IMG/VR virus record: IMGVR_UViG_3300034093_000924
Location: 1-53,965 of that record
Source of the DNA: a virus
Length of the DNA: 53,965 nt
Reading direction: 5' to 3' (one strand)
Shown here: one piece after another, positions 1 through 53,965 of the stretch
Layout of the letters: every line of letters starts with the position of its first letter
Numbering within the stretch: position 1 is the stretch's first letter
Program-made: the position numbers and the translations under genes
The notes under the pieces: generated by a model
Told to the model about the DNA's origin: nothing
Seen by the model: only the letters and a program-made list of their open reading frames with translations
The model's database searches: none

Positions 1-3000
1 GCCCGGTCAACCCCATGAAGTTCCCAAGCAGGCGGTCTTTTACGCTGGCCTGGGTGGCGGTCAGGGATGAGCCAATCGTCACGGGTTCTTTGCGGGTGCG
101 GAGTGCAATCTGTCCATCAGCAGCGCGATACGGCCCAATCTTCCTGTCAGCAAACGCTTGGCGAGACTTCTTCAGTGCGTAGAAAATGTCCGAGTTGGAC
201 ATCGCGGCCATGTCAGTAAAGCCCATGTCGCGCAGGGCTGCGCGAACCATACCGACCAACTCCTTGAGCCAGCGCCCAGCCTTTTGACGGAACGACTCGG
301 TGACCCGCGTTTCTTCCGTGTGCGCAATGATCTCGCGCAACACTTGCAGCTTTTGGATTTCTTCGCTGCGGCCCAAGGCGGCGTTGGATGCCGCTACTTG
401 CTGCATCTCGGCCAACAGGTCAGCTCCGCCAATGTCCTCGGCCAGTTTTAGCAAATCAGTCTTGTTGGCATACTCTTGCAACCGCTTGGCCCCAATCATT
501 GTGTCGATGCCGTAATGGCCAAACAACTCGTGGGCCACGGTGGCTTCCAAGTCCTTGAGGTCTGTGTGCTGGTTGCCAACGATCAAGACCGTGCCATCAC
601 TGAATACCGCGCCCTGCACCATGGCGTCCGTGGGATCAATCCCTTCTTGAGACATGCGCGTAAGCAAACCAAGGGAAATCTTGCCGGGGTCGGCGGCGTA
701 CACAAACTTGACGTTCTCTGGCAATCCTGCCTGCACTTTGTCGATAAATGCTTGTGCTTGGGCGGGGTCAATGCTTTCACCGGGTGCGGACCGAACGCGG
801 AAAGCTGTGCCTGCTTCGCTGTCTTTGATCGTCTGCTCAATCTCTTTATCAGACATGCGGCTACCAGCAACCCGCAACTCTTTGGGTGCACCAGTGGCTT
901 TGCGTGTAACTTGAGGTGTGCGCTTACTTGCGGCAACTTGCTTGCCTGCTGTGGGTAGCACTTCTTGAAAGTAGGCAATCTGCTCCTTCAGCGTGGCTTT
1001 GTATTCAGGCGTTGTTTTGCCCAACTCCAGCGCCTTGGCTTCCATCTCTTCGCGCACCACGGCTTTGAAATCGTTGACCGCATCGTCGTCCTTGCCATAC
1101 CGGGCAACCAACGCATCCAGCCGCTTCTTGCGCTGCTGTAGCATCGCCTTGTACCCCGGCTCTTGACGGCCCAACTCCATGGCCAGATTGCGCAGCTTTT
1201 CAGACGTTTCGGCTTCCTTGCGCACATCCCCCCGGTTAATCCGGGCGGCTGTCTGTGCCGTGCGTGACATCGGGGTCTTGGCTGTGCCTGCTTTAACAGC
1301 GGCTGCGGTGGCTTGGCGGCGTTCGTTTTCTTCTTTTTGCAACCGTCCCCGTTCTTCTACAACAGGTTTAATGGGAGTTGTCTCGTACAGGCTTTGGTGC
1401 AACTTGATGATTTGCTCACGCACAGGGGCAATCTTGCCTAACACCATGTTGTATTTGTTGAGCGCAGCGTCAAGTTTGCGCTGAAGGAACACGTTGGTTT
1501 TTCCTTCACGCGCCGCCATTTGCGCAGTAAGCGCATCATGCTCCGCTGCCAAATCGTAGGCTTGTGCCAACAAAGACTTCTTGGCATTGCGCTGGCGCGT
1601 TTCCACCAGCTTCTTCAGGTCTTCAATCTGTTGCGTGACCATTTCATACTCGACCGCAGGCGCACCGCCTTTGTCGTAGATGTCTTGCAACTTGATCTTT
1701 TCCGTTACGGGTTTGTTGTCCTTGTCCAAAACGACGTTGCCATCTTCATCTGTTTTGGTTTTCTCAATAACTTCAAAGTTCGTGCCGTTTGTAAATCTAG
1801 CTTTTGCTCTGGTGTCAAAAAAAGATTCAAACAACGGCGTGCGAGTACGGCGCACGCTTTGAAGCCGCAGCCCCGGTTCAATCGGTTTCTTAACCAGCTC
1901 TTCCCCGCCAAGCCCCAACCGCTCGTCCAACAAACGCATAACACGGGTGCGCTCATCAGCGGCTTTATCCAACGCGGCAGTTTTGGTCTTCTTGTTTTCT
2001 ACGTCCGTGATGGTGGCTATCAGTTTCTGGTCGTTGTTCTGTACGGCAGTGCGCAAAATGTTGGCGGGGCTGAACAAATCAAAGATGTCCGTGCGGGGCT
2101 TCTTCTGTGCTGTGGCCAACTCATTTTCAATCTTGTTGATGTCGTCGGTCTGCTTGGACAGTGCGGCAGCATCCCCAGCCTTGGCCAGTGTGGGCAGCGC
2201 AGCGTTGGCTTCGTCCAGCTTGGTTTGCAACGCCTGTACTTTGGCGGGTTCTTTTGGCTCTGGTGCGGCAGGCGCGGCTGCTTCAACCACTGTGGTTTCA
2301 GGCGCTTCAGTGACTTGGGGTGCTGGAGTGGGTGCTTGCTCTTGGGAGAACAGCGCCATTGTCTCGCCGGGTTGCGTCTGCTGATACGTGCGCATGGTTT
2401 CAAACAGCGGGACTTGGGCCTGAAGCTGCTTGACCTTAGTGACTTGCTGGGCGGCAGCGTCGAAGTCCCCCTTGGCCAACAACTCAAGGCGTTTCTTTTC
2501 TGCGGCTTTGAGTTCGCCCAGGAACTCTTTCTCGGACGCTGCCACACCCCCGCGCTCAGTTACCACCGCGCCCAAGGACTCCAGTTGAGGGAGCAACGCT
2601 TGGCGCTGGGCCTGGAGTTGTTCTTGCTCTTCAATGCTTGGGCCTGCGGCCAACTGAGTTTCAACCGTGTCGATCTGGGTGCGTATTTGACTTAACTGGT
2701 CCATCAGCTTGGTGACGGGCGGTAGTGCGGTAGCGTTGGGGATTGCCTGTGCAGCGGTTGGCTGTGCCCCGGCTGTCTCAGCTTCCATCTGCGCCGCTTG
2801 CTGTGCGTACAACGCGTCAATCGCTTCTTTGCGCTGCTGGTATTCGGCTTCCAGCGGTTTGAACTCGTTGTTGAACTTGGCCAGCTCTTGCTTGGCCGCA
2901 ACATATGCCTTCTTCTCTTCTACCGTGGAGGCCTTGGTGGGCTTGGTTGCAACCAATGCTTCAAGTTGTTGGCGCTGTGCAGCCGCAGCCCGGTACTGAT

Positions 3001-4045
3001 CGTCCAAAGCAATCAGTGCTTCTGGTGCATTCTTGGCAGCTTCGGCTTCTTGCGCGGCCTGGGCGGCTTCGTCCGCTTTTTGTTTGGCCACAGTGTCGCG
3101 TGCAGCACCGCGCTCAGACAATCGGCCAGCCCCGCCAATAGGGGCCAGCAGACCAACTTGGTATGCAGTCCTGCCATATTCAGCCAACGCATCGCTGTCT
3201 GTGAGAGACAACCCTGCTTGTGCACGCTCTAGCATCTGCTGGGTAATTTCCGTGGGGATTTCAGCTACTGCGCCAACGGCGGTGCCTTTGGCCAAGGTTG
3301 CAAGCAAACGCTCTTCGGCCAGCTTGGTGGCGTTGCCTGCTCCAATCGTCAACGCTTTGACGGGTATTCCTGTCAGTTTGCTTACAAGCTGCCCGCCCAA
3401 AGGAATGAACGTCCCGGCCACATCCAGTGCAGCCTGGGGCAAAGCAGCGGCTGCTGCCGCACCTCGGTCAATGTTGAGCGTTTCTCCCCTGGCCTGCTGT
3501 TCAGCGGCTTGGCGCTCGATGTTGCCGCCAAACTGGGAGATTAAAGACGGGGCGGCTGCGCCTGCCACGCCGCCAACAATCGTGCCGACCGGGCCAAAGA
3601 CGGAGCCTGCTGTTGCGCCCAACCGGGCCGCGCCCAGTGTCGATGCTATGTTGGGCGCTTGTTCAGCAATGGCTGCGGGGACTTGGCCCAGCGCTTCCTT
3701 GGCGGCAGAAAAGACGCCTTGCTCTTCGTATGCCTTCTTGACCTTATCCCAACTGACCTGCTCTTCGTATTTTTTACTCCGAGCTTCTCCGCGTGCCAAT
3801 GCGCTTTTGGCCGCTTCCTCGGGAGACCCCATCAGGGATTCTGCGGCGGTCTGTCCGCTGGACAGAAGTGACTCAAGCCCCTTACCAAACGCCCCGCCCA
3901 GACCGCTTTTAGTTGTGGGGGCTGGGGCTTCTACACCAAACGCTTGTGGAAAGTACTTATATGCGTCTCGAAAGGCATCCGCAGGGGACTGTCCTTCTGT
4001 AGCTTCATAGTACGCGCCGTTGGGCAAGCGGATGTAGTTGGCCAT
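1..4045 (-). CDS. Giant internal-virion/polyvalent-type protein with HExxGH motif (partial, C-terminus beyond left edge)
   Basis: The minus-strand frame was read codon by codon from the ATG at 4045 to the window edge and holds no stop, giving at least 1,348 residues. It begins MANYIRLPNGAYYEATEGQS. An Ala/Gly-rich hydrophobic stretch lies near residues 130-250, followed by long Gln/Glu/Lys/Ala-rich segments that look coiled-coil (about 310-1000). A metalloprotease-like HELFGH motif sits at residues 1172-1177, preceded by ATVA and followed by YGID. Large late proteins of this kind downstream of tail genes are often ejection proteins or 'large polyvalent proteins'. That role is inferred from position, size and composition. 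It follows the 575-aa gene after a 58-nt gap. The opposite strand carries several long spurious open frames. The true end is not visible. Confidence 0.85.
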   Translation of the reverse strand, partial: MANYIRLPNGAYYEATEGQSPADAFRDAYKYFPQAFGVEAPAPTTKSGLGGAFGKGLESLLSSGQTAAESLMGSPEEAAKSALARGEARSKKYEEQVSWDKVKKAYEEQGVFSAAKEALGQVPAAIAEQAPNIASTLGAARLGATAGSVFGPVGTIVGGVAGAAAPSLISQFGGNIERQAAEQQARGETLNIDRGAAAAAALPQAALDVAGTFIPLGGQLVSKLTGIPVKALTIGAGNATKLAEERLLATLAKGTAVGAVAEIPTEITQQMLERAQAGLSLTDSDALAEYGRTAYQVGLLAPIGGAGRLSERGAARDTVAKQKADEAAQAAQEAEAAKNAPEALIALDDQYRAAAAQRQQLEALVATKPTKASTVEEKKAYVAAKQELAKFNNEFKPLEAEYQQRKEAIDALYAQQAAQMEAETAGAQPTAAQAIPNATALPPVTKLMDQLSQIRTQIDTVETQLAAGPSIEEQEQLQAQRQALLPQLESLGAVVTERGGVAASEKEFLGELKAAEKKRLELLAKGDFDAAAQQVTKVKQLQAQVPLFETMRTYQQTQPGETMALFSQEQAPTPAPQVTEAPETTVVEAAAPAAPEPKEPAKVQALQTKLDEANAALPTLAKAGDAAALSKQTDDINKIENELATAQKKPRTDIFDLFSPANILRTAVQNNDQKLIATITDVENKKTKTAALDKAADERTRVMRLLDERLGLGGEELVKKPIEPGLRLQSVRRTRTPLFESFFDTRAKARFTNGTNFEVIEKTKTDEDGNVVLDKDNKPVTEKIKLQDIYDKGGAPAVEYEMVTQQIEDLKKLVETRQRNAKKSLLAQAYDLAAEHDALTAQMAAREGKTNVFLQRKLDAALNKYNMVLGKIAPVREQIIKLHQSLYETTPIKPVVEERGRLQKEENERRQATAAAVKAGTAKTPMSRTAQTAARINRGDVRKEAETSEKLRNLAMELGRQEPGYKAMLQQRKKRLDALVARYGKDDDAVNDFKAVVREEMEAKALELGKTTPEYKATLKEQIAYFQEVLPTAGKQVAASKRTPQVTRKATGAPKELRVAGSRMSDKEIEQTIKDSEAGTAFRVRSAPGESIDPAQAQAFIDKVQAGLPENVKFVYAADPGKISLGLLTRMSQEGIDPTDAMVQGAVFSDGTVLIVGNQHTDLKDLEATVAHELFGHYGIDTMIGAKRLQEYANKTDLLKLAEDIGGADLLAEMQQVAASNAALGRSEEIQKLQVLREIIAHTEETRVTESFRQKAGRWLKELVGMVRAALRDMGFTDMAAMSNSDIFYALKKSRQAFADRKIGPYRAADGQIALRTRKEPVTIGSSLTATQASVKDRLLGNFMGLTG

Positions 4046-4103
4046 GTCTGTCACTCAAATTGTGTTGCCCGTGCGACGGCGTTGGGGTTGCGCACAGAAA
4101 ATA

Positions 4104-5831
4104 TTATCGCTGACCCGGCGCTCTTAGTACAGGGGCATTTGCAGGGGGTGCGACAAAACTGCTTCCGCCAGCACCGCCCATACCTGCCATATACACAGCA
4201 AACGTGGGGTACCGGGCCATGAACTCACCGCCCTTCAAGGGGTCTGCGGCTTGTGATGTGTAGGCTTTGTACAGCATAGGTACCTTGTCCGCTTCTTTGA
4301 ACAGCCCAAAACCTTTAAGTAACGGGCTTCCTTCGGGCTCATTACCAAGCTGTTGGTACATGTGGAGAGGGGAACTCAGTCTTGCCGTTTCCGCTTGCTT
4401 CGCTGCAATTCTTTCTTGTGCAGAAATTTGAGCTAGCCCCATTCGCTCTCTTGCATTGATGTCGTACATCTTGGCGCGGTTTTCCGACATTACGCCAAAC
4501 GCAACCCGTGAATCTGCCCGGTTCATATCGCCGTCTTTTTGAAGCGCGTCCAACCCCAGTTTTTCAGCTTCTGTCCTGGTAGCGCGGATGTCTTTCTGGG
4601 CAGCGCGGACTTCTTTGGCGTTCATGTCCGCACGGTTTTGACGGAACATGTCGATCTTGTCAAAGGCTTCGTCCAGTTTTTCACGAGACGCCTCCAACTT
4701 ATCCAACCCTTCGGTGTAGGCCTTGGCCCCAACGCCCGCACCCTTGCCAATGTTGACCAGCCCGTGCGGAGATTCCCCGGACATGATGGCAAGTCCTGCT
4801 TGGAAAATGGCCAACCCAGGTAGATCAGCTTCGCGTTTGCTCAACTTTTCTCCCCGTTCTTTGGTTCTTTTTTCGACGGCTTCCATGCCCAAGCCTTGCT
4901 TGGCTTGATCGGCTTTGATTTCATCGAGTGCAGCTTTGGCGTCTGTTTCGCGGGCTAGTGTGTACGTGCCAATTTTGTTTTGCACTGCTTGCGACACAGT
5001 GGGTTCGCCAAACTGGTCACGCATATTTTGAAACTCTTTTGCAGTGCCTGTAGCGGTCTGAGTCAGGCCAGGGATGTCTGCCATCAGCCCTTCGCCGCCA
5101 ACGGTGGGATTCAGTCCTTGACCGCCGCCGGGTTTTATTCCTCTTGCCGGGGTAGCACCGGGAACAGGCGTGGCTGGAAGCGGGGGTGCTGCGGGAGCAG
5201 CGCGGGGGACAGGCGCGGGAGCAGTGGATTGTTGGAGACGCGCCGCATCTTCTTGTTTCATTCTTTGTGCAGTATCGGGTGCGGCAGTTTCAAGAAATTT
5301 AATTTGGGCCGCTCTCTCCGCAGCTTTTCTACGCGCAAGAATTTCTTCAACTCGTGCTTGGTCATAAGCCAAAGATTCCGGGTGTACACCAAAAAGTCCG
5401 CTGGGGTCAACCATACCGTGTGAGTACCCCTGCGGCTGGCCCCCAACTCGGAACCGGGGAACTTCTCCGCCTTCTTCAAAAGCAACGATGCCACCAGTAG
5501 CCATGCGCTGCATATTAGGTGCCGGGAGCTGACCAATACCGCTGTCTTCTGGAAGCTGTTGTGGCGGCGTGCCTTGCGGCGCACCTTGCGGTGGCATCCC
5601 TTGTTGGGGCGGCATTTGTGGCCCCATCTGCGCAATTTCTTGGTCAACCACTTTAGGCTGCGGCTGTTGCTGCCCCGCCTGTGCACCCTGACGCATCTCT
5701 TTACGGCGGTTGGACTCAGACAGCGCCAACGACAACGTGTAGGGGTCGGCCTTGTGCATAGCCGCGTATTGCTGCAACGCTTGGTCGGACATCCGCGCCA
5801 TTTGGGCGGTAATCTGGTTGACGTTAATCAT
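4104..5831 (-). CDS. Internal virion-like coiled-coil protein, 575 aa
   Basis: The N-terminus (MINVNQITAQMARMSDQALQ, then HKADPYTLSLALSESNRRKE) is a recognisable start of a structural-protein type common in environmental podovirus-like phages. Residues 50-100 are Gln/Pro-rich (QQGMPPQGAPQG) and are followed by Gly-rich TGGIVAFEEGGEVPRF. The middle (about 290-480) is highly charged and helical. The C-terminus is Gly/Ala-rich. No enzyme motif was seen. It lies between the 542-aa Q-rich protein and the giant protein, so an internal or ejected virion role is plausible but inferred. The start is the ATG closest to the upstream gene, 9 nt after its stop. Confidence 0.8.
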   Translation of the reverse strand: MINVNQITAQMARMSDQALQQYAAMHKADPYTLSLALSESNRRKEMRQGAQAGQQQPQPKVVDQEIAQMGPQMPPQQGMPPQGAPQGTPPQQLPEDSGIGQLPAPNMQRMATGGIVAFEEGGEVPRFRVGGQPQGYSHGMVDPSGLFGVHPESLAYDQARVEEILARRKAAERAAQIKFLETAAPDTAQRMKQEDAARLQQSTAPAPVPRAAPAAPPLPATPVPGATPARGIKPGGGQGLNPTVGGEGLMADIPGLTQTATGTAKEFQNMRDQFGEPTVSQAVQNKIGTYTLARETDAKAALDEIKADQAKQGLGMEAVEKRTKERGEKLSKREADLPGLAIFQAGLAIMSGESPHGLVNIGKGAGVGAKAYTEGLDKLEASREKLDEAFDKIDMFRQNRADMNAKEVRAAQKDIRATRTEAEKLGLDALQKDGDMNRADSRVAFGVMSENRAKMYDINARERMGLAQISAQERIAAKQAETARLSSPLHMYQQLGNEPEGSPLLKGFGLFKEADKVPMLYKAYTSQAADPLKGGEFMARYPTFAVYMAGMGGAGGSSFVAPPANAPVLRAPGQR

Positions 5832-5840
5832 GAATATTCC

Positions 5841-7469
5841 TTACCCTATTTTGGAGAGTGCCAGCTCAGCCAGACCTGCTGGGCGCTGCTTGGCTTTAAC
5901 TTTGCCGCCCTTTTTCATACCTGCCATTCTGCTCAAGCCATAACCTGCCATGCCCAGACCTGCTAACTGCGACACGTTGCTGGGGGCGGCTTGGTACATG
6001 TTGGTGCTGGTGGACTGCATCGGCAAGCCGCGCAGCATGTTGCTCATAAAGGCCAACTGCTGCTGGGGGTACTGCTGCGCCATGGCGTAGTTCTGAATCT
6101 GCTGGTTCAAGATGCCTTGCTGCTGCGCTTGCTGTTGAGCGCCCAACTGATTCTGCAAATTAATGTTGCCAACCTGTTGGCCGTACTGCGTCTGGCCCAA
6201 CTGACCCAACTGACCAGCGGCTTGCAGCCCGGTCTGCAACCCTTGCATGCCGTAGCCTGCACCAAACTGGCGAGACTGCTCCCCGGCTTGCTGGCCAGCC
6301 AACCCATACTGTGCGCGTTGCTGTGCGGCGGTCATGCCCTGACCTGCGCCAAACTGTCGGGACTGTTCACGCATTTGTTGCGCGTTCATACCTTGCTGCT
6401 GGTTGGCCAGTTGTGCTTGGAGGTTTTGTCCAGAGCCAAGCCCCTGGGTTTGCAAACGCGAAGCCAGATTCTGCTGGCCAACATTGAACCCCATGCCTTG
6501 ATTGGCCAACTGCGCTTGCAGGTTTTGACCTGAACCCAGTTGCTGTATGCCCAATTGAGCGCCAAGATTTTGCTGACCCACAGTAAGACCCGCGCCTTGG
6601 TTGGCTAACGCTGCTTGCATGCGTGCGTTTTGCTCGGCATTAAATTGCTGTTGCGCGTTTTGGAACGCGGCGTTCTGCCCTTGTGCTTGGATGTCGCCCT
6701 TTTGCGTGGCCAAGTTACGTGCGGCTTCAGCTTCCATCAACCCTGCACGGGAGCCACCAAATGCGCCAGAACGAACCGCCTGACCAGCACGCTGGGTGCC
6801 TGCAATATCGGCTTGACGCTGGGCTTCGCGTTGCTGGATGTCCACTACATTTTGCATGTAGGGGTTCATGAACTGGTTAGCAGTTCCAGGTTGGTTAAAG
6901 CTGTCTGCGCTGACACGCTCGGCAGGCCCCATCTGATACTGCTGCAAGTTGGGCGCGTTTACATTAGCCGGGCCTTGCATTTGCAAGTCTTGCAACTGCG
7001 GTGCATTGACTTGTTGGGAGTTGAACTGCCCGGTTTGATAGTCTTGGGGCGCTTGGAACTGATTGCCAAACTGCCCTGCGTCGTAGCTTGCCCCCATAGC
7101 GCGTTGTCCTGCCAAGCCCGCAATACCCGACGCCGTGTCCAACTGGGGAGATGTGCCCATGTTGGCGGCTCCCCTGAACGACTGCTCCTGCATGGGGCTG
7201 AACCCAGCAACGTACTTGGATGGGTCTTCGCTGAACGGCGTGTAGCCCTTCATGCTAGTGGCGTATTTCTGCCCCGTGGTCGGGTCTGTCTCGTAGTTGT
7301 ACAACTGCTGCTGGGTTGTGCCAAGCATCGTCTCTACGTATGGACGCGCATACTCAGGGATGTTTGTGTTGGACACCGTGGTCTGTGTAGGCGGAGGAGC
7401 GCCGCCACCCCCGCCCATGTACAAGCGTGGCCCCATAAAAAAGTCGAGTATGTCGGTAAATTTGAACAT
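5841..7469 (-). CDS. Gln-rich internal virion-like protein, 542 aa
   Basis: The ATG at 7469 was chosen because GAGGG lies 7 nt upstream; an in-frame extension to 7496 would overlap the previous gene and has no better site. The protein begins MFKFTDILDFFMGP, then a poly-Gly/Pro stretch. Most of the rest is Gln/Ala/Gly-rich, with repeated near-copies of GQNLQAQLANQ and EQSRQFGAG at roughly residues 250-420. A segment around residue 215-260 (NPYMQNVVDIQQREAQRQAD, later RSGAFGGSRAG) is typical of this family in other phages. The C-terminus is basic (MKKGGKVKAKQRP). A helical, repetitive internal or ejection protein is the likeliest reading, from composition and position. Confidence 0.8.
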   Translation of the reverse strand: MFKFTDILDFFMGPRLYMGGGGGAPPPTQTTVSNTNIPEYARPYVETMLGTTQQQLYNYETDPTTGQKYATSMKGYTPFSEDPSKYVAGFSPMQEQSFRGAANMGTSPQLDTASGIAGLAGQRAMGASYDAGQFGNQFQAPQDYQTGQFNSQQVNAPQLQDLQMQGPANVNAPNLQQYQMGPAERVSADSFNQPGTANQFMNPYMQNVVDIQQREAQRQADIAGTQRAGQAVRSGAFGGSRAGLMEAEAARNLATQKGDIQAQGQNAAFQNAQQQFNAEQNARMQAALANQGAGLTVGQQNLGAQLGIQQLGSGQNLQAQLANQGMGFNVGQQNLASRLQTQGLGSGQNLQAQLANQQQGMNAQQMREQSRQFGAGQGMTAAQQRAQYGLAGQQAGEQSRQFGAGYGMQGLQTGLQAAGQLGQLGQTQYGQQVGNINLQNQLGAQQQAQQQGILNQQIQNYAMAQQYPQQQLAFMSNMLRGLPMQSTSTNMYQAAPSNVSQLAGLGMAGYGLSRMAGMKKGGKVKAKQRPAGLAELALSKIG

Positions 7470-7479
7470 CACAGTGCCC

Positions 7480-7893
7480 TCATATCTTTGTTTCAACCAC
7501 GGTATAACGCCGTGTAAATCCCTGGTTCTCCAGCAGGCGAACCATTGCTGGACGCCCGCCCGCTTGAATCTTGGTAGCGCCCATGCCGCGCAACACCGCC
7601 TTTAACTGATCCAGTACTGGCTCATTGACAATCCCTGCACCCCCTGCGCTAGTCACAAACGCCACCCTGTCGTTGGGGTAGTTTTGAAAAGCGATTGTCA
7701 TTGCCCCGTGAAGCTGGTTGTCTTCGTCAGTGGCCACTAACAACGTCCAATGTCCCAGCGTGACGTACATTTTGATCTGCTCAAGCGAGTAGTCATCCCC
7801 GCCAAACTTCTCTGTTGCAGCGATGAATTTCTCCACCAACGGCCAAGTCTGGGCGGTGTACTGTTGCGGGACATGCTGGACAGTGAGCGTCAT
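7480..7893 (-). CDS. GNAT-fold-like internal virion protein, 137 aa
   Basis: The C-terminal half (DQLKAVLRGMGATKIQAGGR, then PAMVRLLENQGF) reads like the last strands and helices of a GNAT acetyltransferase fold. The central strand HGAMTIAFQNYPNDRVAFVT fits too. A clear acetyl-CoA P-loop (R/QxxGxG/A) is not present, so catalytic activity is doubtful. Small proteins of this shape occur among virion genes of podoviruses, and T7 gp13 is a loose analogue. Its stop overlaps the leader of the 542-aa gene and its start overlaps the end of the 384-aa gene by 4 nt, so translation is coupled. A structural or assembly role is inferred. Confidence 0.7.
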   Translation of the reverse strand: MTLTVQHVPQQYTAQTWPLVEKFIAATEKFGGDDYSLEQIKMYVTLGHWTLLVATDEDNQLHGAMTIAFQNYPNDRVAFVTSAGGAGIVNEPVLDQLKAVLRGMGATKIQAGGRPAMVRLLENQGFTRRYTVVETKI

Positions 7894-9044
7894 GCTGGCA
7901 TGTACTTGGTCGGGTTGATCTGCTTGGCCTGTGCTTGTTTACCTGTCCTGGCGGCGCGAACCCGGTCCATCATCTTGTACAACTGCTTGGCCCCAGCGTC
8001 CGATGAGCCGTTACCCAAGCCCGACACCACATCGGCAGAAACCACAAACTCGTCGTTGGCCAACCGGGCGGGTTGCTTGCCTGCAATGGTGGCGGGGATG
8101 CTGTCACTCATGCCGTCTCCTGGGCCTTTGAGCATGCGCCCACCACGAGCGTAGTCGGCATAACCGCCAAGATCGGCCAAACCGCCACCAGCCATACCGG
8201 GCCGGGCAACCATCTTTGTGCCAGCTTCAGCGTCATACCGGGCAGGGTCGTAGCTCAGTGGGGGGGTGGCGTACTTTCCCTGTTCTTGTTCTTGTGCAAG
8301 CCGCTTTATTTGTTCTCCAATACTTGTAAGCCCGCCGCCAGCCATGTTGCGGTAGTCTTTGTACACCGGAGTGTAGGGGGTAGGCGGCTTGACTTCAAGC
8401 GGCTTGTAGCGGTCTGGGTCGTACTTGAGCTTGTTCAACGGGCCGTCATACGGCGGGGCTTCGGGATAGGGACTCTTGCGGTCTGCCAGCATTGCCGCAG
8501 CCGCCAGGGGAATGCCGTATTTGGCCACGGCGGGGAGTCCGCCGTACCAGTTAGCGGCGGAGTTTGCCATGCCTGCAATACCGCCAGGAGCGGCGGGAGC
8601 CGCAACACTTGGAACCATCGCCGCCTGCCCGCCCACATAGGGAGTAGCTATCCCAGACCCAATGGCATCAACACCAGCAGCACCAGCGGCGGGAAGGGCG
8701 CTAGCCGCAGCGGCGGGAGCGGCGGGGGCCAAACTTGCAAGTCCCGCCAATTGAGACGCCTCAACTGATCCAGCAGCAGCGGCAGCAGCCTGAGCCGGTG
8801 TTAACGCAGAGGCAGCTAAATACGCGCTGTCGGCAGCAAGTGCTCCAGCCGCAGTCCCAGCACCAGCAGCCCCGGCTCCCGCGCCCGCCGTCCCTGCTCC
8901 AGCAAGCGTCTCCCCGCCAAGAGCCCCGCCAGTAAAATACATGGCAGTCGCCGCTGCAATCAGCGGCGCATTCTGTGAAAGGCTTAAACTTTTGTCAAGG
9001 TTGGCAAGCTCTTTGCCGGGGTCGAATCCGCCGCCACCGCTCAT
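7890..9044 (-). CDS. Ala/Gly-rich tail or internal virion protein, 384 aa
   Basis: The N-terminal half is extremely Ala/Gly-rich and partly hydrophobic (residues 25-190). The second half carries blocks often seen near tail genes of environmental phages: GGRMLKGPGDGMSDSIPATI, then ARLANDEFVVSADVVSGLGN, then GAKQLYKMMDRVRAARTGK. No catalytic motif is apparent. The domain layout, a membrane-like low-complexity region followed by a conserved tail, suggests a protein delivered or inserted during infection. That is inference. It is translationally coupled to the GNAT-like gene by a 4-nt overlap. Confidence 0.75.
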   Translation of the reverse strand: MSGGGGFDPGKELANLDKSLSLSQNAPLIAAATAMYFTGGALGGETLAGAGTAGAGAGAAGAGTAAGALAADSAYLAASALTPAQAAAAAAGSVEASQLAGLASLAPAAPAAAASALPAAGAAGVDAIGSGIATPYVGGQAAMVPSVAAPAAPGGIAGMANSAANWYGGLPAVAKYGIPLAAAAMLADRKSPYPEAPPYDGPLNKLKYDPDRYKPLEVKPPTPYTPVYKDYRNMAGGGLTSIGEQIKRLAQEQEQGKYATPPLSYDPARYDAEAGTKMVARPGMAGGGLADLGGYADYARGGRMLKGPGDGMSDSIPATIAGKQPARLANDEFVVSADVVSGLGNGSSDAGAKQLYKMMDRVRAARTGKQAQAKQINPTKYMPA

Positions 9045-9075
9045 AGCGTACTCCTGGTTAATTGTTCAAATGGTA

Positions 9076-9717
9076 TCATGTTGAGAGCGCCGAGACAAAT
9101 GTGACAGTCAAGATTGCCGAGGGAATAGCCGGGACTGGAGCCGCTGCCGCAACAGCCTTAATTTGGACGTTGGTGTCATCCACACTCCACATCAGCTCAA
9201 AGTAGTCCCCCGCCTGCATAGATAACACAAAATTCCAAGCTGCAATGTTTTCTGCTACGGTTCCTTGAACAGCCATTTCACTGGCGGAATACGCAACGTC
9301 TACCCCATTTATCCGCGCCCAAATGTAAGCGTGCCCTGCGGAACCAGATGCCTTATCAAGCTGCAAGGAAAACTGGAAGTTGTAGATGCCTGCATTTGTA
9401 ACAGTAATTTTTGATGTTGGCGACCCTATAGCAACGCCGTTACTTAGACCAGTAGAGTTAAATGTAACTGTATACGCCGTGCCTGTTGCCGCCGCCGATT
9501 GTGTTGTAGTGTCGTGGAATGCTCCGTAAGGGAACTGAACAAACCGTCCCCCGTTATCCCCCACCACAACGCCCAACAAACTATCAAGCTGGTTAAAGTA
9601 CAACCGCAAGATGTTCATAAACTGCTCTTGGTATTGGGCGTTGTATTCCTGCGGAGCGGACGGCAGGCGCGGCGCTACGACAGGCCGATAGCGGTTGGTG
9701 ATTATGTTAGTTGCCAT
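9076..9717 (-). CDS. Tail fibre/appendage protein with C1q/TNF-like jelly-roll domain, 213 aa
   Basis: A short N-terminal region (1-55: RPVVAPRLPSAPQEYNAQYQ, then FMNILRLYFNQL) looks like a virion-attachment segment. Residues 60-213 form a beta-rich domain. The strand pattern GIYNFQFSLQLDKAS, AYIWARINGVDV, NFVLSMQAGDYFELMW, DDTNVQIKA is typical of C1q/TNF-like jelly-rolls used at tips of phage fibres. It starts directly after the stop of the 776-aa tail gene (TAA immediately followed by ATG). Receptor binding is a plausible job but is not shown. Confidence 0.75.
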   Translation of the reverse strand: MATNIITNRYRPVVAPRLPSAPQEYNAQYQEQFMNILRLYFNQLDSLLGVVVGDNGGRFVQFPYGAFHDTTTQSAAATGTAYTVTFNSTGLSNGVAIGSPTSKITVTNAGIYNFQFSLQLDKASGSAGHAYIWARINGVDVAYSASEMAVQGTVAENIAAWNFVLSMQAGDYFELMWSVDDTNVQIKAVAAAAPVPAIPSAILTVTFVSALST

Positions 9718-12048
9718 TTATCTCCTGCCGTCAGGACGGAGGTCAATGCGAGGAGCGCCCAGTTGCCACTGCACCCCCAACCCGTCTGTCGTTGACCCCG
9801 TGGTCCCAGAACTTACCTTGAATGCCATCTGCCGCCCACGAATCCGCACGTATATCTGTTGGGTGAACTGTTGCACGTTGTACGTAATCTGGTTCTGATA
9901 GTTCTGGGTGCTTTGCACTGCGGGGTTGTTTGAGCTTCCGTATGCCGCGCCAGGGAAAGTTCGGGGTATGGCTGTGAAATACGCTGTTGGAGTATTTACG
10001 CTGGAGCCGTCAAACGTCAGGTCAGGAATCAAGCGCCACACAAACCCAAAGTTGTTGCCGTCCCCAATATCAAAGTCGGAAGACTGCACATTGGCCACAA
10101 TGGGAACCGCTGGGTTGACCGTACCATCATCCACACCACTCTCATGGTAAACAAGAATTGCGTTTGAACTTCCGCCAGCAACGCCATAAGCTGTAGCCAT
10201 TGGGGAGGCACGCAACGCACTATCCAGCCATGCTGTACGGCCTTGATACGCGCCGTTGTAGTTTGCCCAATCGCCGTAATACCAAACATTGTCTTTGTAG
10301 TTGTAGATTACATAACGGTCAATTACGTTGGACGTAGAAGAGCAGTACTGCCACCAAACCTCGTTGTAGCCTTCATTTGTACCTGACACAATTTGAAAAG
10401 ACTGTGTTCTGTTTATATCGGTGAACACATATTCCCGTAGCGTAGACGGCAGAACATCCACCCTACCAGAGTATTGGTAGAACTGATCTAGTCCCATCCA
10501 GTACGTGATGTTGGTAGCAGTTGCCACAGCATTAGGGCCAGCAATAGAGATGTTGTCCCCCAGAATCTGGAAGCTCCACACGTAGGGCGGACCAATATAT
10601 TGCATAGAGTAAATGGCTGAATCAGTAAACACCAAAACCTCTTGGCGTGTCTGCTGGGCCATGATAATGGCCGAGCCGTGGCTCAGTCGGTAATCCCCTG
10701 CTTGGTTGGTGATAGCGGGAGTCCATGTCAACAAATCTTCTTGGTTAGACCATCGAATCTGCATGGGGTCAAGTGCTGCCGTGGCATATACCCCAGTAGG
10801 GTCATTCGTACCAAAAGCAATTGTGAATCGGCTTGAGTCGGATACCAACACAAAGTTACACACCGTGGGGCATGTCGAATCTGCATCCCAGTAAGCAATA
10901 CTATTTTGGGTATTGGTGTTGGAAGCGGAAACTACCTGCGCCCTATTAAAAATGGTAGGTGTTGCATCTGCAACCCAGTAGTAGATTGCCCCACCACGAG
11001 GATTTAACACCAAGTTCTGGCCGTAGTTTGACTCACTCCAAGTACGCAATTGCAGCCCAATACCAAAACCTATAGGAGCAGCAGCGCCCCAGCCTGTAGC
11101 AGTGGATGAATACTGATATACAGGTGTTCCAACCGTGTGTGTTGCCGCCGTAGTACCAACCCCCCGAACCACAGGAGATGCAAAGGTGGTAGCAGTAACA
11201 GACGGGTACGTAATAATTTCAGTGTCAATAACAATGTTCCCGCTGGCCGCAAACCCGGTTGTGGAACTGACGCTAATAGCCCCAGTAGAAGTTGTGCTAG
11301 TAATAGCTGAAGTTAGTGCGGTAGCAACACTGGGGCCAGTCGAGCCACCCCACCCACCAGAACCCCAGCCTACGCCAACGGTGTATACATCGCCACCCGT
11401 TGAAATCTGCACTGCAAAAGCAGCCGCGCCCGTTGTGCCAGCAGTCACCGTAACAGCCGATGAGACATAGACCTGTATGGTAAATGTAGAGCTACTGACG
11501 TATGTAATTTGAAACTCAGCATTGAGGTTTGCCGCAGGAATGCCGTTAACTGCGCTGGCCACCCCTGAGATGGTTACAAAGTCGTTTGTCTGCCCGTTGT
11601 AACCCGACACGTTACAGGTCACAGTCACATACCGTGCAGTGCCTGATGAAGAGGCAGTCGTGGTGAATGCGTTTGAAGCAACGCTAATTGCGGCAGGGGG
11701 GATGCCTGTTATTGGCGTTATGTCGTAGAACAGTCCACCTGTACCGTTTTGGATGTAGTACTTGAGATTGGTGCCCAGACCAAGCAGGTTGTACCCAGAC
11801 AAGGTAACCCAGTTCCACAAGGAACGACAAACACCCCATAACGTGCCAGTTGTGGGGTACGCAATACTGGTAGTCACATTGGCAATGTCGGTGGATAGAA
11901 TGCCCGCATCCTTTGTCCAACCGCCAATCTTTTCTGGCAGACCAGAACGAAAGCGCACCTTGTTGGTTTGATACCAACCGCCTTCATTGCCGTAGTTGGT
12001 GCTTTCTCGGTTGGTTCCCGGCGTGAATGCAAGTTTCTGTAAGGGCAT
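9718..12048 (-). CDS. Large tail protein (nozzle/hub or P22 gp10-like), 776 aa
   Basis: It opens with FTPGTNRESTNYGNEGGWYQ and KVRFRSGLPEKIGGW, a hallmark N-terminus of a large tail protein conserved in many podovirus-like phages. The body is beta-rich. Residues 200-320 contain Thr/Ser/Gly-rich strands with an FCCH-like segment (VTISGVASAVNGIPAANLNAE). Residues 420-640 carry WSNQEDLLTW and IMAQQTRQEVLVFTDSAIY, typical of this family. Length, position before the fibre and absence of a tape measure fit a tail hub or nozzle. The match to P22 gp10 or T7 gp12 is by role and shape only. Confidence 0.75.
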   Translation of the reverse strand: MPLQKLAFTPGTNRESTNYGNEGGWYQTNKVRFRSGLPEKIGGWTKDAGILSTDIANVTTSIAYPTTGTLWGVCRSLWNWVTLSGYNLLGLGTNLKYYIQNGTGGLFYDITPITGIPPAAISVASNAFTTTASSSGTARYVTVTCNVSGYNGQTNDFVTISGVASAVNGIPAANLNAEFQITYVSSSTFTIQVYVSSAVTVTAGTTGAAAFAVQISTGGDVYTVGVGWGSGGWGGSTGPSVATALTSAITSTTSTGAISVSSTTGFAASGNIVIDTEIITYPSVTATTFASPVVRGVGTTAATHTVGTPVYQYSSTATGWGAAAPIGFGIGLQLRTWSESNYGQNLVLNPRGGAIYYWVADATPTIFNRAQVVSASNTNTQNSIAYWDADSTCPTVCNFVLVSDSSRFTIAFGTNDPTGVYATAALDPMQIRWSNQEDLLTWTPAITNQAGDYRLSHGSAIIMAQQTRQEVLVFTDSAIYSMQYIGPPYVWSFQILGDNISIAGPNAVATATNITYWMGLDQFYQYSGRVDVLPSTLREYVFTDINRTQSFQIVSGTNEGYNEVWWQYCSSTSNVIDRYVIYNYKDNVWYYGDWANYNGAYQGRTAWLDSALRASPMATAYGVAGGSSNAILVYHESGVDDGTVNPAVPIVANVQSSDFDIGDGNNFGFVWRLIPDLTFDGSSVNTPTAYFTAIPRTFPGAAYGSSNNPAVQSTQNYQNQITYNVQQFTQQIYVRIRGRQMAFKVSSGTTGSTTDGLGVQWQLGAPRIDLRPDGRR

Positions 12049-12056
12049 TTTGATTC

Positions 12057-12533
12057 CTATGACAAGAACATGGCGCGTTCGTCAATCCGACGGTTTTGCA
12101 GCCCTTTGAGTATTTTCCCACCAGCCATGCAATACTTCAAGAGTTCTTCCGCAGCACCCGCTTTATCGCCCCGAAGCAGCTTTTGACGAAGCGTCGAACG
12201 CTGGAGTGTTCCAAGACCGACATTGAAACTAAAGCTAACAAGGCTATCATACATACCTTGTGTAAGGGAAACGGGGCAGAACTGAGCCACTCCACGCTCA
12301 AACCTTGCAAGATCGCTTCTGAGAATCCCATCTACTTCGTCCTTTGAAAAAACCCGGCTATCTTCTGGGCGAAGCGGGTAAGCTCCTCTTTGATCCATTG
12401 GTATCTTAGCTTGGTCTGGGTAAAGTACATGTCCAACTCCTATTGTCCAAAGCAGGGCTGGGCAACGGTATGGTTTAAACCGAATGCCCTCATGGTGGCA
12501 GATGACCTTGATGGCCTCTGGGCTGAGATTCAT
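12057..12533 (-). CDS. Endolysin, GH24 T4-type lysozyme, 158 aa
   Basis: The muramidase signature is clear: HHEGIRFKPYRCPALLWTIG followed by VGH. In this family the catalytic triad is Glu-8aa-Asp/Cys-5aa-Thr; here it is E15, C24 and T30, so the middle residue is the Cys variant. The C-terminal part (SFSFNVGLGTLQRSTLRQKL, then RRIDERAMFL) matches the helical lobe of GH24 enzymes. It cleaves the glycan backbone of peptidoglycan at lysis. No signal or SAR segment is seen at the N-terminus, so it should need a holin. It overlaps the holin-like gene by 4 nt. Confidence 0.92.
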   Translation of the reverse strand: MNLSPEAIKVICHHEGIRFKPYRCPALLWTIGVGHVLYPDQAKIPMDQRGAYPLRPEDSRVFSKDEVDGILRSDLARFERGVAQFCPVSLTQGMYDSLVSFSFNVGLGTLQRSTLRQKLLRGDKAGAAEELLKYCMAGGKILKGLQNRRIDERAMFLS

Positions 12534-13036
12534 TTGGATTTAAAAGCTTGGCCGCCAAACCAGAACGACACAATACACGCCCAGATGATCTGGGTTTCAT
12601 CGTCCCACAGGTTGTCCAGCGCAACGGTAAATTCCACGTTGGTGTGCCATGCGTAGTAGAAGCCAAAAATCTCAACAAACATAAACATGGCAAACATGCC
12701 GTAGGTGATGACGCTACGGGTGGCGGCTCTCATATTAATGACCCAAGTGCTGGCCCCTTGACCCAGTGCTACATCGTGTGCATACAAAGCTTGGCGCTCC
12801 TGCATTGCGGTCTGGGCGTTGGTGACCTCTGCGTTGATCTGAATCTGCTCGGTCTGGATATGCTCAATCCGTTCCTGCGCTTCCAGGCCAGCTTTCTTCA
12901 AGGTTAGTTCCCGTTCGGTCTGCATGGCCGCAAGGGCAAGCTCATGCTTCTTGTCGGCCCGGTCTTGGAAGAATTCAAGGATTTTGGGCAAGCCGCCCAT
13001 GAGGAAGCTGATGAGGGATGAGAACAGGGTTAGCAT
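12530..13036 (-). CDS. Holin-like membrane protein (three hydrophobic segments), 168 aa
   Basis: A hydrophobic N-terminus (residues 2-20, LTLFSSLISFLMGGLPKILE) is followed by a charged coiled-coil region (25-90). Two C-terminal transmembrane segments come next: about 108-130 (VITYGMFAMFMFVEIFGFYY) and 145-163 (IIWACIVSFWFGGQAF). The WVINMRAATRSVITYG block resembles the three-TM holins described for gene-transfer agents and many phages. Position just before the endolysin supports a holin role: timed permeabilisation of the inner membrane. The assignment rests on topology and context. Confidence 0.7.
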   Translation of the reverse strand: MLTLFSSLISFLMGGLPKILEFFQDRADKKHELALAAMQTERELTLKKAGLEAQERIEHIQTEQIQINAEVTNAQTAMQERQALYAHDVALGQGASTWVINMRAATRSVITYGMFAMFMFVEIFGFYYAWHTNVEFTVALDNLWDDETQIIWACIVSFWFGGQAFKSK

Positions 13037-13039
13037 TTT

Positions 13040-13495
13040 TTAGCCTTTCAGGTCGAAACTTAAATTGGGGTGGCGGGGGTACTGCACAACGCGCTCCCCT
13101 TCTGGACATTTGTATTTGATTGTTGCCAACAAAGTTGCCTTGCCGCTGGCAATCTTCTCTTTTTGAACCATTGTCAACTGGTACGTAAATGTATCAATCT
13201 CTGGGCCTGCGGGGCCGCTGAACCTGCTGGCTGTGGTGGTTGCTTCATGCACCATACCCGCCGCATCACGAATGCTTGGGGTAAAACTTTCAACGGAGCA
13301 GTCATCGCGCTTCTTAATCCGTGCGACAGTTACGTTTATTGGCTGTCCAGCCTCTGCCACGATCTTGAAGTTCTCAGGCGACCACTCAATGATTGCGCGG
13401 TCAAACCAGCCAAACTTGTCGGCCAGCGTGTAACTGCCACCCAGTGCGGCAACGCTTGCGGCAACTGCTCCAATGGCCTTGGTGAGGTCAATCAT
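13040..13495 (-). CDS. Predicted exported or membrane-anchored protein of the lysis cassette, 151 aa
   Basis: The N-terminus MIDLTKAIGAVAASVAALGGS is a short hydrophobic segment that could be a signal anchor. The remainder is a soluble beta-rich domain with strands such as GQPINVTVARIKK and TFTYQLTMVQKEKI. Two cysteines (DDCSVE and KYKCPEG) could form a disulphide outside the cytoplasm. No known enzyme motif was found. It sits between the holin-like gene and the TM/coiled-coil gene and overlaps the latter by 4 nt, so a lysis-related periplasmic role is suggested by neighbours only. Confidence 0.7.
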   Translation of the reverse strand: MIDLTKAIGAVAASVAALGGSYTLADKFGWFDRAIIEWSPENFKIVAEAGQPINVTVARIKKRDDCSVESFTPSIRDAAGMVHEATTTASRFSGPAGPEIDTFTYQLTMVQKEKIASGKATLLATIKYKCPEGERVVQYPRHPNLSFDLKG

Positions 13496-13791
13496 TTTTC
13501 TTCCTTCTTTTGAGCTTCTTCAATCTGCTTTCGCAGTTTCTCGGTTTTTTCCATTTGGGCCTTGGCCTCTCGCCTTACCACCATCGTGTCCACATACATC
13601 ATCCCGACAAGGGGAAGCACCAACACAAAGACCAGTGCAAACAGGACTAAGACCAGAAGGTATCCAAACGACCCTGATGATTGAGACTGATTATCCACAT
13701 TAGGCCTATCAAGTAAGCGACTACGAAAACCACCGCTACCGTCTCCAGCACCCTGTCCAGAATCTGATTTTTTAACCTTTGTCGCCGCCAT
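13492..13791 (-). CDS. Small protein with one transmembrane helix and C-terminal coiled coil (spanin-like?), 99 aa
   Basis: Residues 1-42 are polar (KVKKSDSGQGAGDGSGG, then LLDRPNVDNQSQSS). One strong transmembrane helix spans about 43-66 (YLLVLVLFALVFVLVLPLVG). The tail (70-99) is a charged heptad-like helix (EAKAQMEKTEKLRKQIEEAQ). A TM followed by a coiled coil in a lysis cassette recalls an inner-membrane spanin, but no lipoprotein partner with a lipobox was found. Its first 48 codons lie inside the end of the upstream 189-aa gene in another frame. Confidence 0.65.
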   Translation of the reverse strand: MAATKVKKSDSGQGAGDGSGGFRSRLLDRPNVDNQSQSSGSFGYLLVLVLFALVFVLVLPLVGMMYVDTMVVRREAKAQMEKTEKLRKQIEEAQKKEEK

Positions 13792-14216
13792 GCTTTCACC
13801 CGCTTTTCGTGCAGTTCACGAGCCGCCTGCTCTGACTTTTGATCCAAGAGCCGCTGATACTCTTCTACGATGTCACGCCACATATCAGGCATTCCCATCT
13901 CCCAGCGCACCATTTTCTCTAAGTCAGCGTAAAACTGCTTGGTCTGCCGCAGATACATTACATTGTCTATGGCTTGTGTGGCAAGGTCGTCTTTGATCCC
14001 CTTTTTCTGATTGTCTTCCCGTTGAACTTCCGCTTTCTCGTGGCTGGCCTCGAGCTCGGCGTGCCCCTTGAAGAACTTTGACAGTGCGCCGCCCACTTCC
14101 GTGGTGATCTTGGACAGATCATTGCCTGTTTTCTTCAGGTCTTGGTAGACGGCAACGCACCCCTTTATGCCTTCATAGGCACCTTTGCAGAGAGCGAATG
14201 CCGTGATTGGATCAAT
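13647..14216 (-). CDS. Coiled-coil protein with C-terminal transmembrane helix, 189 aa; likely ATT start
   Basis: The frame is open back to a TAA at 14220-14222. Its only ATG/GTG candidate of note is a GTG at 14096, with no strong ribosome site. Upstream codons instead encode IDPITAFALCKGAYEGIKG, which matches the MDPIT... opening of a phage protein family. An ATT codon (14214-14216) lies 6 nt after AAGGGG, so I take ATT as the probable start. The middle (about 60-140) is charged and helical. A hydrophobic helix (VLETVAVVFVVAYLIGLMWI) lies near the C-terminus. The last 145 nt overlap the 99-aa gene. Function unknown; the membrane anchor and position suggest a lysis role. Confidence 0.65.
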   Translation of the reverse strand: MDPITAFALCKGAYEGIKGCVAVYQDLKKTGNDLSKITTEVGGALSKFFKGHAELEASHEKAEVQREDNQKKGIKDDLATQAIDNVMYLRQTKQFYADLEKMVRWEMGMPDMWRDIVEEYQRLLDQKSEQAARELHEKRVKAWRRQRLKNQILDRVLETVAVVFVVAYLIGLMWIISLNHQGRLDTFWS

Positions 14217-14228
14217 TTTTTACCCCTT
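14214..14228 (-). promoter_or_regulatory. Shine-Dalgarno deciding a non-canonical ATT start
   Basis: On the minus strand AAGGGG is followed by TAAAAA and then ATT GAT CCA ATC ACG. The spacing of 6 nt is ideal, and the encoded IDPITAFAL aligns with a family that begins MDPIT. The purine run also overlaps the stop codon of the upstream 136-aa gene, as expected for translational coupling. A TTG one base to the right is in a different frame. Confidence 0.5.
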
Positions 14229-14637
14229 AAGGGTGCAATGCCCGCAGTTGAGCAAGCGTTGTGCAGGCGTCAGTCAAAGTGGGTAGATCACGCAGGCGCT
14301 GTTTTTCCGCCACGATTGCAGTAGTGTCACTGCCAGCTTCCAACGCACGCTGGAAGGCTACATCCTGCGCTGTCAACAAAGGGGCACGTTCGGAACGCAA
14401 ACGGGTTTTTGTAAGCGCTTGGGCTTTAGTGAAGTTAATTGTCACTGCGCCATCAACTTGTTCCCATGCGTCAAAAAAATCATTATTGTCATAAGGAAGC
14501 GTTGATTGAGCAACAATAAAACTTGAAACACCAGTGGGTATATCTTTGGCCTGCACTTGTTCAATTGGCAATTCCCCCGTAGGGACGCAGACGGACACGC
14601 CGCCAAGATCATTGGTGTAAATAATTACATCAGACAT
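14227..14637 (-). CDS. Tail fibre assembly/tail accessory-like protein, 136 aa
   Basis: The C-terminal part (KAQALTKTRLRSERAPLLTA, then QDVAFQRALEAGSD and VAEKQRLRDLP) is a well-known helical segment found at the end of tail-fibre assembly proteins and small proteins encoded just after fibres. The N-terminus is beta-rich (SDVIIYTNDLGGVSVCVPTG). It follows the 698-aa fibre gene directly, which is the usual place for a fibre chaperone. The exact role, chaperone or minor virion protein, is not decided. Confidence 0.65.
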   Translation of the reverse strand: MSDVIIYTNDLGGVSVCVPTGELPIEQVQAKDIPTGVSSFIVAQSTLPYDNNDFFDAWEQVDGAVTINFTKAQALTKTRLRSERAPLLTAQDVAFQRALEAGSDTTAIVAEKQRLRDLPTLTDACTTLAQLRALHP

Positions 14638-14677
14638 CTTGGACTCCTTATTTGTTGAGTGTTAAAGGAAATCATAT

Positions 14678-16774
14678 TTATTCGTAAAGAATGTTAATTG
14701 AGCCAGCGTCAAAAGTGTCTGTGCCAGTGGTTGTTGTGATGCGAACAGCAGTCAGTACTGCACTTAATGAAACATCGCCAGCACCAGAACAAACGGTTCC
14801 AGTGTTATATTTCCCATTATGACTTGATACCCAGTCGTTACCACTAATGTTTGTAATAACCATATGTCCTGACCAAACACCTGCGGTACTTGAAATATAG
14901 GCTAAAAACCCAGTAGTGTCTGAAAGAATAGTGTTGCCTCCGCTTACAGCCGCCAAAGCGGTTGATACATACCCACTTGTTGTATAAGTAGTGCTACCCG
15001 TCCCAAGTTGAATCAAAAAATTTGCACTTGAATTTAAACTTACCCCTCGAAATTGCACAGTTATACGTTCTACACCTGATGGTATGCCTGTAAAGTTAAT
15101 ACTTGTGCCGCTGGTAGATGCTTGCACCGTTGCTGACCTGATTAAAGCTGAACTTGCCTGAGTGGCAAGGGTGGCAAGGGTGGCAAGGGTGGCCGTGGTG
15201 GCAAGCGTTGCCAAGGTAGCCGTGGTTGCAAGTGTTGCCAAAGTAGCAGTTGTTGCTAATGTTGCATTTGTGGCCGAACCCGCAGCAATACTAGATTGCG
15301 CCACCCATGTTGGAGCGGCGGCGGCATTGGAAGATAGAATTTGTCCAGAAGTCCCGACAAGAGAATACGCCTGTGCAGTGCCCGTGCCGTAAGTAATCCC
15401 GCCATTTGTTGGCGTTGCTGTAGAGTTTGTTCCGCCATTGGCAATAGGCAAAGTTCCCGATATGTCCGTAGTTAAAGCCACTTGAGCAAATGAAGTGTCT
15501 GTGCCATTTGAGCGGAGCACTCGACTGTTTGTTTGGGCGGGTAACAATGCGTTGAGGGCTGCGTTTGCCGTGGTTTGTCCAGTACCACCGTTGGCAATAG
15601 GCAGAGTTCCTGACACATCTGCTGACAAAGCCACGGACCCCCATGTAGGAGCACCAGAAGCGTTGCCATGCAGCACTTGGGTAGAAGTGCCAGCCAACGT
15701 GGTGGCCATAGCCGTGGTGGTTGAGCCGTACAAAATACCGTATTGGGTTAGAACGGCTGTTTGTCCCGTGCCGCCATTGGCTACAGCCAAAGTACCAGTA
15801 ATGTCGCCGGTACTGATGTCAATGTCATCCCAGGTTGGCGCAGTTGCGACTGTGCCGGTACCCACCGATACCAAGTACTTTCGAGTGGCTGTGGTGTTGC
15901 CTGCCAGTTTGGCTAGTGTGTTGGCGGCGGACGAATACAGAGTGTCCCCGGTTGTGTACGTGCTTTGCCCCGTGCCCCCGTTGGTAGCGGCAAGAGTACC
16001 CGTAATGTCGGATGTACTAAGGTTAATCGCATCCCAACTTGAGTTTGTGCCGTCGGTCTGAAGGTATTTATTGGCGTTGCTTGTTTGGACGGGAAGCAGC
16101 GCATTGAGTGCCGCGTTAGCCGTAGTCTGCCCAGTGCCGCCGTTGGCGATGGGCAGTGTGCCTGTCAAGTTTGATGCTTGTATTTCATAGAAGCTTGTCC
16201 CATCTGACCAGACCATGACCTTGGAGCCATTGGCAATTAGAACAGTAGCCGTTACTGTCGCACCACCAGCAAGCGTGCCCGTAGCAGTTGCAGTAATGGT
16301 TTGCCCCACAGTCGGTATTGCAGACAAGCTACTAAAAAACGCCTGCCATTGCCCCAGAGTTGTGCTGCTTAGAGTTGCAACCGTGTAAGCAACCCCGCTG
16401 ATAATGCTAGTGCCCGTACCCGCTGCCGTGGTGTTGCCAATCACAGTCGAGTTGTAGATGGTCATTGACTGGCCGCTGTCGTTCCAAACAATATACGCTT
16501 TGGAGACGGGGGGTGCGTAGACCGCAAAAGCCGCGCCAGTTGTGGTGGTGAACCGCAGCATGGCGTACACAGCTTGGTTTGCAGAGGCCGTAGATGTAGG
16601 CCCGCTGGTGTATGTCAAAGCTTGGCTGGCCGCAGTTACGCTAACCGTCTGATACCCGGCGATCGACGAGTCCAGCACATAGGCCAAATTGTTGTTGGTT
16701 GTGTCCCCCCACGTACCCGCCTGGGTGCCGTTGGTGATGAGTTCAATCCGTAGATTTGATGAATAAGTGCTCAT
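14678..16774 (-). CDS. Repeat-rich tail fibre, 698 aa
   Basis: The N-terminus (STYSSNLRIELITNGTQAGT, then WGDTTNNNL) is a common virion-attachment domain of fibres. The shaft is built of repeated modules GTLPIANGGTGQTTANAALN and variants (GTLAVANGGTGQT, GTLPIANGGTNST), at least six in a row across residues about 205-470. A low-complexity ATLATTATLATLAT segment follows (about 505-540), then a beta-rich C-terminal domain (about 545-698) that could be the tip. A block at plus-strand 15280-15430 is nearly the same as one in the neighbouring fibre. Adsorption is the expected role. Confidence 0.85.
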   Translation of the reverse strand: MSTYSSNLRIELITNGTQAGTWGDTTNNNLAYVLDSSIAGYQTVSVTAASQALTYTSGPTSTASANQAVYAMLRFTTTTGAAFAVYAPPVSKAYIVWNDSGQSMTIYNSTVIGNTTAAGTGTSIISGVAYTVATLSSTTLGQWQAFFSSLSAIPTVGQTITATATGTLAGGATVTATVLIANGSKVMVWSDGTSFYEIQASNLTGTLPIANGGTGQTTANAALNALLPVQTSNANKYLQTDGTNSSWDAINLSTSDITGTLAATNGGTGQSTYTTGDTLYSSAANTLAKLAGNTTATRKYLVSVGTGTVATAPTWDDIDISTGDITGTLAVANGGTGQTAVLTQYGILYGSTTTAMATTLAGTSTQVLHGNASGAPTWGSVALSADVSGTLPIANGGTGQTTANAALNALLPAQTNSRVLRSNGTDTSFAQVALTTDISGTLPIANGGTNSTATPTNGGITYGTGTAQAYSLVGTSGQILSSNAAAAPTWVAQSSIAAGSATNATLATTATLATLATTATLATLATTATLATLATLATQASSALIRSATVQASTSGTSINFTGIPSGVERITVQFRGVSLNSSANFLIQLGTGSTTYTTSGYVSTALAAVSGGNTILSDTTGFLAYISSTAGVWSGHMVITNISGNDWVSSHNGKYNTGTVCSGAGDVSLSAVLTAVRITTTTGTDTFDAGSINILYE
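15162..15275 (-). repeat. Low-complexity (Ala-Thr-Leu)n coding repeat in the 698-aa fibre
   Basis: Plus-strand short units such as GGCAAGGGT and CAAAGTAGC recur in tandem. They encode ATLATLATT on the minus strand. The repeat separates shaft from tip and has counterparts in the adjacent fibre gene, so slippage or recombination between them is possible. Confidence 0.8.
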
Positions 16775-16793
16775 TTAATTTCCTTATTTGGGG

Positions 16794-18677
16794 TTATATA
16801 AAACACGACACATTAACAACTTCCATATCTAATGGAGAACCAGTGGTCATGTCGGAAGTAATAATAAGCAATGTAGCGCCCGTAGCACTGTAGTTTTCAG
16901 TAGTTACTCCAAAATTACGTTCGTTGGTAGAGTTTAATGTATAACACCCTCCTGTAACGGCACAAAAATTTGCGCTGCCCAAAGCGTTCGTAAAGTTTAG
17001 TGTGTAGTTCCCCGCGCTGTTACGTGTAACGCTAGTGACATTAAAACTGCCCCGCCTAGTACCAGTGTTACCGTTAAAGTTTACCCAAGCTTTTGAAGCG
17101 TTTGTAGCCGTGGTGGCCAAGGTGGCCAAGGTGGCCAAAGTTGCAAGGGTTGCCAAGGTCGCTAGGGTAGCCAAAGTGGCATTGGTAGCAGAAGACGCCG
17201 CGCCACTCAAAGTAGCAGTGATCGTGCCTGCGCTGAAGTTACCCGAGGCATCCCGTGCAACAACTTTGCTGGCAGTGTTGGTGGTAGTTGCATCCACTGC
17301 AAAGGTACGGGCGGTTGAGCCATTAAAAGTACCGCCGCTTGTAAGGTATGTCCCCGCCGTCAGAGCCGCTGCTGTAGCGTTTGCTGTGGTCGCCGTAGTA
17401 GCCAAAGTAGCCAGGGTTGCCAAAGTCGCTAGGGTAGCCAGAGTTGCGTTGGTGGCTGCGCCTGCGGTATAGCTGCCAATATTACCTGCGGAAATGGCAA
17501 TGTTGGGGCCAAAATAATAGTTTGCCCCGTCAAAATAAACGTAGTTGGCCCCGGAACTTGATAAATATATAACCCCGGTAGTGCCGCCACTGCGATACGC
17601 TGTAACGTCACCGTTTACAACTGTTAAACCCGTGCTTGCACCGGCGGTGTTGGGCGTAATGATCGCGGTTGTGGCTTTAATTTGCCCCGCAGTTGTTGAG
17701 GATGTGCCAACCCCCAGCGAGTTGACTTGATAATTGTTGGCTGTGTTAAGCGCATTGGCCGTTGTAGCAGTTGTAGCCAAAGTTGCAAGCGTAGCCGTAG
17801 TGGCCAAAGTTGCAAGCGTAGCCGTAGTAGCCAACGTAGCCGTAGTAGCCAGTGTGGCGTTGGTTGCCGAAGACGCCGCGCCGCTTAAGGTTGCGGTGAT
17901 TGTCCCCGCGCTGAAATTGCCTGAGGCATCCCGCGCTACAACCTTGCTGGCAGTGTTTAGGTTAGTTGCATCTACTGCAAACGTGCGAGCAGTTGACCCA
18001 TTAAAGGTGCCACCACTTGTAATATACGTCCCACCCGTTAGGGCTGCTGCTGTGGCGTTTGCTGTTGTTGCAGTTGTGGCTAATGTGGCTGTAGTAGCAA
18101 GGGTCGCCAGTGTGGCAAGAGTCGCCGTAGTGGCCAAGGTTGCATTGGTAGCTGAACCTGCTGCAATGCTGGACTGAGCCAACCAAGTGGGGGCTGCTGC
18201 GCCATTGCTTTGCAAAACCTGCCCGGAAGTGCCTGCTAAAGAATACGCATGGGCCGTACCCGTACCGTACCCAATACCACCGTTGGTGGCAGTAGCTGTA
18301 GAGTTTGTGCCGCCAGAAGCAATTGGTAACACTGCACTGTTGGTAGCCGTTAACGTGGTTCCGTCGGCATAAACCGCCCTTTCAGCCGGGTACGTAACAA
18401 ACACATCTTTGGTGCCCGCACTGAAATTGACAGCCGTGCCCCCATTACTTGACTCTAAAATTGTGTCCCTTGAGAGCAAAGTACCAGCAGCAGTGTATGT
18501 GCCAATCCCAACTTCCCACTCAGAACCGCTTTGACCTGCAATCGTGTAGTAGGTGGTGTTTGCGTTACCAATAACCGAGAAAGACTGGAACCCCGTGGCT
18601 GCGCCAGCAAGCGTGATAGTGCCGGTACCCGTGGTTGTGGTGGTTTCTTTAACCCTGTCTTTTAGTACTAAAGCCAT
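16794..18677 (-). CDS. Repeat-rich tail fibre, 627 aa
   Basis: The N-terminus (MALVLKDRVKETTTTTGTGT, then ATGFQSFSVIGNANTTYYTI) is a typical base-attachment domain of phage fibre proteins. Residues about 120-185 match the neighbouring fibre (GGTNSTATATNGGIGYGTGT). A block TAAALTGGTYITSGGTFNGS ... FAVDAT ... KVVARDASGNFSAGTITATL occurs twice (plus-strand about 17865-18045 and 17200-17345). Four ATLATTATLAT tracts link the modules. The C-terminal about 95 residues (WVNFNGNTGTRRGSFNVTSV onwards) are unique and resemble a fibre tip domain. The modular layout suggests growth by internal duplication. Confidence 0.85.
   Translation of the reverse strand: MALVLKDRVKETTTTTGTGTITLAGAATGFQSFSVIGNANTTYYTIAGQSGSEWEVGIGTYTAAGTLLSRDTILESSNGGTAVNFSAGTKDVFVTYPAERAVYADGTTLTATNSAVLPIASGGTNSTATATNGGIGYGTGTAHAYSLAGTSGQVLQSNGAAAPTWLAQSSIAAGSATNATLATTATLATLATLATTATLATTATTANATAAALTGGTYITSGGTFNGSTARTFAVDATNLNTASKVVARDASGNFSAGTITATLSGAASSATNATLATTATLATTATLATLATTATLATLATTATTANALNTANNYQVNSLGVGTSSTTAGQIKATTAIITPNTAGASTGLTVVNGDVTAYRSGGTTGVIYLSSSGANYVYFDGANYYFGPNIAISAGNIGSYTAGAATNATLATLATLATLATLATTATTANATAAALTAGTYLTSGGTFNGSTARTFAVDATTTNTASKVVARDASGNFSAGTITATLSGAASSATNATLATLATLATLATLATLATLATTATNASKAWVNFNGNTGTRRGSFNVTSVTRNSAGNYTLNFTNALGSANFCAVTGGCYTLNSTNERNFGVTTENYSATGATLLIITSDMTTGSPLDMEVVNVSCFI
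17100..18150 (-). repeat. Internal duplication with ATLATT linker tracts in the 627-aa fibre
   Basis: Two copies of a roughly 180-nt module, at about 17200-17345 and 17865-18045, share most residues but differ at many third positions. They are bounded by Ala-Thr-Leu tracts at about 17105-17190, 17395-17455, 17755-17860 and 18060-18150. The synonymous drift indicates an old duplication kept by selection on protein sequence. Confidence 0.75.
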
Positions 18678-18685
18678 ATGTGTCC

Positions 18686-20647
18686 TTAATCCGTTTCAAC
18701 CAGCACCCAGTCGGCGGTTTCTGCGTTGTTCACCAATGCCCACGACGCTGTTTCTGCGTTGTTCACCAATGCCCACGACGCTGTTTCTGCATTGTTCACC
18801 AATGCCCACGACGCTGTTTCTGCATTGTTCACATTTTGCCAGTTTGCGGTCTGGCTGTCATCAACCAATTTCCAATTTACCGCAACTATAGTCCCAACCC
18901 CTCCCGTGGCTTGCACGCCAGTCAAGGCAACGGTTCTGACCCCATTGCTTATTGTGCCTATTGCCCCCGCCGCAGATACCCCCGTTATAGCAACCAGCTT
19001 TGTAAACTCAACTGCCCCAACTGCCCCGGAAGCGGCGACACCTGTAACGGCAACCAGTTTTGCAAACTCAACTACCCCAACTGCACCGGAAGCTGAATTG
19101 CCTGTAAGGGCGAGTGATGTGGCTGGGGCTACTGCCCCCAATAACCCAGAAGCTGATACCCCCGTTATAGCAACCAGCTTTGCAAACTCAACTGCCCCAA
19201 CCGCGCCTGCTGCCGATACTCCAGTGAGGGCCACTGTCTGAACAACCCCTACATTACCTACAAATCCGTTGGCAACGTCCCCATCTTCACCCTCTGAGGT
19301 GCTGGGAGCCATTGTCTCAACCGCACCAGAAGCGGATACGCCTATGAGCGCAATTGATGTAGCGCCCCTAGACACTGTGCCAACCGCACCAGAAGCAAAA
19401 TTGCCTGTCAGAGCAACCGTTGTGCTGGGAGTTACTGTCCCCAACAAACCAGATGCAGACACCCCGGTAAGAGCCAGCGACCTCTCAGCAACCGTTACCG
19501 CTCCGACAGAACCCGATGCCGCCACACCTGTCAAAGCAAGAGCTGTCGCACCCCTGGAAACCGTGCCAACCGACCCTGTAGCCAATACCCCAGTAAGGGC
19601 AATCGTTGTGCTGGGAGCTACTGTCCCAAGCAGTCCTGATGCTGCATTGCCCGTCAAGGCAAGCGATGTAGCGCCTCTGGAAACCGTCCCAACTGCACCA
19701 GAAGCCGACACCCCGGTCAATGCAATCGTTGTGCTGGGTGCTGCGGTTCCGACAAAACCAAAGGCTACATCACCATCCTCACCTTCGGAACTACTGGGAG
19801 CAACTATGCCCACTGCACCTGAAGCCAAAACCCCGGTAAGGGCAAGTGATGTTGCACCCCTGGAAATTGTGCCAACTGACCCCGTAGCGGATACACCTGT
19901 AAGCGCGATTGATTGACTTGGGGTAACCGTACCAACAGAACCAGAAGCCGATACGCCCGTCAAAGCAAATGATCTTGCTCCAACAGCAACTGTCCCGGCA
20001 GAACCTGATGCTGATACGCCTGTAAGCGCAATTGTCGTACTGGAGGTTACTGTTCCAACAATACCTGTAGCCGATATGCCAGTGAGAGCGAGAGATGTGG
20101 CACCCCTGGAAACCGTGCCAACCGACCCTGTAGCCAATACCCCAGTAAGGGCAATCGTTGTGCTGGGAGCTACTGTACCGACCGACCCTGTAGCTGATAC
20201 CCCGGTGAGCGCAACTATAGTTGCTTGAGTTGCGGTAACTGTGCCAACAGAACCTGTGGCTGATACCCCCGTCAGAGCAATTGTTGTGCTGGGAGCTACT
20301 GTTCCAACTGCGCCAGAAGCAGCCACGCCTGTCAAAGCAACCGCATGACTAGGTGCTACCGTTCCAACTGCGCCAGAAGCAGTTGCGCCCGTAAGATCGA
20401 CGGAATGAGATGGCGTTGCTGTACCTACGCTACCTATCGCAGCATTGCCATCTTCTGCTGGGCTGTTTGTCTCTGTAACAGACCCAACACTACCTGTAGC
20501 CGATACCCCGGTTTTAGCAACCGATATGCTTGGCGTTGCTGTGCCTACCGCCCCGTTCGCGGCAACACCAGTTAAAGCAACCGTTACCGGCGATCCACCA
20601 GCAAGAGACGCAAACGGGACTTCGGCAAATGCGGCTATACCAAACAT
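18686..20647 (-). CDS. Repetitive virion protein built of ~20-residue units, 653 aa
   Basis: After a short leader (MFGIAAFAEVPFASLAGGSP) the protein is about 25 near-identical units of the type VALTGVSASGSVGTV plus a variable 4-8 residue linker (APSTTI, SRGATSL, EFAKLV). Three units are replaced by an acidic variant (SEGEDGDVAFGFVG and similar). The C-terminus (about 600-653) holds a different repeat: NWKLVDDSQTANWQNV, then NNAETASWALV repeated, ending NNAETADWVLVETD. A beta-solenoid or fibre-like structure is likely. It is encoded just ahead of the two fibres. The receptor or structural role is unknown. Confidence 0.8.
   Translation of the reverse strand: MFGIAAFAEVPFASLAGGSPVTVALTGVAANGAVGTATPSISVAKTGVSATGSVGSVTETNSPAEDGNAAIGSVGTATPSHSVDLTGATASGAVGTVAPSHAVALTGVAASGAVGTVAPSTTIALTGVSATGSVGTVTATQATIVALTGVSATGSVGTVAPSTTIALTGVLATGSVGTVSRGATSLALTGISATGIVGTVTSSTTIALTGVSASGSAGTVAVGARSFALTGVSASGSVGTVTPSQSIALTGVSATGSVGTISRGATSLALTGVLASGAVGIVAPSSSEGEDGDVAFGFVGTAAPSTTIALTGVSASGAVGTVSRGATSLALTGNAASGLLGTVAPSTTIALTGVLATGSVGTVSRGATALALTGVAASGSVGAVTVAERSLALTGVSASGLLGTVTPSTTVALTGNFASGAVGTVSRGATSIALIGVSASGAVETMAPSTSEGEDGDVANGFVGNVGVVQTVALTGVSAAGAVGAVEFAKLVAITGVSASGLLGAVAPATSLALTGNSASGAVGVVEFAKLVAVTGVAASGAVGAVEFTKLVAITGVSAAGAIGTISNGVRTVALTGVQATGGVGTIVAVNWKLVDDSQTANWQNVNNAETASWALVNNAETASWALVNNAETASWALVNNAETADWVLVETD
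18719..18831 (-). repeat. 33-bp tandem repeat (three full copies plus a partial one)
   Basis: Units begin at 18719, 18752 and 18785, with a truncated copy from 18818. They are nearly identical, with a G/A change at the seventh base, and encode the 11-residue NNAETASWALV repeat at the C-terminus of the 653-aa protein. The unit is a multiple of three, so copy-number change keeps the frame. Confidence 0.9.
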
Positions 20648-20673
20648 GGCTTACGGCCTGCGCCGCCCCCGCA

Positions 20674-21165
20674 TTAAGTTGTGGCTAAGCGCAACAGAGC
20701 AGTCGAAGTCGTGTTGGAAGGCATCGTCAAGGTGAAAGTTCCCGCCGTGATTGTCTGTGAACCAAACGTGTGAACACTAACCGCCTTGTTGCTTTGAGTG
20801 GAGTTGTAGATCAACACTGCATCAAACGCCGTGGTCAAAGTCACTGTGGTATAGGTGATTGAAGCCGAAGGCGTAACAAAACCCACACCTGCCGTAGCAG
20901 AAGAGTTGGTTGACGTTGGCGTAGTTGTAGTTGTTACCGCAACACCGCCTGCCGTATAACCTGTACCAGACACTTCATTCGTAGCTGCGTAAGCCGTGGT
21001 AGAAGCATTAACAGTGGCTGACGTCAAATACAGTGCCGCTTTAAATGTATCCCCAGTTGGAGACGTCAAACTAGTGCGTGAAACAATAGTTGAAGCCCCA
21101 AACTGATGTTGGGCTGACATCAGTTCACCAAGGAACGATGTACACATTGATTGGGTGTTTGCCAT
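20674..21165 (-). CDS. Structural protein, 163 aa; paralogue of the 140-aa protein two genes upstream
   Basis: The protein shares its layout with the gene at 21379-21801. The block ASTTAYAATNEVSGTGYTAG answers QNTTAYTSADEASGGNYAPG in the other. Both end in the same strand-plus-tail (TLTMPSNTTSTALLRLATT against PVTMPANTSTSALIRLV). It is beta-rich, Thr/Ser-rich and lacks catalytic motifs. Proteins of this type sit near connector and fibre genes in related phages. Decoration or minor tail protein is a reasonable guess. Confidence 0.7.
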   Translation of the reverse strand: MANTQSMCTSFLGELMSAQHQFGASTIVSRTSLTSPTGDTFKAALYLTSATVNASTTAYAATNEVSGTGYTAGGVAVTTTTTPTSTNSSATAGVGFVTPSASITYTTVTLTTAFDAVLIYNSTQSNKAVSVHTFGSQTITAGTFTLTMPSNTTSTALLRLATT

Positions 21166-21174
21166 GATATTTCC

Positions 21175-21369
21175 TTATGTAAAAGAAGCGGTTTCGCCAC
21201 CAGCAAAAGTTGGCGGTTTTTTCAGAGTCACATGAGCAGAACGGTGAACCAATTCGCCTTCCAGCCAATACTCAACCCAAGAAGTTTGTTCGTTGTCATT
21301 ATCCACGGTTCCTTCCCGCTTTTCAAGCAGGGTGTCGTCCATGTCGCCTTTTGTCGTGGTTACTAGCAT
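21175..21369 (-). CDS. Small acidic unknown protein, 64 aa
   Basis: MLVTTTKGDMDDTLLEKREG at the start; the middle has NEQTSWVEYWLEGELVHRSA. There is no signal or membrane segment. AAGGAG lies upstream of the ATG (reading GGAGCAAATATG). It is wedged between two paralogous structural genes, so it is probably a minor virion or assembly protein. The function is not recognised. Confidence 0.65.
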   Translation of the reverse strand: MLVTTTKGDMDDTLLEKREGTVDNDNEQTSWVEYWLEGELVHRSAHVTLKKPPTFAGGETASFT

Positions 21370-21378
21370 ATTTGCTCC

Positions 21379-21801
21379 TTAAACAAGTCGAATGAGTGCC
21401 GATGTGCTGGTGTTCGCAGGCATCGTCACGGGGAAAGTTGCGCTGGATGTTTTGTTAGACCCGAAGTCCAAGACGCACACAGCGCCGTTGGCCCCCGGAG
21501 TGTAAATCAACGCACCCCTGGCAGTGATTGCGCCCGTCCAAGACGGCGAAGAAAAGTTGATGAACACAATGCTTCCAGAAGAAGCAAGTTCGGTACCGAT
21601 GGTGGCTGTTACCACCAGACCGCCGGGGGCATAATTGCCGCCAGACGCCTCATCCGCCGAAGTGTATGCAGTGGTGTTCTGGTCAAGTGTGGCGGCATTG
21701 GTGTACAACGCCAAGTAAAACGTGTCCGACACAAAATTAATTGTGCCGTTCACCAGCCCTGACCGAAGTGTGTTGCAACTGTAGTTGCCCGTGAACGCCA
21801 T
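21379..21801 (-). CDS. Structural protein, 140 aa; paralogue of the 163-aa protein
   Basis: It begins MAFTGNYSCNTLRSGLVNGT and is beta-rich throughout, ending PVTMPANTSTSALIRLV. Shared blocks with the protein at 20674-21165 show the two arose by duplication. It overlaps the connector-like gene upstream by one base (stop/start TAATG type). It is probably a minor capsid, tail or decoration protein. No specific family name can be given with certainty. Confidence 0.7.
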   Translation of the reverse strand: MAFTGNYSCNTLRSGLVNGTINFVSDTFYLALYTNAATLDQNTTAYTSADEASGGNYAPGGLVVTATIGTELASSGSIVFINFSSPSWTGAITARGALIYTPGANGAVCVLDFGSNKTSSATFPVTMPANTSTSALIRLV

Positions 21802-22544
21802 CAGCGAACCCCACTATTCTGGGGCAGGGGCGATTGCCGATACTGCCCACTGCGGTACGCATCGCTACGCTCCAGCCCATCGCCCAGACGCTGTGCCAAT
21901 GCAAGCGCTTCCTTGTATTTGCCGTCATACAAAGCGATCAGGTCTTGCTCACCCTTCATGAAGGTGTACGCCTCAACCAAAGAACCATACAACAACACGC
22001 TGTCAAAGTTGTCACCAAGCCACGTTTGGCCAGAAGCCACTGTGGTGATGGATTCAGGGTAATAGTAGTAGTGCAACTCTACGTAGTATGTTGCATCCGG
22101 TGTAGGGCCAAGAATAAGAGACAACTCGTTTGTAATTGCCGAACTGACAATTGTTGGGCCAAACAAAGCGTAGTATTTTGGCTCTCCTGTGTCATTTGGA
22201 TTTGGGTATGCCTGACGGATGAAGTTCACATCTTTGTTGAGTAAATACTCATACGTGCCCGTATCTAAATTAGCGCCCGTAACACCTGTCACCAACGCCA
22301 AAGAATAAACAGACAAGAAGTCGTCGGGCAAAGACACGTACTTGTTGTTTATGGTGATTGGGGTGGATTGATTCTTACGCAGCGAGGGGAACTGCACCGA
22401 GTTGTATATACGTTGTTCAGCCTGCGTGATGCAAGTATTAATCTGTGTCGTTGCAGACACAGTACCCCCACTTGCAAGGTACACATCGGGAAACTGATTC
22501 TCGGTGTAGCTCTGAATTGTGTTGTACAACTCGGTGTAGTTCAT
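21801..22544 (-). CDS. Head-tail connector/adaptor-like protein, 247 aa
   Basis: The N-terminal helix MNYTELYNTIQSYTENQFPD, an ITQAEQRIYNSVQFPSLRKN segment, and then NNKYVSLPDDFLSVYSLAL are characteristic of podovirus adaptor/tail tubular A-like proteins (T7 gp11 or SU10-type adaptors). The C-terminus (LVEAYTFMKGEQDLIALYDG, then KYKEALALAQRLGDG) is the usual helical end. These form the ring joining portal to tail nozzle. Assignment is from motif style and position. Confidence 0.72.
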   Translation of the reverse strand: MNYTELYNTIQSYTENQFPDVYLASGGTVSATTQINTCITQAEQRIYNSVQFPSLRKNQSTPITINNKYVSLPDDFLSVYSLALVTGVTGANLDTGTYEYLLNKDVNFIRQAYPNPNDTGEPKYYALFGPTIVSSAITNELSLILGPTPDATYYVELHYYYYPESITTVASGQTWLGDNFDSVLLYGSLVEAYTFMKGEQDLIALYDGKYKEALALAQRLGDGLERSDAYRSGQYRQSPLPQNSGVR

Positions 22545-22741
22545 GCCATCGGGCCTCTGGCCATCTTGCCTTTGGTCTGCGCTTTACCGCCGCGCACCAC
22601 GATACCCGAAGTTTTCATGGGTGGGTAGTCTTGGCTGCGTGTGTTGGCCACAGACACGTTTGCTTTGCGCATCGTCTCTTTGGCTGGCTCTTCGCCAACA
22701 ATTACGTTGGCTACTTTGGTTGGTTGCGTGTAGGTTGCCAT
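22541..22741 (-). CDS. Small virion-associated-type protein, 66 aa
   Basis: The ATG at 22741 is preceded by GGAGG at 5 nt, which favours it over an in-frame GTG four codons earlier. The protein is MATYTQPTKVANVIVGEEPA with a basic, Gly-rich tail GKAQTKGKMARGPMA, a sequence style recurrent in the tiny proteins of this block. It overlaps the adaptor gene by 4 nt and the upstream 63-aa gene's stop sits next to its start. Function unknown. Confidence 0.7.
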   Translation of the reverse strand: MATYTQPTKVANVIVGEEPAKETMRKANVSVANTRSQDYPPMKTSGIVVRGGKAQTKGKMARGPMA

Positions 22742-22742
22742 A

Positions 22743-22934
22743 TCAGCCTCCACGACCAGGACTGCGCTGGTTCATGACCTTGGCCATGTTGCGCCCGTAT
22801 TTGAGCATATCGCCGTTGGTCTTGCCGCCAGCCTTAAGCTTGGTCATGGGCTTGCCAGGGTGCAGCTTTTTCTCATGCTTATGCACCGCGCCTGCGATCA
22901 TCTTCTTGTCTTGTGCCAAGTCTTTCTTGTCCAT
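22743..22934 (-). CDS. Small Lys-rich protein, 63 aa
   Basis: MDKKDLAQDKKMIAGAVHKH, then EKKLHPGKPMTKLKAGGKTN and YGRNMAKVMNQRSPGRGG. It is strongly basic and helical at the N-terminus with a Gly-rich tail. AAGGAG lies 6 nt before the ATG. Similar short proteins lie in the head-tail region of many environmental phages, where they may be packaged with DNA. That role is inferred. Confidence 0.7.
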   Translation of the reverse strand: MDKKDLAQDKKMIAGAVHKHEKKLHPGKPMTKLKAGGKTNGDMLKYGRNMAKVMNQRSPGRGG

Positions 22935-22944
22935 CTTCGACTCC

Positions 22945-23373
22945 TTATGTCGTTACTACCGTAACTGTACCCAATTGCACGCCCAAAACCAAGTTATTTG
23001 GTGTTAAAGCGGCATCAAAAAATACTGAGCCCCCAACAGGAGTCCAGCCCCACTGAAAAATCCTGCTGCCCCCGCTGAGAATCCCTTGGGCGTCAGCCGC
23101 CGAACTGTTGGTCAGCTCAATTTGCAGACCTGTGCGACCAGACACTTTGTAGCTGATGTCGGGCCTTGGGTCTCGTATCCCCTGCGGGTCATCCACCGGG
23201 TACATACCCAGTTGCAACTGTGGCTGATCTGGGTCCCAGCACTGGGGGCACACCTTGAGATCATATACCTTGGTCTTGACAACTTCTTTGCGCAGCGTGG
23301 TCAACTTGAAGCGAAACCCGCAACGGTCACACTCCGCAATTGAGTTCTTGCCAGACGCAAACCTGTTACCCAT
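22945..23373 (-). CDS. Structural protein with N-terminal zinc ribbon, 142 aa
   Basis: Two CxxC pairs (AECDRCGF and KVCPQCWD, residues 15-45) make a treble-clef or ribbon-like zinc site. They are followed by a conserved DPDQPQLQLGMYPVDDPQGI stretch and a beta-rich C-terminal half (residues 75-142, ending LGVQLGTVTVVTT). The arrangement is recurrent next to connector genes in podovirus-like phages. Its stop/start shares one base with the 312-aa gene. Likely a minor virion protein; zinc may stabilise the fold. Confidence 0.72.
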   Translation of the reverse strand: MGNRFASGKNSIAECDRCGFRFKLTTLRKEVVKTKVYDLKVCPQCWDPDQPQLQLGMYPVDDPQGIRDPRPDISYKVSGRTGLQIELTNSSAADAQGILSGGSRIFQWGWTPVGGSVFFDAALTPNNLVLGVQLGTVTVVTT

Positions 23374-24311
23374 TACGTACCCCCAATGAACATCTGCCTG
23401 GGCACAAGCCGCAGGGACGCACGTTCTTGGTCTTCATCCGCAGCCGACATCCAGGCTTCGTCATACTGTTGTTTGAGCACGCCCAGGCGCTCCATGCCAC
23501 CAGGAATCTTGAGCGCAATGTAGTAGGCCAGTCCTGCTGCCATACATGGGATAAAGCGGAAGGGAACATCCATGACGTTCACGCCACCGCCAGCATCTTG
23601 CACCCGGCGCATGCGCCAGTAGACAAACTGGTAGGTCTGGGAGCCATCAGGTGTGGGCCACACAGTGACACGGGGGGTGTTGTTGACGCGGACGGGGTCG
23701 CTTGCAACGGGTGTCTGTTGGGTCGTGCCGTTTTGCGCACGAAACACGTTACTCAGGGTATTTCCTGAAATGTAGTTGTAAAACACAGTCTCTGTGCCAC
23801 CTGTGGCCACGATGTCCACGTACCCAATTGCGGGAAGCCCAACAACCGAACTCAACGTGATCGTTGCCGCAGTGAGGTCTTGGGACACAAACGTCGAAGC
23901 GGTGGTGGCCACCTGCCCGTCCAGGCGCTGATACCAGACCTGGATAGGCCGGGCTTGATTGAGCTTGTTGGGGATGGTTGCGTAGGTGGACACGCTGATG
24001 CGCGTGATGGTCAAGTCCGCTTGGTTGGACAGGATGTTGGCATTGGTGCGGATCACATGGTCAAGCAGATCAACGGTGTCCGTTGGAACGGCGTAGGTGT
24101 TCAGTCCTTGTGTCAGGGTAATCGTCCCCTGCTCAAACGTCCACATGTTGACGCCACGGTTGGCCCAGTCAGCAAACAGTAAGTTAAGGGACCGACGCGC
24201 TGTTCGCAGGTCATACCCCGTGCGCATTTCTGAACCCGCACGCTCGAACGCTTCCTCGACCAGCTCAGTGAGGTCAAGGTTAAAGCCTGATTGTCCAGAG
24301 GTAACTGCCAT
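23373..24311 (-). CDS. Head-tail adaptor/tail accessory protein, 312 aa
   Basis: The block FNLDLTELVEEAFERAGSEM, then TARRSLNLLFADWANRGVNM followed by WTFEQGTITLTQG, is a recognisable start of head-completion proteins in podovirus-like phages (P22 gp4-like by role). The middle is beta-rich with an ATITLSSVVGLPAIGYVDI segment. The C-terminus (RFIPCMAAGLAYYIALKIPG and QQYDEAWMSAADEDQERAS) is helical. It probably binds the portal and contributes to the connector. No catalytic residues are expected. Confidence 0.75.
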   Translation of the reverse strand: MAVTSGQSGFNLDLTELVEEAFERAGSEMRTGYDLRTARRSLNLLFADWANRGVNMWTFEQGTITLTQGLNTYAVPTDTVDLLDHVIRTNANILSNQADLTITRISVSTYATIPNKLNQARPIQVWYQRLDGQVATTASTFVSQDLTAATITLSSVVGLPAIGYVDIVATGGTETVFYNYISGNTLSNVFRAQNGTTQQTPVASDPVRVNNTPRVTVWPTPDGSQTYQFVYWRMRRVQDAGGGVNVMDVPFRFIPCMAAGLAYYIALKIPGGMERLGVLKQQYDEAWMSAADEDQERASLRLVPRQMFIGGT

Positions 24312-24313
24312 GA

Positions 24314-25492
24314 TTAAAAGCCCCCACGCCGTCCTTGCAACATCGACGCCAAGCCTTGCAGACCCATTTGACCGCCGTATCCACCACCGCCCATGCGTCC
24401 GCCGTAGCCGCCCCCACCACCGTAACCGCCACGACCCCCGCCGTATCCGCCACGACCACCGCCGTATCCGCCACGACCGCCAAAATCAGGCATGCCCATC
24501 CTGTTGTCTATACGGGGGCCGGGAAGCTGCCGTCGCATAAAGTCACCAATACCGATTTCTGAAGCCACCTGCTCTGAGCCGGGTTGCTGTGGCATTACAG
24601 CCGCCCGCATGTCCCCAAATGTTCCTGGTGGTGGTGGCATATCCACAGTCATACCGCGTCTAGCATCCTCTTGGGTAGCCTGCTGCCACGCGGACTGTAG
24701 CCGTGTTTGGTCTTGCATGTTCCGTTGTTGCTGCATCTGGTCAATGTTGCCGTATGGGTTTCCCATTTGTCCCATTTGTCCCATTTGTCCCATTTGTCCC
24801 ATTTGTCCCATTTGTCCCATTTGTCCTTGCTGGGGTTGGGCCATCCCCCGCATCTTGCCCTGCAAGTCTTGCATTTGCTGGAACATAGGGGCTTTTTGCA
24901 TGTACTCGTTCATCTGCCGCCCAAGGTCTTGCTCCTGCTTCTGGTACGCCTGGAAGTCAGGGTTGTCCATGTACGCAGGGCGCTGGCCCATTGGTTGCGG
25001 CATTTGCATTGGCGTTGGTTGGAAGGGCCCGTTTGGGTTTTGCAACTGTTGCTGCCCTTGCGGCTGACCAAAATTGTTTTTGTATGCCTCATAGCCTTTT
25101 TGGTCTTCTTGCAACTGTTGCTCACGAGAACGAAACTGCTGATCTTGCATACGTGGCGTCGCACGATACTGCTCAAAAGATTGGAGTTGATTGGGCTGTT
25201 GCTGCTGCTGAAATTGATTCATCCCATAGCCGGGACTTTGGTTAGGCCCCAGTTGCTGCCCACCAAACGGGTTCTGCATCTGCTGCATACCATACGGCTG
25301 TTGTTGCTGCATGCCAAATGGGCTTCCCCCTTGAAAGCCGCCCGCAGATGCGTTGCCCATGCCCCCACCAAAGTTGTTCATGTACGGCTGCGCGTAAGAG
25401 GGGACGCCCCCACCCGGCTGCGCCGATGCGTTGCCCATGGGTTGTTGCCCCATGCCGCCTGAACCGCCTGCACTTCCTGCTCCGCCTGCCAT
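24314..25492 (-). CDS. Gln/Met/Gly-rich low-complexity protein, 392 aa
   Basis: The whole chain is low in complexity. The N-terminal 100 residues are Gly/Gln/Met/Asn-rich. The middle has a QMG tandem tract (about residues 223-243). The C-terminal 80 residues carry RGGYGG repeats like those of RNA-binding RGG proteins. Only short segments (RIDNRMGMPDF; PPPGTFGDMRAAVMP) look ordered. It overlaps its upstream neighbour by one base. It could be an internal, DNA-associated or scaffold-like virion protein. Nothing more specific can be supported. Confidence 0.75.
   Translation of the reverse strand: MAGGAGSAGGSGGMGQQPMGNASAQPGGGVPSYAQPYMNNFGGGMGNASAGGFQGGSPFGMQQQQPYGMQQMQNPFGGQQLGPNQSPGYGMNQFQQQQQPNQLQSFEQYRATPRMQDQQFRSREQQLQEDQKGYEAYKNNFGQPQGQQQLQNPNGPFQPTPMQMPQPMGQRPAYMDNPDFQAYQKQEQDLGRQMNEYMQKAPMFQQMQDLQGKMRGMAQPQQGQMGQMGQMGQMGQMGQMGQMGNPYGNIDQMQQQRNMQDQTRLQSAWQQATQEDARRGMTVDMPPPPGTFGDMRAAVMPQQPGSEQVASEIGIGDFMRRQLPGPRIDNRMGMPDFGGRGGYGGGRGGYGGGRGGYGGGGGYGGRMGGGGYGGQMGLQGLASMLQGRRGGF
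24762..24824 (-). repeat. Seven tandem copies of the 9-bp unit CCCATTTGT
   Basis: The array is perfect at the DNA level and encodes (GQM)7 in the 392-aa protein. Perfect identity in a coding repeat implies recent slippage. Each unit is three codons, so length change is frame-neutral. Confidence 0.95.
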
Positions 25493-25725
25493 TATCGGTA
25501 CCCCGCTGTTTTCTTTGCGATGCTTTTGGGTTGCGCCACAAACTGTTTACCTGCCGCCTTACCTGCCCGTTTGGCTTTGGTGGTTGCTGCGTACTCAGAA
25601 GGACTGAGCGCCTTGATTGCCGCTTCTGGCAAGTACCGCTCACCCGTTTTTGACGAAGGCTTCCCCGACTTGGTGCGCCATTTCTGGTCACCCCAGTTTT
25701 TAAGGGAAGTCTGCGGTGCTTTCAC
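25492..25725 (-). CDS. Small basic conserved phage protein, 77 aa
   Basis: MKAPQTSLKNWGDQKWRTKS, then GKPSSKTGERYLPEAAIKAL, SPSEYAATTKAKRAGKAAGK and QFVAQPKSIAKKTAGYR. This is a well-recurring small family in phages and some bacteria, of unknown function (probably a DUF5872-type domain). It is strongly basic, so nucleic-acid binding or packaging into the virion is possible. Start and stop overlap neighbours by a few bases, showing coupling. Confidence 0.78.
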   Translation of the reverse strand: MKAPQTSLKNWGDQKWRTKSGKPSSKTGERYLPEAAIKALSPSEYAATTKAKRAGKAAGKQFVAQPKSIAKKTAGYR

Positions 25726-26027
25726 TTCATCACACCCCGCGTCTTACCGCGTTGCGCTATTCCGTCTGCACGTTTGGAAGCGGAGACCGTGCCGCCTTTT
25801 TTCATGCCACGAGTTTCGCGTTGCAATTCGGAAGCATACTCTTTAGCTTTAGCGTCAGGCAGTGTAAACCCCATAGTGTTGGTTTTGCCGTTCTTTGTTC
25901 GGTAGATATAACTATCCCCTGTTTTAACGCCAAAATTGTCGTCAACTGTCCCTTGACTATCCGCCCCGCCAAGCGATTCGGGCTCTGTGCTAAACCTAGC
26001 TTTACTGGATTTTTTCTTTTCAGTCAC
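25722..26027 (-). CDS. Small basic protein, 101 aa, GTG start
   Basis: GTG at 26027 is preceded by GGAGGAGG at 5 nt, the best site in the region. A longer reading from 26099 would run through the upstream gene. The protein starts VTEKKKSSKARFSTEPESLG, has an FGVKTGDSYIYRTKNGKTNT core, and ends KRADGIAQRGKTRGVMK. The ending is a variant of the one in the 121-aa protein (SRDGIASKGKTKGTMIKM). Role unknown, presumably virion-associated. Confidence 0.7.
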   Translation of the reverse strand: MTEKKKSSKARFSTEPESLGGADSQGTVDDNFGVKTGDSYIYRTKNGKTNTMGFTLPDAKAKEYASELQRETRGMKKGGTVSASKRADGIAQRGKTRGVMK

Positions 26028-26295
26028 GATAACCTCCTCCAGCCGCCTTGTATTTCTTGGCGACAAGTTGTGCTTTACGGGCTGACCATTGGCCTGCACC
26101 CGTTCCGTGGGTTGCGGCTGCCTTCACCTGGGACACGATTTTCTTGCGAAGACCGGGCTTGGTGTAATTGCCAGCAGCATTGACTTTTCCACCTTCTTTG
26201 TACTCAGTGAAATCGGTGTCATCCCGGCGCTTTTTGCGCTTGGCTCCGGGCATTTTGGAGGGGTTGATGTCCCCCATCCCACGGCTGGCCATCAT
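26020..26295 (-). CDS. Small basic protein, 91 aa
   Basis: MMASRGMGDINPSKMPGAKR, an acidic DDTDFTEYKEGGKVNAAG linker, then NYTKPGLRKKIVSQVKAAAT and a strongly conserved-looking end GQWSARKAQLVAKKYKAAGG. The last part is a recurrent tail in small phage proteins. The start is next to the stop of the 121-aa gene. No function is known. Confidence 0.72.
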   Translation of the reverse strand: MMASRGMGDINPSKMPGAKRKKRRDDTDFTEYKEGGKVNAAGNYTKPGLRKKIVSQVKAAATHGTGAGQWSARKAQLVAKKYKAAGGGYRD

Positions 26296-26296
26296 C

Positions 26297-26662
26297 TCAG
26301 CACTTGCCGCCGCGCTTCATGCCCAGGGGCGTGGAACCAGCCATCTTAATCATCGTGCCCTTGGTTTTACCCTTGGAAGCGATACCGTCACGGCTGGGAG
26401 CACCAGTCTTGACGCTACCCATTTTGGCGCTGGTCATGCCACCAGAAGCCATCTTCTTTGTGCCCATTGCTTTTTTCTTAGCAATCATTTCCATGAAAGG
26501 GTTTGCTTTAGCCATATCACCACCTCTTTTAAAAGACTTGCCTTTGTCGGCGTTGCTGAAATCTTTGCCCACAGACTGTGGGACCCCTACCTTCTTGGCA
26601 AACGATGGGTTGTTGGCCACCGCAGCCATGAAATTGTGCTGTTTTTTACTTGTTGACGGCAT
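26297..26662 (-). CDS. Small basic protein, 121 aa (DUF3008-like N-terminus)
   Basis: The N-terminus SKKQHNFMAAVANNPSFAKK followed by VGVPQSVGKDFSNADKG resembles a small DUF3008-type family widespread in phages and bacteria. The remainder is Lys/Met/Gly-rich, ending SRDGIASKGKTKGTMIKM and a short GGKC tail. It overlaps the small membrane protein gene by 17 nt. Function unknown; the charge suggests association with DNA or capsid interior. Confidence 0.75.
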   Translation of the reverse strand: MPSTSKKQHNFMAAVANNPSFAKKVGVPQSVGKDFSNADKGKSFKRGGDMAKANPFMEMIAKKKAMGTKKMASGGMTSAKMGSVKTGAPSRDGIASKGKTKGTMIKMAGSTPLGMKRGGKC

Positions 26663-26858
26663 CGTCGGCCTTCTTGTTCCAGGGAAGCAAGTCAGAAAAC
26701 GATCTACCCGTGACCATTTCCGTAATCCGCATGGAAGTCCACACGATGGTCAAGACACCGCCGACCAGAGCAACAACAGGCGTGACAACCCCGAGGAAGC
26801 CCCCAAGGCCCATTACAACTGCCGCGCCGTCAACCATAGCCTTTGTGTCGTGGTTCAT
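26646..26858 (-). CDS. Small two-TM membrane protein (possible second holin), 70 aa
   Basis: Two hydrophobic stretches (residues about 10-28, GAAVVMGLGGFLGVVTPVVA, and 29-46, LVGGVLTIVWTSMRI) are followed by a charged tail. Length and topology fit small class II-type holins encoded among structural genes of podoviruses. A separate holin-like gene lies beside the endolysin at 12530-13036, so the role here is open: holin, antiholin or virion membrane protein. Confidence 0.6.
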   Translation of the reverse strand: MNHDTKAMVDGAAVVMGLGGFLGVVTPVVALVGGVLTIVWTSMRITEMVTGRSFSDLLPWNKKADDAVNK

Positions 26859-26859
26859 G

Positions 26860-27114
26860 TCAGCACTTCCAAGCCCGCAGGCTCTTGTTAATCCGACTGT
26901 TTGGGTCTTTGGCTGTCTTCTCGGACGTGAGCTTTTTCTTCATCCCAGTCATCCTTGCACAGAAAGAGTCGCGCCTGCTGCCGCCCTCGGGCTGCGGTGC
27001 TTTCAACCCCGGCTTGCCGGGATTGGCTTTGTTGTAGGAAGCCCGACCCTTGGCGTTCAAGCCGCCCTTCTCGGATTTGCCTTCCTTGCGTTGCCATGCA
27101 GGTGACTTAGCCAT
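26860..27114 (-). CDS. Small basic conserved protein (MAKSPAW... family), 84 aa
   Basis: MAKSPAWQRKEGKSEKGGLN, then AKGRASYNKANPGKPGLKAP and SRRDSFCARMTGMKKKLTSE. This recurrent phage and bacterial small family (DUF6321-like, by memory of its sequence) has no known function. The ATG at 27114 matches the family start. An upstream extension (MTRRRFT...) would overlap the previous gene further and is not favoured. Confidence 0.78.
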   Translation of the reverse strand: MAKSPAWQRKEGKSEKGGLNAKGRASYNKANPGKPGLKAPQPEGGSRRDSFCARMTGMKKKLTSEKTAKDPNSRINKSLRAWKC

Positions 27115-27622
27115 AGTAAATCTGCGACGCGTCAATACCGCTCATGTAGGAATAAATTCCATTTATTGCTAGTACGCCTTCGCCGGGAATAAGCGGAGCA
27201 TTTTGAAACTCGTCTGTTGCGTGGGTTTCATAGGTTAACAACCAACGATTTGCGCCACTGACATAAACCGCTGCTGGAGAACCTGTAATATTCCCAGTAT
27301 TGATGTCTACAAGCGTAAACGAATCCGCGTTGACTCTAGTAATAGAATAATTTCCATCAGTAGCAGCGCCACCTGAGCCACCCGCAAAATGTATACCTAC
27401 AACATCTCCAGTAGACAATCCGTGCGCCGTCTTAGCCACCGTCACGGTCGTGCCAGTGCGTCCATAAGTAACGCTTGAAGTTACTGGGGCTGTGGTTGAA
27501 TCAAACAATACAAGAGTGCCACTACCACCATAAAAAGAAACGCCTTTTACACGGTTGCGTCCAAGAACAAAAAAACCGCTTTGGTTTAAATGACCTTGTT
27601 TTACGTCAGTTTGCATCGTCAT
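27107..27622 (-). CDS. Virion protein with FCCH-like beta module, 171 aa
   Basis: The ATG at 27622 has AAGGAG 7 nt upstream. The core (TTVTVAKTAHGLSTGDVVGI, then GGAATDGNYSITRVNADSFT followed by LVDINTGNITG) has the HGLxxGDxV ... G.Y.I..V....FTL pattern of the small beta module (E1 FCCH-like) found in many phage tail and head proteins. The C-terminus is TDEFQNAPLIPGEGVLAING and so on. It is placed after the capsid gene, so decoration or minor virion protein is likely. Confidence 0.7.
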   Translation of the reverse strand: MTMQTDVKQGHLNQSGFFVLGRNRVKGVSFYGGSGTLVLFDSTTAPVTSSVTYGRTGTTVTVAKTAHGLSTGDVVGIHFAGGSGGAATDGNYSITRVNADSFTLVDINTGNITGSPAAVYVSGANRWLLTYETHATDEFQNAPLIPGEGVLAINGIYSYMSGIDASQIYYG

Positions 27623-27667
27623 AATCAAACTCCTTTTTTAACAGGGGCCGAAGCCCCGTTGGGTTGA

Positions 27668-28210
27668 TTAAGAGTTGGCAAACGGCGTGGCAACCGTACC
27701 CGTACCAAGCACCGTGCCTTCAACCATGTACTTGTTAGCTGCAATTGCAAAAATCCGCACCCATGAACCTGCAACACCACCAGTGGTCGTGCCATTCAAG
27801 TTGATGAAGTCGTTAGCGGCAGCGGCAAAGAAACCAACCAATGCAGCGCCGTCTGAGTCAACGTCGTTCATGGTAATTGAGCCAACGTATTTGTCAGTAC
27901 CGTTTGTACCAATCTTCAACGAGCTGGTGGCAATCGTTGTGGGAACCCAGATGGTGTACAAAACACCTTCGTTGTTAACTGTGCTGGGGTCTTGGCCAGG
28001 GCCAGAAGTGGTGGGGTTTGCCGTCATGTTGATAGCGGGCAATGTCAGCGTCAGTGCAGCAGCCAATGTGCCGCCAACAGAGATGATGCGACCGCCATGA
28101 GCTTCGGGGCTTAATGTGGTGCTAGAAGTGATTTCAACGACAGCCGCTGGGCCTTGTTGGTAAATGCCGCCCAAAGAACGAATTGGGCCTTGAAACGTAG
28201 TGCGTGCCAT
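27668..28210 (-). CDS. Virion protein, 180 aa
   Basis: It begins MARTTFQGPIRSLGGIYQQG, then a beta-rich body with AALTLTLPAINMTANPTTSG and SLKIGTNGTDKYVGSITMND. Proteins opening with TTFQGPIRSLGG are common next to the capsid gene of this phage type and are probably capsid decoration or minor head proteins. AAGGAAATT precedes the ATG. No catalytic or membrane feature is seen. It is the first gene after the capsid terminator and may have its own promoter. Confidence 0.72.
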   Translation of the reverse strand: MARTTFQGPIRSLGGIYQQGPAAVVEITSSTTLSPEAHGGRIISVGGTLAAALTLTLPAINMTANPTTSGPGQDPSTVNNEGVLYTIWVPTTIATSSLKIGTNGTDKYVGSITMNDVDSDGAALVGFFAAAANDFINLNGTTTGGVAGSWVRIFAIAANKYMVEGTVLGTGTVATPFANS

Positions 28211-28299
28211 GATAATTTCCTTACATGCAAGTGGGGCGTATCTGTCTGCATGTCGTCAGCCGGGACTGTCAGATACACCGGAAAGCCCGGAATAGTTGC

Positions 28300-28328
28300 A
28301 ATATACACTAAAAGAAAAAGGGGCACAA
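28300..28328 (-). promoter_or_regulatory. Candidate sigma70-like promoter after the capsid terminator
   Basis: On the minus strand TTGTGC (28323-28328) and TATATT (28300-28305) are 17 nt apart. The -10 matches five of six consensus bases, the -35 only three. The -35 falls inside the loop and stem of the terminator. It would re-start transcription into the 180-aa gene and downstream. Weak evidence. Confidence 0.3.
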
Positions 28329-28340
28329 GGCCCCTTTTTC
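28314..28340 (-). terminator. Rho-independent terminator after the major capsid gene
   Basis: A perfect 11-bp stem (GAAAAAGGGGC against GCCCCTTTTTC) with a 5-nt loop begins 9 nt after the capsid stop. On the minus strand it ends in TTTTTCTTTT. The A-tract on the other side means it could also work in the opposite direction. It would cap the highly expressed capsid transcript. Confidence 0.88.
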
Positions 28341-28349
28341 ATAGACACA

Positions 28350-29279
28350 TTAAGCGCCTGCGGAACCCCACATACCGAGGGGATCAGACCAGCCGAAGCT
28401 GTAACGCTCACGAGCCTTGTAACGGACGTTGCCCGTATCAAAGTCGCCGTCCATCGAGTTTGCCAGGGGCATACGCTCGAAATGCTTCATGCCGTTGGGA
28501 ACGTCGGTAATCAAATACCAGCCATTCGAATCGGTCAAGAAGTGGTTGACACAGTAGCCTTCAGGAATCGCACCCATCTGCTTGATAGCGTTGATGTCGT
28601 TATCAGCAGTAGAGACACGCAGTTCAGTGTCAAGCAAGCGCTTGGCAACGAACATCAGCGCTGGGGGGATGACCATCTTGCGGGGCTTGGCAGCGATCAA
28701 CAGACCACGCTCATCGGTCCATGCAGCGATTTGAATCACGGCATTTTCCAAGGAGGTTTCGTTCAAGTCCACGCCAGTGGTGGGGCTGTTGAAGTTAACC
28801 GCGCCATTCACCAAGGGGTGGCCAACACGAGTGCTGGAGCTGTTGTTACCAAACAAGGTCACGCCGTCACCACCCAGGTAAGAACCGTTGAACCCGTTAT
28901 TGATAACGGAGGCGGCTTTAACCTGCTTGGTGTAGGACATCGCACGAGCCAGGGCTTTGGTGTAACGAGCAGACAGTGAGTCGTACAAGTTATCTTCCAC
29001 AGCTTCCTCGGTGATCGAGAAGCCCAGGGCGATGGTCTCGTGGTTGTAACGGGCGGTAAACGCTTCCTGCGCATTGTCGTAGGAGATAGCGGAACCCTCG
29101 TTCTTGACGGGAGCAGCACCGAAACCAGCAAGCTTGGTCTCTTCTTCGAAGCTACGCTCTGATTTCTCAGTTTCGTAGATTTCTTTGTGCTCTTCGCCGT
29201 AACGAGCGTATTCCAAACCGAACAAAGCGTTCAGACCAGGGAGCAACTCTTTAAGTAGTTGTGCGCGTGAAATTGCCAT
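28350..29279 (-). CDS. Major capsid protein, 309 aa
   Basis: The N-terminus (MAISRAQLLKELLPGLNALF, then GLEYARYGEEHKEIYETEKS) and YNHETIALGFSITEEAVEDN are the typical pattern of Mu gpT/HK97-fold capsid proteins in podovirus-like and Mu-like phages. Later blocks AKPRKMVIPPALMFVAKRLL and GWYLITDVPNGMKHFERMP fit the A-domain. The ending RERYSFGWSDPLGMWGSAGA is also characteristic. AAGGAG lies before the ATG. It is followed by a strong terminator, and preceded by decoration- and scaffold-like genes in the usual head-module order. Confidence 0.92.
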   Translation of the reverse strand: MAISRAQLLKELLPGLNALFGLEYARYGEEHKEIYETEKSERSFEEETKLAGFGAAPVKNEGSAISYDNAQEAFTARYNHETIALGFSITEEAVEDNLYDSLSARYTKALARAMSYTKQVKAASVINNGFNGSYLGGDGVTLFGNNSSSTRVGHPLVNGAVNFNSPTTGVDLNETSLENAVIQIAAWTDERGLLIAAKPRKMVIPPALMFVAKRLLDTELRVSTADNDINAIKQMGAIPEGYCVNHFLTDSNGWYLITDVPNGMKHFERMPLANSMDGDFDTGNVRYKARERYSFGWSDPLGMWGSAGA

Positions 29280-29292
29280 TTTGAGTTACTCC

Positions 29293-29919
29293 TTACAGAC
29301 CAACTGCGTTGGTAAATGAGTGATAGCCGGGATTGATTTTGACCAGAATATCGGTGTAGGCGTCGCCCACAGTCGAGAAACCAACCATATCAACAAACCC
29401 AACAACACGGAATGCTGCGGTGGTGGTCACAGCCGAGGCACCTGCTACGACGGAAGCCGTAGAGTTACCAGTGGATGTGCTGCCAGTTGCCACAGCGCTA
29501 GTTGTGAAGAACACGTTTGCGCCCACGGCAGCTTGCGTGACAGAGCCAGCAGACTGAACTTGGAACACAACACCGGGGTCATCCACAACGTAGGCGTTAA
29601 CCACACCCGTGGTACCCGTGGGGTAGTACTGAGCGTAGATCACTTGGCCTTGTGCGTTGATGTAAGAACAGCCAACAAACACACCTACGATGCCCGTGTT
29701 AGCGGTGCCAGTAGGAAAGCCGTTGGTGGTCGCATCAGCGCCAGTTGCGGTGGCCACAGCCAGATAGCCAGACGCATTCACGTACACGGGCGAACCGTTG
29801 TAAATGCTTGAGGCAGTGCCTGCGGGGTCGATGAGATACGAACGGGTTGCACCTGCGTATGGTGTGCCACCCAGCTCATTCACGGGTTTTAGCCCGTATG
29901 GGGATGCTACTGATGCCAT
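29293..29919 (-). CDS. Head decoration-like/minor capsid protein, 208 aa
   Basis: It begins MASVASPYGLKPVNELGGTP, a frequent start of small capsid-associated proteins encoded just upstream of the capsid gene. The body is beta-rich and Ala/Thr/Gly/Val-rich (GIVGVFVGCSYINAQGQVIY and others), ending ILVKINPGYHSFTNAVGL. AAGGAG sits 7 nt upstream of the ATG. A capsid-decorating or stabilising role is inferred from position and composition. Confidence 0.75.
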   Translation of the reverse strand: MASVASPYGLKPVNELGGTPYAGATRSYLIDPAGTASSIYNGSPVYVNASGYLAVATATGADATTNGFPTGTANTGIVGVFVGCSYINAQGQVIYAQYYPTGTTGVVNAYVVDDPGVVFQVQSAGSVTQAAVGANVFFTTSAVATGSTSTGNSTASVVAGASAVTTTAAFRVVGFVDMVGFSTVGDAYTDILVKINPGYHSFTNAVGL

Positions 29920-29934
29920 TTAAGGACTCCTTGT

Positions 29935-30387
29935 TTACTTAGAACCTGAACCAAACCCTTTGCCGCCACTGACTGAAGACTTGCGGTCCGCAAACAGGGG
30001 CATGCGAGGATCATTGTTTCGCATGAAGTGGTTGTCCACCGATTCCATCTGGTTTTGTGCTTGTCGGTCGTAATAGTCGTCCCGTGCGCGTGCTTTCTCG
30101 GCGATCATCTTGCAGAGCATGAGTCCGCCAATCTCCACGTTCCCGGTCTTCGCATTGCCTTCAATCATCAATTCCGGATGATCTTCTGCCTTGACTGGCT
30201 CCCAACCGTCGCGCATCTTTCGAGACACGTTGGTGGGTTCAGCTTGCCCTAATACGTGTGTAGCTACCCAGCGGTACACATATCCTGGCTCCGGGGTCGG
30301 ATCAGGCAGTGCCGAGGACGGCGTATACACATAACGAGTTTGCTTGTCGCGTGACACAAGGTCACGGGGGGTACGGTTTTCAGCCAT
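29935..30387 (-). CDS. Conserved head-module protein of unknown function, 150 aa
   Basis: MAENRTPRDLVSRDKQTRYV, then YVYRWVATHVLGQAEPTNVS, KMRDGWEPVKAEDHPELMIE and LMLCKMIAEKARARDDYYDR. This small family regularly lies between scaffold and capsid genes. It is hydrophilic with a Gly/Ser-rich basic tail. An assembly role is probable by location only. It overlaps the 319-aa gene by 8 nt. Confidence 0.7.
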   Translation of the reverse strand: MAENRTPRDLVSRDKQTRYVYTPSSALPDPTPEPGYVYRWVATHVLGQAEPTNVSRKMRDGWEPVKAEDHPELMIEGNAKTGNVEIGGLMLCKMIAEKARARDDYYDRQAQNQMESVDNHFMRNNDPRMPLFADRKSSVSGGKGFGSGSK

Positions 30388-31339
30388 TTTGACTCTCCAA
30401 TTTTGCTACTTGAGCAGCGTACTGCTGCGGGGTTAATCCAAATTTCTTTGCCAGTGCGACCTGGGTCTGAGTTAATTGGACTTTCTTGGCTCCCGACGAA
30501 CGGGTCGCGGGAGCTGCAACGGCAGCAGGTCGTCTTGGAGAATCTCCCGACCTTGGCTTGTCTTCGGCACCACCGAAAACTTCGGGGAACTTCGACTTCA
30601 CGCGATCATTTATTTGATCGAAATAATCATCACTGCGGGGGTCTACCCCGTTGTTGACTAGTTTTTGATGCAGCCCTAGTGCGTAGCTGGTAACTTCTTC
30701 GAACCCGTTTGCGCCAAACCACTGGTTTTTTGCCTGCCAGCGCAGGGTTTTTTCGTCTGGTTGCGCCTGTTCGGGTGCGCTTTGACGCGTTTGTACCTCA
30801 TATTCTTCAGTTTGTAAAGGGGGTGGGCGAAAACTTTTCGCTTGCTCCAATTTCCACTTGGCGTCAGTCATTGCTTCCTGGGCTGCAATGATGGCATCAG
30901 TGTCAAACGCTTCCTGGGCATCCTTGTACTGGCGGCGGGCTTTCTCCAGTTCGGCTTCCGCCGCACTTTTAGCCATAGTGCCGTACTGCTCTGTTCCGTT
31001 GGACACGTACTGTTTTAACTGCTTGTTCTCGTTGATGAGCTGCTGTGCAAGACGCTCGAGTTCTTGCTTCTCGCGTATGGTGGATTCTTTGGCCCGGCGT
31101 TCGTCGTGACGGGCATGGGTCAACTCCTTAATGCGTTTTTGGGCACCTTGGGTGTATGACTCAATTTCATCGTCCGTGGGGTCTTCCACCTCTCGGTCCA
31201 GGGGCCTGCGGCCTCTGTCTTGGATGGGGGTGTCGTCAATGACTTCAACTTCTACGTCACCGTCATCCTCCACGGACACCTTGACCTGGGAGGTCTTTTC
31301 GTCGTCTTGTTCGTCTGGGAACTTGTATTGTTCAGCCAT
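30380..31339 (-). CDS. Scaffold-like protein, 319 aa
   Basis: An acidic N-terminus (1-60, EDDGDVEVEVIDDTPIQDRG) is followed by a long charged coiled coil (about 65-175, QGAQKRIKELTHARHDERRA onwards). A Pro/Gln-rich linker comes next, and a basic C-terminal end with a short helical motif LTQTQVALAKKFGLTPQQYA. High helical content, acidic/basic polarity and location between portal and capsid genes are the usual marks of a capsid scaffolding protein. Sequence similarity to a named scaffold cannot be shown here. Confidence 0.72.
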   Translation of the reverse strand: MAEQYKFPDEQDDEKTSQVKVSVEDDGDVEVEVIDDTPIQDRGRRPLDREVEDPTDDEIESYTQGAQKRIKELTHARHDERRAKESTIREKQELERLAQQLINENKQLKQYVSNGTEQYGTMAKSAAEAELEKARRQYKDAQEAFDTDAIIAAQEAMTDAKWKLEQAKSFRPPPLQTEEYEVQTRQSAPEQAQPDEKTLRWQAKNQWFGANGFEEVTSYALGLHQKLVNNGVDPRSDDYFDQINDRVKSKFPEVFGGAEDKPRSGDSPRRPAAVAAPATRSSGAKKVQLTQTQVALAKKFGLTPQQYAAQVAKLESQNG

Positions 31340-31349
31340 GTCTACTCCA

Positions 31350-31787
31350 TCAAGCGCGGGTTAACCCGCGAGGGTCTTGCACAACAGCATCGACTTGATC
31401 GTCATTTATCAAGCGAAACTCCTTACCGAAAATCTTGAAGCGCGTACCAGAATAGGTACGTACCAACACAAAGTCTCCTGCCTTGCACCACGCGCCTGCG
31501 GGGAACTTGGTGGTGTCTTTGTATGCGTCAGGGCCGACCTTGAGCACAAACAGAACCGTTGTGGCGTGTTCTTCTTGGCGCATGACGGATGACGCTTTAA
31601 CGAGATCAAGCTCAGTACCGTCAATCTTTTCAGATATGTCTGGCACCGCACACAGCAGCTTCCAGCCTGTTGGCTCTGGCAGCATGGTTGCTTTCTCGTC
31701 GTTGTTTGCGTCTTCTGCCGGGGCAGCGACGGGTTGGATTGCTTCAGGCAGGGCAAATTGCCCCGGTTCAAGTACGAGTTCACTCAT
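31350..31787 (-). CDS. GroES-like co-chaperonin, 145 aa
   Basis: The ATG at 31787 is chosen because it sits at the end of the 64-aa gene; a longer frame starting at 31910 would overlap that gene entirely. Residues 37-136 read as a GroES/Hsp10 domain. PTGWKLLCAVPD is the first strand. ISEKIDGTELDLVKASSVMR is the probable mobile loop, and TTVLFVLKVGPDAY matches the VxxVGPG strand. CKAGDFVLVRTYSGTRFKIF then GKEFRLINDDQVDAVV matches the classic VKxGDxVLxxxYxGxxxKxxGxEYxxxxxxDIxAVV end. It likely pairs with host GroEL to fold the capsid protein, like T4 gp31 by role. The extra 36 N-terminal residues are acidic and flexible. Confidence 0.8.
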   Translation of the reverse strand: MSELVLEPGQFALPEAIQPVAAPAEDANNDEKATMLPEPTGWKLLCAVPDISEKIDGTELDLVKASSVMRQEEHATTVLFVLKVGPDAYKDTTKFPAGAWCKAGDFVLVRTYSGTRFKIFGKEFRLINDDQVDAVVQDPRGLTRA

Positions 31788-31974
31788 CGGATTGTTCAAC
31801 TTTCTTTGCAAGGTCAATGATGTAACGCTCTGCAAGGGCCAGACCCTGAATGATCCCGCAAAGTTTTTGGTACTCGTCAAAAGTGCGACACGCACCCCCC
31901 GCGCAGTCATCTGCGTAGTTGTTCATGTCGGTGCGTATTTGTTCGCGCAATACGCGTGCGAAATCTTCGATCAT
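31780..31974 (-). CDS. Small unknown protein between portal and GroES-like gene, 64 aa
   Basis: MIEDFARVLREQIRTDMNNY, then ADDCAGGACRTFDEYQKLCG and ALAERYIIDLAKKVEQSDE. The chain is helical with three cysteines and no CxxC pair. It overlaps the portal stop by 4 nt and the GroES-like start by 8 nt, so it is translated as part of the head operon. Small helical proteins of this style follow portals in several phages. Function unknown. Confidence 0.72.
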   Translation of the reverse strand: MIEDFARVLREQIRTDMNNYADDCAGGACRTFDEYQKLCGIIQGLALAERYIIDLAKKVEQSDE

Positions 31975-34514
31975 GTTTTAGGGGTGTCCTTTCGTTGGTT
32001 TTCTTTACGCTTAAGCAACTGGTCATCAACACGCAATAGGGCATCCCCCATCTTTTGCTGGTTGTTGAACTGTTGTTCTTTTTGGGACATCTGAAACTTG
32101 CCCGCATTTTCTGCTGCTTGGAGCGCCTGATCTTCTTTGTCCATTCGGTACTTGCCGACTTTGGCCATGGCGTCCATTTGCAGTTTCTTTTCCTCGATGG
32201 CCAACTTGCCGGTAACTTCCTTGTCCTTGAGCTGCATCTCTTGCTGCGCCTGCTGTGCTTTTGTCTGGGCTTCTTGCTGCTTGATCTGCACTTCTTGTTG
32301 GCGAATTTGCAAATCTTGCTGCTGCATCTTTAGCACGGGGTCTTGCGCTTGCTGCTGGGCTTGCTGTTGCTGAGCCTGCTGTTGGTTTTGCTGGAGCACT
32401 TGTTGTGCTGCCTGCGCCATCATCCCTGACAGAGCCACCTCAATCTGCGGGGGCAGTTTCTCGTCTGCCGGGGGCAGGGGCATACCAAGTTGCTGCTCGA
32501 TCTTTTGGCGGTAACCAAACCCAACGTGCTCGGCAATGTGCGCCTGCATGGCTGCTTGGATCACTGGTGCCTTGGGGTTTTGGCCGATTAACTGCATGAT
32601 GATTGGGTCTTGCATGGCCATCGTGTGCACCTTGATGTGCGACTCGTGGTCTTGGTAGAAGAACGCCTTGAGCGGTTCCCCTTTGAGTGCGGCCATGTTC
32701 TCCGACACAGGGTCTCTGGGTCTCTGGTCGTCAGGCAGGGGCACAAGCTTGTCTGCGTCCTTGATGCCCAAGACCTCCAGCATCTGACGGTGCAACTGGG
32801 GCAAGTCGTAGATGTCCGGGGCCATCTGCGCCATCTGGATGACGGCTTGATACTGCACAACCCGCTGGCTCATAGTGGCCGCGTTGGGGTCACTCACCGG
32901 GATGATGTCAACGTGTTTGTAGTCCGCTTGCTTGGCACGCCTTGTGGACTTGTCTGGGTCGTAGTCGTACTCGGGGTCTGTGTAGTCCCGAATCAACCCG
33001 GCCAGCAGTTGCAGTTCTTGTTTGAAGCTGTAGTGCAGCCGTGCCTGGACAGCCGACATCACTTTCAACTGACGCTCCAGCAGAGCCAGGGTCGTGCCCA
33101 CGGGCGCTTGTGCGCTCATGTCCGAGACCTTCATGTCCGCCGTGGCGGCAAAGCGTCTGCCTTCCTCCACGATGGTGCCCAGCAACTGGTACAGAACGCC
33201 GCTTGGCTCCTTGTACGGCAGGGGTAGGATGTTGTCTCTGAGCGCCCCAGAACTAACGTCTACGTCTCTGAACTCGCCGGGTTGAATTGGTGTGTCATCA
33301 CCCTTAATGCGAAGCCCTCGAGTCTTGAGGCCCCCTGGCAGGTTGGAGAGCGTACCCGCATCGACAAGCTGGCGCATGATGCTGGTTGCAGACTTGGCAA
33401 ACCCACCGATAAGGTGGAAAAGACCAAAGCCATAAGCCCCGAATCCGGGGATGTATTGGTAGTGGACAAAATGCTGTCGCTTGAGTCGCAGGTCATCGTC
33501 TTCCTTCCAGTTGCGGCGAACGGCCAACACCTCGTTGGTCCCTTTTATTAGGGTAACTACGTATGGCAAAGCAATACCCGTCTCTTCGCCATCATCGTCT
33601 TTGTCTTGGTAGCCCTCCAAGTCCAGGTCAACGTGGCACTCAAAGATGATATAGCGCTCGTCGTTCAGGTCACTGAACCCCGTCTCTTTGTCCTTGGCTT
33701 TCTGGATGTTGGTCTGCTCTTTGGACGGATCGGGCAACTCAACGTCCCGGTAGAACCCGGCTTTCTGGAGTTTCACAATCTCGTTTTTGGTCTTGCGCAT
33801 CACATGGGTGACGCGGTAGCAAGTGTCCAAGTCCGTGGCCCCGTAGGGCAGGATGATGTCTTCAGCGGGGATGAACATTGACACCTGACGCCCCAGGCTT
33901 GGGTCGTAATACACCTTTTTGAACGCGCTACCCGTGGCTGGCAGGCTCCACAGCATGCGCTCATGCTCGGGCCTGAACTCACGCATCACTTCTGTCAGCT
34001 CGTAGTTCATGTCGAACTCGACGCGGACAGCGGCTTCTTGTTTCTCTGGGGTCTGCTTGCCCAGTATCTTGGTCCGCACCGGGCCTTGCGCGGGGAAGGT
34101 CTCTGTGATCGTCTCAGACTGGAAGCGCACAACCGCCTCGGTAATCATTGGGTGGAACACGCCAGACGCGCCGTTCCAAGGCTCTGTGCGCTCCTCGTAC
34201 TGGAGACCGAGCAGCTTTAGTCCCTCTGTGTAGGCTTTCTCCCAGTCCTTGCGGGAGTTCTTGTCGTTCTCGATGTCTCCTGCCAAGTCCCCAGCCAGGG
34301 TCTCCAGGGCAGACTGTTCCATCTCCTCGGCCAAGTTGACGTTGAACTCGTCCTCATCTTCGTCGCCTGGGCGGATAGACAACTCAAAGCCTGGACCTTC
34401 AATGTTGACTTCCTCGGGGTCGATGATCTCGATCTCAACCGCTTCTTCTTGCTCCCCTAGTTCGTCAATGCCCTGGGGCTGTTGGTAAAGCGCTTTGTCG
34501 ATATTGGTTGCCAT
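31971..34514 (-). CDS. Portal protein (P22-like, large), 847 aa
   Basis: An acidic N-terminus is followed by a conserved block ENDKNSRKDWEKAYTEGLKL, then EERTEPWNGASGVFHPMITE and AVVRFQSETITETFPAQGPV, diagnostic of portal proteins in P22-like phages. Further family marks are FKKVYYDPSLGRQVSMFIPA, EDIILPYGATDLDTCYRVTH and GAYGFGLFHLIGGFAKSATS. The C-terminal 180 residues are a Gln-rich coiled coil, as in the P22 barrel extension. Twelve subunits form the DNA-entry vertex. It is preceded by TAAGGA and directly follows terminase. Confidence 0.92.
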   Translation of the reverse strand: MATNIDKALYQQPQGIDELGEQEEAVEIEIIDPEEVNIEGPGFELSIRPGDEDEDEFNVNLAEEMEQSALETLAGDLAGDIENDKNSRKDWEKAYTEGLKLLGLQYEERTEPWNGASGVFHPMITEAVVRFQSETITETFPAQGPVRTKILGKQTPEKQEAAVRVEFDMNYELTEVMREFRPEHERMLWSLPATGSAFKKVYYDPSLGRQVSMFIPAEDIILPYGATDLDTCYRVTHVMRKTKNEIVKLQKAGFYRDVELPDPSKEQTNIQKAKDKETGFSDLNDERYIIFECHVDLDLEGYQDKDDDGEETGIALPYVVTLIKGTNEVLAVRRNWKEDDDLRLKRQHFVHYQYIPGFGAYGFGLFHLIGGFAKSATSIMRQLVDAGTLSNLPGGLKTRGLRIKGDDTPIQPGEFRDVDVSSGALRDNILPLPYKEPSGVLYQLLGTIVEEGRRFAATADMKVSDMSAQAPVGTTLALLERQLKVMSAVQARLHYSFKQELQLLAGLIRDYTDPEYDYDPDKSTRRAKQADYKHVDIIPVSDPNAATMSQRVVQYQAVIQMAQMAPDIYDLPQLHRQMLEVLGIKDADKLVPLPDDQRPRDPVSENMAALKGEPLKAFFYQDHESHIKVHTMAMQDPIIMQLIGQNPKAPVIQAAMQAHIAEHVGFGYRQKIEQQLGMPLPPADEKLPPQIEVALSGMMAQAAQQVLQQNQQQAQQQQAQQQAQDPVLKMQQQDLQIRQQEVQIKQQEAQTKAQQAQQEMQLKDKEVTGKLAIEEKKLQMDAMAKVGKYRMDKEDQALQAAENAGKFQMSQKEQQFNNQQKMGDALLRVDDQLLKRKENQRKDTPKT

Positions 34515-34522
34515 GTCTGTCC

Positions 34523-36058
34523 TTAGTAATACGCCGCCTTACGGCGGAAGTAGATGGGGTCGTCTTTCTCGTCGGTGTTCAAACTGATGAACCCGCCCTG
34601 TCTGAACCGCAGCAACGCCTGGGAGGTCGTGTCCACGTAGTCATCGTTCTCGCCGTTGGGGAAGGACGCCACCTCCTCGATGACCTCCCTGGCCCAGCGT
34701 GTGTCTGGTGCCCAGACTGTACCTGAACTGAACAAGTCCGCAACCGCGTTTAGCCGCACAATTTTGTCGTTGCCCCTGGAGGGGTTGGTCTCTTGTACAG
34801 GTATGCCCATTCTGCGCAACTCTTGTATCAGTGGCGCTCCTGCGGCTTTCTTCTCCACGATGAAGGCATCTGGCTCCCACTCCTTGTAGTGCTTGAGTGC
34901 CGTGGCTTTCAACTCAGGAAACTGCATCCTGTCTTTAAACGCATCGAGCAGTATGACCTGCGCCGCGTCGTTCTCTTCCTCGTTGTAGAACACGCCCCAG
35001 GTTGTGCACGCCGAATAGTCGGCGCTGGTCTTGGCTTCAAACGCCGTGTCCCAGCTCTGGATGATGTACTCACAGGTGGGTGGGTCTTCCCCCTCCCAGA
35101 TGCGCCAGTTCTTTCTGGAGATGATGGCCGCGTTGTCGCTGGTGGGCTGCTGCATGTACTGGGCGTTCCAGTACTGGGGGTCAATCGAGGCTTTGGCCGA
35201 CTTCAACGCAGCCAGGGGCCACTGCTCTGGCCACAAGGACTTCTCGTCGTCCATGCCTTCGTTCAGTATGGCTGGCAACTCCACAATCTCCCATGCGGGT
35301 GCGTTGGGGTTCTTGGTCTGGTAGTCAATCAGCCTCCCGGTCAGGTCCAGTTTGCCCCAGCGGGTCATCACCACGATGATCCCACCCCCTGGCATCAAGC
35401 GCTGGAGGGGTCCAGTCTGGAACCAACTCCATGCCGTGTCAAACGCTAGACGACTGTTGGCTTTTACGTCTTGTTCCGAGTGAGGGTCATCCACAACAAA
35501 CAGATCGGCACCCCGACCAGCCAGAGCACCACCGACGCCAGCAGCGTAATACTGACCCCCAGCGCTAGTACCCCATTTTCCAGCAGCTTTCTGGTCATCG
35601 GCAACAAGTGTTTGTGGAAAAAGCTCACGGTAGTCCTCGCTGTCGATCAAATTGCGGACCTTGCGGCCAAAGTCTTCGGACAAAGACGCGGTGTGCGTCC
35701 CCATGATGATCTTCTTATTAGGGTATTTACCTAGAAAGTACGCTGGGAACAGGTAAGAACTGAATTCTGACTTGCCCATACGGGGTGCGATGTTGATGAT
35801 GACCCGGTTTTTGCGCCCTTCAATCACATCGGTGAAAATTTTGGCCAGTTTTCTGTGGTGTGGACCCACTTTGAACCCTGGATAGACCCGTTTGGCAAAC
35901 GAAATCATGTCCTGGCGTGCTGCTGCCACCCCGTAGCGCTTCTCGCGCTCCTCCAACATGTCAAACAACTCCATCTTCTCCTTGAGAGACAGTGTTGGGA
36001 GCGCCTGCTGGATAGCAGCGATCTCAGTTGGGGAGAGCGTCAGGTCGTTGAGCTTCAT
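34523..36058 (-). CDS. terL: Terminase large subunit, 511 aa
   Basis: The ATPase domain shows a Walker A variant APRMGKS (residues 91-97), Walker B LFVVDD (186-191) and an MTRW coupling motif (231-234). The C-terminal nuclease starts with SWDTAF (D337), with AFIVE (E402) as another likely metal ligand and DDYVDTTSQALLRFRQGGF near the end. It cuts concatemeric DNA and drives packaging through the portal. The N-terminal 60 residues are a helical extension. It overlaps the small-subunit gene by 35 nt, an unusually long coupling overlap. Confidence 0.95.
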   Translation of the reverse strand: MKLNDLTLSPTEIAAIQQALPTLSLKEKMELFDMLEEREKRYGVAAARQDMISFAKRVYPGFKVGPHHRKLAKIFTDVIEGRKNRVIINIAPRMGKSEFSSYLFPAYFLGKYPNKKIIMGTHTASLSEDFGRKVRNLIDSEDYRELFPQTLVADDQKAAGKWGTSAGGQYYAAGVGGALAGRGADLFVVDDPHSEQDVKANSRLAFDTAWSWFQTGPLQRLMPGGGIIVVMTRWGKLDLTGRLIDYQTKNPNAPAWEIVELPAILNEGMDDEKSLWPEQWPLAALKSAKASIDPQYWNAQYMQQPTSDNAAIISRKNWRIWEGEDPPTCEYIIQSWDTAFEAKTSADYSACTTWGVFYNEEENDAAQVILLDAFKDRMQFPELKATALKHYKEWEPDAFIVEKKAAGAPLIQELRRMGIPVQETNPSRGNDKIVRLNAVADLFSSGTVWAPDTRWAREVIEEVASFPNGENDDYVDTTSQALLRFRQGGFISLNTDEKDDPIYFRRKAAYY

Positions 36059-36689
36059 CAGCCGTGGGTGTGTGAGTACTAACTTCTATGTCCTCGATCA
36101 ATGCGGCGTCTGTGACGCCCATGAACCTGTTGAGCTTGTCTTTGATCTTCTGGTCGATCTCGTTGTCGGACAGGTCAGCCCGCTTAACCTCGATGCGTTC
36201 AGTAAACAGTCCAATCTCCGTGACCCGCCCGAGCATGTCCAGCGCCTTGAGCCTGATCCGAGCGTCGGGGTGGTTTGTTTCCTCCAGTATCTTGGCCACC
36301 GCCATGCCGCGCAGCTCTTTGGCTTGCTCGACAAACTCCCAGTCGTAGGCCGAGAGCATGGTGACCAGATGGCGCACAGCCTCTGGGGTTTTCAACTGGG
36401 TGAGTTGGTGTTTCGTTTCCGCAACAGGTTGTGCGGTGGCCAGCGCGGAGAACACTTTGCGTGCGGCGTTGGCTTGTGCTTGCTCGAGCGCCTTCTGGTC
36501 ACTGGCCACCCCCATGCTCTCCAGCCACTCGGTGGTCTTGACCTGGGCGTTCAGGATTTCTTCTGGGGATGAGGCATCCAACCCACGAACGGCTTTGCGC
36601 TCGTAGGAATCTACGGGGGGAGAGAAATCTATTAAGTGATCCAACATACGCGCATAAGCCCTTGAACCTGCGATTGGTCTAATGTACAC
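36024..36689 (-). CDS. Probable terminase small subunit, 221 aa, GTG start
   Basis: Position immediately before terL, size and helical content suggest TerS. Recognisable segments are LDASSPEEILNAQVKTTEWL, then KTPEAVRHLVTMLSAYDWEF, and ARIRLKALDMLGRVTEIGLF followed by TERIEVKRADLSDNEIDQKI, a helix-turn-helix-plus-oligomerisation style. The start is a GTG with a weak GGGA site. An ATG 14 codons downstream is an alternative. No direct similarity to a named TerS can be claimed. Confidence 0.68.
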   Translation of the reverse strand: MYIRPIAGSRAYARMLDHLIDFSPPVDSYERKAVRGLDASSPEEILNAQVKTTEWLESMGVASDQKALEQAQANAARKVFSALATAQPVAETKHQLTQLKTPEAVRHLVTMLSAYDWEFVEQAKELRGMAVAKILEETNHPDARIRLKALDMLGRVTEIGLFTERIEVKRADLSDNEIDQKIKDKLNRFMGVTDAALIEDIEVSTHTPTADEAQRPDALPN

Positions 36690-36721
36690 TCAATCCCGGT
36701 AAGTGTGCAAGCAGTTGCCAT

Positions 36722-36826
36722 TTGGCCTACGGCCAATTAGCAAAAATGCTCATTTGCTTCTCCTCCGGGGGTTTGTGATTATCCCCCCTCTTCATCCCCT
36801 GACTGGCAACGGTCAGGGGACTTTTT
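36722..36826 (+). ncRNA. Candidate structured small RNA or leader with terminator
   Basis: Three hairpins follow each other: TTGGCC-TAC-GGCCAA (36722-36736), GGGGG...CCCCC (36767-36787), and CCCCTGAC-8 nt-GTCAGGGG (36796-36819) followed by ACTTTTT. A weaker GCAAA/TTTGC pairing lies between the first two. No upstream plus-strand gene needs this terminator, so it may end a short RNA. Its promoter is not identified. Confidence 0.35.
36796..36826 (+). terminator. Rho-independent terminator in the divergent region
   Basis: A perfect 8-bp stem CCCCTGAC/GTCAGGGG with an 8-nt loop is followed by ACTTTTTC on the plus strand. On the minus strand there is no T tract, so it acts rightward, ahead of the early genes. 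Confidence 0.7.
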
Positions 36827-36927
36827 CGTTTTGGGGGGTGTTGGCTGGTAGTTCCCCTTTTCCACTTGCGTGTGCCTACACGGCTCCTCATTTAAACCAA
36901 GCCTCTCCATTGGTCACCAACATGGGT

Positions 36928-36957
36928 AGTATACCCCCCCTGTCAATCGTTGGACAA
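36928..36957 (-). promoter_or_regulatory. Sigma70-like promoter for the late block
   Basis: On the minus strand TTGTCC (36952-36957), an 18-nt spacer ending in seven Gs, and TATACT (36928-36933). The matches are four of six and five of six bases. It lies about 240 nt upstream of the terminase small-subunit start, in the right direction for the structural genes. The untranslated leader would include the complement of the hairpin chain. Confidence 0.45.
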
Positions 36958-37215
36958 GAGTTTTGTGGAATTTTTTAAAAAATTTATGGGGGTAGTAGAA
37001 AGGATTACAAAAGATTGATTTATGGCACAGAAACAGTGTTCAGTGCTGGGCGGCGTCAATCGTCCAATATGGGTTGGTGGGGGTACGGTGGGGTCTAAAT
37101 AACTCGTTTTTTGGCTGAAATGGGTACTCTCGACCCCATTTGAATCGGGGTCACCGCACAATAGAGACAGCGATGGGGATTGGCCCTGTCGCAAGCTAGT
37201 CTTAAAGGAAAAACC

Positions 37216-37629
37216 ATGTCAACGAAAACCACAGTTCACGCAGTTATCACCGCCGCTTTCGCATACGGCGAGGGCATCGCAACCCTCCGCACCGCCTTCA
37301 AGGGCAAAGCCCGTGATGCCGTCACCAAGGCGTTATTGCCCGAGGTGGCGAGCCATCCCAAGTACTTGGTGCCTCTGGTGGCCGGAGAGCGCAAAGCGGC
37401 GGGCACCAAGGTGCTCGACAAAACCCATGCGAATTACGAGGCGTGTCGCAAGGCGTTGCAACGCATCGTGAAGGAGGTGCTCGGAGAGCAAGGGTCGAGC
37501 AAAACCGAGGAGATGGAAATCCCCGAGGCGATTCTCAAGGCGGCGGCGCAACTGGCCAAGCTGTGCGCCGAGTACGAGGGTGCCCGCAAACTGGCGAGCA
37601 CCGCCGTGGCTCACGCCTTTGCCAAGTAA
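37216..37629 (+). CDS. First early gene: unknown Ala/Lys-rich helical protein, 137 aa
   Basis: The ATG at 37216 follows AAAGGA by 7 nt. The chain is helical: TTVHAVITAAFAYGEGIATL, then LPEVASHPKYLVPLVAGERK and KALQRIVKEVLGEQGSS. There is no membrane segment or catalytic motif. As the leftmost gene of the early strand it is a candidate host-takeover or regulatory protein, from position alone. It ends just before the first copy of the dispersed hairpin. Confidence 0.7.
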   Translation: MSTKTTVHAVITAAFAYGEGIATLRTAFKGKARDAVTKALLPEVASHPKYLVPLVAGERKAAGTKVLDKTHANYEACRKALQRIVKEVLGEQGSSKTEEMEIPEAILKAAAQLAKLCAEYEGARKLASTAVAHAFAK

Positions 37630-37630
37630 T

Positions 37631-37652
37631 CGGGGACACCTTGTCCCTGTTT
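37631..37652 (+). terminator. Dispersed hairpin, copy 1
   Basis: CGGGGACA-CCT-TGTCCCTG followed by TTT, one base after the stop codon of the 137-aa gene. The 8-bp stem has one G-U pair. It is the same stem as copies at 38163, 39318 and 42182, with only the loop changed. Confidence 0.65.
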
Positions 37653-37717
37653 CTTCCTGACGGCCTGCCCGAGAAGGTGCGCCGTTGTTTCTTTTCCTGT
37701 CCAACGGAGATTTACCC

Positions 37718-37858
37718 ATGACACAAAACCAATTCCTTGCGCTTTGCAACGAGCACCTCATCGACCCAGGCGTAGCCCTTGAAAACCCAGCCATCGTTGA
37801 AGCCCTTGAAAACCGAGACGATGAAGCCGTGATAGCGGCACTCACAAACGACTTTTAA
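37718..37858 (+). CDS. Small acidic protein, 46 aa
   Basis: ATG at 37718, preceded by ACGGAG. The product is MTQNQFLALCNEHLIDPGVA, then NPAIVEALENRDDEAVIAAL and TNDF. It is fully helical and acidic. It sits between the first hairpin copy and a 74-aa gene. No family is recognised. Confidence 0.6.
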   Translation: MTQNQFLALCNEHLIDPGVALENPAIVEALENRDDEAVIAALTNDF

Positions 37859-37934
37859 ACAGGACACTCTCCCAGCCCATGCGTCTAGCGTGGGTTGTGG
37901 GGGCACTCTTGCCCGAACAACTAGGAGAATCATC

Positions 37935-38159
37935 ATGCGTTCAACTCACTTCCCCCTCTTGAAAGACCGTGGCACCCTCAACCTGCCCACAGGCCGCTGG
38001 CTCGTCCAAGACTACTTCCCCCAGTACCCCAAGCGCGACTACCACATCGTGTCCGTGCAGAACCGAGACACCCTGCTCTCAATGTCCTTCGCGTCAGGCG
38101 ATGCGTTCGAGTCCTGGCTTGAGGTCAACTGCCAGCCAGTGCAACTCCCCCTGCTGTGA
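37935..38159 (+). CDS. Small unknown protein, 74 aa
   Basis: The ATG at 37935 follows TAGGAGA at a good distance. The product contains PLLKDRGTLNLPTGRWLVQD, YPKRDYHIVSVQNRDTLLSM and FASGDAFESWLEVNCQ. A small alpha/beta domain is possible. It ends just before the second hairpin copy. Function unknown. Confidence 0.68.
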   Translation: MRSTHFPLLKDRGTLNLPTGRWLVQDYFPQYPKRDYHIVSVQNRDTLLSMSFASGDAFESWLEVNCQPVQLPLL

Positions 38160-38162
38160 AAG

Positions 38163-38189
38163 AAACGGGGACAAACTGTCCCTGTTTTT
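38163..38189 (+). terminator. Dispersed hairpin, copy 2 (strongest T tract)
   Basis: AAACGGGGACA-AAC-TGTCCCTGTTT gives an 11-bp stem with one G-U pair, followed by TT. Of the four copies this is the best terminator by shape. It starts 3 nt after the stop of the 74-aa gene. Confidence 0.75.
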
Positions 38190-38221
38190 GTTAAATAGCA
38201 AAAAGTAATACTAAAAAGTTC

Positions 38222-38302
38222 GTATCACCTATTTAACAATATGGACACGAGCAAAGACACCTCCAAACCCGCATGGATACTGGCGTCAAGCCTTCCGGTG
38301 GC
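38222..38302 (+). repeat. Inverted repeat, left arm (81 bp)
   Basis: It starts GTATCACCTATTTAACAAT and ends CCTTCCGGTGGC. Aligned without gaps to the reverse complement of 38435-38515, about three quarters of positions match, including a TGGACACGAGC block and CCGCATGG. Both arms stay alignable as peptides in one frame (DTSxxTxKxAWxL...PVA). Confidence 0.85.
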
Positions 38303-38434
38303 TATATATCTATATTTATATTTATATTTATATATAGGGGAGTGGGTATGTATGGGTTTGCCCCCGCTTCCACCTCTCTTCTTTTGTTTTTGTGGGCTTT
38401 GCTTTTTGCGAATACCAAAAACAACAGATACCTC

Positions 38435-38515
38435 GCCACCGGATGGCACAAACCCAGCACCCATGCGGCTTTCAGGGTGGCGAAGCTCGTGTCCAGATTG
38501 TTTAATAGGTGATAC
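38435..38515 (-). repeat. Inverted repeat, right arm (81 bp)
   Basis: This is the partner of 38222-38302. On the minus strand it starts GTATCACCTATTAAACAAT and ends CATCCGGTGGC. Similarity continues weakly for about 10 nt further towards the centre. The 132-nt core between the arms includes the AT-rich tract and a C/T-rich stretch. Confidence 0.85.
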
Positions 38516-38592
38516 TTCCGGATACCAACTGACAAAACCATGATAAATAGAGTACACTTCAAGCCCCCCTCACACACGAAAGCACCCCAGCC

Positions 38593-39318
38593 ATGTTCGA
38601 AAACAAAAACACACGCCTTGTGCGATTACCCCCCCGCCTGTTGTTGGCCGAAGCCAACCGCCTGACCAAAGGAGTGCCGCTACTGCAAGGCACGCTATTT
38701 AACGCAGTAATGCAGAAAAAGAAACTGGCCCGCAGTCAACGAAACAAGAAGGCAGCACACGCCAGATTGTGGAAACCCATCATAAATACCGCTAAATACG
38801 AGCGCCGAAATGTGCGCGTGATGCACGATTACCAAGCCAAGTTACCCGAACCGACCCCTCGCCTTGAAGCGCTGGGCCTGTACTTGGTGGTGTTGGATAA
38901 GGTAATTGACCAACTCGAAGCGCACATTGCCTTGGGGGAATACACGCCAGCGCAGTATGCAAAGGAACACAACCTGCCCAATGTGGGGGTGCACTGGTCT
39001 GACTGGGTGAAGGAATCCCACAAGCGAAACCTGACCGCAGTCTTTGCCGCACTCCCCCGAACAGGGCGCAAGAACAAGCACCCCTTTGCCCGAACAGTAC
39101 CCAAGCCCATCTTTGAGAAGCAACACGCCCACCTTGTCAAACGCACGACAAGCGACCTGGACAACGAGCGCAAGCACTTGGCCGATGACCCGAACGACGG
39201 TAACTCATTCAAAAGAATAAAACAGATGATGCGTGTGCTGGCCGTGCTTAGAGACATGAAAGAACCCCAAGCCCTGCCCAACACATGGCACGGGCTGGCC
39301 CACCAGAAAGAGGAATGA
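38593..39318 (+). CDS. Unknown basic protein, 241 aa
   Basis: MFENKNTRLVRLPPRLLLAE, then NAVMQKKKLARSQRNKKAAH and LPRTGRKNKHPFARTVPKPI. The protein is strongly basic with helical segments (IDQLEAHIALGEYTPAQYAK; SFKRIKQMMRVLAVLRDMKE). Nucleic-acid binding is plausible from charge, and it could act on the adjacent inverted repeat. No family was recognised. The ribosome site is weak. It is followed directly by the third hairpin copy. Confidence 0.68.
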   Translation: MFENKNTRLVRLPPRLLLAEANRLTKGVPLLQGTLFNAVMQKKKLARSQRNKKAAHARLWKPIINTAKYERRNVRVMHDYQAKLPEPTPRLEALGLYLVVLDKVIDQLEAHIALGEYTPAQYAKEHNLPNVGVHWSDWVKESHKRNLTAVFAALPRTGRKNKHPFARTVPKPIFEKQHAHLVKRTTSDLDNERKHLADDPNDGNSFKRIKQMMRVLAVLRDMKEPQALPNTWHGLAHQKEE

Positions 39319-39342
39319 AACGGGGACAAGCTGTCCCTGTTT
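39318..39342 (+). terminator. Dispersed hairpin, copy 3
   Basis: AAACGGGGACA-AGC-TGTCCCTGTTT, an 11-bp stem with one G-U pair. The first A is the last base of the TGA of the 241-aa gene. The T run is short, so termination may be partial. Confidence 0.65.
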
Positions 39343-39390
39343 ATCGGTCTGCCGCCTGCCGACTCAGGCGGTACTTTAAGGAGAAGTGAA

Positions 39391-39627
39391 ATGAAGAACT
39401 ATTGGTATTTGCGTATCGGCACCGACACACTTGAGGAAGCCCAGCGCTTTTCTAAAAAGAGTGATGCGATTAACGCATACAAATGTGTGGCCAAAGAGTT
39501 GGCGTTTTATGGGCAGGCCATTGACGCTTCGATTCACACGGCACCCACTCGTGCCGAGGTCGTGGAGTATCCCGACTATGTACTGTCGTTGAACGAAAAC
39601 GGCAGAGTTGTAACTGAGCAAGCATAA
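39391..39627 (+). CDS. Small unknown protein, 78 aa
   Basis: ATG after AAGGAGAAGTGAA. The product starts MKNYWYLRIGTDTLEEAQRF and includes AINAYKCVAKELAFYGQAID and PDYVLSLNENGRVVTEQA. The alpha/beta pattern with aromatic strands looks like a compact globular domain. It is the first of a run of about ten small early genes sharing the same ribosome-site cassette. Confidence 0.7.
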   Translation: MKNYWYLRIGTDTLEEAQRFSKKSDAINAYKCVAKELAFYGQAIDASIHTAPTRAEVVEYPDYVLSLNENGRVVTEQA

Positions 39628-39638
39628 GGAGAAGTGAG

Positions 39639-39911
39639 ATGAAGATGCACAACATCTATTTTGTGGAAGTTACCGACACCTTCGGGGGCGAGGCCAACTA
39701 CTCGTGGGCCAAGCGGTTCAAGGTACACGCCAACACTGAGCGAGGGGCGATGCGTAAGGTAGCCCGCCACATGGGGTATGGCGGCGGGACATCCCGAGAC
39801 TGGGACACGGGCGACACAGCACGCTGGGTGTGGAAGCACGCTTGTGTCTGTGCGTTCGTGCAAGGGTACGAAGACCAAGCCGAGCACCTCATGCGTGTCG
39901 AGTCAATCTAA
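39639..39911 (+). CDS. Small unknown protein, 90 aa
   Basis: ATG after AAGGAGAAGTGAG. The product is MKMHNIYFVEVTDTFGGEAN, YSWAKRFKVHANTERGAMRK and SRDWDTGDTARWVWKHACVC. It is rich in aromatic residues with a compact beta/alpha pattern. No motif is recognised. It lies 11 nt after the previous gene. Confidence 0.7.
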   Translation: MKMHNIYFVEVTDTFGGEANYSWAKRFKVHANTERGAMRKVARHMGYGGGTSRDWDTGDTARWVWKHACVCAFVQGYEDQAEHLMRVESI

Positions 39912-39928
39912 ACCAAAGGAGAAAGCAA

Positions 39929-40339
39929 ATGAAATACAACTCATTGATGGAAGCCCAGATGGGCGAGTGGCCGGACAGCTTGGTGCTGACTGACCGCCAG
40001 ATGTACGACGCCGTGAAGGTGGGCACACCTGATTGGATGGCGAAGCACAAGATAGAAGATTGGCGTATGTACGAAGCGCGGCACGAGTTTGGAGATTGGT
40101 TTGCGCCTATCTTTTATATGGATTGGAAACACCTACAGATTGAGCAGACACGCGCACAGTGGGCACGCAATGCGTTCTATTACCGAAGCGGTGACCCCGA
40201 TGGGTTCTTCTATGCGTGCGGCAAGCAAGACGATGGGACATACCGCCATGTGGGCTTTCGCTACGGCACAGAGGACTGCGAGTACGCATCTGGGTTTGAC
40301 GGCCTGACATACACACCAACCAAAGGAGAAAGCAAATGA
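39929..40339 (+). CDS. Unknown protein, 136 aa
   Basis: The ATG at 39929 follows AAAGGAGAAAGCAA, which decides the start over a longer in-frame reading. Features: DSLVLTDRQMYDAVKVGTPD, WMAKHKIEDWRMYEARHEFG, YYRSGDPDGFFYACGKQDDG and GTEDCEYASGFDGLTYTPTK. Tyr/Trp/Asp-rich and acidic. No known family. It overlaps the next gene by 4 nt. Confidence 0.7.
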   Translation: MKYNSLMEAQMGEWPDSLVLTDRQMYDAVKVGTPDWMAKHKIEDWRMYEARHEFGDWFAPIFYMDWKHLQIEQTRAQWARNAFYYRSGDPDGFFYACGKQDDGTYRHVGFRYGTEDCEYASGFDGLTYTPTKGESK

Positions 40340-40521
40340 ATCGATACACAGTACAGGTGCGCTTGTCGTACTACGCCGATGTGGAAGTCGAGGCAGATGA
40401 CGAACACAGTGCCAAACAGCAGGCAATACGCAAAGCACATTGGGCAATGGATAGGGGCGATGGGTGCTGGGGCGAGGAGCCCAGCGTAGTGGAGATAACC
40501 AACGAAGGAGAAGTGAAATGA
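40336..40521 (+). CDS. Small unknown protein, 61 aa
   Basis: MNRYTVQVRLSYYADVEVEA, then DDEHSAKQQAIRKAHWAMDR and a tail VVEITNEGEVK. The strand-helix-strand order (VEVEADDEHSAKQQA) is typical of a small ferredoxin-like fold seen in many phage early proteins. It has a 4-nt overlap with both neighbours. Confidence 0.7.
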   Translation: MNRYTVQVRLSYYADVEVEADDEHSAKQQAIRKAHWAMDRGDGCWGEEPSVVEITNEGEVK

Positions 40522-40733
40522 GTGCAATACAACTGGACTACGAGATGCTGCACAAAGCGGCGCAACAGATGGAGAAGGAAGGCGGGAGTTTCGCAGGGCA
40601 CATAGCACAAGCGTTCTATGTGGCAGACAGCACCAACATGTACAAGCTAGTCGAGGCGTTCGATGACCTGTTCGCCGAGTACTACCGCAAGTACCGCAGA
40701 GACCTGATGATTAACCAGGAGACAAGCAAATGA
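40518..40733 (+). CDS. Small helical unknown protein, 71 aa
   Basis: The ATG at 40518 follows AAGGAGAAGTGAA and overlaps the upstream stop by 4 nt. The product is MSAIQLDYEMLHKAAQQMEK, FAGHIAQAFYVADSTNMYKL and DLFAEYYRKYRRDLMIN. All-helical. No recognised motif. Confidence 0.7.
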   Translation: MSAIQLDYEMLHKAAQQMEKEGGSFAGHIAQAFYVADSTNMYKLVEAFDDLFAEYYRKYRRDLMINQETSK

Positions 40734-40975
40734 AAACGAAAGAAGAAATGATCGCCTTCGCCGAGGGCTACCTGCGATGCTCTCTGTATGACGAACACAC
40801 AGGCGAGTCCATCAAGGGTGTTGATGAGTACGTGCATTGGGATATGTACGAGCTTCACTTTTTCGGACAAGACCACGCCGAGGAGGTTCCCGAGTATGCC
40901 CTCAAGATGGTGGTGTACTACTACAAAAGACTAGCGCTATCCGAGCCGATATTCACAACGATTGTTCAACAGTAA
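40730..40975 (+). CDS. Small acidic unknown protein, 81 aa
   Basis: MKTKEEMIAFAEGYLRCSLY, then HTGESIKGVDEYVHWDMYEL and PEYALKMVVYYYKRLALSEP. Acidic and rich in Tyr. The start is preceded by CAGGAGA. It overlaps the previous gene by 4 nt. No family is recognised. Confidence 0.7.
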   Translation: MKTKEEMIAFAEGYLRCSLYDEHTGESIKGVDEYVHWDMYELHFFGQDHAEEVPEYALKMVVYYYKRLALSEPIFTTIVQQ

Positions 40976-40986
40976 GGAGAGAAGCA

Positions 40987-41169
40987 ATGAAAGACCAAAT
41001 GAACCAAGAAGAAGTCAACGAGACAGTGGTGCTTGAGTTACTCAATGTGATTGCGAGACTGCGCCATGTCAGCAACAACCTCGACAGCATATCCATGCGC
41101 CACGAGTGCACCGCCCAGCTTGAGGTGGTGCAAAAGAAACTGAACTATTTGATTGACTTAACCAAGTAA
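40987..41169 (+). CDS. Small helical unknown protein, 60 aa
   Basis: The ATG at 40987 follows AAGGAGAGAAGCA. The product is MKDQMNQEEVNETVVLELLN, VIARLRHVSNNLDSISMRHE and TAQLEVVQKKLNYLIDLTK, a probable helical hairpin or coiled coil. It may oligomerise. Function unknown. Confidence 0.68.
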   Translation: MKDQMNQEEVNETVVLELLNVIARLRHVSNNLDSISMRHECTAQLEVVQKKLNYLIDLTK

Positions 41170-41182
41170 AAGGAGAGAAGCA

Positions 41183-41410
41183 ATGAGAGAACCACAACAA
41201 CACTTCTATGCGTCCAGCGTATCGCAGTGGGCAACGACCAACGACAAGCGCGACCTGCGCCAGTTGTTGAGACTCATGGACAAGGACGGGTACGCATACA
41301 ACCTGTTCCTCGTGCCGTTGGATCACACCGCCACCTATGAGATCAGGATGTACCAACCCCAAGTCGAGGGCACACAGTGGCTTGGATTCTTTAACCCAAA
41401 GGAGAAGTGA
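41183..41410 (+). CDS. Small unknown protein, 75 aa
   Basis: ATG after AAGGAGAGAAGCA. MREPQQHFYASSVSQWATTN, LLRLMDKDGYAYNLFLVPLD and EIRMYQPQVEGTQWLGFFN. The alternating pattern suggests a small alpha/beta fold ending in two strands. No motif was recognised. Confidence 0.7.
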   Translation: MREPQQHFYASSVSQWATTNDKRDLRQLLRLMDKDGYAYNLFLVPLDHTATYEIRMYQPQVEGTQWLGFFNPKEK

Positions 41411-41411
41411 G

Positions 41412-41672
41412 ATGAAACATCAATGGAACACAGGCCGTCAGTATGACGAGCACGGGCAACGCATGGTGGCCGAGGTAGACAGGGAGAACCTGATGGACCT
41501 CCCGCGCATTTACTTCAGCGACCTGTCACGCCACATCAATGGCTTTGTGCCGCTGGGTATGTGGGCACAGACAGGGGACAAGTACGCCATCGAGACGCTG
41601 GTCATGACCAACTACGACTTTGGCAACTACTCACCGAGCAACATAACTCTTGAATGGAAGGAAACAAAATGA
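41412..41672 (+). CDS. Small unknown protein, 86 aa
   Basis: The ATG at 41412 follows AAGGAGAAGTGAG. MKHQWNTGRQYDEHGQRMVA, LPRIYFSDLSRHINGFVPLG and FGNYSPSNITLEWKETK. The DERGQRM-type opening is typical of short phage early proteins. Overlaps the NinX-like gene by 4 nt. Confidence 0.7.
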   Translation: MKHQWNTGRQYDEHGQRMVAEVDRENLMDLPRIYFSDLSRHINGFVPLGMWAQTGDKYAIETLVMTNYDFGNYSPSNITLEWKETK

Positions 41673-41983
41673 AGATCAAAGTAAGTGAATTAACAGGAGC
41701 CGCCCTTGACTGGGCGGTGGGGTACATCATGGGCGAGAAGCTACGCATACTTGACCGACAGATTGTTTGGCCCGAAGACTACTCACCATCGACAGACTGG
41801 GCACAAGGTGGGCCGATCATTGAGCGTGAGGGGATTGCCCTCTATCTGTACGGCGGCTCCGAATGGAATGCCCATGTTGGCGGTCGTGAGTCGGTCGGCC
41901 CCACACCATTAATCGCCGCTATGCGGTGCTATGTGGCAAGCAAGCTGGGTGATGAAGTTGAAATACCAGAGGAGTTGAAATGA
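41669..41983 (+). CDS. ninX: NinX-like protein (DUF2591 family), 104 aa
   Basis: The sequence MKIKVSELTGAALDWAVGYI, then YSPSTDWAQGGPIIEREGIA and TPLIAAMRCYVASKLGDEVE is the family signature of phage DUF2591/NinX proteins, known from lambdoid phages and enterobacterial prophages. The length is as usual for the family. Its biochemical function is unknown. The ATG at 41669 sits in the end of the 86-aa gene with AAGGAAACAAA upstream. It is one of the few recognisable members of the small-gene run. Confidence 0.85.
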   Translation: MKIKVSELTGAALDWAVGYIMGEKLRILDRQIVWPEDYSPSTDWAQGGPIIEREGIALYLYGGSEWNAHVGGRESVGPTPLIAAMRCYVASKLGDEVEIPEELK

Positions 41984-42183
41984 ACGGACTAGACGCACAC
42001 CACGATGCGCTACTCGACAGGCACCTAGACCAGCTCGACCGAGAGGACGCACGCTCAGCACTGGCGGACGCGGAACGCACTCGCTTGCTTGACTTGGTTA
42101 TCCAGGTGCAAGGCGCACTGATGCGAGACGACAAGGAGATTGCTATGTGTATCTTGAATGAAATCGAAAAGGAACTGGAATAA
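41980..42183 (+). CDS. Small acidic helical protein, 67 aa
   Basis: MNGLDAHHDALLDRHLDQLD, REDARSALADAERTRLLDLV and AMCILNEIEKELE. Two or three helices, acidic. It overlaps the NinX-like gene by 4 nt and is the last gene before the fourth hairpin copy. Function unknown. Confidence 0.68.
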   Translation: MNGLDAHHDALLDRHLDQLDREDARSALADAERTRLLDLVIQVQGALMRDDKEIAMCILNEIEKELE

Positions 42184-42205
42184 ACGGGGACAACCTGTCC
42201 CTGTT
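42182..42205 (+). terminator. Dispersed hairpin, copy 4
   Basis: AAACGGGGACA-ACC-TGTCCCTGTT starting in the TAA of the 67-aa gene. The stem is the same as in the other three copies, with loop ACC. Only two Ts follow, so this may be a processing or pausing hairpin more than a full terminator. Confidence 0.6.
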
Positions 42206-42270
42206 ATGGGTTAGCGGTGTGCCCTCTCACACCGCGCTTGTAAGTAGTAACAAAAAACTGGAGAAGCAAG

Positions 42271-43608
42271 ATGAAGATATTGTTTAACAGCACATTCATG
42301 CCAGCCGCCGACATCGTGTACCACCACCGCGCATGGTTCAGGCGTGAGACACGCAAGTACAAACTGCACCCCGTTGTTGAGGCGGCACTTGATGTGTGCC
42401 GTCCTGATGACTGGCATCAGTTGTTGCTTGAGTGGCCGCACATATCCGAGGGTGACCCCGCACGGCTGGCATACACGAGGGACGAGCGTGCAGGTGAGGC
42501 CGACAGACAGACTGTCACCACCATCGGCAAGTATCTGACGCGCCACTTCAGCGATATGCCCGACCACAAGGTGCGTGACTTGGCCGCGCTGTATGGCTCC
42601 AATGGCGAGTGCAGGTTCGTGCACACCATGGCTGAGATGCTGCACCACTTGAAGCGTGGGCCGTCATCGTGTATGACTGGCGACAGGGACTACCGCTGTG
42701 ACGATGGCGTGTTGCGCCATGCCTATGAGGTGTATGACCCGAGCCTTGGCTGGCACATGGCTGTGCGCTTGGAGTTCGGCAAGACTGTGGGCCGTGCGCT
42801 GTGCCACGGCAAGACCTATGTGCGCTCTTACAAGTACAACCCACACGGCAGTGGCTCACCCACTGACGAGACGCTTGAGGCGTGGCTAGAAACACAGGGG
42901 TACGACAAGGAGTGCACATGGGATGGGCTGAAGATCATGCACTACATCACACAAGGCGGCGACACACTGGCCCCCTACCTCGACGGCGACGACAAGTACG
43001 CTACCAAGAAGGGCGGCTACTTGGTCATCACGGACGACCGTGATGCCGAGTACCAGTGCGACAACACAGGCGGCACGGCCAGCGACAACAACGGGTCAAA
43101 CTGTGAGGACTGTGGCGACCGCATGAGCGATGGTGATGGGTACTGGGTTGGCGCAAGCGAGGAGACCCAGGTGTGCGACAGTTGTTTCAACCACAACTAC
43201 ACATATGCGTACAGCAGGCGCGGGCATCAGGCACACATCAACAACGACTATGTGGTGTATGTCGAGTCGCAAGACGCGCACTATGACGAGGACTATCTCG
43301 ACAGCAACAACATTGTGACGCTGGAGAATGGTGAGTACGAGCACACCGACAACGCTGTGGAGATTGACAACGAGTGGTTCCACATCGAGGACGAGAACAT
43401 TGTCTGTGACCACAACGGCGACTACCAACTGCTCAACAACTGTGTGGGACTAGAGAGCGGCGAGTACGCCCTGACCGATGAGGCGTGGCTGTGCGCCGCG
43501 TCTGCCGATTGGTACTTGACCGATGATGTCGAGCCTGTGACTGTGGACGGCGAGAACTACCACCCCGACCATGCACCCGAGCAAGCAACTGAAGAAGAAG
43601 GAGAATGA
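42271..43608 (+). CDS. Cys-rich acidic protein with zinc ribbon and beta repeats, 445 aa
   Basis: The N-terminal 240 residues form a domain I do not recognise (MKILFNSTFMPAADIVYHHR onwards; DYRCDDGVLRHAYEVYDPSL and VRLEFGKTVGRALCHGKTYV look like strands). A zinc ribbon follows, with C278/C281 and C302/C305 (NCEDCGD ... VCDSCF). Residues 310-440 are strongly acidic with beta-hairpin-like repeats (TLENGEYEHTDNAVEIDNEW; GLESGEYALTDEAWLC; VTVDGENYHPD). The stop overlaps the start of the peptidase-like gene, so the two are made together. A substrate, partner or adaptor role for that enzyme is speculation. The ribosome site is GGAGAAGCAAG. Confidence 0.78.
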   Translation: MKILFNSTFMPAADIVYHHRAWFRRETRKYKLHPVVEAALDVCRPDDWHQLLLEWPHISEGDPARLAYTRDERAGEADRQTVTTIGKYLTRHFSDMPDHKVRDLAALYGSNGECRFVHTMAEMLHHLKRGPSSCMTGDRDYRCDDGVLRHAYEVYDPSLGWHMAVRLEFGKTVGRALCHGKTYVRSYKYNPHGSGSPTDETLEAWLETQGYDKECTWDGLKIMHYITQGGDTLAPYLDGDDKYATKKGGYLVITDDRDAEYQCDNTGGTASDNNGSNCEDCGDRMSDGDGYWVGASEETQVCDSCFNHNYTYAYSRRGHQAHINNDYVVYVESQDAHYDEDYLDSNNIVTLENGEYEHTDNAVEIDNEWFHIEDENIVCDHNGDYQLLNNCVGLESGEYALTDEAWLCAASADWYLTDDVEPVTVDGENYHPDHAPEQATEEEGE

Positions 43609-44702
43609 GTATGAACAAGAAATCAATTCTGTATAAGACCCTGGTCCGTGCGTTGTCGCTCAAGCGTCCGCATGGTGGTGCGACTGTTGCTGGCTTCACG
43701 CAATGGCTCGTGGACCGCTTGCCCGATCTGGCCGAGGTGTTCACCGATGCCGCTGGGAATGTGCACATTGATATGCGTAGCAGTGACGACCACCGCACGC
43801 TGTTCGTGGCCCATGTGGATACGGTGCACAAGGACGAGGGGGCCAACAAGTTCCGCAAGACCCAGTACAAGTGGTATGCCGAGGACTCACAGCTTGGCGC
43901 GGATGACGGTGCGGGCTGTGCCATGCTCATGCACCTGATGCACAGCGGTGTGCCTGGGTATTACATCTTCACGCAAGGCGAGGAGCGTGGGGGTATCGGT
44001 GCCAAGCACATAGCCAACACATACGCAGACCTGCTGGGCCAGTTCCAGCGTGCCATTGCGTTCGACCGCAGGGGTGTGGATAGCGTCATCACGCACCAGG
44101 GCTGGGGTCGTTGCTGTTCGGATGGGTTTGGCCAAGCCCTGGCTGATGCGCTCAATGTCGATGAGCGCTTGATGTATATGCCTGACGACACTGGGGTATA
44201 CACCGACACTGCCGAGTTCACCGACATCATCCCCGAGTGCACCAACATCAGCGTGGGCTATGACTTCGAGCACAGCGCCAAGGAGGAGCTGGATGTGTAT
44301 CACTTCGACCTGTTGGCCCAGCAAGCCGTGCTCATTGACTGGGATGGGCTCCCCTCCGAGCGTGACCCCACGGTGCCTGACCTCAAGGACATCCACGACA
44401 CAGGTTGGAGCAAGGGGTGGTGGACCAAGTACGACAAGGATGTGGCCAAGTACGACTACGCCGACATGACAGCGGACTGCTTCGAGGAGGCCATCGAGGA
44501 GGCGCGGGCTGGGTACCCTGAGTACCTGCTGGACTTGATCGCCGAGGCCGCGTACCCCGAGGACATTGACTTGGCCTTGCGCTTCCTCGACAAGCGGCGT
44601 GTGACCAAGGACTTGGTGGACGAGATAGCGCGGCAAGCCCAGGCGTACAACGCAGACACGGCCCTGCTCAATGCGTTCGATGCCCTGTATGCCGAGGTTT
44701 GA
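43605..44702 (+). CDS. M20/M28-like zinc peptidase, 365 aa
   Basis: The co-catalytic metal site is readable in order: LFVAHVDTV (H70, D72), QLGADDGAGCAM (D100/D101), TQGEERGGIGA (E126 catalytic base, E127 ligand), AIAFDRRG (D154) and DFEHSAKEELD (H223). This set matches aminopeptidase/carboxypeptidase-type M20, M28 and M42 enzymes. The C-terminal 120 residues are an extra acidic helical region (DCFEEAIEEARAGYPEYLLD). Cleavage of a small peptide or amide bond is predicted; the substrate is unknown. Such an enzyme is uncommon among early phage genes. It is coupled to the Cys-rich gene by a 4-nt overlap. The second ATG, two codons in, could also start. Confidence 0.82.
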   Translation: MSMNKKSILYKTLVRALSLKRPHGGATVAGFTQWLVDRLPDLAEVFTDAAGNVHIDMRSSDDHRTLFVAHVDTVHKDEGANKFRKTQYKWYAEDSQLGADDGAGCAMLMHLMHSGVPGYYIFTQGEERGGIGAKHIANTYADLLGQFQRAIAFDRRGVDSVITHQGWGRCCSDGFGQALADALNVDERLMYMPDDTGVYTDTAEFTDIIPECTNISVGYDFEHSAKEELDVYHFDLLAQQAVLIDWDGLPSERDPTVPDLKDIHDTGWSKGWWTKYDKDVAKYDYADMTADCFEEAIEEARAGYPEYLLDLIAEAAYPEDIDLALRFLDKRRVTKDLVDEIARQAQAYNADTALLNAFDALYAEV

Positions 44703-44735
44703 CCGGTGTCAACTTCTTTTTTAAAAGGAACATTC

Positions 44736-44879
44736 ATGTTTGATGAACTTTATTGCGTGTACTGCGCTACCCCCAAGGGGGACAGCTACTCTTGTTGCCA
44801 AGAGAACCATTTCGTGCCGTTCGGTGATCTTTATCCCGAAGATCAGGCGGCGTTACTTGAGGAGATGAAAGATGACTGA
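44736..44879 (+). CDS. Small Cys-rich protein, 47 aa
   Basis: ATG at 44736 after AAAAGGAAC. The product MFDELYCVYCATPKGDSYSC continues C, QENHFVPFGDLYPED. A CxxC and a CC pair plus His suggest a minimal zinc knuckle. It overlaps the next gene by 8 nt. Short knuckles with CCQENHF-like ends recur in phages. Function unknown. Confidence 0.68.
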   Translation: MFDELYCVYCATPKGDSYSCCQENHFVPFGDLYPEDQAALLEEMKDD

Positions 44880-45159
44880 CAAGACCTACAACGGCTGGAC
44901 CAACTACGCCACATGGCGTGTGAACCTGGAGATATTCGATGACGCGGACAAAGCCGAACTGTTCGATCTATCCTTGCCTGTTGAACAACTGCGCCATGTG
45001 CTGCAAGACTATGTGGAGGAACACATCTACGAGGCAGGCGGGGGCGACGAAGGCAACATCGCCGTTGACTACGCGCTGGCGTTCCTGTCCGATGTGAATT
45101 GGTACGAGATCGCCAAGCACATGATTGACGATGCACAACTGGAGAAGTCTGATGAATAA
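44872..45159 (+). CDS. Conserved phage early protein, 95 aa
   Basis: MTDKTYNGWTNYATWRVNLE and IFDDADKAELFDLSLPVEQL form the recognisable NGWTNYxTWxVNLxIF opening of a small family found in many phages. The remainder is helical and acidic (EEHIYEAGGGDEGNIAVDYA, WYEIAKHMIDDAQ). Function unknown. Confidence 0.75.
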   Translation: MTDKTYNGWTNYATWRVNLEIFDDADKAELFDLSLPVEQLRHVLQDYVEEHIYEAGGGDEGNIAVDYALAFLSDVNWYEIAKHMIDDAQLEKSDE

Positions 45160-45247
45160 CTACACCATGTCCGAGCGCATACAGCGCGTTGTTGTGCTGG
45201 TCGCACTGATTGTGCTGGCCTTGGATTTATTTATATGGAGGGCGTAG
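45152..45247 (+). CDS. Single-TM micropeptide, 31 aa
   Basis: The ATG overlaps the end of the 95-aa gene by 8 nt; CTGGAGAAG is upstream. The product is MNNYTMSERIQRVVVLVALI followed by VLALDLFIWRA: a polar N-terminus and one transmembrane helix. Phage micropeptides of this shape can affect membrane proteins or exclusion, but no role is shown. Confidence 0.55.
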   Translation: MNNYTMSERIQRVVVLVALIVLALDLFIWRA

Positions 45248-45269
45248 CAACCACTAACTTGTCCAACAC

Positions 45270-45298
45270 TTGACAGAAGTTTATTTGCGAGGTATATT
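45270..45298 (+). promoter_or_regulatory. Strong sigma70-type promoter
   Basis: TTGACA (45270-45275, perfect), 17-nt spacer, TATATT (45293-45298, five of six). Transcription would start near 45305, just upstream of the ribosome site of the 72-aa gene. It is the clearest host-type promoter in the window and would drive the DNA-metabolism genes to the right. Confidence 0.75.
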
Positions 45299-45319
45299 TT
45301 CAAAAACGGAGAAGCACAA

Positions 45320-45538
45320 ATGCACTACCACACACCGCCCTACGACACGGGCAAAGTAAAGATCGGCCTGATGTACAACGGCAGGCCCAGCACCATGACG
45401 CGAGACGAAGAGCTTATCCAGGCGGCACTGCTTGGCATACGCCCTGATTGGTGCTACTTCATCGAGAGCGCACTGATCTATGTCGCTGTCGTATTCACCC
45501 TTTTATCCGCCATCTTTTTTCTACTAGCCAAGGACTAA
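45320..45538 (+). CDS. Small membrane protein, 72 aa
   Basis: ATG after ACGGAGAAGCACAA. A polar N-terminus (DTGKVKIGLMYNGRPSTMTR, DEELIQAALLG) is followed by a C-terminal transmembrane helix (about residues 48-69, ESALIYVAVVFTLLSAIFFL). It is the first gene after the strong promoter. Function unknown. Confidence 0.7.
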   Translation: MHYHTPPYDTGKVKIGLMYNGRPSTMTRDEELIQAALLGIRPDWCYFIESALIYVAVVFTLLSAIFFLLAKD

Positions 45539-45540
45539 AA

Positions 45541-46188
45541 ATGCCCGACTTACAAACCGCACTCACCACTGCAATCAAGAGCCAAGTTTTATCAACCACC
45601 ATCAACGAATGGGAAGAAGAGGAGCAGCAGACCATGCAAGCACAAACACAACCACAGGCACAAGCACCAATCATGCAAACACAAACCAAAATCAACGGCA
45701 ACAGCAAACTTACCCTCACGGGCAACCTATCCAAAGACATCTTCGTCTACATCAGAGACAACCCCGGCTGCTTACGCGCCGATATACGAAAGGTGTTTAT
45801 CGAGGCGGGTTTTAAAGAGGCTTCAATAGGCTCCCTCGTCTCGCAGATGGTGCGCAACAAAATAGTGAACATCAACGAGGTGGGCAACCTCGAAGCGAAG
45901 CGCGTTTACTACAAGCCGCTGGTCAGCGGAGCCAAGAGAAAAGAGATGAGCATAAAGCGGGGCGTAGCACGCGACAAGCCCGCAAAGCCCAAGGCGCAGG
46001 GCATCGCCGCGCTGGCCCCCGAGCCTACCCAGGACACAGCCAAGGGCCAGGAAGCCATCGACAAGGTGCTTGCCCTACCTGTGCGTGAAGCGCGGGCTGT
46101 GTACGATGCGCTGTGCCTGTTGCGGGACTTGAATGTGGGCGAGGCGAGACACTTGTACACCGAGTTGCAGAAACTGTTCGGAGGTTGA
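45541..46188 (+). CDS. Putative DNA-binding protein with winged-helix-like core, 215 aa
   Basis: The ATG at 45541 is preceded by AAGGACT. Residues 35-60 are Gln-rich. Residues 65-130 (NLSKDIFVYIRDNPGCLRAD, then IRKVFIEAGFKEASIGSLVS and QMVRNKIVNINEVG) have the helix-helix-helix-wing pattern of MarR/replication-type winged helices. The C-terminus (EAIDKVLALPVREARAVYDA, LCLLRDLNVGEARHLYTELQ) is helical and could oligomerise. A regulator or replication accessory role is inferred. Confidence 0.68.
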   Translation: MPDLQTALTTAIKSQVLSTTINEWEEEEQQTMQAQTQPQAQAPIMQTQTKINGNSKLTLTGNLSKDIFVYIRDNPGCLRADIRKVFIEAGFKEASIGSLVSQMVRNKIVNINEVGNLEAKRVYYKPLVSGAKRKEMSIKRGVARDKPAKPKAQGIAALAPEPTQDTAKGQEAIDKVLALPVREARAVYDALCLLRDLNVGEARHLYTELQKLFGG

Positions 46189-46311
46189 ATGGACACAGTT
46201 CTGGCCACGATTCTCTTGGGGTTCATAGGTGTGGTAGTTGCTGGCCTTGTGCTGGTAGCACTGATGCGCTTGTGGTTCTGGATGGATGAGCAGGAAAGGA
46301 ATGACAGATGA
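46189..46311 (+). CDS. Single-TM micropeptide, 40 aa
   Basis: ATG directly after the previous stop (TGAATG), with CGGAGGTTGA as ribosome site inside the upstream gene. The product MDTVLATILLGFIGVVVAGL, then VLVALMRLWFWMDEQERNDR, has one long hydrophobic helix and a charged C-terminus. Role unknown. Confidence 0.6.
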   Translation: MDTVLATILLGFIGVVVAGLVLVALMRLWFWMDEQERNDR

Positions 46312-46338
46312 ACGGCAAACACAAACAGGAGAAACGCA

Positions 46339-46569
46339 ATGGCTAAGTTACCTTACACATACACCATTTGCCCCGACCAAGAACCGCCAAAGCAATTCAC
46401 GGCGAGTTGTGTCGATATGGGGCGCTTGCTTAAGAACTCCCCTGATGGGGACTTGACGATTAACCAGAAGCGTACCGCCACATGGGATGTGTGGTCTGGT
46501 AACCACATGGGCGCAATTGAAGAAGCGCTACACGCCATAAGCGAACAGCACAAAAAGGAAAAGAAATGA
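46339..46569 (+). CDS. Small unknown protein, 76 aa
   Basis: ATG after CAGGAGAAACGCA. MAKLPYTYTICPDQEPPKQF, then MGRLLKNSPDGDLTINQKRT and WSGNHMGAIEEALHAISEQH. A strand-rich N-terminal half and a helical tail. The function is not recognised. It overlaps the next gene by 4 nt. Confidence 0.7.
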   Translation: MAKLPYTYTICPDQEPPKQFTASCVDMGRLLKNSPDGDLTINQKRTATWDVWSGNHMGAIEEALHAISEQHKKEKK

Positions 46570-46835
46570 ACGAAGAAGACGAAGCATTCGAGCAGTTGGC
46601 CTTGAAGCAGGGCCAATGGGAACACACAAGTGGATGGCGTAAGAAACAAATCATGGACACACAAGCATTCCCAAACCCACACAGGACTGACATGACGGGC
46701 ATGACCTTGCGGGACTACTTTGCGGCAAAGGCTATGCAAGGAATGATGCACGATGTATCGCAACCCGTTGGAGAAGTAATCGCTGAATGGGCCTATCAAG
46801 TTGCAGACGCAATGCTGAAAGCGAGGGAAGCATGA
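46566..46835 (+). CDS. Conserved small phage protein, 89 aa
   Basis: The segment MTGMTLRDYFAAKAMQGMMH with later EWAYQVADAMLKAREA is a recurrent pattern of short proteins in phage and prophage early regions. The N-terminus is acidic (MNEEDEAFEQLALKQGQ). Function unknown. Confidence 0.72.
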   Translation: MNEEDEAFEQLALKQGQWEHTSGWRKKQIMDTQAFPNPHRTDMTGMTLRDYFAAKAMQGMMHDVSQPVGEVIAEWAYQVADAMLKAREA

Positions 46836-47047
46836 CCGCCATGACCAAGGAAGAGTTCAAAGCCCGTTGGGAATCCAATGACAACGGCGGTGGTATCAGT
46901 TACGACGACATTGCAAACTGCGCGGTGGCGTGGGGCATATCGCGTACACCAAAGACACGCCGCATTGACGTTATCCGCTACCAAGTGCTGGTGGCGGCAG
47001 GCACAGTGGATGCCGAAGAATTCACACCTGACGAGGAGCAAGCATGA
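46832..47047 (+). CDS. Small unknown protein, 71 aa
   Basis: The ATG at 46832 follows GAGGGAAGC; a second ATG three codons on is possible. MTKEEFKARWESNDNGGGIS, then YDDIANCAVAWGISRTPKTR and IDVIRYQVLVAAGTVDAEEF. Mixed helical. It overlaps both neighbours by 4 nt. No family is recognised. Confidence 0.7.
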   Translation: MTAMTKEEFKARWESNDNGGGISYDDIANCAVAWGISRTPKTRRIDVIRYQVLVAAGTVDAEEFTPDEEQA

Positions 47048-47301
47048 AACTCTCCGCACAGAAAAAGTTTGAATTGGCTTTGCACGATATGCCGATGTGC
47101 GCCGTCTGCAACAAGCGTGTTGAGCGCATGGAATCCGAATACGACATCAACACATACCAAAAGCGGTTTCGTGTTTACTGCCACGGACAAACGGAAGAGG
47201 CGTTTCTCAGCGACATGGACATTTGGAACGCAGACAGTATTCGCATGGGTCAGGCATTCATTGACAAGCTACCTCAACCACAACTGGAGATGAAGCGATG
47301 A
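47044..47301 (+). CDS. Small CxxC protein, 85 aa
   Basis: MPMCAVCNKRVERMESEYDI gives one CxxC pair; a further Cys-His (VYCHGQTEEAFL) could complete a zinc site. The C-terminal half is helical (DSIRMGQAFIDKLPQPQLEM). The fold resembles the small zinc-knuckle proteins frequent in phage early operons. Confidence 0.7.
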   Translation: MKLSAQKKFELALHDMPMCAVCNKRVERMESEYDINTYQKRFRVYCHGQTEEAFLSDMDIWNADSIRMGQAFIDKLPQPQLEMKR

Positions 47302-47516
47302 CCTACAACGCAGAGCAGATTACCTACATGTTGGCTGATGCCATAGACAAAGACCGTGAGTACAAGTCTTGGCACGTAAGTACAAAGCACCTGATGACCC
47401 TTGTTGAAATGGCTGTTGCTGATGAGCGTGAGGCGTGTGCAAAGGTGTGTGATGAATATGGTGATGAATATGGCGAATTTATTGCCGATGTAATCAGAGC
47501 AAGGGGACAAGCATGA
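47298..47516 (+). CDS. Small helical phage protein with REACAKVCD motif, 72 aa
   Basis: MTYNAEQITYMLADAIDKDR, then VEMAVADEREACAKVCDEYG and IADVIRARGQA. The EREACAKVC helix is a very common element in small phage and prophage proteins, function unknown. A GATGAATATGG direct repeat (47451-47472) encodes DEYGDEYG. Confidence 0.72.
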   Translation: MTYNAEQITYMLADAIDKDREYKSWHVSTKHLMTLVEMAVADEREACAKVCDEYGDEYGEFIADVIRARGQA

Positions 47517-48088
47517 CTGACAAAGAAGCAATGGCAATGGCGCTTGATGCGTTGGAAAACAGCGTTGATTTGGTTGTTGAAGATGCGTACAACGCAGAGC
47601 AACTTTATGGCAACTATCCAACACGACAAGGCAAAGTTGGCGGCTTGAAGATATTGGCTGACCAACACAAAGAAGCCATCGCCGCCCTCAAAGAACGCTT
47701 GGCACAAGAGAAAGCACTTCAAGCCTTGCACAATGAAAATGAACGGCTGGGCTTGTATGAAGATGCTTATGCACAGCCAGAGCAAGAGCCTGTGGCGTGG
47801 GGTGTATTTGAAGGCAACCTGCACGATATGTTTTTTACGCAGGAAGAAGCGCAGGAGATGGCAAGTTTAAAAGGAAGTCATGCAGAAGTGAGACCCCTCT
47901 ACACAACCCCACCCCAGCGCACAGAGCAAGAGCCTACCCCTGAGATTAAGTACAAAATGATTGTGATTGATGACCTGCATCCACAGGGCATACCGGTCGA
48001 GCAGTGGGTAAACCCACCACAGCGCACAGAGCCTTTGATCGGCTGCGTTAATCACGACTGCGCCAAATGCAAGGAGCGCAACACATGA
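47513..48088 (+). CDS. Modular phage early protein with EPVAW/RPLYTTP modules, 191 aa
   Basis: The N-terminal helices (KEAMAMALDALENSVDLVVE, ILADQHKEAIAALKERLAQE) and the modules QEPVAWGVFEGN and HAEVRPLYTTPPQRTEQE are commonplace in phage early proteins that grow by module shuffling. The PPQRTE element occurs twice from a near-identical CAGCGCACAGAGC segment (about 47915 and 48020), a sign of internal duplication. A C-terminal CVNHDCAKC cluster may bind metal. Function unknown. Confidence 0.72.
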   Translation: MTDKEAMAMALDALENSVDLVVEDAYNAEQLYGNYPTRQGKVGGLKILADQHKEAIAALKERLAQEKALQALHNENERLGLYEDAYAQPEQEPVAWGVFEGNLHDMFFTQEEAQEMASLKGSHAEVRPLYTTPPQRTEQEPTPEIKYKMIVIDDLHPQGIPVEQWVNPPQRTEPLIGCVNHDCAKCKERNT

Positions 48089-48303
48089 AACCAATAGCAT
48101 GGTACGACCCATCTAATGGCGTAGTCAGTACAGATAGAAACAGCCCTTTGTTTACACCGCTTGGTCAGGTGTGGCCTTTGTATCCAAAGGGTGAGTGGGT
48201 TGGACTGACTGACAGGGAGATGATGGACGCCATCCACATGGACGACAGCCCGATGGAGATGGGGCGAAAGACTGAAGCCAAACTCAAGGAGAAGAACACA
48301 TGA
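48085..48303 (+). CDS. Modular small phage protein, 72 aa
   Basis: The ATG at 48085 overlaps the previous stop by 4 nt. The product MKPIAWYDPSNGVVSTDRNS, PLFTPLGQVWPLYPKGEWVG followed by LTDREMMDAIHM carries the same kind of AW...PLY and WVGLTDxE modules as its neighbour. Function unknown. Confidence 0.7.
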   Translation: MKPIAWYDPSNGVVSTDRNSPLFTPLGQVWPLYPKGEWVGLTDREMMDAIHMDDSPMEMGRKTEAKLKEKNT

Positions 48304-49055
48304 TATTTCTAATCAAGAAGCGCAAGTTGGTGGTGGACATGTTCACCTGTCGGCAGATGGTGTTTGATGCGGCAAAGCCCAAGGCGGCGGCACACTTCTA
48401 CCCGCAGTGGTGGAAGGACTTAAAGCTGGAGATACCCATCCAGAACAGCCTGTTCCCCACTGCCACCATGAAGCGGTGCATGGGTGTGGTTGATCACTAC
48501 AAGCACGGCATCGTTCAACCGCTGTGGTCTGACTACACGCTGGAGGTGGGCGCTATTGGCGACCCGCACTGGGCTGGGCAATTCTCTGACAGCACAAGCA
48601 CCATGAGCCAGCACCCCGCCGTATTGCGTGGGTTATTCGCGCCCGAGTCGCACTACTGCCACATGAAGTTCGACAACCCTTGGGTAGCAAGCTGTAAAGA
48701 GGATGTGTACTTCAAGTGGGAGCAACCAACGTGGAGTATGCCAAGCCTGTCTAGCTACGTCCTGTTACCGGGCACGACTGAGTTCAAGTACCAGTATTCC
48801 ATGAATACAAACCTGCTGTTCGTGAAGGGGGCAACCACGATCACACACCGCTTGAAGTTTGGCCAGCCGCTGGTACACCTAACGGCGTTGACAGAGCGCG
48901 ATATTGATCTGCGCCACCACATGGTTACAAGGGAAGAGTACAACAAGTACCTGCAAGGCGAGAAGCTGAGTAACCTCAACCGATACCGCGAGTACCGCAG
49001 GGTGCGCGAGTCTGAAGAAAGCAAATGCCCGTTTGGGTTTGGGAGAAAGACATGA
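48300..49055 (+). CDS. Unknown conserved-type phage protein, 251 aa
   Basis: FLIKKRKLVVDMFTCRQMVF, then HFYPQWWKDLKLEIPIQNSL and TATMKRCMGVVDHYKHGIVQ, PLWSDYTLEVGAIGDP. The later part (SYVLLPGTTEFKYQYSMNTN; HRLKFGQPLVHLTALTERDI) is beta-rich with conserved-looking Trp, His and Pro residues. Proteins with this lay-out occur in large and cyanophage-type genomes and have no known function. A small-molecule-binding or oxygenase-like beta barrel is possible but unproven. Confidence 0.72.
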   Translation: MIFLIKKRKLVVDMFTCRQMVFDAAKPKAAAHFYPQWWKDLKLEIPIQNSLFPTATMKRCMGVVDHYKHGIVQPLWSDYTLEVGAIGDPHWAGQFSDSTSTMSQHPAVLRGLFAPESHYCHMKFDNPWVASCKEDVYFKWEQPTWSMPSLSSYVLLPGTTEFKYQYSMNTNLLFVKGATTITHRLKFGQPLVHLTALTERDIDLRHHMVTREEYNKYLQGEKLSNLNRYREYRRVRESEESKCPFGFGRKT

Positions 49056-49297
49056 GTAAATGGGAAAGCCACAAGGACAGGGGCAACACCACCTTCAACA
49101 GGTGGGCAGAAGCCAACAGCGTTGCAAAGATGACACGCGAGAACAATACATGGATGCACAGCCGGGGAAAGTTGTGCTGGACCTGTCAAAAGCAATCCGT
49201 GCCCGAAAAAGGGTGTGTATTGAATATCAATATGGGGCTTCACAAATACGTGTGCAAGCCCTGCGTTGACGCACGCAAACCAAAGGAAGCCACATGA
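49052..49297 (+). CDS. Small zinc-ribbon protein, 81 aa
   Basis: The ATG at 49052 overlaps the previous stop by 4 nt. Two CxxC pairs (KLCWTCQK and YVCKPCVD) enclose a short beta segment, the standard zinc ribbon. A basic helical N-terminus (RWAEANSVAKMTREN) precedes it. It could bind nucleic acid or a polymerase. Inference. Confidence 0.72.
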   Translation: MSKWESHKDRGNTTFNRWAEANSVAKMTRENNTWMHSRGKLCWTCQKQSVPEKGCVLNINMGLHKYVCKPCVDARKPKEAT

Positions 49298-49458
49298 AAG
49301 GTGGAGCAAGACCGGGGAGTGGGCGCAAACCCACACTGATTGACGAGCGCCGAGTACTTGTACTGCGTGAGCAGGGCGAGTCAATGCAAAAGATTGCCGA
49401 GCGGTTTAATGTTAGCCTACAGGTCATCAAGTACTTTTTTAAGAAGCGAAGGAAGTAA
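49294..49458 (+). CDS. Small helix-turn-helix protein, 54 aa
   Basis: ATG at 49294 after AAAGGAAGC. MKGGARPGSGRKPTLIDERR, then VLVLREQGESMQKIAERFNV and SLQVIKYFFKKRRK. A basic AT-hook-like arm (GGARPGSGRKP) precedes a resolvase/TrfB-like helix-turn-helix (MQKIAERFNVSLQVIKYFF). It probably binds DNA, either as a regulator or recombination helper. Confidence 0.72.
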   Translation: MKGGARPGSGRKPTLIDERRVLVLREQGESMQKIAERFNVSLQVIKYFFKKRRK

Positions 49459-49459
49459 C

Positions 49460-49759
49460 ATGGCCATGACCCCCGAAGCCAAAGTCAAGAAGGCAGTCAA
49501 GCGACTGCTCGATGACAACGCGGTGTACCACTTCTCGCCTGTGCAAAACGGCATGGGCAGAGCGGGCATACCAGACATCATCTGCTGTTACTTTGGCACG
49601 TTCATCGCCATCGAGTGCAAGGCGGGCAAGGGCAAGACCACTGCGCTGCAAGACATGGAGCTGGCCAAGATACAGCAGGCCGGGGGGACGGCACTGGTTA
49701 TCAACGAGGAGAACATGGACTTGGTGAAACAAACTTTAAAGGAACTGCTATGCGAATAA
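49460..49759 (+). CDS. VRR-NUC domain nuclease, 99 aa
   Basis: The ATG at 49460 follows the stop of the HTH gene and GGAAG. Family marks: MAMTPEAKVKKAVKRLLDDN, GMGRAGIPDIICCYFGTFIA, IECKAGKGKTTALQDMELAK and AGGTALVINEENMDLVK. The PD-(D/E)xK core is P38-D39 and E52-x-K54. Stand-alone VRR-NUC proteins are structure-specific endonucleases used in phage replication or recombination. It overlaps the next gene by 10 nt. Confidence 0.9.
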   Translation: MAMTPEAKVKKAVKRLLDDNAVYHFSPVQNGMGRAGIPDIICCYFGTFIAIECKAGKGKTTALQDMELAKIQQAGGTALVINEENMDLVKQTLKELLCE

Positions 49760-50025
49760 CACAAGAGGACATAGAGGCGCGAGTGGCGTCTATGACCGAT
49801 GCCCAGAAGGACCACTTCAAAACGCTGGTGTACGCACTGCTCCAGTGCTACGCCGAGGATAAGCACGCTGCTGTCATTGTGCTGGGCGACCTGACCGATG
49901 AGAGCGCCAGCGTAATCACAGTCAACTGCAACGAGATGGATGCAGCCACGCTGCTGCTGGCAGCGGATAACTTTTTCAACTACATCAACATGCGTGAAGC
50001 ACCACCCAAAGAGGCCATGAATTGA
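49750..50025 (+). CDS. Small unknown protein before the polymerase, 91 aa
   Basis: The ATG at 49750 is preceded by AAAGGAACTGCT. MRITQEDIEARVASMTDAQK, then DHFKTLVYALLQCYAEDKHA and ESASVITVNCNEMDAATLLL. Alpha/beta, similar in pattern to small phage proteins between nuclease and polymerase genes. Function unknown. It overlaps the polymerase by 4 nt (TTGA). Confidence 0.7.
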   Translation: MRITQEDIEARVASMTDAQKDHFKTLVYALLQCYAEDKHAAVIVLGDLTDESASVITVNCNEMDAATLLLAADNFFNYINMREAPPKEAMN

Positions 50026-51989
50026 CCAAACCATTTGACAGAATACTATGCATCGACTTTGAGACACGTTGGAGTAGCAAGGACTACACGCTGTCCAAGA
50101 TGACAACAGAGGAGTACATACGTGACAATAAGTTCGTGGCTTTCGGAGCCTGTACACATGAGTTCGGAAGCGACGAGCCGATTGAATGGGTTAGAGGACC
50201 AGATTTATCTGAGTACTTTTCTGGCATCGACTGGGGACGAACCGCCGTGCTTGCACATAACGCCCAATTCGATATTTCCATCCTTGAGTGGCGATATGAC
50301 TGTCACCCCGTCTTCATCTTCGACACCCTATCAATGGCAAGAGCTTTACGCGGCGTGGAAGTTGGCAATTCCCTCGCCAAACTGGCAGGAGATTTTGGTC
50401 TTCCCCCCAAAGGGAGAGCCGTACATAGTACCGATGGACTGGCCGTCCTTGAGCCTGAGACAGAAAGAGAACTTGCTGAGTATTGTCAGCACGACGTATA
50501 TCTCTGCGAACAAATATTCGAAAGACTCTCGGCGGGCTACCCTAGATCGGAACTACACCTTATTGACATGACGCTCAAAATGTACACACGACCAGTGTTG
50601 CAACTTGACCAAAAGATGTTGATACAAGCATTGACAGAAGAAGGAAACATACGTGAAGCGCTCCTACAACGTCTTAACATCAATGAGTCTGAACTGGCGT
50701 CAAACCCTAAGTTTGCGCAGATTCTTACAGGCCTTGGCGTTACACCCCCGACAAAAATCAGTAAGACCACAGGCAAGCAAACGCTTGCCCTGGCAAAAAA
50801 CGATGCTCTCTTCCAAGCCCTCCTCAATGGCTCGAACGAAGATGTTGCGCTCCTTTGCGAAGCGCGTCTCAAAGTCAAATCAACAACCGAACGCACAAGG
50901 GCACAGCGGTTCTTGGACATCAGCCAGCGCGGCCCGCTCCCGGTTCCGCTTTCGTACTACGGTGCTCAGACTGGCAGGTGGACAGCGGCCAAGGGCAGTG
51001 CCATCAACATGCAAAACCTCAAGCGAAAGTCGTTCTTACGTAAAGCGATTATGGCTCCCGATGGCTACCAACTCGTTGTCGGCGACCTCTCGCAGATTGA
51101 GCCGCGAGTACTCGCGTGGCTGGCCGACTACGATGATATGCTCAACATCTTCCGGGCTGGAGGTGACCCTTACGCGGCATTCGGAAGTCAGATGTTTAAC
51201 ATACCCGGGCTTACTAAGGATTCTCATCCAGACCTGCGGCAGTCTGCAAAAAGCGCGTTACTGGGCTGCGGCTATGGTCTGGGCTGGGCATCGTTCGCGT
51301 CACAGCTTCTTACGGGATTCCTTGGGGCCCCCCCAGTTCGCTACTCGAAAGAGTTTGCTAAAGCACTGGGCGTGGACGGAGAATATGCGCAACGCTTCCT
51401 AGACTGGGATGAGAACGTCACGAAGCTGGAGGAAATCCCCCGCATCTGCACGAGCAAGGAACTGCTGGTGCACTGCCTTGCGGCCAAGAAGATCATCGAC
51501 ATCTACCGGGCAACTGCCGCACCTGTCGTAGAGATGTGGGACTTGTTTGGCCAACTCATCGAGCGCAGCCTGTACAACGGCAAGGAGTACACGCACAAGT
51601 GCCTGACCTTCAAGAAGGGGGAGATCATCTTGCCAAGCGGTATGAGTTTGTTGTATCCTGATCTCAAGCCCCTCAAGGATGACAAGGGCCGGGTGCAGTG
51701 GGTTTACGGCCCCGACCAGACCAAGCTATATGCTGGTAAGATAACGAACAACGTCACGCAGGGCGTAGCAAGATGTGTGATGACAGACGGGATGCTTCGC
51801 GTAGCAAAACAGTATCCAGTCAAAGGGACAGTGCATGACGAGCTGATCGCCGTGGTGCCTGACGATGAAGTAGCCACCGCTAAGACATGGGTCTTGGCGC
51901 AAATGACTATGGAGCCGAAGTACTTGCCGGGGATACCCCTGGCCGCTGACGGTGGTGCGCACCGTCGTTATGGGTTAGCAAAAAATTAA
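50022..51989 (+). CDS. Family A DNA polymerase, 655 aa, TTG start
   Basis: The N-terminal 3'-5' exonuclease shows ILCIDFETRW (D12, E14), LAHNAQFDISIL (D84) and YCQHDVYLCEQIF (D158). The polymerase domain has motif A VVGDLSQIEPRVLAW (D355), motif B RQSAKSALLGCGYGLGWASF (R406, K410, Y418) and motif C GTVHDELIAVV (H605-D606-E607). No 5'-nuclease domain. It copies the phage genome, T7 style. The start is TTG overlapping the preceding TGA; no ATG or GTG exists before the exonuclease motif. Confidence 0.95.
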   Translation: MTKPFDRILCIDFETRWSSKDYTLSKMTTEEYIRDNKFVAFGACTHEFGSDEPIEWVRGPDLSEYFSGIDWGRTAVLAHNAQFDISILEWRYDCHPVFIFDTLSMARALRGVEVGNSLAKLAGDFGLPPKGRAVHSTDGLAVLEPETERELAEYCQHDVYLCEQIFERLSAGYPRSELHLIDMTLKMYTRPVLQLDQKMLIQALTEEGNIREALLQRLNINESELASNPKFAQILTGLGVTPPTKISKTTGKQTLALAKNDALFQALLNGSNEDVALLCEARLKVKSTTERTRAQRFLDISQRGPLPVPLSYYGAQTGRWTAAKGSAINMQNLKRKSFLRKAIMAPDGYQLVVGDLSQIEPRVLAWLADYDDMLNIFRAGGDPYAAFGSQMFNIPGLTKDSHPDLRQSAKSALLGCGYGLGWASFASQLLTGFLGAPPVRYSKEFAKALGVDGEYAQRFLDWDENVTKLEEIPRICTSKELLVHCLAAKKIIDIYRATAAPVVEMWDLFGQLIERSLYNGKEYTHKCLTFKKGEIILPSGMSLLYPDLKPLKDDKGRVQWVYGPDQTKLYAGKITNNVTQGVARCVMTDGMLRVAKQYPVKGTVHDELIAVVPDDEVATAKTWVLAQMTMEPKYLPGIPLAADGGAHRRYGLAKN

Positions 51990-51998
51990 GGAGAAGCA

Positions 51999-52316
51999 AT
52001 GACAGTAAAGCACAGACAGATACCGCGCAAGATGCGCGTAGGCAGCAGGACATACTCGGTTGAGGTTGTCGAAGCGATGATCGAGAAGAACCTGATGGGG
52101 CGCACGTACTACCCCGACAGGAACATCAAGATCGGACTCAAGAGCAACAGCACCGGGCGTGTGTACAAGCCCACCGAAGTCCACGACACCTTCTGGCACG
52201 AGGTGGTGCACGCCATCTTGCACGACATGGGCGAGGACAGCTTGAACAAGAACGAACGCTTCGTGACCCGGTTCGCCAACCGCTTGACCAAAGCAATAGA
52301 GACTGCGAGATTTTGA
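51999..52316 (+). CDS. HEXXH-containing metalloprotease-like protein, 105 aa
   Basis: ATG after AAGGAGAAGCA. The C-terminal half has TFWHEVVHAILHDMG (H67, E68, H71), a gluzincin/SprT-like zinc-binding helix, with E79/D80 and N83-E86 as possible further ligands. The N-terminus is a small beta sheet (RKMRVGSRTYSVEVVEAMIE, DRNIKIGLKSNSTGR). Such minimal proteins are common in phages and usually unstudied. Peptidase activity is predicted, not certain. Confidence 0.78.
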   Translation: MTVKHRQIPRKMRVGSRTYSVEVVEAMIEKNLMGRTYYPDRNIKIGLKSNSTGRVYKPTEVHDTFWHEVVHAILHDMGEDSLNKNERFVTRFANRLTKAIETARF

Positions 52317-52549
52317 TGATTCACGAAGTAATTTACGAAGACGACAAACCAGTGTTCGTGCGCTTCTATGCGGTGGCCGTGTCAGACTACGGCAGTGAGG
52401 GGTGCACGCCTACGCATCGAGAAGAATGTCCACTTACTGGCTTTGTTGCGTGCGTGGGTCGATCAGGCGACAACATCTGCGGCGGGTACTACGGCCACGC
52501 AGGTCCTCATGTTGTTAAGTGCCGCGAACAAAGGAAAGCAAATGGCTAA
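52316..52549 (+). CDS. Small Cys/His-rich protein, 77 aa
   Basis: The ATG at 52316 overlaps the previous TGA. MIHEVIYEDDKPVFVRFYAV, then GCTPTHREECPLTGFVACVG and DNICGGYYGHAGPHVVKCRE. Five cysteines and several histidines could bind zinc. No family is recognised. A TTG one codon earlier is an alternative start. Confidence 0.65.
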   Translation: MIHEVIYEDDKPVFVRFYAVAVSDYGSEGCTPTHREECPLTGFVACVGRSGDNICGGYYGHAGPHVVKCREQRKANG

Positions 52550-53207
52550 GGTGACATGGAGCCACAGTGCTCTCAAGGATTTCGAAGGGTGCGCACGCAG
52601 GCACCACGAAGTCAAGGTGCTCAACAACTATCCGTTCCAAGAGACGGAGGCCACGCGCTACGGCACGAGCTTTCACTCAGCGGCTGAAGTCTACATTCGG
52701 GACGGCACACCGCTGCCCCCTGAGTTTGCTTACGCCACGGCGGTGCTTGATGCGCTCCTGGCCAAACCGGGGAGGAAGCTGTGCGAGTACGAGATGGGCA
52801 TCACCCCGGACTTGCAGCCGTGCTCCTTCAACGAACCCAAGCGCTGGGTGCGGGGCATCGCTGACTTGCTCATCATTGACGACGACAACTTGACCGCCTC
52901 GGTGCTGGACTACAAGACGGGCAACAACAAGTACCCAGATCGTGACCAGCTAAAGCTCATGTCCCTCATGGTGTTCAAGCACTTCCCCCATATCCGCAAG
53001 GTGCGTTCAGCGCTGCTGTTCGTGGTCAAGAACGATATGGTCAAACACACCATGGCCGTGGACGAGACCGAGGCTGAGTGGTGGCGCTATCGTGAGCGTG
53101 TGGCCAAGCTGGAGTCCTGCTATGCCACAGGCGTATGGAACCCAACGCGCACCCCGCTGTGCGGCTGGTGCCCTGTGAGATCATGTGAGTTCAACCCTAA
53201 ACACTGA
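52542..53207 (+). CDS. PD-(D/E)XK nuclease, Cas4/RecB-like with Fe-S cysteines, 221 aa
   Basis: The ATG at 52542 follows AAAGGAAAGCAA. Nuclease core: GTSFHSAAE (H45), RGIADLLIID (D108), SVLDYKTG (D123, K125) and RDQLKLMSL (Q136). Cysteines C17 (FEGCARR) and C207, C210, C215 (LCGWCPVRSC) have the one-plus-three layout of the 4Fe-4S cluster in Cas4, AddB and RecB-like exonucleases. It probably degrades or resects DNA ends during recombination, with the helicase encoded two genes downstream. Confidence 0.9.
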   Translation: MAKVTWSHSALKDFEGCARRHHEVKVLNNYPFQETEATRYGTSFHSAAEVYIRDGTPLPPEFAYATAVLDALLAKPGRKLCEYEMGITPDLQPCSFNEPKRWVRGIADLLIIDDDNLTASVLDYKTGNNKYPDRDQLKLMSLMVFKHFPHIRKVRSALLFVVKNDMVKHTMAVDETEAEWWRYRERVAKLESCYATGVWNPTRTPLCGWCPVRSCEFNPKH

Positions 53208-53217
53208 AAGGCAAACC

Positions 53218-53451
53218 ATGGCAACCCGCAACTACAAAGCTATATACAAACGCGATTTGGAAACGGGCAGGTCTGGCCCTGACTCCGATCAGCACGAACG
53301 CCAACGCGCTCGGCGTGAGTATGACAAGAAGGGCATCGCCCGCACTGGCAAGGACATTGACCACATCAAGCCGCTGCGCAAGGGCGGCAAGTCAGTACCG
53401 GGCAACCTGCGGTTGCGTGCTAAGAAGGCCAACCAAGGAGACAACAAATGA
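53218..53451 (+). CDS. Small HNH-endonuclease-like protein, 77 aa
   Basis: The ATG at 53218 follows GAAAGGCAAACC. The core DIDHIKPLRKGGKSVPGNLR, then LRAKKANQGD has the D-H-x2-P...GG....N-L-R...N spacing of HNH-type nucleases, but is short and basic (RDLETGRSGPDSDQHERQRA). It may be a homing-type or packaging-associated nickase, or a degenerate one. Confidence 0.75.
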   Translation: MATRNYKAIYKRDLETGRSGPDSDQHERQRARREYDKKGIARTGKDIDHIKPLRKGGKSVPGNLRLRAKKANQGDNK

Positions 53452-53558
53452 CATTCGAGGAATGGTGGAAGACCCTCACGGTCTCAGAGCAAAAGCTCAT
53501 AGGCTACAACGTAGCCCGCTTCGTTTGGGAACAAGCGTTGGCGTTAGGAAAAAAATAA
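53448..53558 (+). CDS. Small unknown protein, 36 aa
   Basis: The ATG overlaps the HNH stop by 4 nt, after AAGGAGACAACAA. The product MTFEEWWKTLTVSEQKLIGY, then NVARFVWEQALALGKK, is one or two amphipathic helices with three Trp. Function unknown. Confidence 0.6.
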   Translation: MTFEEWWKTLTVSEQKLIGYNVARFVWEQALALGKK

Positions 53559-53571
53559 ACCCGAGAAGCGA

Positions 53572-53965
53572 ATGCAAATCATAGACAACAAAGCACTGCT
53601 GTTCACTACCCGCAACCCCAACAAGTACTGCATCATTCCAAAGCACAAAGTCATGCCTCGCACAGATGGTGGCTTTGATGTTGCAGTCTATTGGGGGTTG
53701 GATGAGGCGCGAGTGTTGAAGAACCTCGGTGTCAAAGATGTACCCTCGCCCATCGTGAGGAAGTACCCCTGGCCTGGGCGCTACAAGCCCATGGCCCACC
53801 AAGTCGAGACCGCTGCCTTCTTGACACTACACCGCCGCGCATTCGTGTTCTCGGAACCCGGCACAGGCAAGACGCTATCCGCACTGTGGGCAGCGGACTA
53901 CTTGATGCAGCGCGGTGAAGTGCGCCGCGTGTTGATACTGTGCCCCCTGTCGATCATGCAGTCAG
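53572..53965 (+). CDS. SNF2-type helicase/translocase (partial, runs off right edge)
   Basis: ATG after CGAGAAGCGA. The N-terminal about 70 residues are a small strand-rich domain (MQIIDNKALLFTTRNPNKYC onwards). The Q-motif-like AHQVET (H76-Q77) and Walker A EPGTGKT (95-101) follow, then VRRVLILCPLSIM, which is motif Ia of superfamily 2 (SNF2-like: LCPLSIM). It probably uses ATP to move along DNA in replication or recombination. The remainder is outside the window. Confidence 0.85.
   Translation, partial: MQIIDNKALLFTTRNPNKYCIIPKHKVMPRTDGGFDVAVYWGLDEARVLKNLGVKDVPSPIVRKYPWPGRYKPMAHQVETAAFLTLHRRAFVFSEPGTGKTLSALWAADYLMQRGEVRRVLILCPLSIMQS

Follow-up and report, generated by a model that had tools for sequence, protein, structure and literature searches.

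The closest described relatives of the two genes analyzed here are found in KP34-like and Phimunavirus phages, in which a 'hypothetical protein' followed by a 'putative peptidase' was reported among the conserved early genes (PMC4411677, PMC6115819). The peptidases of these phages (KP34 p11, PhiM1 gp10, and relatives) are members of family phrog_4191 and are encoded before the primase; no member of this family was found with a tested function. The proteins encoded directly upstream of them are hypothetical proteins of the KP34 p10 type (phrog_6980 and phrog_13313). A toxicity screen of unknown proteins from Klebsiella phage fHe-Kpn01 confirmed only gp10, gp22, and gp38, which at 69, 182, and 146 aa are all too short to be the upstream protein (PMC7291057). 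In the literature searched, no paper was found that treated the two genes as a system. Below, the upstream protein is called A and the peptidase B.

The gene pair and its setting

The window comes from a tailed phage and is a complete IMG/VR virus record, 53,965 bases in length. It contained gene A at 42271..43608 and gene B at 43605..44702, both on the plus strand. From the ORF list, the relatives, and an AlphaFold2 model, gene A was predicted to encode a 445-aa partner protein with a conserved N-terminal domain, a zinc ribbon, and an acidic, beta-rich C-terminus. Gene B was assigned as a 365-aa clan MH metallopeptidase from its Pfam (M28) and PHROG (phrog_4191) matches and from Foldseek matches to PepT, M42, and the DapE catalytic domain. 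The positions were exactly those of the original prediction, and the genes overlapped by 4 nt, an ATGA at 43605..43608 (plus strand) that combines the start of B with the stop of A.

Both genes were located in a plus-strand arm together with DNA polymerase A (50022-51989), a PD-(D/E)XK exonuclease (52368-53207), and the start of a helicase at the end of the window, while the portal and terminase were encoded on the opposite, minus strand. This position suggests early expression of the pair. A 109-aa ORF shortly upstream of A (41654-41983, plus strand) matched phrog_4389, a family of unknown function (E 9.7e-32). The next sizeable ORF downstream of B (44872-45159, plus strand, 95 aa) contained DUF7249 (PF23907, above the cut-off) and matched phrog_871 at its N-terminus. 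No near relative of the A-B region was found among GenBank phages by megablast.

The peptidase

B matched the phrog_4191 'peptidase' profile, which covers the catalytic domain, over residues 11-285 (E 7e-67), and Pfam M28 (PF04389) over residues 52-159 only, at 26.1 bits compared to a gathering score of 21.3. A profile search of the PDB found PepT (3gb0, 3rza), and the AlphaFold2 model of B (pLDDT 87.8) matched 3gb0, TET peptidases, and the isolated catalytic domain of DapE, with E values from 1.8e-10 to 9e-7. The best matches in both sequence and fold were the PepT-like tripeptidases (M20B; 3gb0, 3rza), and the M42 tetrahedral (TET) aminopeptidases had the same catalytic domain fold and ligand order. 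B nevertheless differed from both groups. The lid, or dimerization, domain that separates the fourth ligand from the last His in M20 and PepT enzymes was absent, as the 69 residues between D154 and H223 leave no room for it, and the PepT-like model scored only 21.7 bits against a cut-off of 274. The beta domain that M42 enzymes have between the first His and the bridging Asp was absent as well, with only 30 residues between H70 and D100.

The catalytic domain, delimited by conservation and the AlphaFold2 model, comprises residues 1-255 (43605..44369, plus strand) and contains the full clan MH ligand set (H-x-D, D, E-E, D/E, H) in order, as H70, D72, D100, E126, E127, D154, and H223. All seven residues were unchanged in 44 non-redundant relatives and invariant in 16 divergent peptidases with identities down to 17%, which included enzymes from phi38:1, Thermus and Brevibacillus phages, huge phages, and plasmids. 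The complete co-catalytic zinc site that had been predicted from the sequence was thus confirmed, and its residues are kept in the homologs. Where the prediction had listed D100/D101 together as metal residues, D100 is the ligand, because D101 was replaced by Cys in several relatives. Contrary to the suggestion that early phage genes seldom encode an enzyme of this kind, related peptidases were found in 375 GenBank phage records.

In clan MH, Asp as the fourth ligand is characteristic of aminopeptidases, and Glu of carboxypeptidases and deacylases. With D154 at this position, B is most likely an aminopeptidase, which we regard as a lead from the sequence. A minimal dizinc enzyme of this clan, with neither the M20 lid nor the M42 insertion, may have an open active site with access to protein or peptide ends, where it would hydrolyze an N-terminal or amide bond.

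Residues 256-365 (44370..44702, plus strand) form an acidic C-terminal extension, recognized from the AlphaFold2 model and the alignments, which was predicted to consist of helices and a disordered linker (262-286) and showed little conservation outside the clade of the window. This poorly conserved helical extension distinguishes B from the other phrog_4191 members, which have the same ligands. An exact-pattern scan of public genomes for B yielded a single weak match. The peptidase was split into two ORFs in Pseudomonas phage YMC11/06/C171 and in one further locus (L054), with the partner gene present; a frameshift, a sequencing error, or real loss are candidate causes.

The partner protein

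A belonged to no named family in Pfam, NCBIfam, PADLOC, or PHROG. Scans of all 54 relatives of A against Pfam and PHROG gave no consistent Pfam family, and phrog_13313 and phrog_6980 matched only some of the relatives and not A itself. Its most widely conserved part was an N-terminal domain of about residues 22-239 (42334..42987, plus strand), identified by conservation and hhalign and here called the SCM domain after its signature SCM...Y...GRA...RxY...PYxD. The conserved residues in 50 diverse members were S133-C134-M135, Y155, G174-R175-A176, R185-x-Y187, and P235-Y236-x-D238. Because the alignment of these members had been trimmed to the surroundings of the SCM and GRA motifs, C134, M135, and R175 were partly selected for; their conservation in an unselected HMM set was 0.97-0.98. 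The domain is common to A and the KP34 p10-type proteins and was previously undefined. Those proteins (phrog_6980 and phrog_13313) are the counterparts of A in KP34-like and Phimunavirus-like phages, and like A are encoded directly upstream of the peptidase, but they have extra N-terminal sequence and are 580-660 aa in length compared to 445 aa.

The SCM domain is followed by a zinc ribbon with the CxxC...CxxC pattern (C278-x2-C281-x20-C302-x2-C305; 43102..43185, plus strand), which was present in all 54 close relatives, those of the window clade, and lost in several distant ones. The remainder, residues 306-445 (43186..43605, plus strand), is acidic and beta-rich, as judged by composition and by DSSP on the AlphaFold2 model (mean pLDDT 92.6), in which the C-terminus was a succession of short beta-strands. 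Over the last 185 residues, D/E made up 24% and K/R 1.6%, with a pI of 4.05. The initial description of A as an acidic protein with a zinc ribbon and beta repeats agreed with these results, but it had overlooked the conserved SCM domain.

No match was obtained in PDB sequence searches with A or the SCM set, in a search of phages with the C-terminal part of A alone, or in pattern scans with two SCM-type proteins. When the model of A was compared to models of viral proteins with Foldseek, 27 matches passed E 0.001, most of them uncharacterized phage proteins, including proteins of KP34-like, Vibrio, and Pectobacterium phages; a phage protein annotated 'LIM domain' and a protein of a giant virus (Edafosvirus) were matched as well.

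Co-occurrence of the two genes

Gene A was located directly 5' of gene B in essentially every IMG/VR locus that had upstream DNA, giving 94 pairs, a total in which seven reference loci are included and a few contigs appear twice. In four further loci only the upstream DNA was missing, and the other flagged loci comprised a split ORF, a start that had been mis-called, and PPWS1, where the SCM motif was present in the upstream protein. The genes were spaced by -4 nt, as in the window, in 25 of the 94 pairs; in another 44 the spacing was +1 to +3 nt. Among the GenBank records opened, an A-type protein was encoded directly upstream of B in Pasto, Peggy, AL-1, phi1_146045, PPWS1, BDU-MI-1, Ep4, NTUH-K2044-K1-1, and YMC11/06/C171. 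The pair was present in every Autographivirales phage opened, and also in Rhizobium phage Pasto and Bradyrhizobium phage BDU-MI-1. In phages it was positioned before the primase or helicase, or in the replication arm. By tblastn, B was found in 375 GenBank phage records and A, the faster-diverging of the two, in 35.

Distances among A proteins co-varied with those among B proteins (Mantel r 0.89 for 53 loci and 0.75 for 47 IMG/VR loci; 0 of 2000 permutations), a correlation that is in part due to shared phage ancestry. The pair was also carried by four plasmids, from Limnohabitans, Sphingopyxis, Methylobacterium (two tandem pairs), and Shinella (decayed). Association of the two genes across phages, which the original prediction had proposed as a check, was therefore strong in the IMG/VR loci, in the Autographivirales, and on plasmids, rather than rare. 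In Thermus phage P23-45 and Brevibacillus phage SecTim467, B was found without a detectable SCM protein, indicating that B can work without A.

Several of these loci had individual features. On the Methylobacterium plasmid pVL1_2 the whole pair was tandemly duplicated, with genes of the glutamate-tRNA ligase family and ProQ/FinO close by. In Shinella sp. PSBB067 the ORF 5' of the peptidase (L105:1978-4848, plus strand) encoded a T7-type RNA polymerase fused in-frame to the C-terminal part of A, an arrangement that suggests a decayed prophage with a deletion. Near the SecTim467 peptidase was a gene for a protein with a DnaJ-type zinc domain (L109:869-2269, minus strand), which was missed by the SCM profile and may be a very distant SCM relative.

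Distant SCM relatives and huge phages

Proteins with the SCM signature also adjoined B-type peptidases in uncultured phages of 0.63-0.74 Mb. Profile comparison of A with the SCM proteins of the huge phages and phi38:1 by hhalign gave a probability of 96% (E 2.7e-9), and 86% (E 4.9e-6) with another alignment. In Cellulophaga phage phi38:1 and in Calle_1 there was one SCM gene and one peptidase gene, which were adjacent with the peptidase first, the reverse of the order in the window. In contig L121 the SCM gene overlapped the peptidase gene and a DnaB-type helicase was next. An RtcB-type RNA ligase gene and two tRNA-Glu genes were located within about 6 kb of the phi38:1 pair; for Calle_1, a tmRNA is annotated in the vicinity of the pair.

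There was a striking expansion of paralogs in the four huge phages (LR756501.1, LR756502.1, LR756504.1, and LR745206.1; 634-735 kb; loci L107, L108, L112-L114, and L116), in which some of the SCM genes and phrog_4191-type peptidase genes formed tandem clusters. The four genomes had 8, 20, 14, and 9 SCM matches, a few of which were fragments of one gene, and 4, 5, 8, and 5 peptidases, respectively. For the 25 peptidases from the huge phages, phi38:1, and one 75-kb contig, an SCM gene was found within 1.5 kb in 5 cases (P 0.055) and within 10 kb in 13 cases (P 0.014). This adjacency is borderline above random and was not used as a main argument. Instead of the zinc ribbon, one huge-phage SCM protein (L114:41132-42664, minus strand) carried a DnaJ-type CxxCxGxG zinc domain at its C-terminus.

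Proposed function and alternatives

The presence of the SCM domain next to B across unrelated phages and plasmids makes the pair a testable two-protein system. The reading that we favor, tentatively and with slightly less than even confidence, is that A and B form an early two-protein module for amide chemistry that acts in the host cell and serves host takeover, with B as the catalyst and A as its dedicated partner. Host proteins or peptides would be the targets, and the two probably work on them together. Intracellular host targets, rather than the cell wall, are suggested by the early or replication position, the carriage on plasmids, and the fact that no obvious signal peptide is present. 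The SCM domain, zinc ribbon, and acidic C-terminus of A may recognize the target and so give B its specificity, presumably through physical contact between the two proteins; alternatively, A could itself perform the paired reaction, for example by adding the group that B trims. The outcome would be that particular host proteins or peptides, possibly those of a defence, are changed or inactivated. The strongest statement that the data allow is that of a putative functional pair in which B would hydrolyze an amide bond and A would provide target recognition or the opposite reaction. The original prediction had the pair cleaving or removing a small peptide or amide tag in the host. Its idea of a functional pair whose zinc site is intact was supported, and removal of a tag is compatible with the PepT/M42/M28-like fold and the Asp fourth ligand, at the level of enzyme class.

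Among the alternatives, it appears unlikely that the pair is an anti-defence cassette in which A counters a host defence as an acidic decoy or inhibitor with a DNA-mimic-like C-terminus and B degrades one of that defence's peptides or proteins. The low pI of the C-terminal half of A would fit, as would an ArdA-like antirestriction gene neighboring the pair in phage Pasto and the ParB, N-6 methylase, HEPN, and Abi-type genes among the plasmid neighbors. However, the neighbors vary among genomes, no PADLOC match was found for A, B, or their relatives (E <= 0.1), and the conserved part of A is its N-terminal domain. That the acidic tail is the variable part made a DNA mimic less probable.

We consider it quite unlikely that A is a GNAT-fold transferase that couples amino acids or acyl groups to a target amine, forming an amide that B removes or edits; the donor would perhaps be an aminoacyl-tRNA, as for FemX. 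In a Foldseek comparison of the A model with the PDB, 42 of the 50 best matches had the GNAT fold, and the first were aminoacyl-tRNA-dependent peptide synthases and FemX (E 0.02-0.06). The SCM core reads as strand-strand-helix (GRA...DRIYT...helix). The CoA pyrophosphate loop (Q/R-x-x-G-x-G/A) was found in none of the 54 window-clade A proteins, as in tRNA-dependent GNAT members, and in 3 of 25 distant loops by a loose pattern only. The many SCM paralogs per peptidase in huge phages are also consistent with such a role. Against it, no fold match of A fell below E 0.02 and TM-scores were under 0.45; FemX and the GNAT-fold aminoacyl transferases are the nearest solved folds but match weakly and without sequence similarity. 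Profile comparison of A and the SCM set with GNAT and FemAB sets gave no signal, in a weak test in which the GNAT and FemAB sets also missed each other, and the invariant Cys is not among the hallmarks of GNAT proteins. The low probability given to this role reflects its dependence on a weak GNAT fold.

Finally, it is quite improbable that B, which resembles tripeptidase PepT and the TET aminopeptidases known for peptide recycling and which occurs without A in two phages, simply frees amino acids from host peptides for phage protein synthesis while A is a separate early protein of host takeover that is merely co-transcribed, because an SCM partner adjoins B in unrelated phages in both gene orders, A and B were duplicated as a pair, and the pair is found on plasmids, which have no obvious need for amino-acid recycling, so that a purely nutritional B leaves the conserved partner and the plasmid carriage unexplained.

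Under the favored two-protein module, a peptidase that has long been annotated but without a role in hundreds of KP34-like and related phages, and whose neighbor was always 'hypothetical', gains a partner whose SCM domain travels with it through the Autographivirales, crAss-like phages, huge phages, and plasmids. The invariant residues C134, Y155, and R175 in A and E126 in B offer sites for mutation. A further reading, in which the SCM domain is an unrecognized CoA-independent, GNAT-like transferase that uses its invariant Cys-containing fold to modify targets with an amino acid or acyl group and the paired clan MH peptidase trims this group, is decidedly unlikely; if true, the genes would represent a widespread phage and plasmid system of protein modification, of which huge phages would have as many as 20 writers and 8 erasers.
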